Below, piece by piece: positions 1 through 59,167 of a stretch of DNA of 59,167 bases. This DNA is from an uncultured Alphaproteobacteria bacterium (lineage in GTDB: Bacteria > Pseudomonadota > Alphaproteobacteria > RF32 > CAG-239): contig CANRJO010000006.1 of NCBI GenBank assembly GCA_947630965.1, forward strand, positions 1-59,167, given 5' to 3'. The translations under genes were made by a program, and so were the position numbers. The notes below the pieces were generated by a model. The model saw only the letters and a program-made list of their open reading frames with translations, searched no databases and had not been told where the DNA came from. Within the stretch, counting starts at the first letter, position 1, and each line of letters begins with the position of its first letter.

Positions 1-2
1 CG

Positions 3-119
3 GAGCTTGAGGGGCTTAAAAATATGAGCTTTGTTGAGCCGGTAGTGAGCTTGAAATCCGCCCTCAAACAGGCGGATCTCGCCACGCTTGAAGCCCTCGC
101 CCAAGCTCTTGTGAAATAA
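3..119 (+). CDS. 3' end of an unidentified gene (partial)
   Basis: An open frame enters from the left edge and ends at TAA 117-119, giving 38 residues that end in a plausible amphipathic helix (...LATLEALAQALVK). No start is visible and the fragment is too short to identify. It runs toward the MBOAT gene on the other strand, with only 15 bases between the two stops. That it is coding rests on the clean frame and normal composition alone. Confidence 0.45.
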   Translation, partial: ELEGLKNMSFVEPVVSLKSALKQADLATLEALAQALVK

Positions 120-134
120 ACACCAGCGCTTTAT

Positions 135-1541
135 CTAAAATCTAAAGTATATAAATGGGTTGTAGGTTGATGCTGCAATGACGCAGGTTGATAATATAAA
201 TAAAATTATCAACCATGTGTTGATACAACATTTTAAAACTTTATGTTTTTCATTGACAGATAATATGCAGCGAAACAGCGGTAATGAACAAATAACACCT
301 ACTGTTAAGGCAAGGATTTCTAGTCTGTCTATGTAATATAAGGAAGTGTAAAGTGTTGTGGTGTTTTTCTTTAAGCCGATCATGGTTGAAAGATATTTCA
401 AGGCATAGTTTATGTTCTCAGAACGAAATATGACCCATCCGAGCATAAAAATGAAAATGCAATAAAGATGTTGAAATGTTTTTAAAAAGATGCCACCTTG
501 TTTTTTATGTATGTTTGTTATTTTTTCAAAAATGATAAATAAGCCGTGCCAAAGTCCCCAAACGATGAAATTCCAACTTGCGCCATGCCATAAGCCTGTT
601 ACAAAAAATACAAGCAGTAAGTTAAAATAATGACGTATTTTTGAAACTCGATTTCCGCCAAGCGGTATGTAAAGATATTCTTTAAACCAAGAAGAAAGAG
701 AAATATGCCACCTGCGCCAAAATTCTGTAATTGATTTTGAAATATAAGGATAATTGAAGTTTTCTAAAAATTGAAAACCAAAAATGTAACCCAAGCCAAT
801 CGCCATATCGGAGTATCCTGAGAAATCGTAATAAAGCTGTAAGGTGTAAGATACGGCGCCCAACCAAGAAAGTGGCAAATCAATTTGATCTACGGGCTGT
901 GTGAAGATTTTATCAGCAATAGCGCCTACCGTGTTGGCAAGTAACATTTTTTTGGAAAGGCCGATAATAAAGCGTTTGATGCCGTAAACAACTTTTGGGA
1001 AGTCTACATCGCGATTGCTGATTTGCTCATCAACATCACGATATTTGACAATCGGGCCGGCAATCAGTTGCGGAAAAAGGCAAATGTAAAGTGCCAACTT
1101 GTAAATGTTGCGCTGCACTTTAACCTCGCCACGATAAACGTCTATCAGGTAACTTAAGGCCTGAAAGGTGTAAAATGAAATACCAATCGGCATGATGACC
1201 TTGATAAAATGAATGTCGGATTTAAAAAGTCCGTTGATGTTTTCAACAACAAAGTTGAAATATTTGAAATAAAACAAAAAGCTTAAATTTAAGACGATTG
1301 TTAATGCTAAAATTTCTTTCCTGTGCGTGTTTTTCTTGCTCCGGCTGATGTAGTTTGCTCCGATATAATTAATTAAAATCGTTAAAAGCATAATCGCTAG
1401 ATAACTCGGTTCACCCCAAGCATAAAATATAATACTCGCGATGAGCAAGACGTGATTTTTTAGCCCTTGGCGCACGCAAAGATAAATCGCGCAAACAATC
1501 GGCAGGAAAACGTATATAAATGTCATAGATGAAAATAGCAT
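135..1541 (-). CDS. MBOAT family O-acyltransferase, AlgI-like
   Basis: 468 residues, a polytopic membrane protein with many hydrophobic segments. The start MLFSSMTFIYVFLP is the typical AlgI/DltB-family opening. The block GLWHGASWNFIVWGLWHG at about residues 313-330 holds the conserved MBOAT histidine. Other family landmarks are the YDFSGYSDMAIGLG block and the following TEFWRRWHISLSSWFKEYLYIPLGG stretch. Family members move acyl (usually acetyl) groups across the inner membrane for O-acylation of alginate, teichoic acid or other glycans. The gene is last in a minus-strand cluster, 3 bases after an AlgX/AlgJ-like gene, which is the usual partner. The modified glycan cannot be named. Family call is firm; acetyl as donor group is inference. 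Confidence 0.92.
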   Translation of the reverse strand: MLFSSMTFIYVFLPIVCAIYLCVRQGLKNHVLLIASIIFYAWGEPSYLAIMLLTILINYIGANYISRSKKNTHRKEILALTIVLNLSFLFYFKYFNFVVENINGLFKSDIHFIKVIMPIGISFYTFQALSYLIDVYRGEVKVQRNIYKLALYICLFPQLIAGPIVKYRDVDEQISNRDVDFPKVVYGIKRFIIGLSKKMLLANTVGAIADKIFTQPVDQIDLPLSWLGAVSYTLQLYYDFSGYSDMAIGLGYIFGFQFLENFNYPYISKSITEFWRRWHISLSSWFKEYLYIPLGGNRVSKIRHYFNLLLVFFVTGLWHGASWNFIVWGLWHGLFIIFEKITNIHKKQGGIFLKTFQHLYCIFIFMLGWVIFRSENINYALKYLSTMIGLKKNTTTLYTSLYYIDRLEILALTVGVICSLPLFRCILSVNEKHKVLKCCINTWLIILFILSTCVIAASTYNPFIYFRF

Positions 1542-1544
1542 TGT

Positions 1545-3364
1545 TTATTCCTTCGTTAAATTGACGAGAGATGGCAAGTTTCTGGCAGCGATGGATAAAA
1601 TAAAAACGTCTGGTTTGTAATCTAAAATGTCTTTTTTGTAACGTTTGAGGACTTTGAAAACCTCCGGTTCCTGAAAACCAAGGTTAAGCCGATAAAAAAT
1701 GAGCTCATGAAAGCTGTAAGGTAAGAATTGCATTAAGTTTTCATTCATACTTGTACCTGCCACAAAAACTTTGAGGTTATTGTCAATGTTTTCAATTTTG
1801 TATTGCTTTATGGCATAGCCACTTTTTTTCATGATTTTGAAGTCTGCGTGAGTTTTGGGGTTGTAATATTTATAGGGCGTGTCCAGTACTTCTTTCTCGT
1901 TGATATTTTCTGGATGAAGATTATTTAACTTAAAACTTGTTCCAATACTGAATTTTCTATCCCAGTCGCTTCGAACTTTATTGTTGTAAAAAACGTCAAA
2001 CTCATCCTCGTTTGCAATTTTAATGTTCGGATATTTTTTTTGAATTTCCTTAATTAATTCGGCATATCCTTGATAAGCGCCCCATTCCGTCCAATGGTGT
2101 TCTGTTTTGAAGTAAACTAAGTTTTCCGCCGATGCTTTTTGAAGCGCTTCAAGCGGATAAATGATTGGGAAAGTCGCGTTCTTTTTAAGAAAATCAATGG
2201 TCGAAATGTTGAAAAAAGTTTCTTTATGATTCCAAAACTCAGGTTTGTAGAGCCTGTTGAATTTTTTGTATAAGTCTATTTGCTCTGGTACAATAAAAAG
2301 ATAAAATTTGATGTCATTTTCTTCCAAGAATTTTTGTAATTCTTGAAGAGAAACTAAAATTTCTTTATCTTTATCATGAGGCAGCGGTCTGTGATTAATT
2401 TGCCATTGATCATAACCCCAATGTGTCTTTTGATCAAAGCCTCCTTTGTCATTTTTGATTATTGAATTTGCTTTCTCTACTTCAGTATAAACGTGAAGTA
2501 ATTTATCTCTTCCTCTAAAACGGTCGTTAAACCAGTTTTCAAATTGTTTTGTATAATTGGTGTTGAAGGTATTGTTGACAATTAGGGTGGGGAAGGTTGC
2601 TAACATACGGTTTTCACGCATGTCTTTTGTTTCTTTGGAAATCTGGCTCATCGGGATAAATAACAGAATAACAAACGCCACCAAAAACACAATGTCAATT
2701 CGGCTGTGATGTTTCAAAATTTTGTATTGCGCTAAATATTGCACGATTTGGTAGGAAAAGAAAAATGCCAAAATAAAGACACTTAAAAACATCAGCGGGT
2801 TGAAATGAAAAAGCTCTTTTATTTCTTTATACGTCCAATGATGTCTTCGGATATCGGCTACAATTTCCACTACTTCACCATCGTGAACGTCCAAGGTATA
2901 ATCAAAAGGCTTTTTGTTCCAAACAGTCTTCTGCTCTGAAAAGAGGGGTTTGTTGTTGACTTTAAGGTTTTGATAATCCACAAAAATCTGGTATTTGTGG
3001 GTGTTGTCCTTTTGGGAGGAACCGCTTAAGTGTATTTTAACACGTTGATTTCCGAAAGTTTTAAATTTAAAGGTGTGGTGTTTCCATCTGGAAGATATTT
3101 TTTCTGTCAGGAGCAGGGTGTTTTTATCGGGCTTTATACATTGCTTGTAAGCGTCTTTTGGGGACAGAATCTCAAGATGTCCGTTGGAATTCCCCCCCCC
3201 CCAATGCCGGTTATTTCTATGAGGGCTCTTTTATTGCTGAAGCCGCTTCTGTAAAGGCTATTAAACATGTTGGGCACGCCATATAAGGGTGCAAACATGC
3301 CGACAATCAAGAATGTTAAAATTAAGCTGATAAACAGACGCTTTTTGCCGATATTATTCATCAA
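1545..3364 (-). CDS. AlgX/AlgJ-like O-acetyltransferase, phase-variable, frame OFF (copy 1)
   Basis: Two reading frames make one gene. The 5' part starts at ATG 3364 (MMNNIGKKRLFISLIL, one membrane segment) and reaches a run of 11 G on the coding strand (3192-3202). In this sequence the frame then ends after 76 codons. With 12 G (or 9) it continues without a stop into the 3' part, giving about 606 residues. The 3' part has two membrane segments, then the motif ENRMLATFP, FENWFNDRFRGRDKLL and the block KTEHHWTEWGAYQGY, typical of the SGNH-like AlgX/AlgJ/DHHW family that O-acetylates exported polysaccharide in the periplasm. It lies 3 bases before the AlgI-like gene. A GTG at 2981 could give a shorter product but would leave out the N-terminal anchor. 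An assembly error in the tract cannot be excluded. Confidence 0.85.
3192..3202. repeat. poly-C/G tract (11), phase-variation switch in copy 1
   Basis: Eleven C on the plus strand (G on the coding strand) lie at about codon 55 of the AlgX-like gene, where the two frames meet. Runs this long are not expected by chance at this base composition. Confidence 0.85.
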
Positions 3365-3458
3365 TTATTCCTCAATGGTTCCAAATCTAATTTAGTGTAT
3401 CATAAAAATATATCTGGCTATGTCAAGAGAAAAAAAATCAGTTTGTGAAAAGCATTGT

Positions 3459-5284
3459 TTATTCCTTCGTTAAATTGACGAGAGATGGCAAGTTTCCGGC
3501 AGCAATGGATAAAATAAAAACGTCTGGTTTGAAAGCTAAAATCTCTTTTTTGTAGCGTTTAAGAAGTTTGTAGACGTCTTCCACCTTGACATCTATAACG
3601 CTGTTTAACCGATAATAAATAAGTTCGTGGAAGCTATAAGGTAAAAATTGCATTAAGTTTTCATTCATACTTGTACCCGTGATCAGAACTTTGAGGTTAT
3701 TATTGCTGTTTTTATTTTTGTAATGTTTTGTTTTATAGCCTTTTTTATCCGTTATTTTGAGCTCTGCAGGCGTTTTAGGCGTGTAATATTTATAAGGTGT
3801 GTCTAGCACTTCTTTCTCGTTGATGTTTCCAGAACCTAGATTAAGCAAGTAAAAACTTTCACCAATGCCAAAACCTCTGCCCCAATCACCCCGAATTTTA
3901 TTGTTGTAAAAAATGTCAAACTCATCCTCGTTTGCAATTTTAATGTTCGGATATTTTTTTTGAATTTCCTTAATTAATTCGGCATATCCTTGATAAGCGC
4001 CCCATTCCGTCCAATGGTGTTCTGTTTTGAAGTAAACTAAGTTTTCCGCCGATGCTTTTTGAAGCGCTTCAAGCGGATAAATGATTGGGAAAGTCGCGTT
4101 CTTTTTAAGAAAATCAATGGTCGAAATATTAATGGAACTTTCTGCTTGTCGCCAAAAATCTGACTTGTGCAAGCTGTCGAAATTTTTGTATAAGTCTAAT
4201 TTTTCAGGTGTCACAAAAACATAAAATTCAATGTTGTTTTCTTTCAAAAATTTCTGCAGATTTTGGAGAGCTGATAAAATTTCTTTATCCTTTTGCATGG
4301 AAAGTGGTTTGTGAGAAATTTGCCATTGATCAAAAGTCCAATGTGTCTTTTGATCGTAGCTTCCTTTATCGCTTTTGATTATTGAATTTGCTTTCTCTAC
4401 TTTAGTATAAACGTGAAGTAATTTATCTCTTCCTCTAAAACGGTCGTTGAACCAGTTTTCAAACTGTTTTGTGTAATTGGTGTTGAAAGTGTTGTTGACA
4501 ATTAGGGTGGGGAAGGTTGCTAACATACGGTTTTCACGCATGTCTTTTGTTTCTTTGGAAATCTGGCTCATCGGGATAAATAACAGAATAACAAACGCCA
4601 CCAAAAACACAATGTCAATTCGGCTGTGATGTTTCAAAATTTTGTATTGCGCTAAATATTGCACGATTTGGTAGGAAAAGAAAAATGCCAAAATAAAGAC
4701 ACTTAAAAACATCAGCGGGTTGAAATGAAAAAGCTCTTTTATTTCTTTATACGTCCAATGATGTCTTCGGATATCGGCTACAATTTCCACTACTTCACCA
4801 TCGTGAACGTCCAAGGTATAATCAAAAGGCTTTTTGTTCCAAACAGTCTTCTGCTCTGAAAAGAGGGGTTTGTTGTTGACTTTAAGGTTTTGATAATCCA
4901 CAAAAATCTGGTATTTGTGGGTGTTGTCCTTTTGGGAGGAACCGCTTAAGTGTATTTTAACACGTTGATTTCCGAAAGTTTTAAATTTAAAGGTGTGGTG
5001 TTTCCATCTGGAAGATATTTTTTCTGTCAGGAGCAGGGTGTTTTTATCGGGCTTTATACATTGCTTGTAAGCGTCTTTTGGGGACAGAATCTCAAGATGT
5101 CCGTTGGAATTCCCCCCCCCCCAATGCCGGTTATTTCTATGAGGGCTCTTTTATTGCTGAAGCCGCTTCTGTAAAGGCTATTAAACATGTTGGGCACGCC
5201 ATATAAGGGTGCAAACATGCCGACAATCAAGAATGTTAAAATTAAGCTGATAAACAGACGCTTTTTGCCGATATTATTCATCAA
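3459..5284 (-). CDS. AlgX/AlgJ-like O-acetyltransferase, phase-variable, frame OFF (copy 2)
   Basis: Tandem paralogue of 1545-3364 with the same design: N-terminal anchor from ATG 5284, an 11-G tract at 5112-5122, then the long frame with two more membrane segments and the KTEHHWTEWGAYQGY block. The full frame would give about 608 residues with 12 or 9 G; as written it stops at codon 77. The first ~165 residues of the long part and the HHWTEW block match copy 1 almost exactly. Two segments (about residues 180-255 and 330-450 of the long frame) differ by many substitutions, a mosaic that suggests a variable, perhaps substrate-facing, surface. It is the first gene of the cluster, so its leader (5285-5460) probably carries the promoter. 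Confidence 0.85.
5112..5122. repeat. poly-C/G tract (11), phase-variation switch in copy 2
   Basis: Same length, position and flanks as the tract in copy 1. Both genes are therefore in the same OFF register in this assembly. Confidence 0.85.
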
Positions 5285-5384
5285 TTATTCCTCAATGGTT
5301 CCAAATCTAATTTAGTGTATCATAAAAATATATCTGGCTATGTCAAGAGAAAATTTTTGACGCTTAAGATAATTTGTGCGTTTG

Positions 5385-5405
5385 TTCGTAAAAATGTTTT
5401 ACGAA
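5385..5405. promoter_or_regulatory. perfect palindrome, candidate operator
   Basis: TTCGTAAAA, 3 bases, TTTTACGAA: two perfect 9-base arms in the divergent gap between the polysaccharide cluster and the SNF transporter gene. No U tract follows, so an operator is more likely than a terminator. The binding protein is unknown. Confidence 0.4.
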
Positions 5406-5460
5406 GCAAAAATAAAATGTTAGATTACTTTAAATTAACTCGGCAAAAAGAATGTGACTA

Positions 5461-6855
5461 ATGAAAAAAGAAAATTTTAGTAGCTCTTGGGGCTTTGTCT
5501 TGGCTTCTGCCGGTTCGGCAATCGGCTTAGGTAATATTTGGCGGTTTCCGTATTTGTGCGGACAATACGGTGGCTTGAGTTTTATTTTGGTTTATCTTTT
5601 TATTTTGCTTTTTATCTGTAATCCGTTGATGGTGGCAGAAATTGCGATTGGTCGTGCCGCTCAAACAAACTGTGTTGATGCGTATCGGGTTTTGGGTTCT
5701 AAAATCGGGATGCGACATTTGGGCTTATGGTCGTTTTTCGGAGGTTGGTTTGCGCCGTTTGGCGTTTTTTTGCTTTTGTCTTTTTATTTTTTGGTGGCTG
5801 GTTGGGTTTTATATTATGCTTTTGAGGCTGTTACAGGCCGTCTGCTTCTTATCGGGCAGACTGAATTTGTGACGGAATTTGAAAATTTAACCCAAAGTTT
5901 CGGGCAACAATATTTTTGTGGCTTGGCCTTTTTGCTTGTGACAGGCTTAATTGTTTTGGTCGGCGTGCGAAAAGGGATTGAAAAAATTAGTTTGTATCTG
6001 ATGCCGTGCTTATTTTTTCTATTTATTCTTTTAACTATTCGTGCGGTGACTTTGGATCATGTTGATGAGGGCATCCGCTTTTTATTAACGATTGATCCTT
6101 CGCATTTAGGGCTGACAGATGAAGGTTTTCAATTTATGCCTTTGTTTAGAACATTTACGGCTGCACTCGGGCAAGCCTTTATTTCCTTGTCGCTTGGTTT
6201 TGGTATTTTGCTTGTTTATGGTTCTTATTTTTCGCCCAAAGATAATTTGTTCGGGGCTGTTCGGCGTATAGAATTTTTTGATACCATGGCGGCGCTTTTA
6301 AGTGCATTCATCATTATTCCGGCGTTTTTTTCCATTCATGTGTCGGAAACTTCCGGCCCGGGGCTTACCTTTATCAGCTTGCCGTATATTTTTCAAAAAA
6401 TGTCTGGCGGTTATGTGTGGTCTATTATCTTTTATCTTTTGTTGATGTTTGCAACCGTGACATCAACAATGTCCATATTTGAAGTGATGACAAATCTTTT
6501 CATGAGTAAATTTGGCTTGAAACGTCCGGTTTCAGTTTTAGGTGTGACCCTTATGGCGCTTATGGGCTTTACACTTGTAACGTTATCCTATGCTTCGGTT
6601 TTGGATATTAAAATTTTTGGCCGCGATTTGTTTACCCTCTTTGATTGGCTGAGCTCAACTTATACGGCAACCATTGTTTCCATGACTATGGCTTTGTTTG
6701 TGGGGTATCCTGCTATGAAACTGATTATTCATAATATTCGCCGCAGTGCTGTTGTTTCCACGGCGTTTACACGCTATTTTTTGGTTACCCTGCGTTATTT
6801 AGCGCCACTCGGACTTGGTTTGTTGCTTGTTATGGCTATCAAGTCGTTGTTCTAA
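5461..6855 (+). CDS. sodium-dependent transporter, NSS/SNF family
   Basis: 464 residues with about 11-12 membrane segments. The opening SSWGFVLASAGSAIGLGNIWRFPY (about residues 7-30) is the diagnostic TM1 of LeuT-fold neurotransmitter:sodium symporters, including the unwound GLGN segment that binds substrate and Na+. TM6 carries the usual FFSL-like region (LGQAFISLSLGFGILLVYGSY). Bacterial members import amino acids with Na+; the substrate here cannot be told. It starts at ATG 5461, reads away from the polysaccharide cluster, and is monocistronic. Its end converges with the next gene with no clear hairpin between. Confidence 0.93.
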   Translation: MKKENFSSSWGFVLASAGSAIGLGNIWRFPYLCGQYGGLSFILVYLFILLFICNPLMVAEIAIGRAAQTNCVDAYRVLGSKIGMRHLGLWSFFGGWFAPFGVFLLLSFYFLVAGWVLYYAFEAVTGRLLLIGQTEFVTEFENLTQSFGQQYFCGLAFLLVTGLIVLVGVRKGIEKISLYLMPCLFFLFILLTIRAVTLDHVDEGIRFLLTIDPSHLGLTDEGFQFMPLFRTFTAALGQAFISLSLGFGILLVYGSYFSPKDNLFGAVRRIEFFDTMAALLSAFIIIPAFFSIHVSETSGPGLTFISLPYIFQKMSGGYVWSIIFYLLLMFATVTSTMSIFEVMTNLFMSKFGLKRPVSVLGVTLMALMGFTLVTLSYASVLDIKIFGRDLFTLFDWLSSTYTATIVSMTMALFVGYPAMKLIIHNIRRSAVVSTAFTRYFLVTLRYLAPLGLGLLLVMAIKSLF

Positions 6856-6865
6856 AATTTTTTAT

Positions 6866-7705
6866 TTAAGAGCGGTTTGTCTTTTTCCTTTTTACCCACA
6901 TAAAATTGTTGCCGTCGTCAACTTTTTCCATTTCTTCCGCATTCGGCACAGGGGTTAGTGTATCATAATACTTCCGATAAGGCAATAACTGTTTGATGAC
7001 CTTTTTGGTTTCTTTCGTTAGGGCGTTTAAGTAAGGCTTGCGGCATTCTACAATGGCCGTCACAAAATTTCCGTTTTCTTCCTGCCTCATTTTTTTCAGC
7101 ATACAATTTTTGATGTTTTTGAAAAGCTTTTGGTTATCAAAGCGGCTGACTGCTATGCCCATCGCTGCTCTAATGATCGGCAAGGGGGCATCATTGATGA
7201 AAGATGTTATATCGAGATTTGGTTGTAAAATAGCAAAACTGATGAATGAATCTTCGGCGGGAATGGATTGGGCTTTTTGGGCTTTTTCCCAAATTTTATC
7301 AAATCTTTTTTCCCAAGGTTTCATGACTTCTGCCAGAGTGTCAGGGTTTAAGTTTTTGCGCAAAATGACGTTTATGCCTGCTTTTTTGATATTATCGATA
7401 ACTTCGGCTTTGGTTTGAAGCAAATCCATTCGGCAGTTTAATAAGGCGGCAAGGGTTTCAGCTTTGGCAACTGCCCCTCTATCTTTTTGGCGCATTTCTT
7501 CAATTTCTCTGCGCATGTCTGGTGCGTTGCTTCCGCCCAAAAAGCCGAGAATAATGGAATTTGTGTAATCATACATCAAAACGGCAAAAGTATCTTCATC
7601 TAAAACATTGTAGGTATTTGTATCTAAAAAGTTTTGGCTCATCGCTTTTGGGCAAGGGCATAAAATGAGTAGCGCTGCCAGAAGAGAAAGATATTTTTGT
7701 TTCAT
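6866..7705 (-). CDS. secreted protein of unknown function
   Basis: ATG 7705 is chosen because AAAGGAC precedes it at normal spacing; an upstream TTG at 7718-7720 overlaps that site and is unlikely. The 279-residue product begins MKQKYLSLLAALLILCPCPKAMSQ, a signal peptide with probable cleavage after AMSQ. The rest is soluble and helix-rich with no motif I recognise. It ends in a basic tail (VKRKKTNRS). It lies about 30 bases after the next secreted-protein gene on the same strand, so the two may be cotranscribed. Confidence 0.7.
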   Translation of the reverse strand: MKQKYLSLLAALLILCPCPKAMSQNFLDTNTYNVLDEDTFAVLMYDYTNSIILGFLGGSNAPDMRREIEEMRQKDRGAVAKAETLAALLNCRMDLLQTKAEVIDNIKKAGINVILRKNLNPDTLAEVMKPWEKRFDKIWEKAQKAQSIPAEDSFISFAILQPNLDITSFINDAPLPIIRAAMGIAVSRFDNQKLFKNIKNCMLKKMRQEENGNFVTAIVECRKPYLNALTKETKKVIKQLLPYRKYYDTLTPVPNAEEMEKVDDGNNFMWVKRKKTNRS

Positions 7706-7751
7706 GTTTAGTCCTTTCAAAAATTTTCTTTTGTTTATTCCGATCCAATGC

Positions 7752-8918
7752 CTATTTATCGCTTTGGCTTGTGGAAAGCCTTTTTTCCGTGAGAGAAAAA
7801 GAGGGAAAAATCTTTTGCAACAATTGTTTTAAAGGGCTCTGTTCGGGAAAATATTCAGCAGAGGATTTAAAGTGTTTATATTTTGCACCGGCCGGATGTG
7901 ATTCTTTGTGATCTTCCACCCATTCCCTGACAAGTGCGGGCATATCATCTTCGGTTTGATCTGCAGGCATATAAACCACAATGTGCTCAGGATCTTTTAA
8001 ATCTTCAGAGATGAAAGCTAACCAAAGACCTTTGGTATCCATGTACATGGCGGATTCATAACTTGTGTATAAGCCCGGAATGCCATAAGCTCTGAAATAG
8101 CAGTTTGGGCAGTCTGTAGCTTGTATATCTTGTATGTCGCCGATAGTAACGAGCCATGCCAGATATTCTTCTCTGGTGAGATTATTGTGCAAATAATCAT
8201 TTATCAAAGTCATCCGATACGGATAAGTATAAGGGTTGTCTTTCAAAAATGGCTGAAGATATTCATATAAGTTCAAAGTTTTTTTGGTTTGTTTTTGATA
8301 TTGCTCTTTAATTTTTTTCTTGTAAAATTCCCATAAACAATCGATGTTTGGTCCGCATTTATCGCGCTCGGCATACCATTCCGGGGTGCGCGGGGAAGGG
8401 TAAATGTTTGTTGTTTCTAAATCAGCAAACGAAAGTTTTGCCGCCGCGCAAATTTCCTTTTCAATATCGGAAATGTCTTTTTTCCAACAGTCAAAGCTTG
8501 TTTGGAAGCGATCAGGGTTTTCAATGTTTTCATAGCTTCCCTCGTAATGACCTCGTATTCCGCAATAATAAGAGGTATCGCCTTTCCCGATCACTTTAAT
8601 AATACGCTTTTCAGGATCAAGATCAAAGTCAAACTCGGCAAAACCCCGTTCATCGGAGAATCTGGAGTGTGTTTTTTCCGTGAAAACGGCTTTTGTTTTG
8701 TTTATTTTCATCCGTCCGGAAATCTCACAAGTATGTGCTCCGTTAAAGGTCTTGATTTCAAAATCGCACTCTTTGGCGGTACAGTTTGTGATTATCAGTC
8801 CGCCTTGTAAGACAAAATTGTAGCGTTCATATTCCCATTTTCCTTCCCATTCAGAGGCGGCAAAAACAGGTGTTATGAAAGAAAAAGTGAGCAAAATTGA
8901 TAAGAATGTTTTTTTCAT
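7752..8918 (-). CDS. secreted protein with LprI-like (DUF1311-type) segment
   Basis: 388 residues with a clear signal peptide (MKKTFLSILLTFSFITPVFA). The N-terminal half resembles a small beta-rich domain with paired cysteines. At about residue 142 comes FDCWKKDISDIEKEICAAAK, which matches the LprI/DUF1311 pattern (S-F-D-C followed by E-x-x-I-C) of lysozyme-inhibitor-like periplasmic proteins. The C-terminal half (about 200-388) has no family I recognise and carries a CPNC pair. Role is unknown; the LprI link is short and only suggestive. Confidence 0.7.
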   Translation of the reverse strand: MKKTFLSILLTFSFITPVFAASEWEGKWEYERYNFVLQGGLIITNCTAKECDFEIKTFNGAHTCEISGRMKINKTKAVFTEKTHSRFSDERGFAEFDFDLDPEKRIIKVIGKGDTSYYCGIRGHYEGSYENIENPDRFQTSFDCWKKDISDIEKEICAAAKLSFADLETTNIYPSPRTPEWYAERDKCGPNIDCLWEFYKKKIKEQYQKQTKKTLNLYEYLQPFLKDNPYTYPYRMTLINDYLHNNLTREEYLAWLVTIGDIQDIQATDCPNCYFRAYGIPGLYTSYESAMYMDTKGLWLAFISEDLKDPEHIVVYMPADQTEDDMPALVREWVEDHKESHPAGAKYKHFKSSAEYFPEQSPLKQLLQKIFPSFSLTEKRLSTSQSDK

Positions 8919-8971
8919 TTCGTTTGTCCTTAAAATTTGCCTTATTTTAACTCGGCAGATTTAATAAAGAA

Positions 8972-9088
8972 TTAATTTCCTTTTAGGGCTTCTATTTCAG
9001 AAAAAATGGCGTCAAAATTTTTGCACTGTATGTTTTTTGCTCTTGAAATTTCATTCAAGAAGGGTTTAATGAACGCCGATTTGATGTT
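8972..9088 (-). pseudogene. possible 3' remnant of a lost gene
   Basis: About 38 open codons ending at TAA (8974-8972) give ...FLNEISRAKNIQCKNF...FSEIEALKGN, with normal protein-like composition but no usable start; a stop precedes it. It overlaps the leader of the DUF486 gene. It may be chance. Confidence 0.25.
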
Positions 9089-9101
9089 TTAGGAGGAAAA
9101 A

Positions 9102-9443
9102 ATGCGCGCGTTTTTACCATTGATTTTGCTCACAATTTCTAATGTGTTTATGACTTTTGCATGGTACGGGCATTTGCGTTTTAAATCTGCCGCGCTGTGG
9201 GTGGTGGTGCTTGCTAGTTGGGGGATTGCGTTCTTTGAATACTGCTTCCAGGTGCCGGCAAACCGCATCGGGCATGAATATTTTACCGCCGCGCAGCTTA
9301 AAATGATCCAAGAGGTCATTACCCTTGTGGTGTTTGCGTTTTTTTCCGTTTTATACCTTAAGGAAGATTTTAAGTGGAATTACCTTGTCGGTTTCCTTTT
9401 TCTTCTGTTAGCGGTGTTTTTTGTGTTTAAAAAGTGGAATTAA
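9102..9443 (+). CDS. DUF486 / DMT-superfamily small membrane protein
   Basis: 113 residues with four membrane segments, after a strong AGGAGG site. The pattern SNVFMTFAWYGHLRF at the start, ASWGIAFFEYCFQVPANRIGH in the middle and a C-terminal YLVGFLFLLLAVFFVFKKW is that of DUF486, a short single-repeat relative of drug/metabolite transporters. Members are thought to dimerise in the inner membrane. Substrate unknown. The gene converges with the deaminase gene 10 bases downstream. Confidence 0.88.
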   Translation: MRAFLPLILLTISNVFMTFAWYGHLRFKSAALWVVVLASWGIAFFEYCFQVPANRIGHEYFTAAQLKMIQEVITLVVFAFFSVLYLKEDFKWNYLVGFLFLLLAVFFVFKKWN

Positions 9444-9453
9444 CAGAGCTTAT

Positions 9454-9951
9454 TTACTTACGGTTGGTTTTATAAACGGTTTTACCAAGGGTGATGTATT
9501 CTTTTAAGACGTTCACACCTTCTTCAACGGCAATGTTGCCTTCAACGTGAATGCCGCGGTTTTCAAATTCGCGGTGCCAGTTGGGTTTAAAGCCTTCGTC
9601 AAAGCCTGTAATTTCTTCTACTTTTTCAGAGGGTACGCCATAATAAACCGCCTTCATGCCAGACCACAAAATGCCCCCTAAACACATCATGCAGGGTTCG
9701 GAAGTGACATAAAGGCTTAAGTTATAAGCGGATAAATCATAAGTATTAAAGTGTTTTTCGGCGGCTTTGATGGCGTTCATTTCCGCATGGCAATGGCTGC
9801 AATTTTCTTTTAAGACGCTGTTTGCTTCTTTAGCAATCAGGTTGCCTTTATCATCATATATAGCGGCTAAAAATGGGCCGGCGCCTTTATGAATGCGATC
9901 ATGCAGTTCTTTTTGCAAGTCAGAGATAATTTCTTGAGCTGTTTTAAGCAT
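9454..9951 (-). CDS. nucleoside/guanine deaminase-like protein (CDA fold)
   Basis: 165 residues. The zinc site of cytidine-deaminase-fold enzymes is complete: HAE at 55-57 (E57 as proton shuttle) and PCMMC with C87 and C90. The C-terminal part (GVPSEKVEEITGFDEGFKPNW) recalls guanine deaminases of the GuaD type rather than TadA, and the length fits. The likely reaction is hydrolytic deamination of a purine base in the cytosol. The exact substrate is inference. Start ATG 9951 follows AAAGGGAAAAT. Confidence 0.82.
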   Translation of the reverse strand: MLKTAQEIISDLQKELHDRIHKGAGPFLAAIYDDKGNLIAKEANSVLKENCSHCHAEMNAIKAAEKHFNTYDLSAYNLSLYVTSEPCMMCLGGILWSGMKAVYYGVPSEKVEEITGFDEGFKPNWHREFENRGIHVEGNIAVEEGVNVLKEYITLGKTVYKTNRK

Positions 9952-10008
9952 ATTTTCCCTTTCGAAAAGTCAGAATATGCCTTAAAAGTTAAAATTTTTA
10001 TAATAATA

Positions 10009-10033
10009 AACCGCCCATTTGAACAGGGCGGTT
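10009..10033 (-). terminator. terminator of the Ser/Arg-rich small gene
   Basis: AACCGCCC and GGGCGGTT arms around a 9-base loop, followed on the minus strand by a T-rich stretch. It may also act on the plus strand. Confidence 0.6.
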
Positions 10034-10047
10034 TTCTAAGAAAAAAA

Positions 10048-10185
10048 CTATTTGCTGCTGCTTGAACGGCTTCTTTTCTTTTCCGAAGATCTTGAATCGG
10101 AAGATCTTGAAGAATCGTTTTTACGTGTTGAGCCGGAGCTTCTTGTGGAAGCAGCAGATTTGCTAGATTCTGAACTGGAAGTCAT
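10048..10185 (-). CDS. 45-residue Ser/Arg/Lys-rich basic protein
   Basis: Too short for usual gene calling. ATG 10185 has an excellent site (GAGGAGAAAAAAC before it) and a terminator follows the stop. The product is low-complexity: 23 of 45 residues are Ser, with repeated SSRSSDSRSS-like units and a basic tail ending KKRSRSSSSK. It resembles RS-type or nucleoid-binding tails, as in small histone-like or DPS-tail peptides, but no family is recognised. A disordered nucleic-acid-binding role is inference. The opposite-strand frame here (10052-10291) is its shadow. Confidence 0.6.
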   Translation of the reverse strand: MTSSSESSKSAASTRSSGSTRKNDSSRSSDSRSSEKKRSRSSSSK

Positions 10186-10369
10186 GTTTTTTCTCCTCTA
10201 TATTTGTTACATTTGCTTACAAAGCACACAAAATATAGCTTTGAAGTGGCGTGAAACAATCTGTTCCTTAGTCCATAAACCAAAAGCATAAAGATGTTGA
10301 CATTTTGTCAAATTTGTGATAAAGGACTTATGTAAAAAAATTTTTGTGTCTATTTTAAAATTTACTATT

Positions 10370-11743
10370 ATGAACGAAAATGAACTTAACAAACGTTTGG
10401 CGCAAGACGCTGAAACGTGGAATGCCCGTCAAGATGAAATGAAAAAACATCTTGAGATCATGGAAAAACTCGATAAGCTTTGTGTCAAAACTGAACGCTA
10501 TGAAGATTCTGAAGGTCCTTTTTGGGCTCAGGATATTTGCGGGGAGGATGTCCAATTTTTCTGTGATGTTGTTCGCCGCGGACGTCATGATGAAATTTTA
10601 TTTCTGATTGAGCGTTATCGTCATATCTATCAAGACTGCAAATATGTCGCATATGTGCCAGATGAAGTGCAATCTTTGCTCGTGGAACGGAATGATCCGG
10701 AGGAGATTAAGGCTTTTATGGCTATGTATGGTTTTTGCGTGTCGGCACAAGATGTTATGTTTGACAATTGGGATCATCAACAGCTTGTCTCTTATGCGCA
10801 AAAGCATGGCTTTTGTGAAAAATGGCAGGTTTACATTTTTAACAATTGGCCAGAGGCGGAAGTACGAGCTTATTGCCTGCGACATGGCTTGAGCCTTGAA
10901 GCATGGAAACTGCTCCTGAAACGCGGGTGGCATGAAGAGATTATGACTCAAATCCAAGTTCACAGATTCTTCGAAGATTTGTACGGTGCTTTGGTTGAGC
11001 GTGGCGACCATGATGAAATCATGGCGGCTTTGGACAAGCGTCTGTACAAACAACTGAGCCCTGAATGCCAAGAGGCTTTGTGGGTGCGCTCTAATGACGA
11101 AGAATTGGCGTCCTTGATGAAGGCTTGTCAGCTTTGCAACAGTCTTTTGGAGCGTATGCTTGGCAACTTGAATGATCCGGCTACTCAGTCGATGTTCGAA
11201 ATGTATAGCGAAGAAAATAGGGAGGGGCTACCGGAAGCGTATCAAACGCGGTTTCTTCAAACGGCGGATCACGAGCTTTTCATGTTTTACATTTCATATC
11301 ACGGGTTTTACGAATCTCAGCACAAGTGTTTGTTGGCGAGTCGAACAGCTGAGGAGGTGAGAGGTTATCTTGAAAGGCATCGCTTTTTAAGTGATGAAGC
11401 CGAGAAAATCTTGGCACGCGAGGGCTCTATGGAAGATAAAATCTTTTATTATCAGGTGAAAGCTCATGATAAGGATGGATTTATCATTAACCTCTTAAAA
11501 ACAAGGCCCCTTGATTATGCCGCTCTGAGCTCAATCTTCCTTTCTATTGATGCGGAACGGATGATTCCATTTCCGAAGGAGGAAGAATTGATGAAGACGG
11601 GAACGCCTGAAGAGCTGAAAGCTTTTTTCGCACTTGGCAAAGCCTTGCATCGCCGCGCATTTTTAACTTTGTTTTTCCGTCAAGATAGAAAGCTTTTTGA
11701 AGCGTATTTGGAGGGAAAAGAGTATTTCTATTGTTATTGTTGA
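10370..11743 (+). CDS. protein made of ~26-residue helical repeats (copy 1)
   Basis: 457 residues from ATG 10370. The start is not marked by a clear ribosome site; a GTG at 10316 is possible but weak. From about residue 110 on, the protein is built of units near 26 residues with pattern N-D-x-x-E-E-I-x-x-Y-x-x-R-H-G-F-x-x-x-A-Q-x-x-L. Examples begin at RNDPEEIKAF, NWDHQQLVSY, NWPEAEVRAY, RGWHEEIMTQ, TADHELFMFY and SRTAEEVRGY. This predicts a two-helix solenoid for binding a partner. No signal peptide or membrane segment is seen, so it is cytosolic. A second member is at 41929-43044. Function unknown. The gene stands alone and ends at a shared terminator. Confidence 0.85.
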   Translation: MNENELNKRLAQDAETWNARQDEMKKHLEIMEKLDKLCVKTERYEDSEGPFWAQDICGEDVQFFCDVVRRGRHDEILFLIERYRHIYQDCKYVAYVPDEVQSLLVERNDPEEIKAFMAMYGFCVSAQDVMFDNWDHQQLVSYAQKHGFCEKWQVYIFNNWPEAEVRAYCLRHGLSLEAWKLLLKRGWHEEIMTQIQVHRFFEDLYGALVERGDHDEIMAALDKRLYKQLSPECQEALWVRSNDEELASLMKACQLCNSLLERMLGNLNDPATQSMFEMYSEENREGLPEAYQTRFLQTADHELFMFYISYHGFYESQHKCLLASRTAEEVRGYLERHRFLSDEAEKILAREGSMEDKIFYYQVKAHDKDGFIINLLKTRPLDYAALSSIFLSIDAERMIPFPKEEELMKTGTPEELKAFFALGKALHRRAFLTLFFRQDRKLFEAYLEGKEYFYCYC

Positions 11744-11750
11744 TGCAAAA

Positions 11751-11774
11751 AAACAGCTCCAAACGGAGCTGTTT
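11751..11774. terminator. bidirectional terminator
   Basis: AAACAGCTCC-aaac-GGAGCTGTTT with A and T tracts on both sides, between convergent genes. Confidence 0.88.
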
Positions 11775-11795
11775 TTTTTATTTGAAAGCGAAAAA

Positions 11796-12530
11796 TTATT
11801 TCAGCTTGTCAATCTCGGCTTGAATGCCATCTTGCTCAATGGTGTTGAGCGGTTTGCCATTCAAGATCAAGGAAGGAACGCCGTGGACTTGAACTTTTTC
11901 ACCCAAAGCTGCAACGCCGGCAATGACCTTTTTGACTTGTTCGGAATCGACATCTTTTTTGTATTTTTCCATGTCCAAACCATTTTGTTCAGCTAATTCG
12001 TTGATTTTTTCTTCCGTCAAACGACCTTCAAAGCCCAACATGGATTTGTACATGCCCAAGAATTTGCCTTGCAAATTAGCTGCAACGGCGGCTTGAGCTG
12101 CATATTTCGAAATCGGGGCAACAAAGGTGATGGGTTGGAAAACAACTTTGACATCCGGGTTGGCATCAACGATTGCTGCCACTGTGGGCGCTAAACGTTT
12201 GCAGTAACCACATGAGAAGTCAAAAAATTCAACCAATGTGACGTCTGCATCTTTCGGACCAACAAACGGAACTTCAGGATTGTTTTGCAACGCATCAAGA
12301 TTATCAATGAACAGACGCGCAGCTTCCTTTTCCTGATTTTCACGTTGTAATTGCTCGTACTTTTGCAAAGCATTCACAATGACTTGCGGATTTTCGCTCA
12401 AAACAGCTTCAATGCTCTTAGAATCGGCAGAACCGGCGGCGCCTTTGTTGCACTTTGTTGCGCAAACAACTGCAGTTGCTACAGAAACAACCAACGCTAA
12501 AAGAGAAATATATAAAGAATTTTTATTCAT
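11796..12530 (-). CDS. DsbA-family thiol:disulfide oxidoreductase
   Basis: 244 residues from ATG 12530, which follows AAAGGATC; an upstream TTG (12557) is rejected. An N-terminal membrane/signal segment with a following Cys region precedes an alpha-helical linker and a thioredoxin fold with insertion. The active site FSCGYCKR has C107 and C110, and the cis-proline loop HGVPSLIL is near the C-terminus. CGYC suits an oxidising or isomerising Dsb enzyme of the Com1/BdbD-like group in the periplasm. Several proteins encoded nearby (39280, 7752) are Cys-rich and exported, so they are possible clients; that is inference. Confidence 0.88.
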   Translation of the reverse strand: MNKNSLYISLLALVVSVATAVVCATKCNKGAAGSADSKSIEAVLSENPQVIVNALQKYEQLQRENQEKEAARLFIDNLDALQNNPEVPFVGPKDADVTLVEFFDFSCGYCKRLAPTVAAIVDANPDVKVVFQPITFVAPISKYAAQAAVAANLQGKFLGMYKSMLGFEGRLTEEKINELAEQNGLDMEKYKKDVDSEQVKKVIAGVAALGEKVQVHGVPSLILNGKPLNTIEQDGIQAEIDKLK

Positions 12531-12658
12531 TTTAAGATCCTTTAAATAATTGTACAATTAAAACGCTACATAATCTAATTGATTATTTTGCCGTTTACAA
12601 GAATAAAATTATTGTGTATGTTAATAATCAGTATGTATAAATCAAAGAAAGGGTTAAA

Positions 12659-13318
12659 ATGTTTCACGTAAAGCTCTCTTTATTCTCTCAAACCAAACAG
12701 TTAGAGCAAAAAATTGATGCAATGCTTGATAAAATTATCGAAGCTGCCATGGTGTTTAAAAAAGCAAGCGATGTTTTTCTTAAAGAAAAGCGCAGTACCA
12801 CGTATCGCAAGCTTAGCAAGGAAATTAAGACAATCGAGCATGATGCCGACGGGCTTCGCCGAGAAATTGAGAATCGACTCTATACCCAAAACCTTATTCC
12901 GGATTTTCGAGGCAATATTTTGGAGCTTGTGGAAAATTTGGATAAAGTGATTAATGAATTTGATGACGTGGCACATAAATTTTATATCGAGCAGCCGGAA
13001 ATTGATCCAAGATATCATGAGCGGTTTCGCGAACTTGTCGGGCAGGTGTGCGAATGTGCCGAAAATTTGGCGATGGCAGCACGCGCCTTCTTCCGCGATT
13101 TGCCCGCCGTGCGCGATTATGCCAAAAAAGTTTATTGGTTGGAGCATGAGAGCGATAAAACCACGGCAGCGCTCAAAGAAGCCGTCTTTGATTCGGATTT
13201 GGAATTGGCCCATAAATTGCAGTTAGAATCGTTTTTAAGCGAGGTTGCCGATATTGCAGATTTGGCGGAAAACTGCATTGATCAGCTTTTGATTTATGTT
13301 ATTAAGAGAGATATTTGA
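12659..13318 (+). CDS. DUF47 (PhoU-like) Pit accessory protein
   Basis: 219 residues, almost all alpha-helical. The repeated acidic pattern (IEHDADGLRREIENRLY and LEHESDKTTAALKEAVF) gives the E/D-rich metal sites of the PhoU/DUF47 three-helix-bundle family. Such proteins sit beside Pit transporters and modulate phosphate uptake. The stop TGA shares one base with the ATG of the Pit gene, so the two are translationally coupled. Confidence 0.92.
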   Translation: MFHVKLSLFSQTKQLEQKIDAMLDKIIEAAMVFKKASDVFLKEKRSTTYRKLSKEIKTIEHDADGLRREIENRLYTQNLIPDFRGNILELVENLDKVINEFDDVAHKFYIEQPEIDPRYHERFRELVGQVCECAENLAMAARAFFRDLPAVRDYAKKVYWLEHESDKTTAALKEAVFDSDLELAHKLQLESFLSEVADIADLAENCIDQLLIYVIKRDI

Positions 13319-14373
13319 TGGATTTGACTTTTCTGTTCTTTTTAAGCAGTGGCTTGTTTTTAGGGTGGTCGTTGGGCGCTAATGATGCTTCCAATATTTT
13401 CGGTACGGCCGTCGGGACAAAAATGCTGAAATTTCGCACCGCCGCCGTTATTGCTTCATTTTTCGTGGTGTTAGGCGCTGTTTATGGTGGCGCGGGCGGC
13501 TCGGCAACGTTAAACAGGTTAGGGCATGTTAATGCGCTTGCCGGCGCCTTTATGGTGGCTCTTGCCGCGGCTCTTTCTGTTTACTGGATGGCAAGGCTTC
13601 GGATTACGGTTTCAACCTCGCAGGCGATTGTTGGCGCGATTGTCGGTTGGAATCTGTATGGCGGGCGCGCCACAGATATGTCTGTTTTGGGGCAAATTGT
13701 TTCAACGTGGGTGATTTGCCCTGTTTTAAGTGGTGTTGTGGCTGTTGTTTTGTATTTCTTAATGCGCAAACTGTTTCGTATTTGGCATGTTCATCTTTTG
13801 CGCCAAGATGCATATATTCGCCGCGCTCTGATTGTGACGGGCGCGCTTTGTGCTTATGCCTTGGGGGCAAATAATATTGCGAATGTGGTTGGCGTATTTG
13901 CCGATTCTGCGCCGTTTGAGCCGGTTCACTTTGGAAAATTGTTTGAATGGAGCGGTCAGCAGGTTTTGTTTTTCTTGGGCGCGCTTGCTATTTGCGTTGG
14001 TGTTTTTACATATTCGCATAAGGTGATGATGACAGTTGGCAATAACTTAATGAAAATGTCGCCCCGCGCGGCTTTGGTGGTGGTTTTGGCACAAGCAATC
14101 GTGCTTTTTATCTTTTCTTCGCAGGCTCTTAATGCTTGGCTTGGCGCGCATCGGTTGCCGCTTATTCCTTTGGTGCCGGTTTCCAGTACACAGTCGGTGA
14201 TTGGGGCGATTTTGGGAATCGGGCTCTTAAAGGGCGGGCGCGGTATAAACTGGAATATCGGCGGGCAGATTGTTTTGGGTTGGCTCATCACGCCTTTGGC
14301 GGCGCTCGTCCTCTGCTTTGTTGGGCTTTTCTTTATGGAAAACGTGTTCCAACAAACCGTCCTTATTATGTAA
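13318..14373 (+). CDS. pit: PiT-family inorganic phosphate transporter
   Basis: 351 residues from ATG 13318 (TGATG overlap with the DUF47 gene). The two signature PiT repeats are present: GANDASNIFGTAVGTKML near residues 22-39 and GANNIANVVG near 182-191. About ten membrane segments follow the inverted-repeat topology. It moves phosphate, probably as a metal-phosphate complex with H+ (or Na+), across the inner membrane. It is shorter than E. coli PitA and lacks a long central loop, as is usual when DUF47 is a partner. Confidence 0.92.
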   Translation: MDLTFLFFLSSGLFLGWSLGANDASNIFGTAVGTKMLKFRTAAVIASFFVVLGAVYGGAGGSATLNRLGHVNALAGAFMVALAAALSVYWMARLRITVSTSQAIVGAIVGWNLYGGRATDMSVLGQIVSTWVICPVLSGVVAVVLYFLMRKLFRIWHVHLLRQDAYIRRALIVTGALCAYALGANNIANVVGVFADSAPFEPVHFGKLFEWSGQQVLFFLGALAICVGVFTYSHKVMMTVGNNLMKMSPRAALVVVLAQAIVLFIFSSQALNAWLGAHRLPLIPLVPVSSTQSVIGAILGIGLLKGGRGINWNIGGQIVLGWLITPLAALVLCFVGLFFMENVFQQTVLIM

Positions 14374-14390
14374 TTTTTGTTATTTTGTGC

Positions 14391-14418
14391 TTGCCATTTG
14401 TGAAAATCGGGTTAAAAT
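14391..14418 (+). promoter_or_regulatory. sigma-70-type promoter of metG operon
   Basis: TTGCCA, 16 bases, TAAAAT, about 30 bases before the metG start. Confidence 0.55.
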
Positions 14419-14450
14419 CAGCTCATTAAGCATAAGGAGAAGAAATAAAA

Positions 14451-16157
14451 ATGTCAAAAGTTCTGATTACGTCTGCACTTCCGTATATTAACGGCATTCC
14501 ACACCTTGGGCATATGGTCGGGTGTTTGTTGCCTTCTGATGTGTATGCGCGCTATATGCGTATGCAGGGGCAAAATGTGCTTTATATTGTCGGAACTGAT
14601 GAGCATGGTACAACGTCCGAAGTTGGCGCTTTAAAAGCCGGTATGGATGTTGAAACTTATTGCGATATGAACCATGCTAGGCATCTTAAAACTTATCAGG
14701 ATTTTTTGCTTTCGTTTGATTATTTCGGGCGCACGTCTTCCGAACAAAACAAAGAAATGACGTATCATATTTTTAAAAAGCTTGATGAAAATGGCTATAT
14801 TGAAGAACGCACTGTGAAACAGATTTATTCGCTTGATGATCAGATGTTTCTGGCTGATCGCTATATTACCGGTACTTGCCCGCATTGCGGATATGATAAG
14901 GCTCGCGGTGATCAATGCGAAAATTGTACCAAAGTTTTGGAGCCGACCGAGCTTTTGAATGCGCGGAGCACGATTTCGGGTTCGCAAAATTTGGAAGTGC
15001 GTGAAACAAAGCATTTATTTTTAAATCTGCCCAAAGTTGAGCCTAAACTTCGCGAATGGCTTAAAAGTAAAGAGCCTTTCTGGCCGGAAGTGGCTTATTC
15101 CATTGCGCAAAAATGGCTTAAAGAAGGCTTGCAACCCCGTTGCATCACGCGCGATTTGAAATGGGGTTTCCCTGTGCCGAAAGCGGGTTTTGAAAATAAA
15201 GTGTTTTATGTGTGGTTTGATGCGCCGATTGGTTATATTGGCATTACCAAGCAATGGGCTGATGAAGATCCAGAAAATCGCGATTGGAAAGATTGGTGGA
15301 TGGGCGTTTCCGATGTGCGGCATGTGGAGTTTATGGGCAAAGACAACGTACCTTACCACTCCATTACATTTCCCGCCACTCTGTTAGGGACGGGCGAGCC
15401 GTGGACACAGGTGGATTATCTGAAAGGTTGCAGTTATCTGACCTATGAGGGCGGTAAGTTTTCAAAGTCTGAGAACAGGGGAATTTTTGCCGAAGATGCC
15501 GTGAAAGAATTTCCGGCCGATTATTGGCGCTATTGGCTGATGAGCAACATTCCCGAGGCTTCTGATTCTAGTTTTACGTTTGATTTGTTTGCCGCGGTTG
15601 TGAATAAGGATTTGAACGGCGTGTTGGGGAATTTTGTTTCCCGTGTGTTGAAAATGACTGCTTCCAAGATTGGCACTTTTGTACCGGCACGTGGGGCGGA
15701 TACGCCTTTAGAAACAACTTTGAAGCAAAACCTCAAAGCACGCGTGGCGGCTTATTTCAAATATATGGATGCGATGGAGTTTCGCAAGGCGTTAAATGAA
15801 TTGCGTGCTATATGGGTGGAAGGCAATAACTACATTTCTGATGCCGAGCCGTGGACAGTTATTAAAGAGGATGCCGCGCGGGCAGGGGCTATTTTGAATG
15901 TGTGTATTAACCTCATCCGTCTTTTTGCCGTTTTGAGCGCGCCTGTTATGCCGCAGACGGTGGAGGCTATGCTGAATCGCCTTGGCTTAAAGCTTTCGGA
16001 TATGCCGTCTTTGAAGGATTTTGACGTTGAAAAAGAGCTTTCGGTCTTGAAAGAAGGCGCGCCGTTTGAGGTCGGCGAACCGCTGTTTGAGCGTATTACA
16101 CCTGAACGTTTAGAAGAATTGAAACAAAAGTACGGGGGTGAAAAACATGGAGCTTGA
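14451..16157 (+). CDS. metG: methionyl-tRNA synthetase
   Basis: 568 residues. Class I synthetase with HLGH at 18-21 and KFSKS (KMSKS loop) at about residue 337. The connective domain carries a four-Cys zinc knuckle (CPHCGYDKARGDQCENC). The length lacks the C-terminal tRNA-binding (Trbp111-like) domain that some MetRS carry. Start ATG 14451 follows AAGGAGA. It opens a plus-strand operon: the next gene starts 11 bases before its stop. Confidence 0.97.
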   Translation: MSKVLITSALPYINGIPHLGHMVGCLLPSDVYARYMRMQGQNVLYIVGTDEHGTTSEVGALKAGMDVETYCDMNHARHLKTYQDFLLSFDYFGRTSSEQNKEMTYHIFKKLDENGYIEERTVKQIYSLDDQMFLADRYITGTCPHCGYDKARGDQCENCTKVLEPTELLNARSTISGSQNLEVRETKHLFLNLPKVEPKLREWLKSKEPFWPEVAYSIAQKWLKEGLQPRCITRDLKWGFPVPKAGFENKVFYVWFDAPIGYIGITKQWADEDPENRDWKDWWMGVSDVRHVEFMGKDNVPYHSITFPATLLGTGEPWTQVDYLKGCSYLTYEGGKFSKSENRGIFAEDAVKEFPADYWRYWLMSNIPEASDSSFTFDLFAAVVNKDLNGVLGNFVSRVLKMTASKIGTFVPARGADTPLETTLKQNLKARVAAYFKYMDAMEFRKALNELRAIWVEGNNYISDAEPWTVIKEDAARAGAILNVCINLIRLFAVLSAPVMPQTVEAMLNRLGLKLSDMPSLKDFDVEKELSVLKEGAPFEVGEPLFERITPERLEELKQKYGGEKHGA

Positions 16158-17091
16158 TCGGCTGAAGGACATTAAAATCCACGGTATGGCTAAGTTTTTT
16201 CATTGGATTTTTATGACTCTGACTTATCCGTTGCGTCATCCGTTTCGGTTTATCATTTTTCTTTTAGCTATTGCTTTGGCGCTCCTTGCCGTTCCGCTTG
16301 CGCAACATGTGCCGTTAAAAAATACGCTTTCATGGTATTTTTCGCAAAATCAAAATATTTCGGTGGAGCCTCACCATAAAAAAGGCTTGCCACAGCCAAA
16401 AGTTTTACATCCGTCTCAAAGAAAGACGCATGTCTCAACTGCTGAAATTTTGCCTTTATCTGAATTGTCTGCACCTGAGCCAAAGCAATATCAGCTCATG
16501 AAAGTTCCTTCAAAATGGTTGGAAAAAAAGGACGAGAAAGAACAAAAAAGTCCGATTGAGGAAGAACAACAAGCTTTGTCGGCGCATGAAGAGGAGGCAC
16601 TTCCTGAGGCAAGTCATGAGGTTTCTCTACCACCTGAGGAGCCTGCTAAAATACTTCAAGAGTCTGAGCAATCGGTTAAAATAGATCAAGAACTTGAGCG
16701 ACCCGCGGAAGTTGTCTCGGATCTTGCGCCTTTGACAGAAGAAGTGCAAGAGCCTGAAGATATACCTGCTTACCGTAAAGATGAAGATTTGCCGCTTGTC
16801 TATGAAGATCAGCCCCAACGCATTAAGGGTAAAGTGATGATTTTTTCACCTAATGAGATCACGGTTGGTAAAACGTACCTTATTCTCTATGGCATCTATA
16901 CCAATCCCCAGAAATATGATGTGAAGGCTGCCGAAAAATATTTGACCAAATTGGTTCGCGGAAAAACAGTGGAATGCGATTTGGTGGCTTATACTTACCA
17001 GAATTTGCCGACAGGTGTTTGCTATGTGAATGGGCAAAGTCTGAACCGGAAATTGGTTGATGCGGGGTTTGCTGATAATGTGGCTTTGTAG
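16147..17091 (+). CDS. membrane-anchored protein with C-terminal SNase-like domain
   Basis: 314 residues from ATG 16147, after GGGGGTG; the start lies inside the end of metG. A single membrane segment (about residues 27-50, FIIFLLAIALALLAVP) is followed by ~150 residues rich in Pro, Glu and Lys (disordered), then a domain of about 90 residues. Its end, GKTVECDLVAY...GVCYVNGQSLNRKLVDAGFA, follows the staphylococcal nuclease-like pattern (G-x-x-V-x-C ... G ... V-N-G-x-x-L-N-x-x-L-V-x-x-G-x-A). The catalytic Arg/Glu set of active TNase is not evident, so binding rather than cleavage is likely. The cotranscription with metG and trkH is odd and may not reflect function. Confidence 0.72.
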   Translation: MELDRLKDIKIHGMAKFFHWIFMTLTYPLRHPFRFIIFLLAIALALLAVPLAQHVPLKNTLSWYFSQNQNISVEPHHKKGLPQPKVLHPSQRKTHVSTAEILPLSELSAPEPKQYQLMKVPSKWLEKKDEKEQKSPIEEEQQALSAHEEEALPEASHEVSLPPEEPAKILQESEQSVKIDQELERPAEVVSDLAPLTEEVQEPEDIPAYRKDEDLPLVYEDQPQRIKGKVMIFSPNEITVGKTYLILYGIYTNPQKYDVKAAEKYLTKLVRGKTVECDLVAYTYQNLPTGVCYVNGQSLNRKLVDAGFADNVAL

Positions 17092-17100
17092 GAGCAAAAA

Positions 17101-18546
17101 ATGTGGCGTCCTGTTCTTTTAATTAACGGTTGCGTGCTTTCCTTTTTGGGTTTGGGTATGCTTTTCCCCGCCTTGATGGATATGTACGATGAACGCGCTG
17201 ATTGGTCGCCATTTTTGACATCAGCGCTCTTGACGCTTGCTGTCGGGTCTTTGCTTTTTTTACTTAATCGACACATTGAAGTTGGTAAAATTTCGCTTCG
17301 GCAAGGGTATCTTTCCACGCTCTTGAGTTGGGTTTTGGTGGCAATCTTTGCGGCGTTTCCTTTTTATTTAAGCGGTGTTTTTCAAGATTTGCCTTCCGCG
17401 TTGTTTGAAAGTTTTTCAGGTGTTACCGGCACAGGCGCCACAGTTTTGAAAGATGTTGAAAGTCAGGCGCGGTCTATCTTGCTTTGGCGCTCCATGCTCA
17501 ATGGTATGGGTGGTATTGGTGTGGTGGTTTTTGCTGTGGCGGTTTTGCCGTTTTTGGGCATTGGCGGTATGCAGATTTTTCAGCATGAAAATACAGATCC
17601 CGGTGATAAATTTATGCCGCATTTTGTGGATATGGTGCAATGGATTATCGGCATTTATCTTGCACTCACGCTTTTATGCGCGCTTCTTTTGATGCTTTGC
17701 GGCATGGGGCGTTTTGATGCCTTAAATCATGCTCTAACAGCGGTGGCGACAGGCGGTTTTTCCACCAAAAATGCTTCTGTGGCGGCCTTTAATAGTGTTT
17801 CGGTTGAATTGGTGCTCTCGGTCTTTATGCTTTTAGGCGCGTTGCCGATGACGTTTTATATCTTGCTTATTCGTCATCAGCCGATTGATTCTTTGCGCTT
17901 CGGGCAAGTGAAATCATTTTTGACTATTGTTGTTTTTTTGGCGGCAGCTGTGGCACTTTGGCTTCATTTTCATAATGGCGTGCATATTTTTGATGCCGTG
18001 CGTGAAAGTTGGTTTAATATTGTTTCTGTGATTACTTCCACGGGCTATGCCTCTACCGATTATCTCAACTGGGGTGTTGGGGCAGGGGTGTTCTTTGCGC
18101 TTTTGGCTTTTCATGGCGGCTGTGTCGGTTCTACAACAGGTGGCGTGAAGGTTATGCGTTGGGAGGTTTTATGGTCGTATTTTCACAAAACTTTTTTAAC
18201 AGCCATTGAACCGAACCGGATTGTTCCTGTCAAAGTTGGTGGCGCCGTTGTCTCGGATAGTATTGTTTCTTCCGTTTTTGTGTTTGTTTCGCTCTTTGTT
18301 GTTTCGGCGGCGGGGGCGGCGCTTTGCCTTGGCTTATCGGGGTATGATTTTGCCACTTCGCTTTCAACGGCAACAGCGATGATCACAAACACAGGTCCCG
18401 GGTTTATTTCCGAAACAGGTCCGATGGGCTCTTATGCGCTTCTCTCATCAACAGCTAAACTTTTGATGTGCTTTGTGATGCTTTTGGGACGTTTGGAAAT
18501 TTTGACCGTTTTGGTTGTTTTTAGCCGCGCTTTTTGGAAGGATTAA
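17101..18546 (+). CDS. trkH: Trk-type K+ uptake protein, TrkH/KtrB family
   Basis: 481 residues, polytopic. All four pore-loop signatures are visible: SGVTGTGATVL (about 109-119), AVATGGFSTKN (about 217), ITSTGYAST (about 316) and TNTGPGFISETGP (about 430). Each holds the selectivity-filter glycine. With a TrkA-type regulator (not in this window) it takes up K+ at the inner membrane. It starts 9 bases after the SNase-like gene and its stop overlaps the stop of the opposing RHH gene. Confidence 0.93.
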   Translation: MWRPVLLINGCVLSFLGLGMLFPALMDMYDERADWSPFLTSALLTLAVGSLLFLLNRHIEVGKISLRQGYLSTLLSWVLVAIFAAFPFYLSGVFQDLPSALFESFSGVTGTGATVLKDVESQARSILLWRSMLNGMGGIGVVVFAVAVLPFLGIGGMQIFQHENTDPGDKFMPHFVDMVQWIIGIYLALTLLCALLLMLCGMGRFDALNHALTAVATGGFSTKNASVAAFNSVSVELVLSVFMLLGALPMTFYILLIRHQPIDSLRFGQVKSFLTIVVFLAAAVALWLHFHNGVHIFDAVRESWFNIVSVITSTGYASTDYLNWGVGAGVFFALLAFHGGCVGSTTGGVKVMRWEVLWSYFHKTFLTAIEPNRIVPVKVGGAVVSDSIVSSVFVFVSLFVVSAAGAALCLGLSGYDFATSLSTATAMITNTGPGFISETGPMGSYALLSSTAKLLMCFVMLLGRLEILTVLVVFSRAFWKD

Positions 18547-18749
18547 TCTTTTAAAAGTTCTCTTAAAATATAAACCCGAATGGCGCTTGAAAGGTTTGTT
18601 TCCGTACGTTCGGCGTCAATTTCGGTAATGAGTGTGCTTAACGATTTCTCTTTTTCTTTGGCTATTTTTTTTAAAACCTCATAAAACTCGTTCTCAAGCG
18701 TGATGCTTGTGGCGTGCTGATGTGCGATAAGAACGGAAAATTTTTTCAT
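18543..18749 (-). CDS. ribbon-helix-helix protein (RHH_4 type)
   Basis: 68 residues. After a short strand (HATSITLENEFYEVL), two helices follow (KIAKEKEKSLSTLITEID and LSSAIRVYILREL), matching the RHH_4 family found almost only in Alphaproteobacteria, often beside sspB. The strand residues would insert in the DNA major groove. Targets are unknown. It starts 1 base after the sspB stop, so the two form an operon. Confidence 0.85.
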   Translation of the reverse strand: MKKFSVLIAHQHATSITLENEFYEVLKKIAKEKEKSLSTLITEIDAERTETNLSSAIRVYILRELLKD

Positions 18750-18750
18750 C

Positions 18751-19218
18751 TTATTTCTTTCGGAAACTGTCTATGGAAACAACCTCAGCGGGTTTATCAT
18801 TTTTCTTTTCTTTTTTATTGACGTCCAAATCTTCCAACTTTGAGGCGCTTTCTTCTTTTTCAAAGCCAAAACTCAAACCGAACTTAGCATACGGATCCGC
18901 AAAATAGGTGATGGCATCAAAGGGAATGGCCAAAGGATAAGGAATACCGCCAAAAACCAGAACAACACCGAAACGATCATCTTCTACCCTTAAATCAGAA
19001 AATTGGTGCTGGAGAACAATAGTCATATTTTCAGGATATTGCGTTTTAAGCATCGGGGGCATTTTGACATTCGGGTGATCTGTCCGAAAGGTGATGTAAA
19101 AATGATTTTCCCCTGGCAAGCCTTGCTCTTGCACAATCTTTAAAGCATCCACCACCACCCCTTTGAGGTGTTTGCTTATCAGTTTATCGTAGTTGATTTC
19201 AGTTAACATTTCGGACAT
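18751..19218 (-). CDS. sspB: ClpXP adaptor SspB, alphaproteobacterial type
   Basis: 155 residues from ATG 19218 (GAGG 8 bases upstream). The core INYDKLISKHLKGVVVDALK, FYITFRTDHPNVKMP, MTIVLQHQFSDLRVEDDRFGVVLVFGGIPYPLAIPFDAI is the SspB-alpha fold that binds ssrA-tagged proteins. A charged flexible linker leads to the C-terminal ClpX-docking tail (PAEVVSIDSFRKK). It hands tagged proteins from stalled ribosomes to ClpXP. The tmRNA gene that makes the tag ends only about 75 bases upstream. Confidence 0.93.
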   Translation of the reverse strand: MSEMLTEINYDKLISKHLKGVVVDALKIVQEQGLPGENHFYITFRTDHPNVKMPPMLKTQYPENMTIVLQHQFSDLRVEDDRFGVVLVFGGIPYPLAIPFDAITYFADPYAKFGLSFGFEKEESASKLEDLDVNKKEKKNDKPAEVVSIDSFRKK

Positions 19219-19291
19219 TTTCAAAACCTCTTTTACCCCTTTATAAGCTTCTTTGCTTAAAGTTTTATTAAAAAGGTTTTTTCTTGCCTAC

Positions 19292-19322
19292 AAAAAAAGA
19301 GCCTTCTGTTGCTAAGCGGCTC
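19292..19322 (-). terminator. terminator of the tmRNA transcript
   Basis: GAGCC/GGCTC stem with a 14-base loop and a run of seven T on the minus strand. Confidence 0.8.
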
Positions 19323-19324
19323 CA

Positions 19325-19897
19325 AGCTCCACTTGTGGCAAACCAATGCCTCAAGAATTAGATTTGTTACTTTCGCCTAATTAAGCAGCGATTGCAACAG
19401 GTGCAAAATTATCATTTGCATTCATTTATTTTGAACCGGTAACGGTGGTTTCTCGCCGAACACAGAATGCATCTTTATTGTTGTCCTGTCAAACCTATTT
19501 CGCCCCCTCGAAAATGTGCTAAAGCGCTTTCATGTTTGGGATTTTTTCGCTCATTTACCCATTTTGTAAACTTCGCTCAAAAATCCCTGCGCAGCAAAGC
19601 ACTTTATCACATTTTCAACAAACTCCGTGCTTGCTGCCTTTCATGCTTGGAATTTTTTCGCTCATTTACTCCCTTTGTAAACTTCGCTCAAAAATCCCTG
19701 CGCAGCAAAGCACTTTATCACATTTTCAACAGACTCCGTGCTTGCTGCCTTTCATGCTTGGAATTTTTTCGCTCATTTACTCCCTTTGTAAACTTTGCTC
19801 AAAAATCCCTTTAAATTGGTGGAGGCGCCGGGTACTGCCCCCGGGTCCAATACACCTATTCCATGCTTCTTTTCGTGTCAAAGTCGGTTGCCCGACT
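19325..19897 (-). ncRNA. ssrA: tmRNA, circularly permuted two-piece form
   Basis: Read on the minus strand. The acceptor piece comes first (about 19897-19817): a T arm with 5-base stem CCGGG/CCCGG, then CGCCTCC-A-CCA, with CCA encoded at 19819-19817. An intervening segment (19816-19508) follows. The coding piece starts GGGGGCG at 19507, which pairs with CGCCTCC to make a 7-base acceptor stem with G3-U70, the AlaRS identity pair. The tag frame is at 19419-19381: GCA through TAA encodes ANDNFAPVAIAA, a clear alphaproteobacterial tag (ANDNFA...AA). The order acceptor-spacer-coding is that of Alphaproteobacteria, where the spacer is cut out to leave two RNAs. The spacer carries 111-base tandem repeats. 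Outer ends are estimated. Confidence 0.92.
19531..19810. repeat. 111-bp tandem repeats in the tmRNA spacer
   Basis: Units start at 19531, 19642 and 19753 with exact period 111; the third is cut at about 58 bases. Units 2 and 3 are almost identical and unit 1 has a few changes. The repeats fill the segment removed from the tmRNA precursor. Because 111 is a multiple of three, they also create long spurious frames. Confidence 0.92.
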
Positions 19898-19903
19898 GCT
19901 CCT

Positions 19904-19932
19904 ATTATACGCATCATTCACTTTAAAAGCAA
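19904..19932 (-). promoter_or_regulatory. promoter of ssrA
   Basis: Minus-strand TTGCTT, 17 bases, TATAAT. The -10 box is consensus and lies about 7 bases before the inferred 5' end of the acceptor piece. Confidence 0.75.
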
Positions 19933-19933
19933 G

Positions 19934-20659
19934 CTAATTATAAATTTTTTTTTGAAAATAAAATTGATGTCTATCTCCGTTAACCTCAATTTTGATGATA
20001 AAAACTTCATTATCCTCTATATTTTTTGACGGAAAATCAAACCTCCCGATAAGATATTCGCCGGCTTGTACCGTATTCAGCCTTAAATAATCAGAAAGTT
20101 CTGCTATTTTCATATTTGTTTCATCACGCACATCTTTTAAGTTTTCTCTTAAAAGCAATTTTTGGATATTTTGGTTTAACTCTTCCTGATCCCGATTGCG
20201 TGTTATGGCATAGTACGGTGTGAGACCATAATTTGTTGGATAAAGGTAAGTATATGAGTCTGTATTGATAAGAGATAAGGCCATGGACCTTTGATAAGCG
20301 TCGATTTGATTTTGTTGCGCTTCTAAAATCTCGTTCATTTTTTCATCGTAGCTTATGATTTTTATCTCTTGTCTGTGCTGTGTTTCTATACGAATGTTTT
20401 GGATTGAGAAATTTACACATCGGGTGCTTTTATTCATAAAAGCTATTCTAAAGGAAAGGTTTCTTTTTCCGCGCCATTGCGTGACTATCGGACTGAGTGA
20501 AATTTGACTTTTTGCGCCTTTTGACGTATAAACTTCACTGTCATTGACATAAGATAAGCTTGTTCTTGAATTTTCTCTATTTAAATTAAGTAATTCATAG
20601 TTTTTGACACAAGCGCTTAATATCAAGAAGCTCAAGACAATCAAAAATTTTTTTATCAA
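19934..20659 (-). CDS. lipoprotein of unknown function
   Basis: 241 residues with a lipobox signal (MIKKFLIVLSFLILSAC; lipidated Cys at 17). The mature part has a beta-rich domain (SLSPIVTQWRGKRNLSFRIAFMNKSTRCVNFSIQNI) that may be an immunoglobulin-like fold, a Gln/Asn-rich helical stretch near 110-180 and a C-terminal beta segment. No family recognised. The start has a GGGAGGAG site. The gene follows the candidate RNA at 20680-20866, and its stop directly abuts the ssrA promoter. Confidence 0.75.
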   Translation of the reverse strand: MIKKFLIVLSFLILSACVKNYELLNLNRENSRTSLSYVNDSEVYTSKGAKSQISLSPIVTQWRGKRNLSFRIAFMNKSTRCVNFSIQNIRIETQHRQEIKIISYDEKMNEILEAQQNQIDAYQRSMALSLINTDSYTYLYPTNYGLTPYYAITRNRDQEELNQNIQKLLLRENLKDVRDETNMKIAELSDYLRLNTVQAGEYLIGRFDFPSKNIEDNEVFIIKIEVNGDRHQFYFQKKIYN

Positions 20660-20679
20660 AATTTTTCTCCTCCCTTATC

Positions 20680-20707
20680 AAAAAAAATCCACCTTGATGA
20701 GAGGTGG
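20680..20707 (-). terminator. terminator of element A
   Basis: CCACCT/AGGTGG stem with a 7-base loop and eight T on the minus strand. Confidence 0.8.
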
Positions 20708-20866
20708 CAGGAAGTAAGAACCTATTTACGGAATAGTGTAGTATATTAGTTATATTAACCTATTTTACTACCTTCCTGCCATAGGCAAAAAGGTAGTATT
20801 TTACATCTGATTTTACAGATAACCGTAAGAGGGTTCTTAAACCTCATATCAGGCATCACCTGATAC
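20680..20866 (-). ncRNA. candidate structured RNA A or attenuated leader
   Basis: About 187 bases between a promoter-like pair (20873-20901) and a terminator. Visible hairpins in order: ATCAGG/CCTGAT, ATCTG/CAGAT, and ACTACCTT/AAGGTAGT with GCC/GGC inside. The bases GGCAGGAAGGTAGTAA can instead pair with TTACTTCCTGCC next to the terminator CCACCT/AGGTGG. So two exclusive folds exist, as in a riboswitch or attenuator. The terminator lies about 20 bases before the lipoprotein start. It matches no RNA family I know. Its design resembles that of element B at 25638-25912. Confidence 0.5.
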
Positions 20867-20872
20867 AAAGTC

Positions 20873-20901
20873 AGGCTATCTGAAATATATGTGAAAGTCA
20901 A
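20873..20901 (-). promoter_or_regulatory. promoter-like pair before element A
   Basis: Minus-strand TTGACT, 17 bases, TAGCCT. The -35 is good and the -10 is weak. Confidence 0.4.
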
Positions 20902-21057
20902 GGTTAAAATTATTCTTTTGTTGTGTTCAATGGAACTTTACGACGTATCTATTATCTATTCGGTTATATCATTTTGACCGATGTTAGCTCTATTTTGAGG
21001 TATATATTTTTTTTGCTTTCAATCATTTGGTGTCAAAGTTGCAGTTGAGGAAAATTG

Positions 21058-23592
21058 ATGCCAAATGGTTTTTTTTATAAATCTGCAAGGCTTTTTTTCT
21101 TTTTTCAATTAAACCTCACTGCCGGAGCAACTTATGCTTCTGTGATAGATATTCCTGCCGGTGCGCATCAATCTTTAGACGGCGAAACTTATTATGGCAA
21201 CGAACTAGAGGTTTCTGATCAGCAGGGCATGTTGCATGGCGGTGTGGTTTATGTTGAACCAGCAGAATCGGGCAAAGCCAGAGGTGTTTTAGACAGTCTG
21301 ACCAATACCAACTTTTATGAAAATATCGTGACGGCGAAGGATAATCATTCTGTTTGGGGCGGAGCGATTGATAATGATGGCGAGATTACGCTTTTGGACA
21401 GTGTGATTTTTACGCATAACCAACTTTTGGTAGAAGGGGAAAATCAATCTGCTTATGGCGCGGGCATTGCGAATCAAAAAGGTGCAATAATTCAACGCTT
21501 TGTCATGGGGAGCTTTGTGGATAATATCGCTCAATCTGAAGCTGGCAATGCCTATGGTGGCGCTATTTATAATGGCGGTGAAATCGGTTCTATGGAAAAT
21601 GTTTATTTTTCAGAAAATATTGTTCAAGCGCATGGCGCGGCTTTGGGTGGCGCGCTTTATCATGAGGGTGGTACGCTCTTTTTTAGTGGTATGAATACAT
21701 TTGCAGGCAATCAGGCCTCTTCAGATACCGGCCAAGCTCTTGGTGGTGCGATTTATATGAAATCGGGCGATATAATTTTTTCGGGTATGAATTTCTTTTC
21801 ATTTAATACGGCTGATGGTGTGGCAAATGATATTTATATTGAAAATGGACGAATCCTTATTCGTGACGGCGAACTTTATTTAGACGGCGGCATTATGGGC
21901 AATGGTATAACCTTCATTGCCCCGTCGGCAAAGCTTTATTTGCGGCAAACGCTTGCCGATACGGTTATGGAAACAACACTTGTTAATAATGGCACAGTTG
22001 CTATTGAAGATGACTATCGGGCGCGCTTTTCGCGCCAGACAATGAATAATGGACTTATGGAAGTGGAACAAAAAGGCGAACTTTATACTACTGGCGTTTA
22101 CAATACCGGCACGTTGGCGAATGCCGGTCAATATGTGAATGAGGGCGATATTTATCTTTTTGGGCAGGGTGTTTTTTTAAATGAGGGTAAAGCGGAAAAT
22201 AGTGGTATGCTTTCCCTCTCAGATAATGCTTCACTCAAACTCGGCACGCAAAGTTTTTTGCGCACGGGCTCTTATCAAGCCAGTGGAACGCCGACTTTGG
22301 AGCTTGATGTTTCGCTTAATCCGGAAACGCACGAAGTTACGCACGGCGTTTTAGAGGTTGAGGGCGATGTGATTGGAAAAACGGGCGTTATTTTGCGCTT
22401 TTTAGATAGTGATCAGGGTTTTCCGAGTATGGAAGGTTTTTTGAGCGCATATGTTTTAGCGCCGAATGATGATTTGATGACACCGGCAGATTTTATTGTT
22501 CAACGCATTTGGGGCAGTCCGCTAGATTTTAACTGGCTGTCGCGTTATAATGCCAAGGGCGATGAAAAAGGCAGTGCTTGGTATTTGGGCGTGTTGCCCC
22601 CTGAGCCGAGACAACCTGATTTGCCCTTTGAGTTTGTGACACCTCTCCCTGAGCCGCCGCCACGACCGTCTGTTTATGTGCCGGAAGTTCCTGTTTATGC
22701 GGCGTTGGGGCAGGTTTTATATGAGCAGACGCGGCATTTGTTTGAGGCTGTGCAAAGTGGATTTGCGCCTCAAATTTGCGCAGATTGTGCGTTTTCATCT
22801 AATCCGCGGGGTTTTGTTCAGGTGCAGTATCATCATGTTGCGCTTGACAAGCCCTCAGATGTGAAAGGGCATGTTCAGGCAGTCAATGCTGGTGTGCGGG
22901 TTGTGGAAAACGCCGCTTATCAGGCCGGTGTGTTTGGTCAATACGGCAAAGGAAAATACAGCTTTTCAGGGGCAGGGGATTATCAGGCTTTAAGTGGCGC
23001 AAATATGCGTGTAACGGATTATGTTTTTGGTCTTTATCAGCAGTATCAGACAGAAAAATACGGTTTGTTCGGCGCTTTATACGGCGGACGGCAAAATATG
23101 GGCTTTACAACGGATGACAGCGTGATTGATGAAAACACGCATGCAATGGTGTATGGAATCGGCGTTTCGGCGGCGCGTTATGTGCCGCTTGCTTTACGTT
23201 GGCAACTCGTGCCGTCTGTTTCGGTTCAGGCAGAGCGGCTAGAGATTGCCGATATTCATGATCAGGCCGGCAAAACGGCGCATTATCACAATCCGCTTTA
23301 TGGCGAGGCAAGCTTAGGCGCGGCTTTGAAATATGATTCATGTGAGGGGCAAAATAAAACTGGCTTTTATATCAAACCTTCGGTGGTGCAGACGTTTGGG
23401 CGGCATACGGGGGTTCAAATCACGGGGATGAATCAAACAAAATCGCAACCGTCACAAACACTCGGGCGGTTTGAATTGGGCGCAGAATTTGCACATCATG
23501 AGCGCATTTCGGGCTATGCCGGCGCTAGTTATACCTTTGGCAAAGACTATCACGCCTACCAATTCTCCGCAGGGGTAAAAGTGAGGTTCTAG
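21058..23592 (+). CDS. autotransporter (type V secretion) outer-membrane protein
   Basis: 844 residues from ATG 21058 (TTGAGG site upstream; TTG 21055 rejected). An N-terminal hydrophobic stretch with charged start may be the export signal. Residues ~50-290 hold a right-handed beta-helix passenger with repeated AxGGAIYNGG/SGMNxF units like those of Pmp/adhesin passengers. A Pro-rich linker (PLPEPPPRPSVYVPEVPVY, about 530-555) leads to a ~290-residue C-terminal beta-barrel ending in Phe (GVKVRF), the typical BamA-recognised end. A surface adhesin is the likely role; no protease triad is seen. The gap upstream (20935-21057) holds no other gene. Confidence 0.88.
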   Translation: MPNGFFYKSARLFFFFQLNLTAGATYASVIDIPAGAHQSLDGETYYGNELEVSDQQGMLHGGVVYVEPAESGKARGVLDSLTNTNFYENIVTAKDNHSVWGGAIDNDGEITLLDSVIFTHNQLLVEGENQSAYGAGIANQKGAIIQRFVMGSFVDNIAQSEAGNAYGGAIYNGGEIGSMENVYFSENIVQAHGAALGGALYHEGGTLFFSGMNTFAGNQASSDTGQALGGAIYMKSGDIIFSGMNFFSFNTADGVANDIYIENGRILIRDGELYLDGGIMGNGITFIAPSAKLYLRQTLADTVMETTLVNNGTVAIEDDYRARFSRQTMNNGLMEVEQKGELYTTGVYNTGTLANAGQYVNEGDIYLFGQGVFLNEGKAENSGMLSLSDNASLKLGTQSFLRTGSYQASGTPTLELDVSLNPETHEVTHGVLEVEGDVIGKTGVILRFLDSDQGFPSMEGFLSAYVLAPNDDLMTPADFIVQRIWGSPLDFNWLSRYNAKGDEKGSAWYLGVLPPEPRQPDLPFEFVTPLPEPPPRPSVYVPEVPVYAALGQVLYEQTRHLFEAVQSGFAPQICADCAFSSNPRGFVQVQYHHVALDKPSDVKGHVQAVNAGVRVVENAAYQAGVFGQYGKGKYSFSGAGDYQALSGANMRVTDYVFGLYQQYQTEKYGLFGALYGGRQNMGFTTDDSVIDENTHAMVYGIGVSAARYVPLALRWQLVPSVSVQAERLEIADIHDQAGKTAHYHNPLYGEASLGAALKYDSCEGQNKTGFYIKPSVVQTFGRHTGVQITGMNQTKSQPSQTLGRFELGAEFAHHERISGYAGASYTFGKDYHAYQFSAGVKVRF

Positions 23593-23697
23593 GAATGAAT
23601 GGGTCTTTCATGAAAATTTTAATTAAAAAAAACGCGTTAAGTTTTTTTCGTTTATAATATTTCAAAAGCTAAAATTTGTGTTATTTTTTTCCTTTTT

Positions 23698-24357
23698 CTA
23701 ATAATTTTTTTCTAATAAGACTTTACCTTTCCCCATTGAAAATATCTTGTAAGCTAAAAATATGTTAAGTCCAAAAGGAAGAATCTCTTCATCTATATTT
23801 TTTTGTAATGTTATGGCTTTTAATTCTCCATCAAAACGTAAAACAGTTTCTCTGCCTTTTTTTATAATTATAAAGTAATCAGAAGCATGGTGAATGATGA
23901 TTTTTTTTTGTGTAAAAGATAGGTGGATAATTTTTTCTTTAGGTTCCATTCCCTTTTTTATTTCTTCTTCAAAGTCCATTAATCCTTGAACAACTTTGAT
24001 AATAATTTCATCGCCGTTTTTTTGTCGTTCAGCAAACGTTTGATCTAATATTGGGTTTGAATTTATAGTGTTGGCTTTTCTTTTTAAATTGAGTGTTTCA
24101 TCATTTGGCATTTTTAAATTTGATAAAATTTTTTTTAGATTATTTTCCCAAAGGATAAGTATTGTAAGTACCAAGGAGCCTAAGAGAAAGAAAGGAAGAA
24201 AACGAAAATCATGACAAAAATCTCTCATGTAGTAATACAGGCCTAAAGCATCAGATATTGAAGTACATATTTCATGATTTGAAGATAAAAAATATATTGC
24301 GGTAACGTAAACAGCAAATATTGTTAGAGAAATTCTTTTCCACATTGTCAAATTCAT
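23698..24357 (-). CDS. membrane protein of unknown function, shared N-terminus (copy 1)
   Basis: 219 residues from ATG 24357, which follows AAGGAGGAAACTTTA. Two membrane segments (about 9-26 and 57-75) form a hairpin with a Cys-containing loop (CTSISDALGLYYYMRDFC). The first ~80 residues are nearly identical to those of the gene at 24455-25501. The rest differs completely: a soluble alpha/beta-looking tail with a charged stretch (EEEIKKGMEPKEK) and no known motif. It may be anchored in the inner membrane with a cytosolic C-terminal part. Confidence 0.72.
   Translation of the reverse strand: MNLTMWKRISLTIFAVYVTAIYFLSSNHEICTSISDALGLYYYMRDFCHDFRFLPFFLLGSLVLTILILWENNLKKILSNLKMPNDETLNLKRKANTINSNPILDQTFAERQKNGDEIIIKVVQGLMDFEEEIKKGMEPKEKIIHLSFTQKKIIIHHASDYFIIIKKGRETVLRFDGELKAITLQKNIDEEILPFGLNIFLAYKIFSMGKGKVLLEKNY
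24115..24357. repeat. 240-bp duplicated 5' module, copy 1
   Basis: Near-identical in DNA to 25258-25501, starting at the ATG and ending at the same point in both genes. Confidence 0.9.
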
Positions 24358-24454
24358 TAAAGTTTCCTCCTTGAAAAGCCATCTCATTTCGCGAAAAATT
24401 TGTACGATGGTGTTGATTTTTGTACACTAATTGCAAAATTTTAACGGCTTAAAT

Positions 24455-25501
24455 TCATTTGTTATCTAAGGCAGACTTAATAAATCCAGCGATTGCACCG
24501 TGTACAAGTGCTGCCTGTCCTGCTTCTGTATAATTAAAACCCTCAAGGCTTCCTCCGTGCTTTCTCATATAATCTTCTTGCCATTCTTGAAGCTTACCAC
24601 CTCCCTCTTGTAAAGCTGTTGAAGTAAAGATGTATCCACCACCTAATGCCGCTCCTAAGCCTGGTACACCGACTAATGTTCCTGCTGCTCCCAATCCAAA
24701 AGCTACTATTCCCTCTTTTCCTGCCTGTGCTACTGCTTGCGCAAGATTTGCAATGGTCGAATCTGATGTACCCGCACGCTGTTCATTGCGTTGTAAAGCT
24801 TCTCTTTGTGCTCTGTAGTGTTTCGCTTGTGCCGCTAGCCACCTTTGAGCTTCCTCTTGTCTTAGGTTTGGGGAGCACCAATCTTCCATATCTTTAATGA
24901 AGTCTGAATTGTCATATAAAGCGTTAATTGTGTATTGCAAGTCTAATTTTATTGTAGCACCCGCAATGATAACAATCAGAAACATAAAAAATTTCATTTC
25001 ATTATTATTAAGAATTTTATATAAAATATATCCTAGTAATACAGAAATTAAACCACTCATAACCGCTGATGCTGCTAACGTAAAATTTTTTATTAATTTG
25101 CGTTGAGAATATCCCCACATACTTACCAAAGTTCCAGGAATAAGTCCTAAAACCGATACAACAGTTTTATTGTTCCATGTCAAAATTACAATGAGTATAT
25201 AACATAAAAACATTAAAATATAGAAAAGCACTAATCTATACTTTATCCACATTTGTTTTAAAATTGATAAAAATTTTTTTAGATTATTTTCCCAAAGGAT
25301 AAGTATTGTAAGTACCAAGGAGCCTAAGAGAAAGGAAGGAAGAAAACGAAAATCATGACAAAAATCTCTCATGTAGTAATACAGGCCTAAAGCATCAGAT
25401 ATTGAAGTACATATTTCATGATTTGAAGATAAAAAATATATTGCGGTAACGTAAACAGCAAATATTGTTAAAGAAATTCTTTTCCACACTGTCAAATTCA
25501 T
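24455..25501 (-). CDS. membrane protein of unknown function, shared N-terminus (copy 2)
   Basis: 348 residues from ATG 25501 (GGAGG site at normal spacing; the ATG at 25516 overlaps that site). After the ~80-residue module shared with the downstream gene come four to five more membrane segments (to about residue 195). A charged helical region with many Arg/Gln (AAQAKHYRAQREALQRNEQ) follows. A Gly/Ala-rich hydrophobic segment (VAFGLGAAGTLVGVPGLGAALGGGYIF) then precedes the tail. The Gly-rich segment recalls phage holins or glycine-zipper toxins, but this is only a likeness. No function assigned. Confidence 0.7.
   Translation of the reverse strand: MNLTVWKRISLTIFAVYVTAIYFLSSNHEICTSISDALGLYYYMRDFCHDFRFLPSFLLGSLVLTILILWENNLKKFLSILKQMWIKYRLVLFYILMFLCYILIVILTWNNKTVVSVLGLIPGTLVSMWGYSQRKLIKNFTLAASAVMSGLISVLLGYILYKILNNNEMKFFMFLIVIIAGATIKLDLQYTINALYDNSDFIKDMEDWCSPNLRQEEAQRWLAAQAKHYRAQREALQRNEQRAGTSDSTIANLAQAVAQAGKEGIVAFGLGAAGTLVGVPGLGAALGGGYIFTSTALQEGGGKLQEWQEDYMRKHGGSLEGFNYTEAGQAALVHGAIAGFIKSALDNK
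25258..25501. repeat. 240-bp duplicated 5' module, copy 2
   Basis: Partner of 24115-24357; see there for extent. Confidence 0.9.
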
Positions 25502-25614
25502 TATTTTTTCCTCCATAACAAAATGATTGGGCTTCCTTGTGGGGTAAGGTCCAAATTTGCGTCTTTGAGCAATTCATAGACCCATAAATCCGTTGTCGCT
25601 TCGTTGTTTGCCAT
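25501..25614 (-). pseudogene. 5' remnant resembling a type I restriction methylase (HsdM-like)
   Basis: A 37-codon frame with AGAGG ribosome site starts MANNEATTDLWVYELLKDAN and goes on LDLTPQGSPI, then turns into unrelated residues and stops. The opening resembles the N-terminus of N-6 DNA methylases of type I R-M systems (TTDLWVYDLLKEA...LSPQGS). That likeness is from memory. The rest of such a gene is missing, so a deletion or recombination seems to have joined its start to the 240-bp module downstream. It may still be translated as a leader peptide. Confidence 0.45.
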
Positions 25615-25637
25615 TTTCCTCTCCGTTATAAATCATA

Positions 25638-25666
25638 AAGAAAAACCACCTTGTTCATAAGGTGGT
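25638..25666 (-). terminator. terminator of element B
   Basis: Perfect 8-base stem ACCACCTT/AAGGTGGT, 6-base loop, then TTTTCTTT on the minus strand. Confidence 0.82.
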
Positions 25667-25912
25667 CGGAGAGTTAAACAATCATATTCACTAGAATGAC
25701 TCCTTTAGCCTTTTCAACCTACTATGGTCTTGGACATACGCTAAAAGCTCCCCGACCATACAAGATGAATCGTGGATATATTCTTGCTTGCGACCAAATA
25801 CTACGGTAACAAGCAAATTAACGATGTTATACCCTAACACCGTAGTGAATAAAGCTGTTTAAAGCTCCGCACCTTAAACCAAGGCACTGGGTTGTGGAAA
25901 TTCCGCAACCTT
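25638..25912 (-). ncRNA. candidate structured RNA B
   Basis: About 275 bases between a promoter-like pair (25919-25947) and a terminator. Hairpins in order: CAAGG/CCTTG enclosing GGTTG/CAACC, then CTACGGT/ACCGTAG enclosing TGTTA/TAACA. Last is a long-range stem GGTCGGGGAG/CTCTCCGACC that directly abuts the terminator ACCACCTT/AAGGTGGT. As in element A, a long-range stem shares bases with the terminator stem. No reading frame of note lies inside. The family is unknown to me. Confidence 0.55.
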
Positions 25913-25918
25913 GTCTGA

Positions 25919-25947
25919 AGCATATATTAAAATATTTAATATCTCAA
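25919..25947 (-). promoter_or_regulatory. promoter-like pair before element B
   Basis: Minus-strand TTGAGA, 17 bases, TATGCT. Confidence 0.45.
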
Positions 25948-26054
25948 GAGTTTTTTTATATTTCGGCGAATCGTGAAAATTTATATCAATCAAACAAAAT
26001 CTCGGTAGGGGCAAAGATTGCTTTTTGAAAGAAAAATAAGTTGTGAAAAAGTTG

Positions 26055-26082
26055 TTGTGTTTTTGTGAAAATTCGTTAAAAT
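26055..26082 (+). promoter_or_regulatory. promoter of the small membrane protein gene
   Basis: TTGTGT, 16 bases, TAAAAT, same spacing and -10 as the metG promoter. Confidence 0.5.
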
Positions 26083-26131
26083 ATAAATGTCTATATAAAT
26101 TTATTTCTATTATTAACCAAAACTAATAGCC

Positions 26132-26383
26132 ATGTTAACCACATTAATTTTAGGTTTCATTCTGCTTGTTATGTTTGTCGGCGCTCTTGTGTTTTTCTTG
26201 AACCTTACTGATTCTATACTATCAGAAGGGCATGACCACGATGCCTCCGGTAAGCTCTTAAAAGAGAATGACCTTTCAGAAAAAGACAAGGAAGCTTTCC
26301 GCCTTGCGGAATATGAGGCTTTCCACCGTCTACACTTTGCAGATCCTTTGGATCCGTGGCGTTCATTCCCGTTTCTTTTCTGA
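26132..26383 (+). CDS. small single-pass membrane protein
   Basis: 83 residues. An N-terminal membrane segment (LTTLILGFILLVMFVGALVFFL) is followed by a soluble, acidic-then-His/Phe-rich tail (DHDASGKLLKENDLSEKDKEAFRLAEYEAFHRLHF). It has its own promoter-like site and a strong terminator, which supports a real gene, although the ribosome site is weak. No family recognised; CcoS/FixS-like size is a coincidence as the Cys/His pattern is missing. Confidence 0.65.
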   Translation: MLTTLILGFILLVMFVGALVFFLNLTDSILSEGHDHDASGKLLKENDLSEKDKEAFRLAEYEAFHRLHFADPLDPWRSFPFLF

Positions 26384-26398
26384 AGCCGGACTAAATTT

Positions 26399-26426
26399 AA
26401 GGCATTCCTTTCAGGAATGCCTTTTT
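26399..26426 (+). terminator. terminator of the small membrane protein gene
   Basis: GGCATTCC/GGAATGCC stem with 5-base loop and TTTTT. Confidence 0.88.
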
Positions 26427-26428
26427 AA

Positions 26429-26505
26429 TGGTGGGCGTTGAGAGATTCGAACTCCCGACCCTCTCGGTGTAAACGAGATGCTCTAACCAACTGAGCTAAA
26501 CGCCC
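26429..26505 (-). tRNA. tRNA-Val (anticodon UAC)
   Basis: 77 bases with encoded CCA. Acceptor stem GGGCGTT/AACGCCC, D arm with GTTGGTTAGAGC, anticodon stem TCTCG/CGAGA with loop TTTACAC (anticodon TAC), T loop TTCGAAT. All canonical positions fit. Confidence 0.97.
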
Positions 26506-26570
26506 GATTTCGTTGTTCCGAAAGCTTTATAATGGAATATTTTTTCAAAATCAAGCAAAAAATACAAAAA

Positions 26571-26593
26571 AGCCCGCCTTTATGGGGCGGTGC
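26571..26593 (-). terminator. terminator overlapping the stop of the 153-residue gene
   Basis: Stem AGC-CCGCC/GGGCGG-GCT with the stop codon in its loop, then TTTTTTG on the minus strand. Confidence 0.8.
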
Positions 26594-27041
26594 TTTCTTC
26601 AAGATTTAATACAAAGCGAACCAAATCTATATGATCCGCGTGCCAACGTGGAATGAGGTGACCTTCTGACATGGAATCTTTCCATGGCCCTTTCCAGTCC
26701 GCCCATCCCCAGTGATAACCTCTCTTCACGTTATCAGCTTTGATACCATACTGGCGAAAAACTTGCATGGCGGCGTTGATTTTTTCGCGCTCATTCCAGA
26801 ATCTTAACAGCTCAAATTCTCTCATCAGCCTTTCGCCACTCTTACGAGCAAGCGCGTCAGCCTCGTCCCAATCGGAAGAGGGGGCATAGATTCTGCTTAA
26901 GTATAAACTGTCAGCAAACTTCACACCGTAAACTTGTTTCAAATAGTTCGGGTGTAAGTACGGAAGTTGATAACATTTGCCATCGCTGAAGCGATAAATG
27001 ACCGGCAGAGGTGTGCTAATTTTTAAATTTTGCGTTTCCAT
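26580..27041 (-). CDS. cytosolic protein of unknown function, possibly DUF1566-like
   Basis: 153 residues, no signal peptide. The middle reads YLSRIYAPSSDWDEADALA, GERLMREFELLRF, EKINAAMQVFRQYGI and GYHWGWADWKGP. This order (strand, DW with A-rich helix, an EL helix, an I-N-A-A-M helix, a W-rich strand) resembles DUF1566/Lcl-type domains and the modules of the genes at 47121 and 48260. The likeness is by pattern only. Single gene with its own terminator. Confidence 0.68.
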   Translation of the reverse strand: METQNLKISTPLPVIYRFSDGKCYQLPYLHPNYLKQVYGVKFADSLYLSRIYAPSSDWDEADALARKSGERLMREFELLRFWNEREKINAAMQVFRQYGIKADNVKRGYHWGWADWKGPWKDSMSEGHLIPRWHADHIDLVRFVLNLEESTAP

Positions 27042-27110
27042 AACATAATAAGTTTTAATAATTGAATTCTATTTCAACATAAGCGCTTTGACTTCCTTGT
27101 CAATAAAAAA

Positions 27111-27138
27111 ATAAGACAGGATTTACATCCTGCCTTAT
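27111..27138 (-). terminator. terminator of the HU gene
   Basis: ATAAG-CAGGAT/ATCCTG-CTTAT stem with one internal mismatch and a T-rich 3' side. Confidence 0.8.
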
Positions 27139-27161
27139 TTTAACTTCCAACAAATAAAAAA

Positions 27162-27437
27162 TTATTTGTTTACCGCTTCATGCAAAGCTTTACCAGCTTT
27201 GAACTTGGCTTGTTTGCGAGCTGCAATCTTAATCACAGCACCTGTGCGCGGGTTGCGACCTGTTGTAGCAGCACGTTTGGCAACAGAAAATGTACCAAAA
27301 CCAACCAAGCGAACATCGTCGCCTTTCTTCAAAGCTTTTGTAACAACAGCAACAAAAGCATCAACAGCCTTAGCTGTATCTGTCTTTGTTAAACCAGTTG
27401 AGCTAGCAACGCTAGAAATGAGTTCATTTTTATTCAC
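27162..27437 (-). CDS. hup: HU-family DNA-binding protein
   Basis: 91 residues, the usual HU length. Starts MNKNELISSVASSTGLTKTDTAKAVDAF, then the core VRLVGFGTFSVAKRAATTGRNPRTG with the DNA-intercalating NPRTG loop, and ends KFKAGKALHEAVNK. A homodimer that bends and compacts DNA. IHF is less likely since the arm and tail fit HU. A TTGACA-bearing promoter lies upstream. Confidence 0.96.
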   Translation of the reverse strand: MNKNELISSVASSTGLTKTDTAKAVDAFVAVVTKALKKGDDVRLVGFGTFSVAKRAATTGRNPRTGAVIKIAARKQAKFKAGKALHEAVNK

Positions 27438-27505
27438 GGTGAGGACTCCCTCTAAAAAAGTTAAAAACCAATGTGACTTACACAGTTTGTGGTCATCACA
27501 GTTAA

Positions 27506-27534
27506 ATTGAAACGAGTTTTTAAGTGCCTGTCAA
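27506..27534 (-). promoter_or_regulatory. promoter of the HU gene
   Basis: Minus-strand consensus TTGACA, 17 bases, TTCAAT. Confidence 0.5.
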
Positions 27535-27537
27535 ATA

Positions 27538-27740
27538 AAAAAATCATATTTTTGCACAAAAAGCCTTATTTTTTGCTTTTTTTTGCTTTTTTGAGCGCTT
27601 AAACGCCCCAAAATGAAGCGAAAAATCTTTCAAAGAGACGAATCGGGCAAAAAAATTGTGCCCGAGTCTGTCGTTTTGCTTTTCATTTTAAAAAGATGCA
27701 TTATAACAGAATCAGTCTGACGGTTTTAAAGGAGAAAATC
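27538..27740. other. intergenic gap with one hairpin
   Basis: The full gap 27438-27740 holds the HU promoter and leader on the minus strand. The rest has T-rich sequence and a hairpin at 27643-27665 (TCGGGCA/TGCCCGA, extended by AGAC/GTCT). No gene is seen. The hairpin could end a short transcript or lie in the leader of the DUF1189-like gene. Confidence 0.4.
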
Positions 27741-28490
27741 ATGACTAAGCTTTTAAATTATATTGCACATGGAAAAGGTTATGGCGTTTTTTTGCTTTTT
27801 GTTCTTGCTTTTCTTTTGGCTCTTTATACGGCATTTGCTCTTCGTTCGCCTATGCTTGAGATGGTGCCTTATGTCCAAGAACAAGCTGATAAAATGCTCC
27901 CGATTACCGTTGAAAACGGGAAAGTCACCGATCCTGTCCGGACGGTGCGCGAGGTGGATTTGTTCGCTGATGATGAGGAAAACAATGAAGATGACGGTTT
28001 TGTCTTTGTTTTGGACACAACACTTGATGAGCTGACAAACACTGATCAATTACCCGAAGGTTTTTATCTGACACGCTCTTATTTTTATCACGTTGAGAAA
28101 AACGATGTTGACCGCACCCGTTTGGAGGGAAGTTTTACTCTTGAGAAAAAAGATTATACAGAAAGTTTGGAAAAGTTTGTTCATCTGGCGGTTTTGGGCA
28201 TTGCGGTCGTGGTTCTTGTGCTGATGTTTATTTATTTTCTGTTTTGCGCATGGATTTATACGTTTTTGGCTTGGATTATGGCTGCTCTTTTGAAATTTAA
28301 AACGGTTTATGATTTCAGAATGCGCTTAACTTGTGTGGTTTTCTGCCTTATCACCGTTTTAGAATTCATTGTGGCTCGTTTGGGGTTTGAATTGCCGTTC
28401 GGCATCTTTTCCGTTTTGATGATTGCCGCGCAAGTTGGGTTGCTCTTTTATTTTTCAAAGCAACCGCATACCAAAAAGCGGAAGAAATAA
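27741..28490 (+). CDS. DUF1189-like inner-membrane protein
   Basis: 249 residues from ATG 27741 (AAAGGAG site). One N-terminal membrane segment, an extracytoplasmic domain of ~120 residues, then three to four membrane segments and a basic tail (KQPHTKKRKK). The outer domain has the order ITVENGKVTDP, FVFVLDTT and EGFYLTRSYFYH, which fits DUF1189. Function unknown in the family. It converges with the peroxiredoxin gene 3 bases away. Confidence 0.72.
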   Translation: MTKLLNYIAHGKGYGVFLLFVLAFLLALYTAFALRSPMLEMVPYVQEQADKMLPITVENGKVTDPVRTVREVDLFADDEENNEDDGFVFVLDTTLDELTNTDQLPEGFYLTRSYFYHVEKNDVDRTRLEGSFTLEKKDYTESLEKFVHLAVLGIAVVVLVLMFIYFLFCAWIYTFLAWIMAALLKFKTVYDFRMRLTCVVFCLITVLEFIVARLGFELPFGIFSVLMIAAQVGLLFYFSKQPHTKKRKK

Positions 28491-28493
28491 ACC

Positions 28494-29234
28494 TTAAATT
28501 TGCTGTAAAATGCGTGCAACGTCTTCTATGGTGCGGTTTATGCCGGCATCGCCTTGATGCCAACCCGCCGGGCAGACGTTGCCGCTTTTTTCGGTTAATT
28601 GAAGCGCATCTGTTATCCTTAAAGATTCTGCCGGATCGCGCCCGATTTTTTCATCATTAACGCTCTGATAACGCACAATTTTACTTAAGTCTATTAAGAA
28701 CGAGGCACGCATCGCCGTGCCGCCTTGGCTTAAAACGCCGTATGCGGCGGCAATCTGCCCTTTGGGATCCGAAATAAGCGGAAAGCCTATCTGTCCGATT
28801 CCACCTTCCTGAAAGGGCATTTTCCGCCAAGCCGAATGTGCATGTACCGAATCGGTGCTGATGCCCAAAAGCCTTACTTTTCGGTGTTCAAATTCAGGTA
28901 ACATTTTATTATAAAAAACGAGCTCCGAAGGGCAAACATAGGTGAAATCCGCCGGATAAAAAATTAAGAATCCGTAACTGTTATCCAAATATTGATAAAG
29001 GTTGAAGCTTGTTGTGATGGTATCATCAGGCATTACGGCAGTGGCTGTGAAATCAGGCGCGGGGCTTGACATTAAGACGCTGTGCGTTACTTTCGGATTC
29101 GGCACTGGTTGCTCAGGAGCGGGCGTGTTGCAGGAAAAATCGTGTGGCATATTGTTGGGGAAAGTGCAACCGCATTTATCATCTTCACTGCAATCACATT
29201 TGTTGGCATAATCATAAAAGCAATCATCAGACAT
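28494..29234 (-). CDS. 2-Cys peroxiredoxin with Cys-rich N-terminal extension
   Basis: 246 residues. From about residue 55 it is a typical AhpC/Prx1 protein: peroxidatic C101 in FYPADFTYVCPSE, the GISTDSVHAHSAW loop and resolving C221 in NVCPAGWHQGDAGI. It reduces peroxides with thioredoxin-type or AhpF-type partners. The first ~40 residues are unusual: six Cys (5, 13, 15, 21, 23, 35) in an acidic segment with CDCSEDDKCGC, which looks like a metal-binding knuckle. It lies downstream of greA, from which a terminator separates it. Confidence 0.92.
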   Translation of the reverse strand: MSDDCFYDYANKCDCSEDDKCGCTFPNNMPHDFSCNTPAPEQPVPNPKVTHSVLMSSPAPDFTATAVMPDDTITTSFNLYQYLDNSYGFLIFYPADFTYVCPSELVFYNKMLPEFEHRKVRLLGISTDSVHAHSAWRKMPFQEGGIGQIGFPLISDPKGQIAAAYGVLSQGGTAMRASFLIDLSKIVRYQSVNDEKIGRDPAESLRITDALQLTEKSGNVCPAGWHQGDAGINRTIEDVARILQQI

Positions 29235-29251
29235 GGCAGAACTCCTAAAAA

Positions 29252-29276
29252 ATAAGCCGGAACAATTTCCGGCTTA
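29252..29276 (-). terminator. terminator of greA
   Basis: ATAAGCCGGAA/TTCCGGCTTAT stem with a short loop, then TTTTTT on the minus strand. Confidence 0.85.
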
Positions 29277-29300
29277 TGATATAGGCAATTTTTGAGCAAA

Positions 29301-29774
29301 TTAAACGTATTTGACCTCTAAAATCTCAAAAGATTTTTTGCCACCCGGTGCGGTGTATTCCGCTACATCGCCTACTTCTTTACCAATGAGTGCGCGTGCC
29401 AAAGGTGAGGAAAGGGAAATTAGGTTCTTTTCAATATCTGCCTCATAGTCGCCCACAATCTGGTAAGTTGTTTCAACATCCGTGTCTTCATCAACCACCA
29501 CAACCGTGGCGCCAAAACGCACGACATCGCCTTTGACGGCTTGTGGATCAATCACTTGCGCGCGGCTAACCACCGCTTCAAGCTCCTGAATACGCCCTTC
29601 AATAAAGCTTTGCTTTTCTTTAGCGGCGGAATATTCAGCGTTCTCAGACAAATCACCGTGCGAGCGTGCCTCGGCAATGGCGGCAATAATGTTCGGGCGG
29701 TCAATACCTTTCAGGTTTTTTAATTCTTGCTCAAGCTGTAAAAATCCCTTTTTTGTTAAAGGAAATTTATCCAT
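29301..29774 (-). CDS. greA: transcription elongation factor GreA
   Basis: 157 residues, the usual length. N-terminal coiled coil (LTKKGFLQLEQELKNL ... SHGDLSENAEYSAAKEKQSFIEGRIQELE) has the acidic tip DLSENAEY that enters the polymerase secondary channel. The C-terminal FKBP-like domain ends PLARALIGKEVGDVAEYTAPGG. It rescues backtracked RNA polymerase by stimulating transcript cleavage. Monocistronic, with its own terminator. Confidence 0.97.
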   Translation of the reverse strand: MDKFPLTKKGFLQLEQELKNLKGIDRPNIIAAIAEARSHGDLSENAEYSAAKEKQSFIEGRIQELEAVVSRAQVIDPQAVKGDVVRFGATVVVVDEDTDVETTYQIVGDYEADIEKNLISLSSPLARALIGKEVGDVAEYTAPGGKKSFEILEVKYV

Positions 29775-29981
29775 TGTTCTTCTCCAAAAGTTAGAAAAAT
29801 GAAACTGCGGCGAAGTTATTCGTCACAGCTTGTTTTGTTTTTGATGGCTTCTTTATAATCCGATTTAAAATAAAATCAAGCATTTTCTTTTTTGTGTAAA
29901 ACTTTTTAAATTTCTATACAAGATTATATGGTTTGCTTATTTTAAAATGGTAATTTGTTTTAGACTTTTTGGAGATGAAAT

Positions 29982-30440
29982 ATGAAAAAAATTTTATCCG
30001 CCTCTTTGGTTTTTGGTGCGGCATTAGCTTTAAGCGCGCCGGCACATGCCATTGACAGCACCGGTTGTGGTTTGGGTTCTATGGCTTGGCGCGGACAAAG
30101 CGGTATTATCCCGCAGGTGGCCGCTGTTACTACAAACGCAACGTTTGGTTCTCAAACATTTGGTATCACATTCGGCACATCGGGTTGCGATCCCAACGGG
30201 CGCGTGACCGGTGGTACGCAAAAAATGATTTTGGCGTTTATGGAAAACAATCTGGAACAGTTTGCCATTGATGCCGCGGCAGGCGAGGGCGAAACCCTGA
30301 CCACCTTGGCCGGTATTATGAATATGGATGAAAAAACGGTTGCCGAAAAAGCTTATCGGAATTTTGCCGTTTTGTTCCCCTCAGAAAATGTTGATGCCGT
30401 AGATGTTACGCTCAAGTTTTATGAGATTATGAAAGCTTAA
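29982..30440 (+). CDS. DUF3015 family secreted protein
   Basis: 152 residues with signal peptide (MKKILSASLVFGAALALSAPAHA). The mature start STGCGLGSMAWRGQSGIIPQVAAVTTN and the block FGSQTFGITFGTSGC are diagnostic of DUF3015, small exported proteins of unknown role with two conserved Cys. Ribosome site GGAG. A terminator follows. Confidence 0.9.
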   Translation: MKKILSASLVFGAALALSAPAHAIDSTGCGLGSMAWRGQSGIIPQVAAVTTNATFGSQTFGITFGTSGCDPNGRVTGGTQKMILAFMENNLEQFAIDAAAGEGETLTTLAGIMNMDEKTVAEKAYRNFAVLFPSENVDAVDVTLKFYEIMKA

Positions 30441-30458
30441 TTGGCTTCTGATGAACGG

Positions 30459-30490
30459 ACGGGCGGGCAATTTTTGCTTCGCCCGTTTTT
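30459..30490 (+). terminator. terminator between DUF3015 and DUF4105 genes
   Basis: ACGGGCG/CGCCCGT stem, 14-base loop, then TTTTTT. It ends 5 bases before the next start codon, so readthrough would be needed for any cotranscription. Confidence 0.8.
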
Positions 30491-30495
30491 TAAAA

Positions 30496-32316
30496 ATGAA
30501 TAAAGTACTTTGTTTTCTTTTAAGTTTTTTCTTTGCTCTGCCTTTACATGCGGCGGAAATTTCTGATGTGGCACAAAGTAAGGCATGGCTTGCACTTGTG
30601 CATTATCAAAAAACGCTTTTCGGCGGTGAAAAAGGTATTATCGGCTCCGAAAATTTTTATTTAAGCCCTGAAGGTCGGCACAACCCAGAAGCCGAGCTTG
30701 AAGCGACCATTGCGCTTTTTGAGGGCGATGATGAAGAAAAACAATGCCTTTTTCCGGCGCGTTACCTTTTCTTGAAAAAACAAGGGTTTCTGGAGACAGA
30801 TTTCCCGCATTGCGTGGAATATGAGCAATTTCAGACGGATTTGCAGCCTTCGGGGATTACGTTTTTATTTACTGATGCCTTTATGAACAATTCTTCCTCG
30901 TTGTTTGGGCACACACTTTTAAGAGTGGATACCAAGCGCAAAGGTACGCAACTTTTAGCCCATGGCGTGAATTATGGCGCCTTTACCAAAGGGTATGAAA
31001 ACAGCTTTCTTTATGCCATTTACGGCTTGACGGGTATGTACCCCGGCGGACTGACCACCAAACCTTATTATGACGTGATTAATACCTATAACAACATTGA
31101 AAACCGTGATATTTGGGAATATCAGCTCGACTTAACTCAAGAGGAATTGGATTTTTTTGTGGCGCATATTTGGGAAATCGGGCAAACGCAAACACCTTAT
31201 TATTTCTTTACGCAAAATTGCTCATATATGCTCATGGAGCTTTTTGATGCTGTGCGACCCTCGCTTAACTTGCGGGCGGATTTTCCCGTGCAGACTATTC
31301 CTTTGGATACTATTAAAGCCGTTGGCGCGCGTGAAGGGTTTGTGCGGCAGACCAACTATCGTCCCTCCAGACGGCGCAAAATCAAACACCGTTTGAGCCA
31401 GATGAGCAAGATGCAACGTCAGGCGCTTTATGAGGCTCTGCAAACTGAAAATTGGGCGATGAACGCGCTCTCCGATGATGAAAAAGCCGATGTTTTGGAA
31501 ACGGCATATCAGTATGTGCAGTATCAATACATTGCCGAAGATATTGATTTGAAAGCGTATCGGCGCAAGAGCTTCGGACTTTTGAAAGCGCGCAATCAAA
31601 CAAGGGCGGGGCAAAAGTTTGCAACGCTTAAAGAGGGTAAAGATCCGATGTTTGCCCATGATTCGGCAGTTGTGACTTTCGGTTTAGGCACGCAAAACGG
31701 CGATGTTTTTGAGCAAATCAGTTTGCGTCCGGCGTATCACAGCTTAACGGATAATCCCTTTGGTTATCTGCCCGGCGCGGCGATAAACTTTTTGAATCTG
31801 ACTATCAGGCATCAGGACAGGCACGATCGTTATTATCTTCAAAAGCTTGATATTTTGCAACTTGCTTCCTTTTCGCCGATTGACACGCTTTTTCAGGCGC
31901 CGACGTACCGGATTGATCTCAATGTTTCCCGTGAACTCAAGCCGGAAACTTTAGATCCATATTATGCCTTGAACGGATCCGTCAGCGGGGGTGGCACGTT
32001 GGCCTTAAGCGAGCCTTTGTGGCTTTATGCCTTAAGCAGTGTGGATGGTGCGTATGGCGGGGTTTTGGCGCGCCATCAATGGGGTGGTGTTGGTTTGGCG
32101 TTGGGCGTGCTTTATACGGGTGAACACGTTAGCGCACAGGCAGAAGTGAAGAAAATTTTTGCCACCTCAACCCCTGGAAATAAGCTCATTTATCAGGTGC
32201 TTTTTGATTATCATATCAGTCGGAATACCGCGTTAGAAGCAAATTTTCAATATGTTCAATACGAACACGGCAAAAACATAACTGAGCCGATTTTAAGCCT
32301 TAAAAAGTTTTTTTGA
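30496..32316 (+). CDS. DUF4105 family secreted/outer-membrane protein
   Basis: 606 residues from ATG 30496, chosen since it begins a good signal peptide (MNKVLCFLLSFFFALPLHAA); ATG 30451 lies in the terminator and is rejected. No clear ribosome site. The N-terminal ~300 residues have the DUF4105 (Lnb-type, papain-like) landmarks: FMNNSSSLFGHTLLRVD, a YAIYGLTGMYPGG block and YYFFTQNCSYMLMELFD, with candidate catalytic His and Cys. The C-terminal half is beta-rich and could form an outer-membrane barrel. A periplasmic peptidase or amidase role is inference. Confidence 0.85.
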   Translation: MNKVLCFLLSFFFALPLHAAEISDVAQSKAWLALVHYQKTLFGGEKGIIGSENFYLSPEGRHNPEAELEATIALFEGDDEEKQCLFPARYLFLKKQGFLETDFPHCVEYEQFQTDLQPSGITFLFTDAFMNNSSSLFGHTLLRVDTKRKGTQLLAHGVNYGAFTKGYENSFLYAIYGLTGMYPGGLTTKPYYDVINTYNNIENRDIWEYQLDLTQEELDFFVAHIWEIGQTQTPYYFFTQNCSYMLMELFDAVRPSLNLRADFPVQTIPLDTIKAVGAREGFVRQTNYRPSRRRKIKHRLSQMSKMQRQALYEALQTENWAMNALSDDEKADVLETAYQYVQYQYIAEDIDLKAYRRKSFGLLKARNQTRAGQKFATLKEGKDPMFAHDSAVVTFGLGTQNGDVFEQISLRPAYHSLTDNPFGYLPGAAINFLNLTIRHQDRHDRYYLQKLDILQLASFSPIDTLFQAPTYRIDLNVSRELKPETLDPYYALNGSVSGGGTLALSEPLWLYALSSVDGAYGGVLARHQWGGVGLALGVLYTGEHVSAQAEVKKIFATSTPGNKLIYQVLFDYHISRNTALEANFQYVQYEHGKNITEPILSLKKFF

Positions 32317-32392
32317 TGAAGCTGTCCAAAACCTCTAAAAAATGCTTGGCATAATGGTTTGTTTTGGTATGCTTGATTTGAGGGAGAACACG

Positions 32393-32980
32393 ATGACTAA
32401 AATTGCAATCTGGTGCCGACATCAAGGGGATAATGTTATTGGAATCGGGCCAAATATTCCTTGGCATATTTCGTCTGATTTTAAGCGCTTTCGGCGCATT
32501 ACTGAAGGTCAAAGCCTTGTTGCCGGCGAAAAAACGTATGAGAGTTTCCCAAACCGCACGTTACCGAACCGCAAAATATTTGTCTTGAGCTTTAATTCTG
32601 ATTACGAAGTGTCTGATAAAGCGAATCATTTTGTTGTGAATGATATTAAAGCTTTCAAAGATTTTGAAGGGAATCTGTTTATTGCCGGCGGGGCGGGAAC
32701 GTATAAAGCTTTTTTTTCAAATGGTGCAAAACTTTTGCCTGATATTATCGTGGATAGTTGTTATCAAGGCGCTTTAGATGTTCATTTAACAGGTGAAAAA
32801 GTTGACATAACTCCTTGTATTGACGTTATGAACAAAAAGTTCGTGAAAGTTTCGCAGGACTATGATTTAGATGATATTCTGACCACCGTTTGGGTGCAAA
32901 AAGGGGCTTTTGTTGACCAAGCCGCGCTTAAGCATATTGTAAAGGCTATTGAGGATAAAAAAGATGAAACAGTATCTTGA
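32393..32980 (+). CDS. folA: dihydrofolate reductase
   Basis: 195 residues from ATG 32393 (GGGAGAA site). Divergent but recognisable: [25 protein letters not shown] (the P-W and the acidic D of the active-site helix), [24 protein letters not shown] (NADPH phosphate loop) and [13 protein letters not shown] (G-G loop). It reduces dihydrofolate to tetrahydrofolate. It overlaps thyA by 17 bases, so the two are coupled: ThyA makes the dihydrofolate that FolA recycles. The C-terminal ~30 residues extend past the usual end. Confidence 0.85.
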
Positions 32981-33749
32981 TTTATTAAAAGACATCATGG
33001 AAAACGGCGTGGATAAAACGGATCGCACCGGTGTGGGGACGCGGTCGGTTTTTGGGCGTCAGATGCGCTTTGATCTGAATGCGGGCTTTCCGCTTGTGAC
33101 CACCAAAAAAGTGCACCTGAAAAGCATTATTTATGAGCTTTTGTGGTTTATTAAGGGTGATACAAACGTGAAATATCTGCAAGATAACGGTGTGCGTATT
33201 TGGAATGAATGGGCGGATGAAAACGGCAATCTCGGGCCGGTTTACGGCGCGCAATGGCGTAACTGGAACGGCGAGGGGATTGATCAGCTTCAAAATGTGA
33301 TTCATCAGCTCAAAACCAACCCGAATGACAGGCGGATGATTGTCTCGGCTTGGAATGTGGGGCAAATTGGGCAAATGAAGTTGCCGCCTTGCCATATGAT
33401 GTATCAGTTTTATGTGGCCAACGGCAAACTTTCGTGCATGCTTTATCAGCGCTCGTGCGATATGTTCTTGGGCGTGCCGTTTAACATTGCCTCTTACGCG
33501 CTTTTAACCATGATGGTGGCGCAGGTTACGGGCCTGAAACTTGGCGAATTTGTGCATACTTTGGGCGATACGCACATTTATCACAATCACTTTGAGCAGG
33601 TTCGCGAGCAATTAACCCGTACCCCCTTAAAACTGCCGACCATGAAGCTTAATCCCGATGTGAAAGATATCAATGAGTTCCGCTATGAAGACTTTGAACT
33701 CATCGGCTATGAAAGTTACGGCGTGTTGAAAGGCAAGGTTGCTGTCTAA
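32964..33749 (+). CDS. thyA: thymidylate synthase
   Basis: 261 residues from ATG 32964. Classical Thy[20 protein letters not shown] near the start (phosphate-binding Arg), catalytic Cys at about 143 in [31 protein letters not shown] and the H-x-Y pair in [12 protein letters not shown]. Converts dUMP to dTMP with methylene-tetrahydrofolate. The order folA then thyA is the reverse of the common one. Confidence 0.97.
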
Positions 33750-33784
33750 AATCTTCGTAAGGTATTTTAAAAAAGGAGGCAGAT

Positions 33785-34453
33785 ATGAAAGTGTTTTTAA
33801 CCGGCGGTAATGGCAATATTGGTTCCGCAATCAAAGAAAAATTTATTCTTAACGGCGATGAACTTGTCGCGCCCTCAAGCGCGGCGCTTGATTTATCTGA
33901 TTTAACGGCGATTGGGGCTTATTTTAAGAAAAATGGCGCTGATTTTGATGTGGTGGTGCATTGCGCCGGCTATAATCCGATTGCCTCAGCCGAAGAATTG
34001 TCAGCCGCTGAATTTTTGAAAACGGAAAACATTAATGTAACGGCGCTTTTGGAAATTTGTAAGCATGTAATGCCTTATTTTCAAAAGAAAAAACGCGGTT
34101 ATGTGTTAGGGATTGCTTCGCTTTATGCCACCACAGGGCGTTCGGACAGAGCGGCTTATGCGGCGTCAAAGCATGCGTTGCGTGGGCTTGTTCAAACGCT
34201 TGCAATTGAGCTTGGTCAATATCAGGTGATGTGCAATACCGTTTCGCCTGGGTATGTGGATACCAAAATGTTTCGCGCCCGAAACAGCGCAGAAAAAATT
34301 CAGTCCATTGTTTCCAAAATTCCGCTTCAACGGTTGGCCCAACCTCAAGATATTGCAGATATTGTGGCGTTTTTATGCAGCCCGCAAAACACTTATATCA
34401 CCGGGCAAGATATTATTGTTGATGGTGGCTTTATGGCCGGCGGTTTTCAATAA
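33785..34453 (+). CDS. short-chain dehydrogenase/reductase
   Basis: 222 residues, Rossmann fold. Cofactor motif TGGNGNIG at 6-13, CAG at about 60 (NAG-like), catalytic Ser-Tyr-Lys in IASLYATTGRSDRAAYAASKHAL, and a C-terminal FLCSPQNTYITGQDIIVDGGF, typical of FabG-like classical SDRs. Substrate not known. It has an AGGAGG site and follows thyA by 35 bases, so it may share its transcript. Confidence 0.9.
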   Translation: MKVFLTGGNGNIGSAIKEKFILNGDELVAPSSAALDLSDLTAIGAYFKKNGADFDVVVHCAGYNPIASAEELSAAEFLKTENINVTALLEICKHVMPYFQKKKRGYVLGIASLYATTGRSDRAAYAASKHALRGLVQTLAIELGQYQVMCNTVSPGYVDTKMFRARNSAEKIQSIVSKIPLQRLAQPQDIADIVAFLCSPQNTYITGQDIIVDGGFMAGGFQ

Positions 34454-34458
34454 AAAAA

Positions 34459-34488
34459 AGCTTGAGTTTTAACTCAAGCTTTTTTAAC
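34459..34488 (+). terminator. terminator of the folA-thyA-SDR group
   Basis: AAGCTTGAGTT/AACTCAAGCTT perfect stem followed by T run. Confidence 0.9.
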
Positions 34489-34532
34489 AATGCTCTGTAG
34501 CATCGGTAGAAATCATCGGATCAAACACGCGG

Positions 34533-35102
34533 TTACATCATCTTAACGGTGGTAGGATGGGAAGGATCAAAACTATCAAGAATGCGTTCAAACGTTTCTT
34601 TTTGTCTGCTCTTGTAATGAATCACAATGACAACCTCCATCTCTTCGGTCGTGTCGGCATTGAAAGTGGCAATGCCGTTTAACATGGCAACTGCGGCCTC
34701 CTTATCCGTTAAGCAATCGAAAATTCCCGTTCCAAGTACCGGCATCAGAATTTTTTTGTATCGGTGGCTTTGAGCTAAATTTAGTGCTTTCTCCACGCAG
34801 ATACTTATGACTTGGAAAGCATTTTCTTTTGGTGCACCAATGCATACCGCGTGAAGCATGAACGGAATGTCTGGCTTGCCGGATTGCGTGTGTATGACTT
34901 CTCCATAGGGTGGATCGGGCATGTTGTCTAAAAAGCAAGAATAGTTTTCCAAACCTTCTTCATAGCCGTTTATGGACAAAGCACCACCAACACCGCTATA
35001 CGATGCTGATTCACGAAATTCGGGAACGACAATGGCGTCAGCCGATAATTTTGCAATATTTCCGTAAATAACGGAAACACGAATGTTGTTTATTTTTCTC
35101 AT
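34533..35102 (-). CDS. macro-domain protein
   Basis: 189 residues. The macro-domain order is present: VIYGNIAKLSADAIVVPE (GNI and D-A-I-V), GVGGAL (the glycine-rich ribose loop), a middle MLHAVCIGAPKENA and ILMPVLGTGIFDC (second glycine loop). Such domains bind ADP-ribose or remove it from targets. The first loop has PEF in place of the usual NAAN, so hydrolase activity is doubtful and binding is more likely. It stands alone on the minus strand. Confidence 0.82.
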   Translation of the reverse strand: MRKINNIRVSVIYGNIAKLSADAIVVPEFRESASYSGVGGALSINGYEEGLENYSCFLDNMPDPPYGEVIHTQSGKPDIPFMLHAVCIGAPKENAFQVISICVEKALNLAQSHRYKKILMPVLGTGIFDCLTDKEAAVAMLNGIATFNADTTEEMEVVIVIHYKSRQKETFERILDSFDPSHPTTVKMM

Positions 35103-35189
35103 AATTTATAAATAATTTGATTTCTGTTTTATTCTATGTGTTTTTGGAATTTTTGTCAAGAAAAAGTTGAAAATTTTTGAAAAAATTTG

Positions 35190-35217
35190 TTGCTTTTTTG
35201 AAGCGGTGTGCTATAGA
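35190..35217 (+). promoter_or_regulatory. promoter of the PFOR gene
   Basis: TTGCTT, 16 bases, TATAGA. A GC-rich inverted repeat (AACCCGGGTT) follows in the leader. Confidence 0.5.
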
Positions 35218-35307
35218 GCATAACAGATTGTGAATCTATAAAACTAACCCGGGTTTAAAAGGGTTTTCGCTTTTTTAAATCCATTCTTGAATTGATAAGG
35301 AAATAAA

Positions 35308-38300
35308 ATGTCAGATGTTAAAATGAAAATGATGGACGCTAATGAAGCCGCGGCTTCTGTGGCGCACCGCATGAATGAAGTTTGTGTGATTTACCCGATT
35401 ACACCGTCTTCCCCGATGGGCGAGTGGGCGGATGCCTGGTCGGCCGCGAAGCAGAAAAACCTTTGGGGCGTGATCCCTGAAGTGCAGGAAATGCAGTCCG
35501 AGGCCGGTGCCGCGGGTGCTTGCCATGGTTCGTTGCAGGCAGGCTCGCTCACCACAACCTTTACGGCTTCGCAAGGCTTGCTTTTAATGATTCCGAATAT
35601 GTATAAAATTGCCGGCGAATTGTTCCCGTTTGTGATGCATGTTGCCGCGCGCTCTTTGGCTTATCATGCCTTATCAATTTTTGGCGATCACTCCGATGTG
35701 ATGGGTTGCCGTCAGACAGGTTTTGCTATGCTCTGCTCAAATTCCGTTCAGGAAGCGCACGACTTTGCCGCGATTGCGCAAACATCTACTTTGCGTTCAC
35801 GTGTGCCGTTTATGCACTTCTTTGACGGTTTCAGAACATCGCATGAAATCAAGAAAATCAGCCTTCTTTCCGATGACGATTTGCGCGGTATGCTAGACGG
35901 CGTTGATTATACTTTTAATGCCAAACATGCTTTGCGTCCTGAAAAGCCCGTTATTCGCGGCACAGCGCAAAACCCTGATGTGTTTTTCCAAGGTCGTGAG
36001 GCGTCTAACCCTTATTATCAAAAGGTTGAAGGCATTGTTCAGGAAGAAATGGATAAGTTTGCTAAAATTTCCGGCAGATCTTACCATGTTGTGGATTATT
36101 TCGGTGCGCCTGATGCTGAAGAAGTGATTGTGATTATGGGTTCCGGTGGCGAAACCGTTGAAGAAGCTATTACTTACCTAAATAATCAAGGCGCTAAACT
36201 CGGTGTGATGAAAGTTCACTTGTATCGTCCATTCCCGGTTCAAAGCTTCTTGAAAGTTTTGCCCAAATCCGTCAAGGCTGTTTCTGTGCTTGATCGTACC
36301 AAAGAATCGGGCTCTATTGGCGAACCGTTGTACTTGGATGTTGTGGCCACACTCACACAGGCCTTTGCGCATGGTCAAATCAGCGCGATGCCGAAAATTG
36401 TCGGCGGTCGTTATGGCTTGTCTTCTAAAGAATTTACCCCCGGCATGGTTAAAGCTGTCTTTGATAACGGCTTGTCAGCCAACCCGATTAACGGTTTCTC
36501 GGTGGGTATTACCGATGATGTGAGCAAAACTTCGCTTGCCTTTGATGATAGCATTGATACCGAGCCGCAAGATGTGGTTCGTGCCGTGTTCTTCGGCTTG
36601 GGTGCTGATGGTACGGTCGGGGCGAACAAAAACTCCATTAAGATTATTGCCGAAGATGCCGGTAAGTACGGGCAGGGCTATTTTGTGTATGACTCCCGTA
36701 AATCCGGTTCTATGACAACATCGCACTTGCGTTTTTCGGATCATCCAATTAAGTCAGCTTATCTTATTTCTAAGGCTGATTTTGTGGCTTGTCACCAATT
36801 TCCCTTCATGAATAAGGTGGATATCTTAAAAATTGCTAAGCCCGGCGCAACATTCTTGCTCAACGCACCTTATACGGCGGATGAAGTTTGGGATAAGCTC
36901 CCGATTGAAGTCCAACAGCAGATGATTGAGAAAAAACTCAACTTCTATACCATTAACGCGGTTGAAGTGGCGCGTGCCACAGGCATGGGGCAACGCATTA
37001 ATACCGTGATGCAGACTTGCTTCTTCGCCATTTCTAACATTCTACCCAAAGATGAGGCAATTGCGCAAATTAAGGCCGCGATTAAGAAAACTTATTCCAA
37101 GAAGGGTGATGCCATTGTGCAGAAAAACTTTGAAGCGGTTGATGCTTCGTTGGAACACTTGCACAAAGTGGAATATCCTTCCACGGTAACTTCAACTTTC
37201 CATCGTCAAGAGCCGGTTCCGGCCAATGCGCCTGAATTTGTGAAACGCTTGACCGGCGAACTCATTGCCGACCGTGGCAACGAGCTTCCTGTTTCGGCTT
37301 TTGCCGAAGTGGCGGACGGCACTTGGCCGACCGGTACAACGCAGTTTGAAAAGCGTTGCATTGCTACCGAAATTCCGGTTTGGGATCCTGAAGTGTGTAT
37401 CCAATGCGGTAAATGCTCGCTTGTTTGCCCGCATGGCGTTATTCGGATGAAAGTGGCTTCTGATGAAGAGCTTAAAGACGCCCCGGCGACCTTAAAGCGT
37501 GCTGATTATAAGGGCAAGGAATTTGCCGGCAAGAAGTTTATGCTTCAAATTTCGCCGGAAGATTGCACAGGTTGCGGTTTGTGTGTTTCAGCTTGTCCGG
37601 CACGCAACAAAATTGATGCGCTTAAAAAAGCTATTAATATGGATCACATTGAAAAGCATTTGGCGGAACAAAAGGCAAACTGGAAGTTCTTTGAAAAGTT
37701 GCCTTATGTGAAACGTACCGAAGTGGAGAAAAATCTGCCCAAGACAACGCAACTTATTCAGCCTTTGTTTGAATATTCCGGCGCTTGCGCAGGTTGTGGC
37801 GAAACACCTTACATCAAGCTTGTCACACAACTTTTCGGTGATCGTATGGTTGTGGCAAACGCCACAGGTTGCTCGTCCATTTATTCCGGCAACTTGCCGA
37901 CGACACCTTATACCAAAGATGAAAAAGGTCATGGTCCGGCTTGGGCGAACTCGTTGTTTGAAGATAATGCCGAATTTGGCTTGGGTATGCGGTTCTCCAT
38001 TGATCAGCAAACAAGCGTCGCCAAAACCCTTTTGGAAGGCTTGAAAGATCAAATCGGGGCGGATCTCGTCACGCAAATTTTGGGCAATCCGCAAAAGACA
38101 GATGTGGAAGTTGAGGCTCAGCGCGGTTACGTTGAGGCTCTTCGCCAAAAGCTTGCAACAATTTCTTCGCCGGAAGCCAAGCATCTGAATGAATTGGCTG
38201 ATTACTTCATCCGCAAATCCGTTTGGATCTTTGGTGGTGACGGTTGGGCGTATGATATTGGTTTTGGCGGTTTGGATCATGCCATTGCATCAGGCAAAAA

Positions 38301-38868
38301 CATCAATATTTTGGTGATTGATACTGGCGTTTACTCCAACACCGGCGGTCAACAGTCCAAGGCAACTCCGATGGGCGCTTCTGCCAAATTTGCCACGGCA
38401 GGTAAAGAATTACCTAAGAAAGATTTGGGCATGATTGCCATGTCGTACGGCAATGTTTATGTGGCGCAAGTTTCCTTTGGTGCAAACGACATGCAGTTGA
38501 TTAAAGCCTTAAACGAGGCGGAAGCTTATGACGGTCCGTCCATCGTGATTGCATACTCACACTGCATTGCGCAGGGCTTTAACCTTGCCGAAGGTGTGGA
38601 ACACCAAAAGAATGCTGTTGAAACAGGCTCATGGCCTTTGTATCGGTACAATCCGGATAACGTCAAAGAAGGCAAAGCGCCTTTGATGTTAGACTCCAAA
38701 GCACCCTCTCGGCCGCTTTCGGACTATATGTCTAATGAAACGCGTTTCCAGATTGTCAACAAAGCCAATCCGGAGCGTTATGAAAAGCTTTTGAACAAGG
38801 CACAAGAAAATGTAAAGGAAAAACGTGCTTTGTTAGAGCATCTTGCTCTGGCTCGGAAAGACGTCTAA
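35308..38868 (+). CDS. nifJ: pyruvate:ferredoxin (flavodoxin) oxidoreductase
   Basis: 1186 residues, the full length of homodimeric PFOR. Domain order is visible: N-terminal VYPITPSSPMGE-type domain I (here CVIYPITPSSPMGEWAD), domain II and III with GLGADGTVGANKNSIK, then two [4Fe-4S] ferredoxin motifs (CIQCGKCSLVCPHG and CTGCGLCVSACPARN, about residues 690-770). The proximal-cluster/TPP domain follows (CAGCGETPYIKL, ATGCSSIYSG, GGDGWAYDIGFGG). It splits pyruvate with CoA to acetyl-CoA, CO2 and reduced ferredoxin, and marks fermentative anaerobic metabolism. Single gene with its own promoter and terminator. Confidence 0.97.
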   Translation: MSDVKMKMMDANEAAASVAHRMNEVCVIYPITPSSPMGEWADAWSAAKQKNLWGVIPEVQEMQSEAGAAGACHGSLQAGSLTTTFTASQGLLLMIPNMYKIAGELFPFVMHVAARSLAYHALSIFGDHSDVMGCRQTGFAMLCSNSVQEAHDFAAIAQTSTLRSRVPFMHFFDGFRTSHEIKKISLLSDDDLRGMLDGVDYTFNAKHALRPEKPVIRGTAQNPDVFFQGREASNPYYQKVEGIVQEEMDKFAKISGRSYHVVDYFGAPDAEEVIVIMGSGGETVEEAITYLNNQGAKLGVMKVHLYRPFPVQSFLKVLPKSVKAVSVLDRTKESGSIGEPLYLDVVATLTQAFAHGQISAMPKIVGGRYGLSSKEFTPGMVKAVFDNGLSANPINGFSVGITDDVSKTSLAFDDSIDTEPQDVVRAVFFGLGADGTVGANKNSIKIIAEDAGKYGQGYFVYDSRKSGSMTTSHLRFSDHPIKSAYLISKADFVACHQFPFMNKVDILKIAKPGATFLLNAPYTADEVWDKLPIEVQQQMIEKKLNFYTINAVEVARATGMGQRINTVMQTCFFAISNILPKDEAIAQIKAAIKKTYSKKGDAIVQKNFEAVDASLEHLHKVEYPSTVTSTFHRQEPVPANAPEFVKRLTGELIADRGNELPVSAFAEVADGTWPTGTTQFEKRCIATEIPVWDPEVCIQCGKCSLVCPHGVIRMKVASDEELKDAPATLKRADYKGKEFAGKKFMLQISPEDCTGCGLCVSACPARNKIDALKKAINMDHIEKHLAEQKANWKFFEKLPYVKRTEVEKNLPKTTQLIQPLFEYSGACAGCGETPYIKLVTQLFGDRMVVANATGCSSIYSGNLPTTPYTKDEKGHGPAWANSLFEDNAEFGLGMRFSIDQQTSVAKTLLEGLKDQIGADLVTQILGNPQKTDVEVEAQRGYVEALRQKLATISSPEAKHLNELADYFIRKSVWIFGGDGWAYDIGFGGLDHAIASGKNINILVIDTGVYSNTGGQQSKATPMGASAKFATAGKELPKKDLGMIAMSYGNVYVAQVSFGANDMQLIKALNEAEAYDGPSIVIAYSHCIAQGFNLAEGVEHQKNAVETGSWPLYRYNPDNVKEGKAPLMLDSKAPSRPLSDYMSNETRFQIVNKANPERYEKLLNKAQENVKEKRALLEHLALARKDV

Positions 38869-38877
38869 TGGGCGCCT

Positions 38878-38955
38878 AGAGCGATTTTTTGGGCTTGTTC
38901 AATTCACGTACCATCAACGTACGCTAAAATTGTCCAAGCCCAAAGAAATCACTCT
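38878..38955. repeat. 78-bp imperfect palindrome
   Basis: Outer arms of 20-21 bases (AGAGCGATTTTTTGGGCTTG against CAAGCCCAAAGAAATCACTC-T) with an inner ACGTAC/GTACG-type pair. It is not followed by a T run. The look is that of a dispersed extragenic palindrome. Confidence 0.65.
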
Positions 38956-38998
38956 AATCACCTCATTATCCGTCTTTCCCATGGCTTGGAAGAGAATA

Positions 38999-39030
38999 AA
39001 AAAACGTCCATTTCAAAATGGACGTTTTTT
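38999..39030 (+). terminator. terminator of the PFOR gene
   Basis: AAACGTCCATTT/AAATGGACGTTT stem with 2-base loop, then T run. Confidence 0.9.
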
Positions 39031-39048
39031 GTTGCTATAATATAGCAA

Positions 39049-39150
39049 TTTAAAGGTACCTTAAAAAAGTGGGCTTGTCAATAATAAAAAATCAAGCAAA
39101 ATCAATTCTCTAAAATTTTAAAAAGTGTTGCATTTTAAGGTACCTTTTTT
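39049..39150. repeat. ~100-bp element with 15-bp inverted ends (MITE-like)
   Basis: AAAGGTACCTTAAAA at the left and its exact complement TTTTAAGGTACCTTT at the right, about 67 bases apart, with no coding content between. Confidence 0.5.
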
Positions 39151-39176
39151 TTGATACGATTCGATAGCCACCGAAC

Positions 39177-39236
39177 GTCATGCTGAACTTGTTTCAGCAT
39201 CTCTTTGATGAGATCTCGAAACAAGTTCGGGATGAC
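39177..39236. repeat. 60-bp palindromic repeat of alphaproteobacterial type
   Basis: GTCAT-CTGAACTTGTTTCA ... ATCTC/GAGAT ... CGAAACAAGTTC-GGATGAC. This palindrome is familiar from many alphaproteobacterial genomes as a dispersed intergenic repeat. It accounts for the long false N-terminus of the next frame. Confidence 0.75.
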
Positions 39237-39279
39237 TCTTTGTATGGAGGCGGACGCAAAAAAGAAAGGGAAAAATAAA

Positions 39280-40392
39280 ATGCGCTATATTTTGATTTTG
39301 TTGGGCTTATTGGTTGCGAATGCGGCAAGTGCGATGGATTGTGAGAAAGTGCCGGATTGTGAAAGCTTAGGTTATTCTCAAGAAGAGGATACGGATTGTG
39401 AAAAAGACGGCTTTATGTATTGTCCGTTTGATAAATCTTATAAGAAATGTGTGCAGTACAGCTGTGAGGCTCTTGGTTTTACCGAATCGGACAAAACATC
39501 GTGGTGTGAAGAGGTCATTTCATGTCCGTCAGATAAAGCCCTCACACTTTGCAAAACACTCCAACTGCAATGTGAAATTGGCGATGTCTTTTTTGCCGAC
39601 CGCACCTGTGGCAAAGCTTCCGATTGGTCAAAAGAAAGTGGCAAAATCCCTGTGGGCATTGTTTATTATGTGGAAGAGGGCGGGCGCCACGGACGCGTGA
39701 TAAACCTCAAAAACCTTTGGCGCGGTTCGGATTATCTTTTTCATGCTGATAGCCCTTACAGTGGCTTAAGTGCTTACATGCCTTGGGGCTATCATACGTA
39801 TGATATTGAGACTCTTAAAAACTATGACTATAGATCTGAAATTTTGAATGCTTTGCAAACGCGCGATCCCGATTTGTACAAAGGCGAAGAAAACACAAAG
39901 CTGATTTTAGAAGCCAAAGCTCCGGATTGTGCTTATCAAAAGAATACCAAAGAATACGCTCAGTATTGTGTGCCGACGGCGGCTTTGGCGGCACATCAAT
40001 TTTATCCGCCTGAAGCCGGTGCAGATAACCTTTATGTCGGGCAGGGCAAGTGGTATTTACCGTCATGGGGTGAATGGATGGAAGTTTATGGCTATGATAA
40101 TAGTAAAATTGTGTGTGGTGGCGCTTGTTTAACCACGAATACTTCTTATAATGACGGCACATCAGGCGCTATTGGTAATCATAAAGATTTAATTGAATCC
40201 GCGCTTCAAACACTTCAAGAGAAAGGCTTTAATACTGATGTTTTTTCAGAAAAACCATATTGGAGTTCCACGGAATTTGATTGGCAAAGTTCACGAATTT
40301 TTGACATGACAAATGGAGGTCGTTCAGCATTCAATAAATTTAATGCTGATAATGGTTATCATGCATATGTCCGCGCAAGCTTAAAGTTTTAA
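39280..40392 (+). CDS. secreted Cys-rich protein with DUF1566-like C-terminal domain
   Basis: 370 residues from ATG 39280 (GAAAGGGA upstream). Signal peptide MRYILILLGLLVANAASA. Residues ~20-120 hold about 14 Cys in loosely repeated units (DCESLGYSQEEDTDCEKDG..YCPFDKSYKKC, then SCEALGFTESDKTSWCEE..SCPSDKALTLC). The C-terminal half has GKWYLPSWGEWMEVY, a long helix region, then EKPYWSSTEFDWQSSRIF and HAYVRASLKF, the DUF1566/Lcl pattern found in surface and pilus-associated proteins. Likely exported and disulfide-bonded. Function unknown. Confidence 0.82.
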   Translation: MRYILILLGLLVANAASAMDCEKVPDCESLGYSQEEDTDCEKDGFMYCPFDKSYKKCVQYSCEALGFTESDKTSWCEEVISCPSDKALTLCKTLQLQCEIGDVFFADRTCGKASDWSKESGKIPVGIVYYVEEGGRHGRVINLKNLWRGSDYLFHADSPYSGLSAYMPWGYHTYDIETLKNYDYRSEILNALQTRDPDLYKGEENTKLILEAKAPDCAYQKNTKEYAQYCVPTAALAAHQFYPPEAGADNLYVGQGKWYLPSWGEWMEVYGYDNSKIVCGGACLTTNTSYNDGTSGAIGNHKDLIESALQTLQEKGFNTDVFSEKPYWSSTEFDWQSSRIFDMTNGGRSAFNKFNADNGYHAYVRASLKF

Positions 40393-40420
40393 AAAGGCTG
40401 GCTAGACACACTTCCTTGAA

Positions 40421-41818
40421 TTAACGCTCTCGTTGCGGATGGACAAGCCCTCCATTTAAGATTTTTTCATCTTCCGCCGCGCGGGCGCGAATTTTGCGGT
40501 TAATAAACGGCGCGTACCGCTTGGCAACCTCATTAATGCCATTAAAACGGTTTCTCTCGGCAAGTGTCAGATTGTTAAACAGCTTTTCTACCTTTTCCAA
40601 AGCGTCTTCTGCAAATTCATTAAAGATCGGCTTGAGTTTTCCAATCAGGCGCAGATAAGCCACCTTGTTCACATCGCTTTCGGCGCTAAACGCCGTTTGC
40701 GGATCAAAGGGGGTGTAAGATTCTACCAAATATTCACGGTGGATAAACTGCCGGCATTGTTGATATGTACCGTCCATATAATCCGGTGCAATGCGAAGCG
40801 GTCTGTAACCGTCGTCTTCAAAACGGCGGGCTTTATCAATGACCATCATATTATACTGATGAATGGCGTTTTCATTTATTCGCCGAATACGATTTGTCAA
40901 AATCTCAATCGTCGCTTTCTTTTGGCGAACTTCCGCGGTGCTGAAATCATTTTGCTTTTGCGCCAACTCAGCTTCTAGTGATCTGATGTTTTCATAAATT
41001 TTATGTGTGCGCAAGTCTGCATTATAAAGCGTGTGAATTTTGAGTTGCACTTCCACATCAAGTGTTTTACCTTGCGGATGATGCTGATGCATAATCATTT
41101 TAATGTCATAATATTTTTTCTCATTTTGCGCTAAAGGTTTATGAAACCGATTACGCGTTTCCGCTGCGTTAATGGTATAATTACGTTTGGTAAAGCCACG
41201 TTGTTCGGTCATCACGCGTTCAATACGCTCCACATCGGTTAAATATTTGCAGGTGACGGTCAAGCGCAAAATATCGTGCAGCTTGCTTGAGCTTGGGTTG
41301 ATGTTCCTGATTTTTTCCCGAAAAGTTTCCATATCTTCCAGCTCAAAAGCATAGCGTGAGGCATTGTGAAGCTCTTCGGCGTATTCTTTGCCATATTCGC
41401 TTTCAAGCTTTTCAATGGCGCGCGCCGCTGATTTCATTTTGGGAAAAATCACATAAATCGGGTTGTTGAACTTGTCAACATATTCCAAACGCGTGCAAGT
41501 AAAAGGCGTGACGGCCTTTAAGCCATAGTTGATGGGTTGTTCGTTATAATCTAAATCAACGTTGCCAGTTGAGAGATCTATGGCAGAAGTGTATTCTGGA
41601 TGTTTGAAAACCTCATACAACGCACGGTAAACTTCGCGATAAACGTCCATACCGTCGCGATAAAAATCTTTCAAATATTCGTAATCTGTTTCATTAATTT
41701 GGCGGTTTTGGTATGCTTTCTCAATGACGGATAAATTATCTTGATTGATATTTTCCTGAATCATATCAATCTCTTTATCGGTCATATTGACAATGTCGCG
41801 GACTTCATATTCTTTCAT
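40421..41818 (-). CDS. RelA/SpoT-like domain protein
   Basis: 465 residues, cytosolic. Residues ~95-290 follow the RelA/SpoT nucleotidyltransferase-fold order: a Lys/Arg-rich helix (PKMKSAARAIEKLE), SSSKLHDILRLTVTC (D-I-x-R-x-T of the Mg-binding strand), KKYYDIKMIMHQHH, then DVEVQLKIHTLYNADLRTHKIYE, which matches the E-x-Q strand and the following H-K-x-Y. The family makes (p)ppGpp or, in toxSAS enzymes, pyrophosphorylates other targets. The G-loop tyrosine and the R-x-K-x-x-x-S motif are not clear, so catalysis is uncertain. A ~170-residue helical C-terminus follows. Standing alone, it has no HD hydrolase, TGS or ACT part. Confidence 0.62.
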   Translation of the reverse strand: MKEYEVRDIVNMTDKEIDMIQENINQDNLSVIEKAYQNRQINETDYEYLKDFYRDGMDVYREVYRALYEVFKHPEYTSAIDLSTGNVDLDYNEQPINYGLKAVTPFTCTRLEYVDKFNNPIYVIFPKMKSAARAIEKLESEYGKEYAEELHNASRYAFELEDMETFREKIRNINPSSSKLHDILRLTVTCKYLTDVERIERVMTEQRGFTKRNYTINAAETRNRFHKPLAQNEKKYYDIKMIMHQHHPQGKTLDVEVQLKIHTLYNADLRTHKIYENIRSLEAELAQKQNDFSTAEVRQKKATIEILTNRIRRINENAIHQYNMMVIDKARRFEDDGYRPLRIAPDYMDGTYQQCRQFIHREYLVESYTPFDPQTAFSAESDVNKVAYLRLIGKLKPIFNEFAEDALEKVEKLFNNLTLAERNRFNGINEVAKRYAPFINRKIRARAAEDEKILNGGLVHPQRER

Positions 41819-41901
41819 TTTACGTTTGCTTTCCGATTTTTAACCCAACCTTTCTAATATGACACAAAAATTATGTTTTGTCAATGTTTTTATCGCAAAA
41901 A

Positions 41902-41926
41902 AAAAGCGGCAATTTTGCCGCTTTTT
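41902..41926 (-). terminator. terminator of the second 26-residue-repeat gene
   Basis: AAAGCGGCAA/TTGCCGCTTT stem followed by T run on the minus strand. Confidence 0.9.
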
Positions 41927-41928
41927 CA

Positions 41929-43044
41929 TTAAATTTTCCACCTGTTGTAGTAGTATTCACACAACGAAAGGCGGTTTTGCTTTTCCAGAACCTTCAGGGA
42001 CTCTGCTTTAGGCTTAAAATGATCAAAATACTCTTTAATTTCATCATCAGAGCCTGTTTTCATAAATTCAGGTTCAAGCGCCAAAAATTCCTCTTTAACC
42101 CAAGGGGCATAATTAGGGAATCCATACCTTTGCATAATGCAGAGCTTTTCCATCGTGTTTTGACGTTTGCTTTGCTTAAAAGCATCATAAAAATCGCCCA
42201 AACCTGATGAATCCCGACGAAGGATATAATGCATCAACAACCCGTGCGAAGCTGTCATACAAAGTTCTTTTTCAGCCTCATAGCTCAAAAAACGATGCCT
42301 GTCCACATAAAGTCTGATTTCATCTTCCGTCCGGTTTTGAACCAAACTTTCATGCGCTTCACGCCATTGTCCCCAATGCTTGATGTATTCAGCAAAAAAC
42401 GAGGGCTTGCCGTGTTCATTGAGGTAGCATTGCCCCGGAATGGAAAATTCATGCAAGCTGATAGCCTCTTTGAAAGTTTCAAAACTGCCGTCAACCAGTT
42501 CTTTTTCCCAGCCAAAGTGCATGCCGTGTCGGCGCATGTGCAGCCTGATTTCGTCCTGATTGCCATCTGAACGAAGCTTTTCTTGCACCTTAGGCGCTAA
42601 GCCATGCCGCTCAAGATAAGCCATGCGCTCCTCATGCGAGGCTTTTGCAAAGTAAATCTCTTGGGCGCTTTCGCCAAAGCCCTGATACTTAATGAAAGCC
42701 CTGATTTCTTCCGGATTATGACGCTCTGCAATAATCTCTTGCACTTTATCAGGAAGAATGTGAGCGTTGTTGTAGGGGTTGCGGCACGCCCACCCATACC
42801 ACTCTTTGGGCGGTGCAGCTTGTCCATACTTTTCAATCATCAGCATCAGATCTTCGTGAATACCGCATCTGGCAATCTCAACGAGCTCATAGGAATTAAG
42901 TCCCTCGACATACCAAGAATGCCAACAGCCGTACCTGTCGGTACTGTCATGGCCGTAAACTTTTGACAGTGCATCAATAATTTTTTGATGCTTGATGCTT
43001 TCCTCAATTTTTTGAGAAACATCTTCTTTAGAATAAGGTACCAT
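41929..43044 (-). CDS. protein made of ~26-residue helical repeats (copy 2)
   Basis: 371 residues, paralogue of 10370-11743. After a ~115-residue N-terminal region with many Trp/Tyr (GCWHSWYVEGLNSYELVEIARCG) come units of near 26 residues starting at RHNPEEIRAF, KASHEERMAY, DGNQDEIRLH, NRTEDEIRLY and others, each with R/H-H-G-F/L and A-Q/V-Q positions. The unit RTxxEExRxYxxRHRFLSxEAEKxL is shared almost intact by both proteins. No signal or membrane segment. A helical solenoid for protein binding is inferred. Ends at a strong terminator, so it is not in an operon with the RelA/SpoT-like gene. Confidence 0.85.
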   Translation of the reverse strand: MVPYSKEDVSQKIEESIKHQKIIDALSKVYGHDSTDRYGCWHSWYVEGLNSYELVEIARCGIHEDLMLMIEKYGQAAPPKEWYGWACRNPYNNAHILPDKVQEIIAERHNPEEIRAFIKYQGFGESAQEIYFAKASHEERMAYLERHGLAPKVQEKLRSDGNQDEIRLHMRRHGMHFGWEKELVDGSFETFKEAISLHEFSIPGQCYLNEHGKPSFFAEYIKHWGQWREAHESLVQNRTEDEIRLYVDRHRFLSYEAEKELCMTASHGLLMHYILRRDSSGLGDFYDAFKQSKRQNTMEKLCIMQRYGFPNYAPWVKEEFLALEPEFMKTGSDDEIKEYFDHFKPKAESLKVLEKQNRLSLCEYYYNRWKI

Positions 43045-43130
43045 AATAAGACATTTTTTAAGTTAATAATAGATTTTAGACTTTCATTTTAGCTTTTTTT
43101 TGCATTTTGTCAAGAATAAATAATTAAGGC

Positions 43131-43160
43131 TTGACTTACAATTATTTGCGCGCTTAAATA
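43131..43160 (+). promoter_or_regulatory. promoter of the DUF362-hydE pair
   Basis: TTGACT, 18 bases, TAAATA, ahead of an AAGGAGG ribosome site. Confidence 0.5.
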
Positions 43161-43185
43161 AGATAAAATTTTAAGGAGGAAACAC

Positions 43186-44163
43186 ATGAATAGAAGGGAG
43201 TTTTGCAAAATGGCAGTTGGTGCGGCGGCAATTGGGCTTTTAGGCAAGGGCGGACGCAAGGCGATGGCGGCGGTCGGCGAAGAATCCGCCCGCGCAAAGG
43301 TTTATTTTACGCCTGAAATTACACCCGAAAGCTTGGTTAAAATTTATCAGGCGCTTGGCGTGAAGTTGCCCGGCAAAGTCGGCGTTAAAATTTCAACGGG
43401 CGAACCTGGCGGGCATAATTACTTAAAGCCTGAACTCATTGAAAAGCTTGTTAAAGAGGTAAACGGCACAATTGTGGAGTGCAACACGGCTTATCCGGGG
43501 CGTCGCAATACCACGGAAGAACATTTAAAAGCGATTGAAGAACACGGCTTTCCAAAAATCGCAAAAGTAGATTTAATGGACGCGACAAGCGAAATGGAAA
43601 TCCCTGTCACGGGTGGCAAACACCTAGACGTTGATATTGTTGGCGAACACCTCAAAAATTATGATTCCATTCTGAATTTGGCGCATTTTAAAGGGCATGC
43701 GATGGGTGGTTTTGGTGGCGTTTTGAAAAATCAGTCCATTGGGGTAGCATCAAGCGCCGGCAAAACCTACATTCACACCGCCGGCAAATCGCGCAAGCCC
43801 GACGAGCTTTGGGACAATCTGCCCGAGCAAGACGCCTTCTTGGAATCTATGGCAGAGGCCGCCAAAGCTGTTCATGATTATATGAAAGGCAACATTGTTT
43901 ACATTGATGTGATGAACAATCTTTCTGTGGATTGCGATTGTGATTCTTCCCCTGAAGATCCGTGCATGAAAGATATTGGCATTTTAGCATCAACTGATCC
44001 GGTGGCGCTTGACCAAGCCTGCATTGATAAAATTTGGGCATCAACAGATTCTGGACGCGAGCATTTCAAGGCGCGTGTGGAACGTCAGCACGGGCGGCAT
44101 ATTTTGCCTTATGCGGAGTCTTTGGGTTTAGGAACGCGCGCTTACGAGCTTGTTGAAATTTAA
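43186..44163 (+). CDS. DUF362 domain protein with Tat signal
   Basis: 325 residues. Starts MNRREFCKMAVGAAAIGLLG, a twin-arginine signal, so the protein is folded and possibly loaded with a cofactor before export. The body fits DUF362: KVGVKISTGEPGGHNYLKPELI, VECNTAYPGRRNTTEEH, NLAHFKGHAMGGFGGVLKNQSIG and ASTDPVALDQACID. A short Cys group (CDCDSSPEDPC) may bind a metal or cluster. Family members are linked to iron-sulfur metabolism, but the reaction is unknown. hydE starts within 15-21 bases, suggesting cotranscription. Confidence 0.88.
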   Translation: MNRREFCKMAVGAAAIGLLGKGGRKAMAAVGEESARAKVYFTPEITPESLVKIYQALGVKLPGKVGVKISTGEPGGHNYLKPELIEKLVKEVNGTIVECNTAYPGRRNTTEEHLKAIEEHGFPKIAKVDLMDATSEMEIPVTGGKHLDVDIVGEHLKNYDSILNLAHFKGHAMGGFGGVLKNQSIGVASSAGKTYIHTAGKSRKPDELWDNLPEQDAFLESMAEAAKAVHDYMKGNIVYIDVMNNLSVDCDCDSSPEDPCMKDIGILASTDPVALDQACIDKIWASTDSGREHFKARVERQHGRHILPYAESLGLGTRAYELVEI

Positions 44164-44177
44164 GCGCGTTTTTGGGG

Positions 44178-45149
44178 GTGCTTTTGCCTGATAAAGCTGA
44201 AATTTTGCACCTGCTTGCCGATGAAGAAAATCAGGACAAGCTCTTTGCGCGTGCCGATAAAGTGCGTCAACAATTTGTTGGCGATAATGTTCTTTTGCGC
44301 GGATTGATAGAGTTTTCAAACATCTGCCGCAACAACTGTTGTTATTGTGGCATTCGCAAAGATAACAAGCGTTTAAAGCGTTATCGTATGACGCCCGAAC
44401 AAATCGTGGAAACCGCTAAGCGCGCCGTGGATATGGGCTTTCAAACGGTTGTTTTGCAATCGGGCGAAGATATGTGGTTTAATGCGCAAAGGCTTTCGGC
44501 AATTATTTCTGAAATCAAAAAATTAAATGTGGTTGTCACATTAAGTATTGGCGAGCGAAGTTTTGCAGAATATAAGGCGTTTCGCGAGGCGGGCGCTGAT
44601 CGCTATTTGCTTCGGATTGAAACAACAGATAAAGATTTATATCATCGGCTTGACCCTGGTATGAGCTGGCAACAGCGCTACGAATGCCTTTTGATGATAA
44701 AGGAATTGGGTTATGAAGTCGGCTCGGGTATGATGGTTGGGCTTCCGGGGCAAAGCTTGGAATCTGTGGCCGATGACTTGCTTTTTTTGAAAGATTTGCC
44801 GGTGGATATGGCAGGCATTGGACCGTTTATTCCACACCCTGAAACGCCTTTGGCGCAAGAGAAAGGTGGCACGCTTTCCTTGGCGTTGCGAACCATGGCG
44901 GTTATGCGGTTGTTGTTGCCCAAGATAAACATTCCCGCGACAACGGCGATGGAGGCGCTTGATCCTCAAGGTCGGCTTTTGGCCCTTCAAGCGGGGGCAA
45001 ATGTGGTGATGCCAAATGTTAATGAAGGGGAATTTCGCCGTTTATATGAACTTTACCCCGGCAAGCCTTGCTTAAACGAAACACCAACGCATTGCCGGAG
45101 TTGTATCGGGCTAAAAATAAAAGCCGCCCTCGGCCGAAATTGTGTTTAA
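44178..45149 (+). CDS. hydE: radical SAM protein, [FeFe]-hydrogenase maturase HydE-like
   Basis: 323 residues from GTG 44178. TTG 44172 or TTG 44184 are other options; GGGGGTG favours the last. Radical SAM cluster motif CRNNCCYC gives C50, C54 and C57. The opening LIEFSNICRNNCCYCGIRKDNK and VVLQSGED match HydE more than biotin synthase, as does the C-terminal CRSCIGLK tail with extra cysteines. HydE helps build the 2Fe subcluster of [FeFe]-hydrogenase with HydF and HydG, which are not in this window. A PylB- or BioB-like role is less likely. It converges with the HAD gene 2 bases away. Confidence 0.85.
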   Translation: MLLPDKAEILHLLADEENQDKLFARADKVRQQFVGDNVLLRGLIEFSNICRNNCCYCGIRKDNKRLKRYRMTPEQIVETAKRAVDMGFQTVVLQSGEDMWFNAQRLSAIISEIKKLNVVVTLSIGERSFAEYKAFREAGADRYLLRIETTDKDLYHRLDPGMSWQQRYECLLMIKELGYEVGSGMMVGLPGQSLESVADDLLFLKDLPVDMAGIGPFIPHPETPLAQEKGGTLSLALRTMAVMRLLLPKINIPATTAMEALDPQGRLLALQAGANVVMPNVNEGEFRRLYELYPGKPCLNETPTHCRSCIGLKIKAALGRNCV

Positions 45150-45151
45150 AA

Positions 45152-46960
45152 TTAAGCCTTTGCTTTTATCTTGAGAATGGGAAGGTGACCAAATAAAAGA
45201 ATTTTGGTCTTTTTACCTTTGGTCATCATCTTTAAGACAGTTAAGCCGAAAACCTTTATTTGCCGATGAAACCACGGGCGTGGCAAAGGTATATAATCTT
45301 GGTGCTCCAAATCTGATGCGTGCATGATGTTTTTAAAAGCCTCTTTATCCGTTTGTGTCGGAATTTCACATAATATGTTCGTCCAGTCCGTTAAGAGGTC
45401 GGCGTTTAGAAACAATTCTGATTTTTTAAAAATACGGTTCATGACATGCGCAAAAGAAACAATACCAGCTGATAAATCAGGATAAATTTTAATTCTTTCC
45501 TGTTCTTGAGGCGTTATGTTTTTAAAGACGACCTTGCTTTTTTCAATTTTTTCCGCCGGCGGGGTAGGGGCGGTCATAAACAGCTCCATCATATTCCAAT
45601 CGGAAAACTTACGCGAAACCTTTGGCTGAAAAGTTTGGGTTATGTATTGCGATTTATCGATTTGCGGATGAGGCCATATGACCCAATAATAGCCGTGTAT
45701 CTCTTTGTCAGGAAGCCCAATTCCTAGGGCTTTTTGAGCGGAAAATGAGGAAGTTCCGCTATCAATCAGCGCCACTTTTTTCTCGGCAATCTGAAAAGAG
45801 GCTAAATATCTTTGATAACTTTTTCTTTCTTGAAGAGCCAACTTTTTATAAAGAGCTCTGTTTGCCGCCATAAACTTACGCCCTTCTTCACAGGTTTTTA
45901 TTGAAGGCGTGTTCTTTGCCAAGAAAGAGTCTTTTGAGCTGAAATATGATAAAATGCTTTTGAGTGTGCTTAAGGCTTGTTTTTCATTTAATTTATTCGT
46001 TTGCAGATTGTCTGAAGAGCAAACCAAATTAACGATTCTTGGGGCATAAAAATAGTGCGACTTGATCTCTTTGTTTTTGATGATGTCAAAAACTTTTTGC
46101 AGAGAATAGCCGTCGCGTGCCACAAAGAGGGCGTTTTGAATGCCGTCTTTTTCAAGCTGACGGGCAAGCCATTGCATATAACCATAAACAACAGGGCCGC
46201 CATATTGAAATCCGAAATCTTGCCAATAATTTCCGGTTTTGCTGACCTCATATATAGCTAGACTTCCCAAGAGAATTGAAGCGCCTAATTTATCGGCGTT
46301 TAATTTTTTAAATCGGGCAGCGCGAGGGTTACTTTGAAGTAATTGCGCAAGGGGTGTGATGTAATGATATGCCAATAAGCCCGCAAGGTGCGCGAGGGAA
46401 ACATCGGAATGTTCGTTATCGCCAATATGCAGAATTTTTTCCGGCGAAAGGTTTAAATCATGACAAACGTATTGATAAAGGTTACCCGTGTGTTTGGTCA
46501 GCTTCATTTCAGAAGAAACATAAAGTTTCTCGTAGCCGCTTACCCCCCCCCTTGACAATAATTCAGCTAAAAATTGACGTGATAAATACATATCGGAAAT
46601 GATGATTAAGCGTTTGCCTAAAGAGCGGGCATAGTCAAAAATCTGTTTGACTTCCAGATTGGGTTGAGAAACCTCTGCTTCCCATTCAAGTTCCTTTTCT
46701 TTGAAGTTTTGAAAAGATTCAGAAATTTGCTCATAAATTTCATCTAAGGAGACTTCTTCCTTTTCCCGATGAAGCTTTCGGATTGTCTTTTCAGCTTCAA
46801 TGCGTGCAGTGGCAAAACCAGTGGCATGATATGCTTCTTCCATGTGTCTGAATAAATCAGTGGGCTTTAGGTAAGGACGCAACAATAAGGTGTCAAAAAT
46901 ATCAAAAGATATGACTTCCGCTTTGTTGATTTTATTTTTAAGATCATCTGATAATATCAT
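45152..46960 (-). CDS. HAD-domain protein of surface-glycan type, with internal G tract (ON)
   Basis: 602 residues. An N-terminal HAD-like domain (~1-210) has motif I DIFDTLL at 20-26, the motif II-type IISDMYLS at about 155, and motif IV HIGDNEHSD at about 200. The nucleophile and second Asp of motif I are both present (D20, D23). The C-terminal ~380 residues contain VVYGYMQWLARQLEKDGIQNALFVARDGY, seen in large HAD proteins found in capsule, LPS and exopolysaccharide clusters; it may be a transferase part. A 9-G run at about codon 137 keeps the frame open here, but a one-base slip would truncate the protein in its HAD domain. Confidence 0.8.
   Translation of the reverse strand: MILSDDLKNKINKAEVISFDIFDTLLLRPYLKPTDLFRHMEEAYHATGFATARIEAEKTIRKLHREKEEVSLDEIYEQISESFQNFKEKELEWEAEVSQPNLEVKQIFDYARSLGKRLIIISDMYLSRQFLAELLSRGGVSGYEKLYVSSEMKLTKHTGNLYQYVCHDLNLSPEKILHIGDNEHSDVSLAHLAGLLAYHYITPLAQLLQSNPRAARFKKLNADKLGASILLGSLAIYEVSKTGNYWQDFGFQYGGPVVYGYMQWLARQLEKDGIQNALFVARDGYSLQKVFDIIKNKEIKSHYFYAPRIVNLVCSSDNLQTNKLNEKQALSTLKSILSYFSSKDSFLAKNTPSIKTCEEGRKFMAANRALYKKLALQERKSYQRYLASFQIAEKKVALIDSGTSSFSAQKALGIGLPDKEIHGYYWVIWPHPQIDKSQYITQTFQPKVSRKFSDWNMMELFMTAPTPPAEKIEKSKVVFKNITPQEQERIKIYPDLSAGIVSFAHVMNRIFKKSELFLNADLLTDWTNILCEIPTQTDKEAFKNIMHASDLEHQDYIPLPRPWFHRQIKVFGLTVLKMMTKGKKTKILLFGHLPILKIKAKA
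46543..46551. repeat. poly-C/G tract (9) in the HAD gene
   Basis: Nine C on the plus strand, coding R-G-G-V in the current frame. It is the only other G/C run of eight or more in the window besides the two AlgX-like tracts. Confidence 0.75.
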
Positions 46961-47084
46961 TAGCTTTTGGCTTTCTAATTTTAATCTTCGGTGTGAGGAT
47001 TATGGGTCATCTTCCCCTGATTAAATTAACTTATCAAGATGAAATAACCAAGTTGTGTATAAAACAAGTCATATAGATAAAAAA

Positions 47085-47112
47085 CGCCCTGACCTCAAAT
47101 GAGGGCAGGGCG
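47085..47112 (-). terminator. terminator of the 358-residue gene
   Basis: CGCCCTG-CTC/GAG-CAGGGCG stem with small internal bulge, then TTTTTT on the minus strand. Confidence 0.88.
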
Positions 47113-47120
47113 CTTGCAGG

Positions 47121-48197
47121 TTAATCTAAGGAAAGATGTTTCCAAAGGTCTTCAATAATCAGGCAGTTGTTGTTAACATTTCCCTGATGACCAACTAAGA
47201 GAACACGCTTTTCTTCAGTGTTGCTGCTTTCGCTGTTTTGGAACGCCTTATCCAGACTTTCCTTGCACCAACATTCTTTCACCACATCTTCCGGAAGTAA
47301 AAAGTCTGTCATACCAACGTTTGTCAGGGCTTTGTTGATTTCCGGGACAACTTTGGCAATCTGACGCAGATCAAAATATTCCGGCAGTTGAGCTTCATAA
47401 GCCTTCAAGTAAACCATGGCTTGTTCAACCGTTAACGGAGCCTTGGGCATATCAAGCTTGATGTACAGGTTGGCATTCACAAAAATGCCCGCTTCCTGAT
47501 CATAAACGGTAGACTCTGAGAACTTTCCGTTCTTTAAAAGATAATGACCAGGGTTGGGATAGGTACTTTTGTTGTCCAGATACGTTTCAAAAGCGAAACG
47601 AGATAACTTGAAGTCCTTAAAAATGCTGTCTAATACCGTTACGCATTCTTCGTCAGTTTCGCTTTCGGTATAATCCAGTTTTTTCGGAGCTCTGGTTACT
47701 TTGATACATCCGCGGACATACTTTTTATAGCTTTTCCAAGTCCCGCTGATATACATATCATCCCCGGGTTGTGGACCGCCGAAGATAATTTCGCCGGGTT
47801 CGCCTTCACCTGCCGAATCACTATTTGCCCAATATTCACCAGCTTCCAACAAAGGAAACCTGAGAAGCTTGAGCGAGGCATTAATTTCCTCCCGATGCTT
47901 TAACATGTCATTGCGGGCGGAAAAATCCGGCAAAACGCATCCACGGTTGTAGCAAAATCTTCTTGCGCGGCTTAAAGTAGTCATACCATCCGAGCGTTCT
48001 TTTGACGTCAGGTAGTATTCTTCATTAGCAAATACGCCGTCCGCTGTCAGACCAGGTAATAAAACCGGAAAATGTGTCCCATTGGTAAAATGGAAATCTC
48101 CGGGGTGAACCGTATTCAAGTAATTATACAGATCAAAAGTGTCTATGGCATTATCCCTAATGCAGGATAACAATGCCTCAATTTGTTTTTTGTTCAT
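47121..48197 (-). CDS. cytosolic protein with two DUF1566-like modules
   Basis: 358 residues, no signal. Module 1 (~35-175): EEYYLTSKERSDGMTTLSRARRFCYNRGCVLPDFSARNDML, EEINASLKLL, GEYWANSDSAGEGEP. Module 2 (~215-320): GHYLLKNGKFSESTVYDQEAGIFVNANLYIKL, LTVEQAMVYLK, LPEYFDLRQIAKVVPEINKALTNVGM. Both follow the order display strand, A-rich helix, L-P-x-x, I-N-x-x-L helix, Y-W strand of DUF1566-type domains. Module 2 also matches the N-terminal half of the next gene (48260). Unknown function. It lies 62 bases after that gene on the same strand. Confidence 0.75.
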   Translation of the reverse strand: MNKKQIEALLSCIRDNAIDTFDLYNYLNTVHPGDFHFTNGTHFPVLLPGLTADGVFANEEYYLTSKERSDGMTTLSRARRFCYNRGCVLPDFSARNDMLKHREEINASLKLLRFPLLEAGEYWANSDSAGEGEPGEIIFGGPQPGDDMYISGTWKSYKKYVRGCIKVTRAPKKLDYTESETDEECVTVLDSIFKDFKLSRFAFETYLDNKSTYPNPGHYLLKNGKFSESTVYDQEAGIFVNANLYIKLDMPKAPLTVEQAMVYLKAYEAQLPEYFDLRQIAKVVPEINKALTNVGMTDFLLPEDVVKECWCKESLDKAFQNSESSNTEEKRVLLVGHQGNVNNNCLIIEDLWKHLSLD

Positions 48198-48259
48198 AAG
48201 TAAGCAATTTTTTAGGGTTCATACTTCATGCGCTAAGGAATGTAAACATCAACGATGTT

Positions 48260-49171
48260 TTAGTTCACCTTAACAAATAATCCGTTTTCGTCCTTTTGAA
48301 AATGCATTTCCTCATTCTGATCAGCCCCACCGAGCCACTTGCTACGAGAAACAAGAATCTCTATGTCATTCAGGCGAGAAAAGGATGTTTGCGGGTCAAA
48401 GGAACAAATTTTGTGCAATTTTCCTCCAAAGCTTTGATACAAATCTCCAAAGTCTGGAGAACATCTACTGAAGATGACCATCAGTTCATGATTTATAGGA
48501 CGGGTGATCACAAAAGCATCAAGATAAACCAATTTATGGTCTTGTCCTCGGTAGAAAATATATTCAAGTCCTTCAATCTTAACATTGATGAAATCAAGTC
48601 CCGACCAACGGAATTTCAAAATTGGGCTGACCGGTTCATAGCATTCTTCAGTGCGACGATAGAGGATTGTATCAGCAAACAATAAACAATCGTTATTAAT
48701 TAGCTGATAAGCGGGTTCTTGATAGCCTTCGTATCCGGAAATGACAACACAGCGGCGTGTATCGCCAGGTTTTGCATCTTCTAGCGCTTCTTCATACCAT
48801 ACGTTATGAAGAATATCCTCCGGAAAAACATATTCATGCATTCCGATTTGCTTTAAAGATGCGTTAAATACTTTCACAGCCAGTTTGAAACGGATAACCT
48901 GATATAAATCAGGCATCTTTTCTCCCAAAGTGCGATAGTAAACCTTGGCTTCACGAGCCGTAAACAACTGTTTTGACATTTTTAACGGAATATAGAGGTT
49001 TTCATCAATAAAGATGCCTATTTCCTGATTATAAACCGTTTTGATACTAGGATGACCATCCTTTAACAAATAGCTTCCCTTACGAGACGAATACCGCAGT
49101 AAACCTGCATTAACACTTGTTGCATCGTAGCAGACTATCTGCTCAAATGCTCTTAAATCTTTAAATTTCAT
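48260..49171 (-). CDS. cytosolic protein related to the 47121-48197 product
   Basis: 303 residues. Residues ~25-140 resemble module 2 of the neighbouring protein: GSYLLKDGHPSIKTVYNQEIGIFIDENLYIPL, an A-rich helix, MPDLYQVIRF, FNASLKQIGM and VFPEDILHNVWYEEALEDA. The C-terminal ~160 residues are beta-rich (LKFRWSGLDFINVKIEGLEYIFYRG) and have no partner in the neighbour. No known family. The pair may have arisen by duplication and then diverged. Confidence 0.75.
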   Translation of the reverse strand: MKFKDLRAFEQIVCYDATSVNAGLLRYSSRKGSYLLKDGHPSIKTVYNQEIGIFIDENLYIPLKMSKQLFTAREAKVYYRTLGEKMPDLYQVIRFKLAVKVFNASLKQIGMHEYVFPEDILHNVWYEEALEDAKPGDTRRCVVISGYEGYQEPAYQLINNDCLLFADTILYRRTEECYEPVSPILKFRWSGLDFINVKIEGLEYIFYRGQDHKLVYLDAFVITRPINHELMVIFSRCSPDFGDLYQSFGGKLHKICSFDPQTSFSRLNDIEILVSRSKWLGGADQNEEMHFQKDENGLFVKVN

Positions 49172-49451
49172 AATTGTAAAAATATTTATGAGTTATAATA
49201 ATATGCTTTTCACGAGAAATAGTATAACGATTTTTTTAAAAAATCAAGTGAAAAATTAAGAAAAAATTAAGAAAAAAAACTCCTTATACGCGCGTTGGGA
49301 TTGTCAAACGGCTAACGCACGTTTGATGGCTTGTTTGGCTACGCCAATCCGCGCCACCGCCCGCCTAAAGGCGCGGCGTCGTCGCTCAAAAACATCGCTC
49401 CGCTCAGCTTTTTTCGCTCCTCGAACCATCGGGTCGTTAACCATAACGAAC
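49172..49451. other. intergenic stretch, GC-richer than its surroundings
   Basis: From 49172 to about 49290 the sequence is A/T-rich leader of the 48260 gene. From about 49290 on it turns GC-rich with no credible gene: frames on both strands are open but have no ribosome site and are low in protein-like composition. The change in composition up to the duplicated tRNA end suggests decayed inserted DNA. Confidence 0.4.
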
Positions 49452-49512
49452 TCACCAACAAAAGAGAGGGTATTTTCATACCCTCTCTTTTGTTGGTGAG
49501 CGCGTCGGGATT
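49452..49512. repeat. 61-bp direct repeat: copy of tRNA-Lys 3' end plus terminator
   Basis: Matches 49625-49685 with a few changes. It contains the last ~19 bases of tRNA-Lys (with CCA) and its terminator hairpin but no tRNA body. Confidence 0.88.
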
Positions 49513-49624
49513 ATTCCGCTTCGCTCCATTCACGGCGCTCATCGGCTTCGCCGACCGCGATACTTCCGTCTCGCTTTCGCTTGTAGTCAAACCCGATTTT
49601 CTCGGGTTCGTTCCCGCACGCATT
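49513..49624. other. spacer between the two tRNA-end repeats
   Basis: 112 bases, GC-rich, no gene, no clear structure. It may be all that remains of an inserted element. Confidence 0.35.
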
Positions 49625-49627
49625 TCA

Positions 49628-49668
49628 CCAACAAAAAAGAGGGTATTTTCATACCCTCTTTTTTGTTG
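49628..49668 (-). terminator. terminator of tRNA-Lys
   Basis: CCAACAAAAAAGAGGGTAT and its complement form a long stem with a T run, starting inside the CCA end. Confidence 0.88.
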
Positions 49669-49742
49669 GTGAGCGCGTCGGGATTCGAACCCGAGACCCT
49701 TTGATTAAAAGTCAAATGCTCTACCGACTGAGCTACGCACCC
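49667..49742 (-). tRNA. tRNA-Lys (anticodon UUU)
   Basis: 76 bases with encoded CCA. Acceptor GGGTGCG/CGCGCTC with two G-U pairs, D arm GCTCAGTCGGTAGAGC, anticodon stem TTTGA/TCAAA with loop CTTTTAA (anticodon TTT), T loop TTCGAAT. Confidence 0.97.
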
Positions 49743-49896
49743 AAATGCAATGTGCTGATATATAAAAGATAATAAAACGACTGTCAACAAAAAAAATAAA
49801 AAAAGTTAAAAAAATTAAAAACGCTGTTTATTTTTTAAGAATTATGTGTTAGCCTTGGCTCTAAATAATGGGAAAAATTTGTTCTAGAGGTTTGAA

Positions 49897-50214
49897 ATGG
49901 CTCAAAATAAAGCATCTGACGGCGCTAAAAGCCGCTATGAAATTTTGCAAAATGCCAAAGGAGAAATCCTGATTATTATGGCGCAACGTATCGGCGGGCC
50001 CGAAAATCCGCTCTTTGTTTATGACGGTTCGCAATATGCACTTTTATACCGCAGTCATGAAAGTACCGTCTATTTTGACGATATTGCTCAAGGTGCACGT
50101 ACTCCTCTTAAAGGGGTGACTTCCTTGCAGGTTGTGGAAATTGACGATGATGATGTCGTCCGCGAATATCCCGTTCCGGTGCGTTTGGTGAAAGATGTGA
50201 AAGCCTTGATGTGA
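49897..50214 (+). CDS. small cytosolic protein of unknown function
   Basis: 105 residues. Starts MAQNKASDGAKSRYEILQNA after GAGGTTTGAA. Alternating hydrophobic strands (ILIIMAQRIGG, PLFVYDGSQYALLYRS, TVYFDDIA, SLQVVEIDDDDVVREYPVPVRLV) suggest a small beta-barrel or SH3-like fold. No family recognised. Followed by a terminator, so separate from birA. Confidence 0.72.
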   Translation: MAQNKASDGAKSRYEILQNAKGEILIIMAQRIGGPENPLFVYDGSQYALLYRSHESTVYFDDIAQGARTPLKGVTSLQVVEIDDDDVVREYPVPVRLVKDVKALM

Positions 50215-50231
50215 GATTTTGTTTGAAACAA

Positions 50232-50258
50232 AATAGGGGCTCTCAAGCCCTTATTTTT
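50232..50258 (+). terminator. terminator of the 105-residue gene
   Basis: AATA-GGGCT/AGCCC-TATT stem with ctc loop and TTTTT. Confidence 0.8.
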
Positions 50259-50271
50259 ATATGAGGATACC

Positions 50272-50991
50272 ATGACTTTATTTACTTGGCAATGCTTTGA
50301 TTTTGATGAACTGGACAGCACAAATAATAAAGCTGCCGAACTCGCCCTTAAGCTCCAAAAACCTTTGTTTGTGGTGACTAAACGTCAAACAAATGGACGC
50401 GGGCGGCGCGGGCGCTCATGGGAATCTTTATCGGGCAATTTGTTTGTTTCGTTTGCTTTTGACGGGGTAGGGCTCTTGGCGGGGCAATGGTCGGTTTTAA
50501 GTGGCGTGGCTGTGATGCAGACGGTGCGCCATTTTTGCCCTGATGCTGATGTCAAAATCAAGTGGCCGAATGATGTTTTGGCTTTTGAGGGCAAAATCTC
50601 GGGCATTTTGTTTGAACGTGCCGATAATGGCTTTTGGGTGATGGGTGTTGGCATTAATGTGGCAACTCATCCGCAAGAAACAACCATTGGCTACCATGCG
50701 GAAAGCTTGGCTCATCTCGGTGCGCAAGTCGATTCGAACGAGGCTTTGAACGTCTTGATACAAAAATTTACAGCCCTTTCCGCGCAAGCTCTTGCCGAGT
50801 CGTTTGAACCAGTGCGCCAAGTTTGGCTTGACAATGCTTATCATTTGGGGCAAAACATAAAAATAAAACAAGAAAAACAAATTGTTGAAGGCGTCTTGGA
50901 AGGGCTAGATTCAGATGCCAACCTCTTGATACGCACGGATAAAGGCTTAACCCGCCTGAATTACGGTGATATTTTGTACGAAAAGGAATGA
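50272..50991 (+). CDS. birA: biotin-[acetyl-CoA carboxylase] ligase
   Basis: 239 residues, class I (no DNA-binding domain). Signatures: FDELDSTNNKAAELA at the start, the biotinoyl-AMP loop TNGRGRRGRSWESLSGNLFVSF, VKIKWPNDVL and the catalytic lysine strand GKISGILFE, then GVGINVATHP. The C-terminal domain is short. It joins biotin to the biotin carrier of acetyl-CoA carboxylase. The rnj start lies 2 bases after its stop. Confidence 0.95.
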   Translation: MTLFTWQCFDFDELDSTNNKAAELALKLQKPLFVVTKRQTNGRGRRGRSWESLSGNLFVSFAFDGVGLLAGQWSVLSGVAVMQTVRHFCPDADVKIKWPNDVLAFEGKISGILFERADNGFWVMGVGINVATHPQETTIGYHAESLAHLGAQVDSNEALNVLIQKFTALSAQALAESFEPVRQVWLDNAYHLGQNIKIKQEKQIVEGVLEGLDSDANLLIRTDKGLTRLNYGDILYEKE

Positions 50992-50992
50992 A

Positions 50993-52690
50993 ATGAAGAA
51001 ATTAAAAAAGGATGGGGTTTATTTTTTACCGCTCGGCGGTGCCGATGAAATCGGGATGAATATGTATGCTTACGGTTGTAACGGTAAGTGGATTGTCGTT
51101 GACGCCGGTTACGGCTTTCTAAATGATGACTACCCCGGGATGGATATGTGCTATGCCTCGCCCGAATTTTTGGCGGAACAAAAAGAAAATGTTGTCGGAT
51201 TATTCATTACCCATGGGCATGAAGACCACATGGGCGCGGTGGCGCACCTGTGGCCGGCTTTGGGCTGTAAGGTTTATGCCACGCCTTATGCGATGGGTTT
51301 GATTAAAGAACGCCTGAAAGAATATCACTTGGTAGATGTCGTACCGCTTGAGGTTGTTCATACTCAAGAAAGCATTTCCGCTGCCGATTTTGATGTGACG
51401 TATGTTCCGTTGGCACACTCTGTGCCCGAAACTTGCGGTTTGTGGATCAAAACGCCGCATGGCAACATTTTTCACGCTACCGACTGGCGTTTTGATGATG
51501 GGCAAACCAAGCTTTTGCCGACTGATTGGGAAATGTTGGAAAAAATTGGCGCTCAAGGGCTTGATTTGTTTGTTTGCGATTCTACCAATATTTTGGTTCA
51601 AAATCCGCAACCGACGGAAGAGGATGTCCGCCGGCATCTTTTGCAACTTGTACCGCAAATTAAAGGCGGCTTGATTGTGACGTGTTTTGCCACCAATATT
51701 ATGCGTCTGCAAAGCCTTTTGATGGCGGCGGATAAGGCGCAACGCACGCCTGTTTTGTTAGGCCGGAGTCTCATTAAAAGCGTCGAAATTGCCAAAGAAA
51801 ACGGCTATCTGCAAGATTTGCCAAAAACGCATACAGTTGAAGAAGTCCCTGGGCTTTCCCCGGATCAGGCACTTTATATCTGCACGGGTTCGCAGGCCAA
51901 TTACCGTAGTGCGCTTTATTTGATTGCCAAAGGCGAGAGTAAATATGTGAAGCTCACGCCCGATGACACCATTATCTTTTCTTCCAAAATTATCCCTGGC
52001 AATGAGGATAAAATTGAAAAAATGCAAGAAAATATGCGTGATAAAGGCGTCACAGTCATCACCGATGAAACGGAACTTGTGCATGCGAGCGGTCATGCAA
52101 ATCAGGCGGATCTGCGCCGGATGTATGAAATCTTGAAGCCGGCGGTTTTGTTGCCTGTGCATGGCGATAAACGCTTTATTCGGGAGCATATGCGTTTTGC
52201 TCTCAAGTGTGGTGTGTCAACAGTCTTTTCGGCTCGAAATGGCGATATTTGCTTCTTAAAAGATGGGCAGATGTGTCAAGAGGAAGAAACTTTTTGCGAC
52301 ATTTTGGGCGTTGATCGCGGGCGAAGCGTTTCCTTGGGCTCGGACCTTATTGCCAAACGCCGGCAGATTGCCTATAATTGCAGTTTGTTTATCAGTGTGG
52401 TTATTTCTTCGGATTATCACTTAAAAGATTTGCAGATGACCTCGCTAGATATTCTGCCCGCGGATGATTGGACAGCCTTATCTGAGCGTCTTGTTGAGGA
52501 ATTATCACCGATTATTGATGAAAAATTACGCTCAACGGGTGAATTAACGTCAGCTGTTAAAGATTTTATTCGGGCGCGCATTCGGCGCCGCATTGAAAAA
52601 GAGACGGCTGTCAAGCCTGTGACAGTGGCACATTTCTATATTGAACAAAAACTTAAAGAAGGAGATTTAAATGTCTGTAATTCCAGATAA
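50993..52690 (+). CDS. rnj: ribonuclease J
   Basis: 565 residues from ATG 50993 (AAAAGGAATG upstream). Metallo-beta-lactamase/beta-CASP nuclease: HGHEDHMGAV at 74-83 binds zinc, with further metal ligands in AHSVPETCG and ATDWRFDD. The beta-CASP part has SGHANQADLRRMYEILKP and VLLPVHGDKRF. The C-terminal domain completes the RNase J length. It has 5'-exonuclease and endonuclease activity in mRNA decay and rRNA maturation. In Alphaproteobacteria RNase J coexists with RNase E. Its end overlaps the S66 gene by 20 bases. Confidence 0.96.
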   Translation: MKKLKKDGVYFLPLGGADEIGMNMYAYGCNGKWIVVDAGYGFLNDDYPGMDMCYASPEFLAEQKENVVGLFITHGHEDHMGAVAHLWPALGCKVYATPYAMGLIKERLKEYHLVDVVPLEVVHTQESISAADFDVTYVPLAHSVPETCGLWIKTPHGNIFHATDWRFDDGQTKLLPTDWEMLEKIGAQGLDLFVCDSTNILVQNPQPTEEDVRRHLLQLVPQIKGGLIVTCFATNIMRLQSLLMAADKAQRTPVLLGRSLIKSVEIAKENGYLQDLPKTHTVEEVPGLSPDQALYICTGSQANYRSALYLIAKGESKYVKLTPDDTIIFSSKIIPGNEDKIEKMQENMRDKGVTVITDETELVHASGHANQADLRRMYEILKPAVLLPVHGDKRFIREHMRFALKCGVSTVFSARNGDICFLKDGQMCQEEETFCDILGVDRGRSVSLGSDLIAKRRQIAYNCSLFISVVISSDYHLKDLQMTSLDILPADDWTALSERLVEELSPIIDEKLRSTGELTSAVKDFIRARIRRRIEKETAVKPVTVAHFYIEQKLKEGDLNVCNSR

Positions 52691-53642
52691 ATTAAAACGT
52701 GGCGATAAGGTGATGATTGTGGCGCCCTCACGTGGCTTAAAACTGATTGGAGCGGATTGTCGGCAGATTGCTGAAGAGCGTTTGAAGGCTTTGGGCTTGG
52801 AAGTGGTTTTTGCGCCGAACACGACCGATGAAAACTTTGATCAAACAGGTTCGGCAAGCATTGAAAAGCGTACGGCAGATTTGATGACGGCGTTTCAGGA
52901 TAAGTCCGTGAAGGCTGTTTTGACTGTGATTGGCGGTTTTAATTCTAACCAGATTCTTCATAAGCTTGACTTTGATGTGATTCGTCAAAATCCCAAGATT
53001 TTTATGGGTTTTTCAGATATTACGGCGCTTCATGCCGCGATTTATGCGAAAACAGGGCTTGTCACTTATTACGGGCCGCATTACAGCTCGCTCGGCATGA
53101 AAAAAGGGTGCGCATACACGCTTGAAAATATGGAAAAAATGCTTTTTGGTACGGGCGAACTCACACTTCAACCTTCGAAAGAATGGTCAGACGACTTATG
53201 GTTTTTGGATCAGGATAAGCGCGAATTTATCTCAAACGCGGGCTGGTGGCAGATTTCGGCAGGCAGTGCTTCCGGTATGATTATCGGCGGCAATCTCGGC
53301 ACGTTTGTGCTGAACCTTGGCACAAGTTTTCGTCCGAAGTTTGAAAAAGAGACCATTCTCTTTTTGGAAGATGACGAGGGTGCAAAATTGTTAGATTTTG
53401 AACGCCAATTGTGGGCGTTAATGAATCAGCCTGACTTTGAAAATGTGAAAGGCCTCGTGATTGGGCGGTTCCAAAAGGCCTCAAAGGTTTCAAGGGAGGA
53501 TTTAGAGTTTATTTTGCGCCCCTTGATTGGTAAAATGCCGATTATTGCTAACATAGATATGGGTCACACCACGCCGATTGCGACCATTCCTTTGGGTGGT
53601 AAAGCATATCTGGAAAACGGTACCATTCGTTTGAAGGGCTGA
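52671..53642 (+). CDS. LD-carboxypeptidase family protein (peptidase S66)
   Basis: 323 residues. Nucleophile Ser115 in GFSDITALH. GGNLGTF and the C-terminal DMGHTTP with the catalytic His complete the S66 set, with a Glu expected in between. Family members are LdcA (murein tetrapeptide LD-carboxypeptidase) and MccF (microcin C7 immunity). The N-terminal GDKVMIVAPSRG is shared by both. The lack of a signal peptide fits either. LdcA role in murein recycling is the more likely. Starts inside the rnj end. Confidence 0.9.
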   Translation: MSVIPDKLKRGDKVMIVAPSRGLKLIGADCRQIAEERLKALGLEVVFAPNTTDENFDQTGSASIEKRTADLMTAFQDKSVKAVLTVIGGFNSNQILHKLDFDVIRQNPKIFMGFSDITALHAAIYAKTGLVTYYGPHYSSLGMKKGCAYTLENMEKMLFGTGELTLQPSKEWSDDLWFLDQDKREFISNAGWWQISAGSASGMIIGGNLGTFVLNLGTSFRPKFEKETILFLEDDEGAKLLDFERQLWALMNQPDFENVKGLVIGRFQKASKVSREDLEFILRPLIGKMPIIANIDMGHTTPIATIPLGGKAYLENGTIRLKG

Positions 53643-53731
53643 TTAGGCAAGAAGGCTATTCTTATTCGTCTGCCGATTTAATTATCATTACAGATGAATA
53701 GGTCGTATTTAAAAAATTACGGAGGTAAACA

Positions 53732-54220
53732 ATGATAGACAATAAAAAAGTATTGGTTGCTTATTTTTCAAGAACGGATGAGCAATATTCTGTAGGCAAT
53801 ATTACAGAGGGTAATACTGCCATAATCGCTTACATGATTGCAGATAAAACGCAGGGCAATTTGTTTGAAATTAAGGTTAAAAATGATAGCTATCCGAAAA
53901 CTTATCATGCGCTTACAGAATATGCAAGATCTGAAAAGCAATCTCATCAAAGACCTGAATTGGTGCAAAAGGTTGAAAACTTTGATCAATATGACACAAT
54001 TTTTATCGGTTATCCAAACTGGTGTGGCGATATGCCCATGCCTGTTTATACATTTTTAGAAAGCTATGACTTTGCTAATAAAGATGTTCATCACTTTTGT
54101 ACGCACGAAGGATCGGGCGGTGTAAAAGAAGGCTTTGCAATATACGGTCATACCGCACAAAAAAATAGAGTCGAAGCTGATAAAAAAGTTTCAGAGTGGT
54201 TAAAAACTTTGGGTTACTAA
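53732..54220 (+). CDS. flavodoxin-like protein
   Basis: 162 residues. KVLVAYFSRTDEQYSVGN near the start is the FMN phosphate loop, YDTIFIGYPNWCGDMPMPVYTFLE is the second isoalloxazine loop, and HHFCTHEGSGG the third. This matches the Flavodoxin_4 group found in fermenting bacteria, often with aldo/keto reductases. An electron carrier or quinone/flavin-linked reductase is likely; the partner is unknown. AGGAGG-type site (CGGAGGT) upstream and a terminator downstream. Confidence 0.9.
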   Translation: MIDNKKVLVAYFSRTDEQYSVGNITEGNTAIIAYMIADKTQGNLFEIKVKNDSYPKTYHALTEYARSEKQSHQRPELVQKVENFDQYDTIFIGYPNWCGDMPMPVYTFLESYDFANKDVHHFCTHEGSGGVKEGFAIYGHTAQKNRVEADKKVSEWLKTLGY

Positions 54221-54279
54221 AGGTAAAACTTTATTAAAAAAAGCCTATAAAATTCACGATGAAACGCAATTTTAATAAA

Positions 54280-54310
54280 AAAACCTCGCATTGTGTGCGA
54301 GGTTTTTTTA
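54280..54310. terminator. bidirectional terminator
   Basis: AAACCTCGCA/TGCGAGGTTT stem with a short loop, A and T tracts on both sides, between convergent genes. Confidence 0.9.
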
Positions 54311-54316
54311 AAGTAT

Positions 54317-54772
54317 TTATTCCCTCGGTAAGGTTTTATGTTTAACCATGTCGCCCACTTTAATTCCTTTCTTTTTGATATCGCCACCGTTTAATTCAAT
54401 GACTGCATAAAGCGGTTCATTAATCCGCGGTTGAATCAAAAATGTGGAGTGCGGCAGGGCATTTTCATAAATCCAGATGATTTTGCCTTCTTTGTTGGTA
54501 AATATCATATCCAATGGAATAAGCGTGTCTTTCATCCACATGGCAACTTGCATTTCGCCGTTTAACACAAAAATCATGCCAGAATCAGCGGACAGCTCTT
54601 TTCTGTCCATTAAGCCTTTGGCCATTTCACTGCGTGTGGCAGCTGTTTCCACCCGATATACGATAGGTCCGTTTTCAGTCTCAATCGTCAGTTTGGAAAG
54701 TTTGCTGTTAAAAAAATCGCATCCGGTCAGAATTAAGACAATTGCTGCTGTTTTTACCAATTTAGCCCACAT
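54317..54772 (-). CDS. DUF192 family lipoprotein
   Basis: 151 residues with lipobox LTGC (Cys at 18). The body is DUF192: VETAATRSEMAKGLMDRKELSADSGMIFVL, MWMKDTLIPLDMIFTNKEGKII and AVIELNGGDIKKKGIKVGD. The strand-rich domain is found across bacteria and archaea; function unknown. Good AAAGGAGG site. Divergent from recJ. Confidence 0.92.
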   Translation of the reverse strand: MWAKLVKTAAIVLILTGCDFFNSKLSKLTIETENGPIVYRVETAATRSEMAKGLMDRKELSADSGMIFVLNGEMQVAMWMKDTLIPLDMIFTNKEGKIIWIYENALPHSTFLIQPRINEPLYAVIELNGGDIKKKGIKVGDMVKHKTLPRE

Positions 54773-54930
54773 TTTTCCCTCCTTTATTGAAGAAAACTAC
54801 GTCTATCATAAAATCTTTTTTTTTATAATGCAACTAAAATATTTAAGAAGAGGATAGTTTTGTATTTAGGCTTGTCTTTTGATGAGAAATTGCCTAGTTT
54901 GTGCTTATGGAAAAGGAGCCGAATTTGTCA

Positions 54931-56679
54931 ATGAAACTTTCACTTAATGGTAATGTCTGGCGTTTTGCAGATTTTGATGCCCGTGCGGCAGAGCATTTGT
55001 CGCAGATTGCAGGCATAGATGCCTTGATTGCTCAAATTTTGACGGCTCGTGGAATTGATGCGCAAAATGTTTTTTCTTTTCTTGAGCCCAAACTTTCCAA
55101 TTTGATGCCGGATCCTTATGTCTTAAAAGATATGCAAAAAACAGCCGAACGCTTGGCAGAGGCTGTGATGAACCAAGAAAAAATCGGCATTATCGGCGAT
55201 TATGATACGGATGGTGCAACATCTACCTCTGTTTTGAAGATGTTTCTTGAAAGTTCGGGTGTGAAAGTTATTTCGCATATTCCTGAACGTGAAGAGGGGT
55301 ATGGTCCGAGTGTGGCTGCTTTTGAAGAATTTAAAGCTTTTGGCGCCAATTTAATTGTGACGGTGGATTGTGGCACAACCGCCTTTGATGTTTTAGATGC
55401 CCATGCTTCGGAAGGCTTTGAAATTTTGGTGATTGATCACCATGAGGCTGAAACCCGACTTCCGAAAGTTTATGCCGTTGTCAATCCGAAGCGCTTGGAT
55501 GAACAAAATGATTACCCTTATTTGCAATATTTAGCGGCGGTTGGTGTGGTCTTTTTAACAGTTGTTGCTGTTCATCGCGTTTTGCGCCAAAAAGGCTTTT
55601 ATGAAACGCACAGTATGCCTGATTTAAAGCAATATCTTGATTTGGTGGCGCTTGGCACGGTTTGTGACGTGGTGCCTCTTTCGGGGCTGAATCGCGCTTA
55701 TGTTCGTCAAGGTCTTAAGGTGATGTCAATGCGCCAAAATAAGGGCATTAAGGCGCTTTGTGATGTGGCACAGGTTAATCAGGCCCCAACGGCTTATCAT
55801 TTAGGTTATGTTTTGGGACCGCGCATTAATGCGGGCGGGCGTGTGGGCAAAGCTTCTGCCGGTTCGGCTCTTTTATGTGCGCGCGATGACCTCACGGCGC
55901 AAAAGCTTGCCGAAGAGCTTAATCAGTATAATGCCGAGCGCAAAGATATAGAAGCTTTTGTCTTGCTTCAGGCTATGGAAATTTTGGAAGGAACGCCCCA
56001 AAAATATCCCATGGCATTTGTTTATGCCAAGGGTTGGCATCAGGGGGTGATCGGTATTGTTGCCGGTAAGCTTAAGGAACGCTATTATTTGCCCGCTTTT
56101 GTAATGTCAGTGGAAACTGATGAAGTTAAGGGCTCAGCTCGTTCTGTTCCGGGGGTTGATTTGGGCGCACTTGTGATGGCCGCCAAAGAAAAAGGGCTTT
56201 TAATCAAAGGCGGTGGACACACCATGGCGGCAGGTTTTTCGCTTGCGGAAGAAAAATTGGAAGATTTCAGAGTTTTTGCCGGCGAATACATTACTGAGCA
56301 TTTGGGCGGAATAACACCGGTGCCAGAAATTGAAATTGACGCTGCCGTGAGTCTTTCCGGCGCAACTGTGGCACTTGCCGATAAACTTTCGCTTCTGGAG
56401 CCTTATGGCGCTGGAAATTCGGAACCGAAGGTCCTGATTGAAAATGTTAAAATTGTGCGACCGGCGCTTGTCGGGGCAGGGCATGTACGGTGTTTTTTGG
56501 CCTCTGAGGGAGCATCTTCTTTGAAAGCCGTGGCTTTTCGTGCGGCGGATACGGCTTTGGGGCAGGCTCTTCTGAATGCTGCGGGTGAGCGCTTTGACGT
56601 GGTCGGGACTTTGCGTAAGGATAATTGGAATGGGCAGGAAAATGCACAATTTTTGATTGAGGATATGAGGAGAAAATAA
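54931..56679 (+). CDS. recJ: single-stranded-DNA-specific exonuclease RecJ
   Basis: 582 residues from ATG 54931 (GGAG 12 bases upstream). ATG 54907 and TTG 54925 are other options; the latter has better spacing. DHH phosphoesterase with IIGDYDTDGATSTS (D90-x-D92), VDCGTTAFDVL and the DHHEAE motif, then DHHA1 with LGPRINAGGRVG and the KGGGHTMAAGFSL motif, and a C-terminal OB-type domain (YGAGNSEPKVL). Degrades ssDNA 5' to 3' in repair and recombination. The next gene begins one base after its stop. Confidence 0.96.
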   Translation: MKLSLNGNVWRFADFDARAAEHLSQIAGIDALIAQILTARGIDAQNVFSFLEPKLSNLMPDPYVLKDMQKTAERLAEAVMNQEKIGIIGDYDTDGATSTSVLKMFLESSGVKVISHIPEREEGYGPSVAAFEEFKAFGANLIVTVDCGTTAFDVLDAHASEGFEILVIDHHEAETRLPKVYAVVNPKRLDEQNDYPYLQYLAAVGVVFLTVVAVHRVLRQKGFYETHSMPDLKQYLDLVALGTVCDVVPLSGLNRAYVRQGLKVMSMRQNKGIKALCDVAQVNQAPTAYHLGYVLGPRINAGGRVGKASAGSALLCARDDLTAQKLAEELNQYNAERKDIEAFVLLQAMEILEGTPQKYPMAFVYAKGWHQGVIGIVAGKLKERYYLPAFVMSVETDEVKGSARSVPGVDLGALVMAAKEKGLLIKGGGHTMAAGFSLAEEKLEDFRVFAGEYITEHLGGITPVPEIEIDAAVSLSGATVALADKLSLLEPYGAGNSEPKVLIENVKIVRPALVGAGHVRCFLASEGASSLKAVAFRAADTALGQALLNAAGERFDVVGTLRKDNWNGQENAQFLIEDMRRK

Positions 56680-57342
56680 ATGAAAAATCAATGCGGACAA
56701 AAGGTCTCGTTTTTTTCTTGCATCGGACGTAAATTTAAGGCGTATTTCTTTACAGGTATTTTGGTGACTGCCCCCGTGACCATCACATTTTATATGGCGT
56801 ATCGGCTAATTATTTATATTGATCGGAGCATTAATAATCTTTTGCCGCCGAAGTTTCAGCTTAATCAATATCTGCCGTATGATATTCCGGGGTGGGGCTT
56901 GTTGGTTTTGATTGTCGGCCTTATGCTGATTGGTATGCTCACAACAGGATGGTTTGGTAAGTTTTTTGTGAATTTGGGCGAAAAAATTGTGGCAAAAATG
57001 CCGTTTATCTCTAGTGTCTATTCGCTCTTGAAGCAGGTGTTCGAAACATTTTTTTCCAATAAAAAGCAATCTTTTAATCAGGTGGTGCTTTTGGAATATC
57101 CGCGCAAAGGGCTTTGGGTGATTGGTTTTGTTAGCGCTGAAACAAAAGGTGAGGTGGCTCAGAAAGTTAAAGATAAAATGCTCAATGTTTTTGTGCCGAC
57201 CACGCCAAACCCGACATCAGGCTTTTTGCTCTTTGTGCCTGAAAAAGAAACTATTAAGCTGAACATGAGTGTGGAAGACGGCTTGAAATTTGTGATTTCC
57301 TGCGGGATTGTGACGCCGCCGCAAAAGCGCAAAAAATCTTAA
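56680..57342 (+). CDS. DUF502 family membrane protein
   Basis: 220 residues. Two membrane segments (about 23-45 and 70-92: FFTGILVTAPVTITFYMAY and GWGLLVLIVGLMLIGMLTTGWFG), then the conserved block MPFISSVYSLLKQVFETFF and a soluble domain (VVLLEYPRKGLWVIGFVSAET). This is the DUF502 pattern, found widely in Alphaproteobacteria beside repair genes. Function unknown. Cotranscribed with recJ. Its stop overlaps the stop of the opposing gene. Confidence 0.92.
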   Translation: MKNQCGQKVSFFSCIGRKFKAYFFTGILVTAPVTITFYMAYRLIIYIDRSINNLLPPKFQLNQYLPYDIPGWGLLVLIVGLMLIGMLTTGWFGKFFVNLGEKIVAKMPFISSVYSLLKQVFETFFSNKKQSFNQVVLLEYPRKGLWVIGFVSAETKGEVAQKVKDKMLNVFVPTTPNPTSGFLLFVPEKETIKLNMSVEDGLKFVISCGIVTPPQKRKKS

Positions 57343-58010
57343 AGATAACCTTTGCGATCCAAAACGCCTAAAATGACGGTTAAAAGCCATATTAAAGCCA
57401 TCATCGCTATGGCAATTTCTAGCCATTGGCGGTCGGTTAAAACATGATTGATGCTGTTGATACCTAAGGCGCTACCGACAACCTTAAAACCTGTTTGCGG
57501 ATTGGTATGCAAAATGCTGACAGCTATTTGTGTTTCAGGGTTTAAGAAATCAAAAGTGATGATTATGCTTTGTTTTTCCATTTGTAAATGCGCTGAAACT
57601 GAAGGTGAGGTGAGGGTTCTGTCTAAGGTTACATGCACTACGCCAGCATCTTTGGGGATAATAATGCGGATAGGATCGTGGCCTATTTTTGAAACATCAC
57701 TTCCGGCCAAGGGTTGTTGTCCGTTATTTTCTAAAAGAACAATCGTTTGGTATAAGTCGGGGTAATTTTTACCTTCAACCAAAATTTGGAAATGATTGTT
57801 GTTTTGCGAGGAAATAACATTATGTGTGATGGTGTCATACTCTATGATCGGGCGGTTGACGTAATATTGATATAGCCCGATCAAAAGTGCCGAAATGCCA
57901 ATGATAAACGCGCCGACATTGCTGATTAAAAAATTCCATAGCTTAATCAGAAATTTTCTGACTGCCGTGTTGCGCTTGGCAGCCTTTGATGTGCGGCGCG
58001 TTTTTTTCAT
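57339..58010 (-). CDS. membrane protein of unknown function
   Basis: 223 residues. A basic N-terminus (MKKTRRTSKAAKRNTAVRK) precedes a membrane segment (~30-50), an extracytoplasmic beta-rich domain (~55-190) and a C-terminal membrane segment (~195-217). This two-anchor design with an Ig-like-looking periplasmic part fits no family I know. It starts 3 bases after the HdeD-like gene, so the pair is probably an operon. Confidence 0.7.
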   Translation of the reverse strand: MKKTRRTSKAAKRNTAVRKFLIKLWNFLISNVGAFIIGISALLIGLYQYYVNRPIIEYDTITHNVISSQNNNHFQILVEGKNYPDLYQTIVLLENNGQQPLAGSDVSKIGHDPIRIIIPKDAGVVHVTLDRTLTSPSVSAHLQMEKQSIIITFDFLNPETQIAVSILHTNPQTGFKVVGSALGINSINHVLTDRQWLEIAIAMMALIWLLTVILGVLDRKGYL

Positions 58011-58013
58011 TTT

Positions 58014-58574
58014 TTATGCCTTTAATTTTAAAAATCTGCGGAAATAAAAATATTCGCTGATTTCCAAAATGCCGTATATGATGATATATAAGCCTAAAAG
58101 TGAACTGATGGTGACCACGCCGATTGCCGGGAAATAAAGCACCAAAAAGCCGAACATTACTCCTAAAATGCCTAAAGCCAAGCTCCAACCCCAAGTTTGA
58201 CGGCGGCGCCATAAATGATACGCACTCACAAGCTGTACAGCGCCCACAACCAAGCACCAAAGCCCAAAGATGACTGGTAGCGTGCTTGCCGTTATGCCAA
58301 TGTTGGAAACTAAAATGATGCCGATGATGATGTCTATGAGACCGACAAACATAAACCAGCCCGATTCAACGCTTAAGGAAGATGCCACATAACCCGCACC
58401 GATAATAATGAGCGCCGCACCAATATAAAGACTTAAGGCTAAGAGGCTCACAAGAGGGTTGAGCCAAACATAAATGCCTAAAATAATCATTAAAATACCG
58501 GCTAACAAGTGCCATAAGCCGAGGCAACAGGGGCGTTCGGTTAAGGTATTTTGCCGTAATTCTACTTTTGCCAT
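58014..58574 (-). CDS. HdeD/DUF308 family membrane protein
   Basis: 186 residues with six membrane segments in three paired units (LLAGILMIILGIYVWLNP, IIIGAGYVASSL, IIIGIILVSNI and so on). The repeated G-x-x-x-I-x-x-G-I pattern is that of HdeD, a DUF308 membrane protein tied to acid stress in E. coli. The C-terminal YIIIYGILEISEYFYFRRFL is typical. Role here not known; the neighbour upstream, YgiW-like, is also of a stress family. Confidence 0.88.
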   Translation of the reverse strand: MAKVELRQNTLTERPCCLGLWHLLAGILMIILGIYVWLNPLVSLLALSLYIGAALIIIGAGYVASSLSVESGWFMFVGLIDIIIGIILVSNIGITASTLPVIFGLWCLVVGAVQLVSAYHLWRRRQTWGWSLALGILGVMFGFLVLYFPAIGVVTISSLLGLYIIIYGILEISEYFYFRRFLKLKA

Positions 58575-58698
58575 TGTTCTCTCCTTTTAAAAACTGACCG
58601 TTTTTTATATAATCACGACAAAAGCGGAAAAAAGCCCTCTTTGAATCTGAAAATTAAGGATTATCTAAAAAGTGTTTTTATTAACAAGGAGAAAAACC

Positions 58699-59064
58699 AT
58701 GTATCAACTTTTAACAGCCTTAATTACCGCAGGCGTTTTGGCCGGTGCGGGAACTGTGCAAGCCGGTGATCATTCTAAAAAGGGTGGTTGGCAAGACAAT
58801 CAAGGAACCCAAATTTCAACTGTGGAACAAGTGCGCAATATGCAAGATGATTCTAAAGTTGCTATGAAAGGTAAAATTGAAAAGCATCTGAAGCGCGATA
58901 AATATCAGTTCAGAGACGGCACGGGTTTTATTGTGGTGGAAATTGACGAAGATGTTTGGGATGGTCAAACCGTGACACCGCAAGATACCATCTGGATTTT
59001 TGGCGAGCTTGATAGCGATCCGGAAAAACCTGAAGTTGATGTTGAACGTTTGAAAAAACAATAA
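58699..59064 (+). CDS. YgiW/YdeI family (BOF) periplasmic stress protein
   Basis: 121 residues from ATG 58699, with AAGGAG at good spacing. Signal peptide MYQLLTALITAGVLAGAGTVQA. The mature protein is a small OB fold: QISTVEQVRNMQDDSKVAMKGKIEKHLKRDKYQFRDGTGFIVVEID and VTPQDTIWIFGELDSD match YgiW/YdeI, exported proteins linked to peroxide, acid and metal stress tolerance. Divergent from the HdeD-like gene. Confidence 0.9.
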   Translation: MYQLLTALITAGVLAGAGTVQAGDHSKKGGWQDNQGTQISTVEQVRNMQDDSKVAMKGKIEKHLKRDKYQFRDGTGFIVVEIDEDVWDGQTVTPQDTIWIFGELDSDPEKPEVDVERLKKQ

Positions 59065-59072
59065 AACATCTG

Positions 59073-59092
59073 TAAAAAAAAGCCCCGCGCTT
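59073..59092 (+). terminator. left half of a split terminator
   Basis: AAAAAAAAGCCCCGC and a GCTTT loop follow the ygiW stop, but the matching GCGGGGCTTTTTT arm is not there. The IS end starts directly after the loop. Confidence 0.5.
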
Positions 59093-59167
59093 TGAACTGT
59101 ACCCGGAAAGTTGGACAGTAAAAAAAAGGTCCCGAAGATTGCGCTAGCAATTTTCGGGATAATTTTT
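59093..59167. mobile_element. left end of an IS3-family-like insertion sequence (cut by window edge)
   Basis: TGAACTGTACCC followed by GGAAAGTTGGACA resembles the terminal repeats of IS3/IS150-group elements (TGxACTG...CCC...GTTGGACA). A hairpin follows (59130-59159, TCCCGAA-ATTGC/GCAAT-TTCGGGA) with a T run, like the terminators that shield transposase genes from outside transcription. The transposase gene lies beyond the window. Confidence 0.5.

Follow-up and report, generated by a model that had tools for sequence, protein, structure and literature searches.

Two AlgX-like genes lying in tandem in the DNA of an uncultured alphaproteobacterium are each broken exactly at a run of eleven G residues. 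The best explanation of this arrangement, and a well-supported one, is that the SGNH partner of an MBOAT acyltransferase undergoes slipped-strand phase variation. Both genes are very probably contingency loci, in which slippage on the G run toggles a membrane-anchored SGNH acyltransferase that works with the adjacent MBOAT protein.

The two genes are located on the minus strand of the window, i.e. the whole stretch of 59,167 nucleotides that was analysed, beside a single gene for an MBOAT O-acyltransferase (AlgI/DltB/PatA-like; 135-1541, minus strand; PF03062, E 9e-31), which is the last gene of the set. Gene A (3459-5284) comprises an N-terminal frame (5123-5284) and a C-terminal frame (3459-5111), and gene B (1545-3364) is likewise composed of frames 3203-3364 and 1545-3191. 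In both genes the frames are out of register at the tract, which reads C11 on the plus strand and occupies positions 5112-5122 in gene A and 3192-3202 in gene B, where it joins the N-terminal anchor and a periplasmic beta-domain. The 5' frame before the tract has 54 codons, counted from a TTG, and includes the N-terminal membrane anchor; with 11 G it stops after 76 amino acids in each gene. The long 3' frames of 548 and 550 codons are out of register with it, and any length of the tract divisible by three gives totals of 606 and 608 residues, or one less if the count starts from the ATG directly after the TTG. A first-pass annotation of this DNA had reported the two 11-G runs, a stop at codon 77 and, with 12 G, a joined frame of about 606 and 608 residues. 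On re-reading the sequence, the positions and lengths of the runs proved exact and the frames behaved as described; its statement that both genes are OFF holds for the assembled sequence only. Simple-sequence contingency loci are recognized by a homopolymer of at least 8-9 nt that lies within a gene and determines its reading frame, and this is what both window genes carry.

Copies A and B are 100% identical over ~780 nt including the tract, positions 2621-3400 (5' part of gene B) being repeated at 4541-5320 (5' part of gene A). Because the tract lies inside this stretch, the equal tract lengths of A and B amount to one observation and not to two independent ones. The identity could have its origin in gene conversion, in a recent duplication or in a repeat consensus made during assembly. 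A third copy with another tract length was not found in the source genome. The 3' parts of the genes have diverged to 84% protein identity over 478 amino acids, and a dN/dS of ~0.29 between them in this region indicates that both copies have been under purifying selection. This bears on the view that the frameshifts are permanent and that both genes are pseudogenes heading for loss, which would agree with the broken frames in the only assembly of the species. We consider it the least probable of the alternatives and very improbable indeed, as the marks of a pseudogene, relaxed selection together with further disabling changes, are lacking: apart from the tract there is no break in 548 and 550 codons.

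The source genome (G000) is a 1.52-Mb draft in 102 contigs, in which we located tracts by pattern searches and from the sequence stretches around them. There are 11 runs of at least 9 G/C, against ~0.7 expected under a second-order Markov model, and three of at least 11 G/C, against 0.02 expected under the same model. Most of the 11 runs are within surface or glycan genes. Besides genes A and B, broken frames were seen in a gene for a membrane sulfatase-fold transferase (phosphoethanolamine-transferase-like; L001:1792-3478, G000:C1), whose two halves are put out of register by a run of 9 C, in a third AlgX gene with 9 G (G000:C25) and in the genes for two cysteine-rich secreted proteins. The gene for RgpF and a TupA-type ATP-grasp gene with a tract of 12 nt are intact, and a HAD-domain gene in the window (45152-46960, minus strand) is in frame across its 9-G tract (46543-46551, minus strand). 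The remaining tracts belong to a gene for a long surface-type protein and, outside genes, to one intergenic repeat. In the AlgX gene on G000:C25 the frame is interrupted once more, upstream of the tract; this is what decay would produce and is a point in favour of the pseudogene view. An intergenic repeat with a 10-G run and similar flanks occurs in both this genome and its sister species (L003:2746-2755 and L048:3000-3009), and the window also contains a 111-bp tandem repeat of 2.6 copies with 95% matches (19527-19810).

The one other genome of the genus that we compared, the rabbit gut MAG Lapin-001__bin79 (G001), represents this sister species. Its tracts of at least 9 nt fill 51 rows (~49 loci), where at most ~0.6 would be expected, with 32 of 9 nt, 16 of 10 nt, two of 11 nt and one of 12 nt; about 20 lie in a single 32-kb glycan locus. 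The genes concerned encode glycosyltransferases, epimerases, pyruvyl and hexapeptide transferases, two AlgX proteins and a C5 DNA methylase. Of the 45 tracts that lie within or next to coding frames, 21 are part of a single open frame and the other 24 are not, the latter number being an upper bound for the OFF state since some may sit at gene edges. Such an excess over chance, concentrated in surface genes, is characteristic of contingency loci. As a cause of slippage, loss of mismatch repair was rejected, full-length MutS and MutL being encoded in both genomes; a repair defect that would raise slippage is thus lacking, which is a point against phase variation. A further contig of the source assembly (G000:C60, L158), possibly a binning contaminant, carries another AlgX-like gene and a second, partial mutL. 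The methylase of G001 (G001:C34, L057:2934-3968), a C5 cytosine enzyme, has a 10-G tract at about codon 9 and is out of frame, which makes it a candidate phase-variable methyltransferase (phasevarion).

The AlgX orthologue of the window genes in G001 carries a tract of 10 G at this site, the 3' flank also being the same; it forms a single open frame of 590 amino acids (ON), followed by the MBOAT gene. The check in related genomes that the first-pass annotation had proposed therefore gave 10 G in G001 versus 11 in the window at the orthologous site, and the in-frame orthologue is further evidence against permanent frameshifts. The second AlgX/MBOAT pair of G001 also has 10 G and is in frame; its counterpart in G000 has 9 G and is broken, with an additional break upstream. 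The HAD gene has 9 G in both species, and its frame is intact in G000 but broken at the tract in G001. The MBOAT genes of the two species (window 135-1541 and L053:4744-6201) are 92-100% identical on the DNA level in the first 280 codons and ~50-64% identical thereafter. This mosaic indicates that the locus also recombines.

Length differences were also found within the G001 assembly. The ends of contigs C1 and C22 are identical over 115 nt except for the tract, which has 10 nt in one and 12 in the other, in a fucosyltransferase-type gene; the ends of C18 and C36 are identical over 103 nt except for a tract of 9 versus 10 nt, in a GDP-fucose-synthase-type gene. An assembler break of this kind can arise when reads support both lengths. 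Part of the difference could come from PCR or sequencing stutter, and stutter during library preparation is the main alternative here. These DNA-level differences are also relevant to a model in which the DNA does not switch and the proteins are made constitutively at a low level because transcription or translation slips on the G run. Slippage of RNA polymerase or of the ribosome can indeed occur on long homopolymers; such a model, however, does not need lengths that differ between contig ends and between orthologues, and we hold it to be improbable.

Of 152 family genomes, 113 are without runs of at least 10 G/C, and most AlgX-like genes from other members of the family are free of tracts. 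Three AlgX genes, those of G135 and G137 (one genus) and of G061 (another genus), have 11, 10 and 9 G, respectively, at one orthologous site, which is in front of a conserved W(F/Y)ND motif and differs from the site in the window genes. Each of the three is broken exactly on the tract, and that no break lies elsewhere again argues against decay. Tract length thus differs between relatives (10 versus 11; 11, 10 and 9) and between contig ends of G001, as in contingency loci, with the window species represented by one assembly. Across five family genomes, six of the eight tract-bearing AlgX-like genes are out of frame, whereas other tract genes in those same assemblies are in frame. This contrast speaks against an assembly or sequencing error that conceals a true multiple of three and two intact genes. 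Homopolymers are error-prone, and the identical stretch common to both copies has to be resolved by a short-read assembler; length errors, however, cannot create the existence, the enrichment or the placement of tracts, and a hypermutable tract would still be there if the consensus were in frame. To such an error we assign the same low probability as to slippage on the RNA or ribosome level. Slipped-strand phase variation, the reading given at first pass, accounts for the in-frame G001 orthologue with its other length, for the enrichment of tracts in glycan and surface genes with mixed frame states, for G001 contig ends differing only in tract length and for the 11, 10 and 9 G at one AlgX site in three species.

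A similar arrangement occurs outside the phylum. In the rabbit Gastranaerophilales MAG Lapin-015__bin9, four AlgX-like genes in tandem are located upstream of one MBOAT gene (L076:3803-12082, CANQLG010000003.1). Their C runs, which occupy corresponding sites, measure 9, 10, 9 and 9 nt, and the frames are OFF, OFF, ON and OFF. This genome has ~50 runs of at least 9 G/C. The AlgX/SGNH enzyme type has thus probably gained slippage tracts more than once. Among other proteins, we noted two membrane proteins resembling acyltransferase-3, encoded at L112:2370-3441 (G158:C7) and in L109 (G020:C17), each broken at an 11-G run.

The AlgX-like identity given at first pass is corroborated by matches of the 3' frames of A and B to PF16822 (AlgX acetyltransferase) and PF14286 (DHHW); NCBIfam gave no match for the AlgX-like proteins. 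An AlphaFold model of the intact G001 orthologue, built from 14 homologues (mean pLDDT 68, catalytic part mostly 80-93), has a helix of membrane-span length at its N-terminus, followed by a beta-domain, two further helices of this kind and a C-terminal domain. In a Foldseek search the C-terminal part matched PatB1, a DHHW protein, AlgJ and AlgX, with E values of 3e-10 to 4e-7 for PatB1, AlgJ and AlgX. The glycines encoded by the tract belong to a loop, modelled with low confidence, that connects two beta-domain strands, and according to the model this loop is likely to be a place tolerant of length changes. The active-site His and Ser are conserved in the window copies. In both, the Asp of the DxHW motif is replaced by Glu (TEHHW), which is a point against the main reading; G001 and most relatives with the motif have Asp at this position, and Glu is also found in homologues such as those in L076 and L085. 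An MBOAT gene (PF03062) adjoins the SGNH gene of AlgX type (PF16822) in G001, G135 and the Gastranaerophilales locus as well, so this synteny is kept. Genes A and B are therefore predicted to encode AlgX/AlgJ/PatB-like SGNH O-acyltransferases.

The first-pass annotation had gone further and named O-acetylation of a surface glycan. Domain matches of both proteins and the predicted fold support the predicted O-acyl transfer to a glycan. The tract proteins may be phase-variable and yet transfer a non-acetyl group, or have a target different from a surface polysaccharide, e.g. peptidoglycan. MBOAT/SGNH pairs are involved in the modification of alginate, cellulose, peptidoglycan and teichoic acids, the MBOAT protein matches DltB below the curated cut-off, and the best fold match, PatB1, is a peptidoglycan transferase. 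On the other hand, the G001 pair lies inside a glycan locus, where it adjoins a fucosyltransferase-type gene and other sugar genes. We regard such a different substrate or target as rather unlikely, albeit clearly less so than the alternatives discussed above; it is compatible with the switch and alters its target only.

A phase-variable system of this type could operate as follows. Slippage of DNA polymerase on the G run would alter the tract length by one or a few bases, presumably in a reversible manner, and only with multiples of three would the anchor and the catalytic domain be read as one protein. The cell would thus make copy A, copy B, both or neither, and each membrane-anchored SGNH acyltransferase would work with the single adjacent MBOAT protein. 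Since A and B share identical 5' halves but have different catalytic halves, a switch between them could alter how, besides whether, a surface glycan is acylated. Genes A and B would then belong to a larger set of G-tract switches, spread over the genome, in the glycan and surface genes of the genus, with evasion of phage, antibody or host lectins as the possible benefit. A broader idea, to which we give somewhat less than an even chance, is a combinatorial acyl-code switch: SGNH acyltransferases encoded in tandem, each with a hypermutable tract of its own, would share one MBOAT acyl donor, slippage would pick the specificity module that acts on the surface glycan, and the system would have arisen separately in gut Alphaproteobacteria, at several gene sites, and in gut Gastranaerophilales.

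Genomes rich in G tracts have been described mainly for pathogens of mucosal surfaces and for a small number of commensals. The two uncultured gut lineages considered here belong to different phyla and have ~50 tracts each, and the SGNH partner of the MBOAT protein appears to be a repeated target. They offer a testable case of gut commensals that diversify the acylation of surface glycans by slippage, which bears on phage resistance, on recognition by IgA and lectins and on the interpretation of frameshifts in such genes when they come from metagenome-assembled genomes.

The loci resemble the poly-G loci of Campylobacter, Helicobacter and Neisseria in that the frame of surface or glycan genes is set by G/C runs, mostly 9-10 nt long (in G001, 32 of 51 have 9 nt and 16 of 51 have 10 nt). 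They differ in their host, an uncultured gut alphaproteobacterium with mutS and mutL; C. jejuni and H. pylori are not known to have the MutS/MutL repair pathway. Among Campylobacter poly-G tracts, 52% are 9G and 30% are 10G (PMC6321876). Another gut commensal, Bifidobacterium breve, controls a surface structure, its pili, by replication slippage at an intragenic G tract (PMC9187656), but in this Gram-positive organism few loci are concerned, whereas here dozens of loci, mostly glycan genes, have tracts. On/off switching of surface-glycan acetylation, as predicted here, is known from the phase-variable AT3 proteins encoded by H. influenzae oafA and Salmonella oafB, the latter being switched by DNA methylation (PMC9558356); in our case the switched part is the SGNH partner of an MBOAT system, present in tandem copies. 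The AlgI-AlgJ/AlgX and PatA-PatB systems also combine an MBOAT protein with an SGNH protein of the same fold (PMC4148444, PMC12148441), which in the present loci has an extra N-terminal anchor, a beta-domain and two more membrane helices. In the literature searched we found no phase variation of these systems and no paper on a phase-variable MBOAT/SGNH pair or on phase variation through slippage in gut Alphaproteobacteria or Gastranaerophilales; among Alphaproteobacteria, Bartonella badA, which varies via recombination or repeat slippage, came closest. The class of mechanism is thus known, and other enzymes are known to O-acetylate in a phase-variable manner; what appears to be new is the occurrence in these lineages, the large number of tracts and the tandem switchable SGNH genes that share one MBOAT gene.
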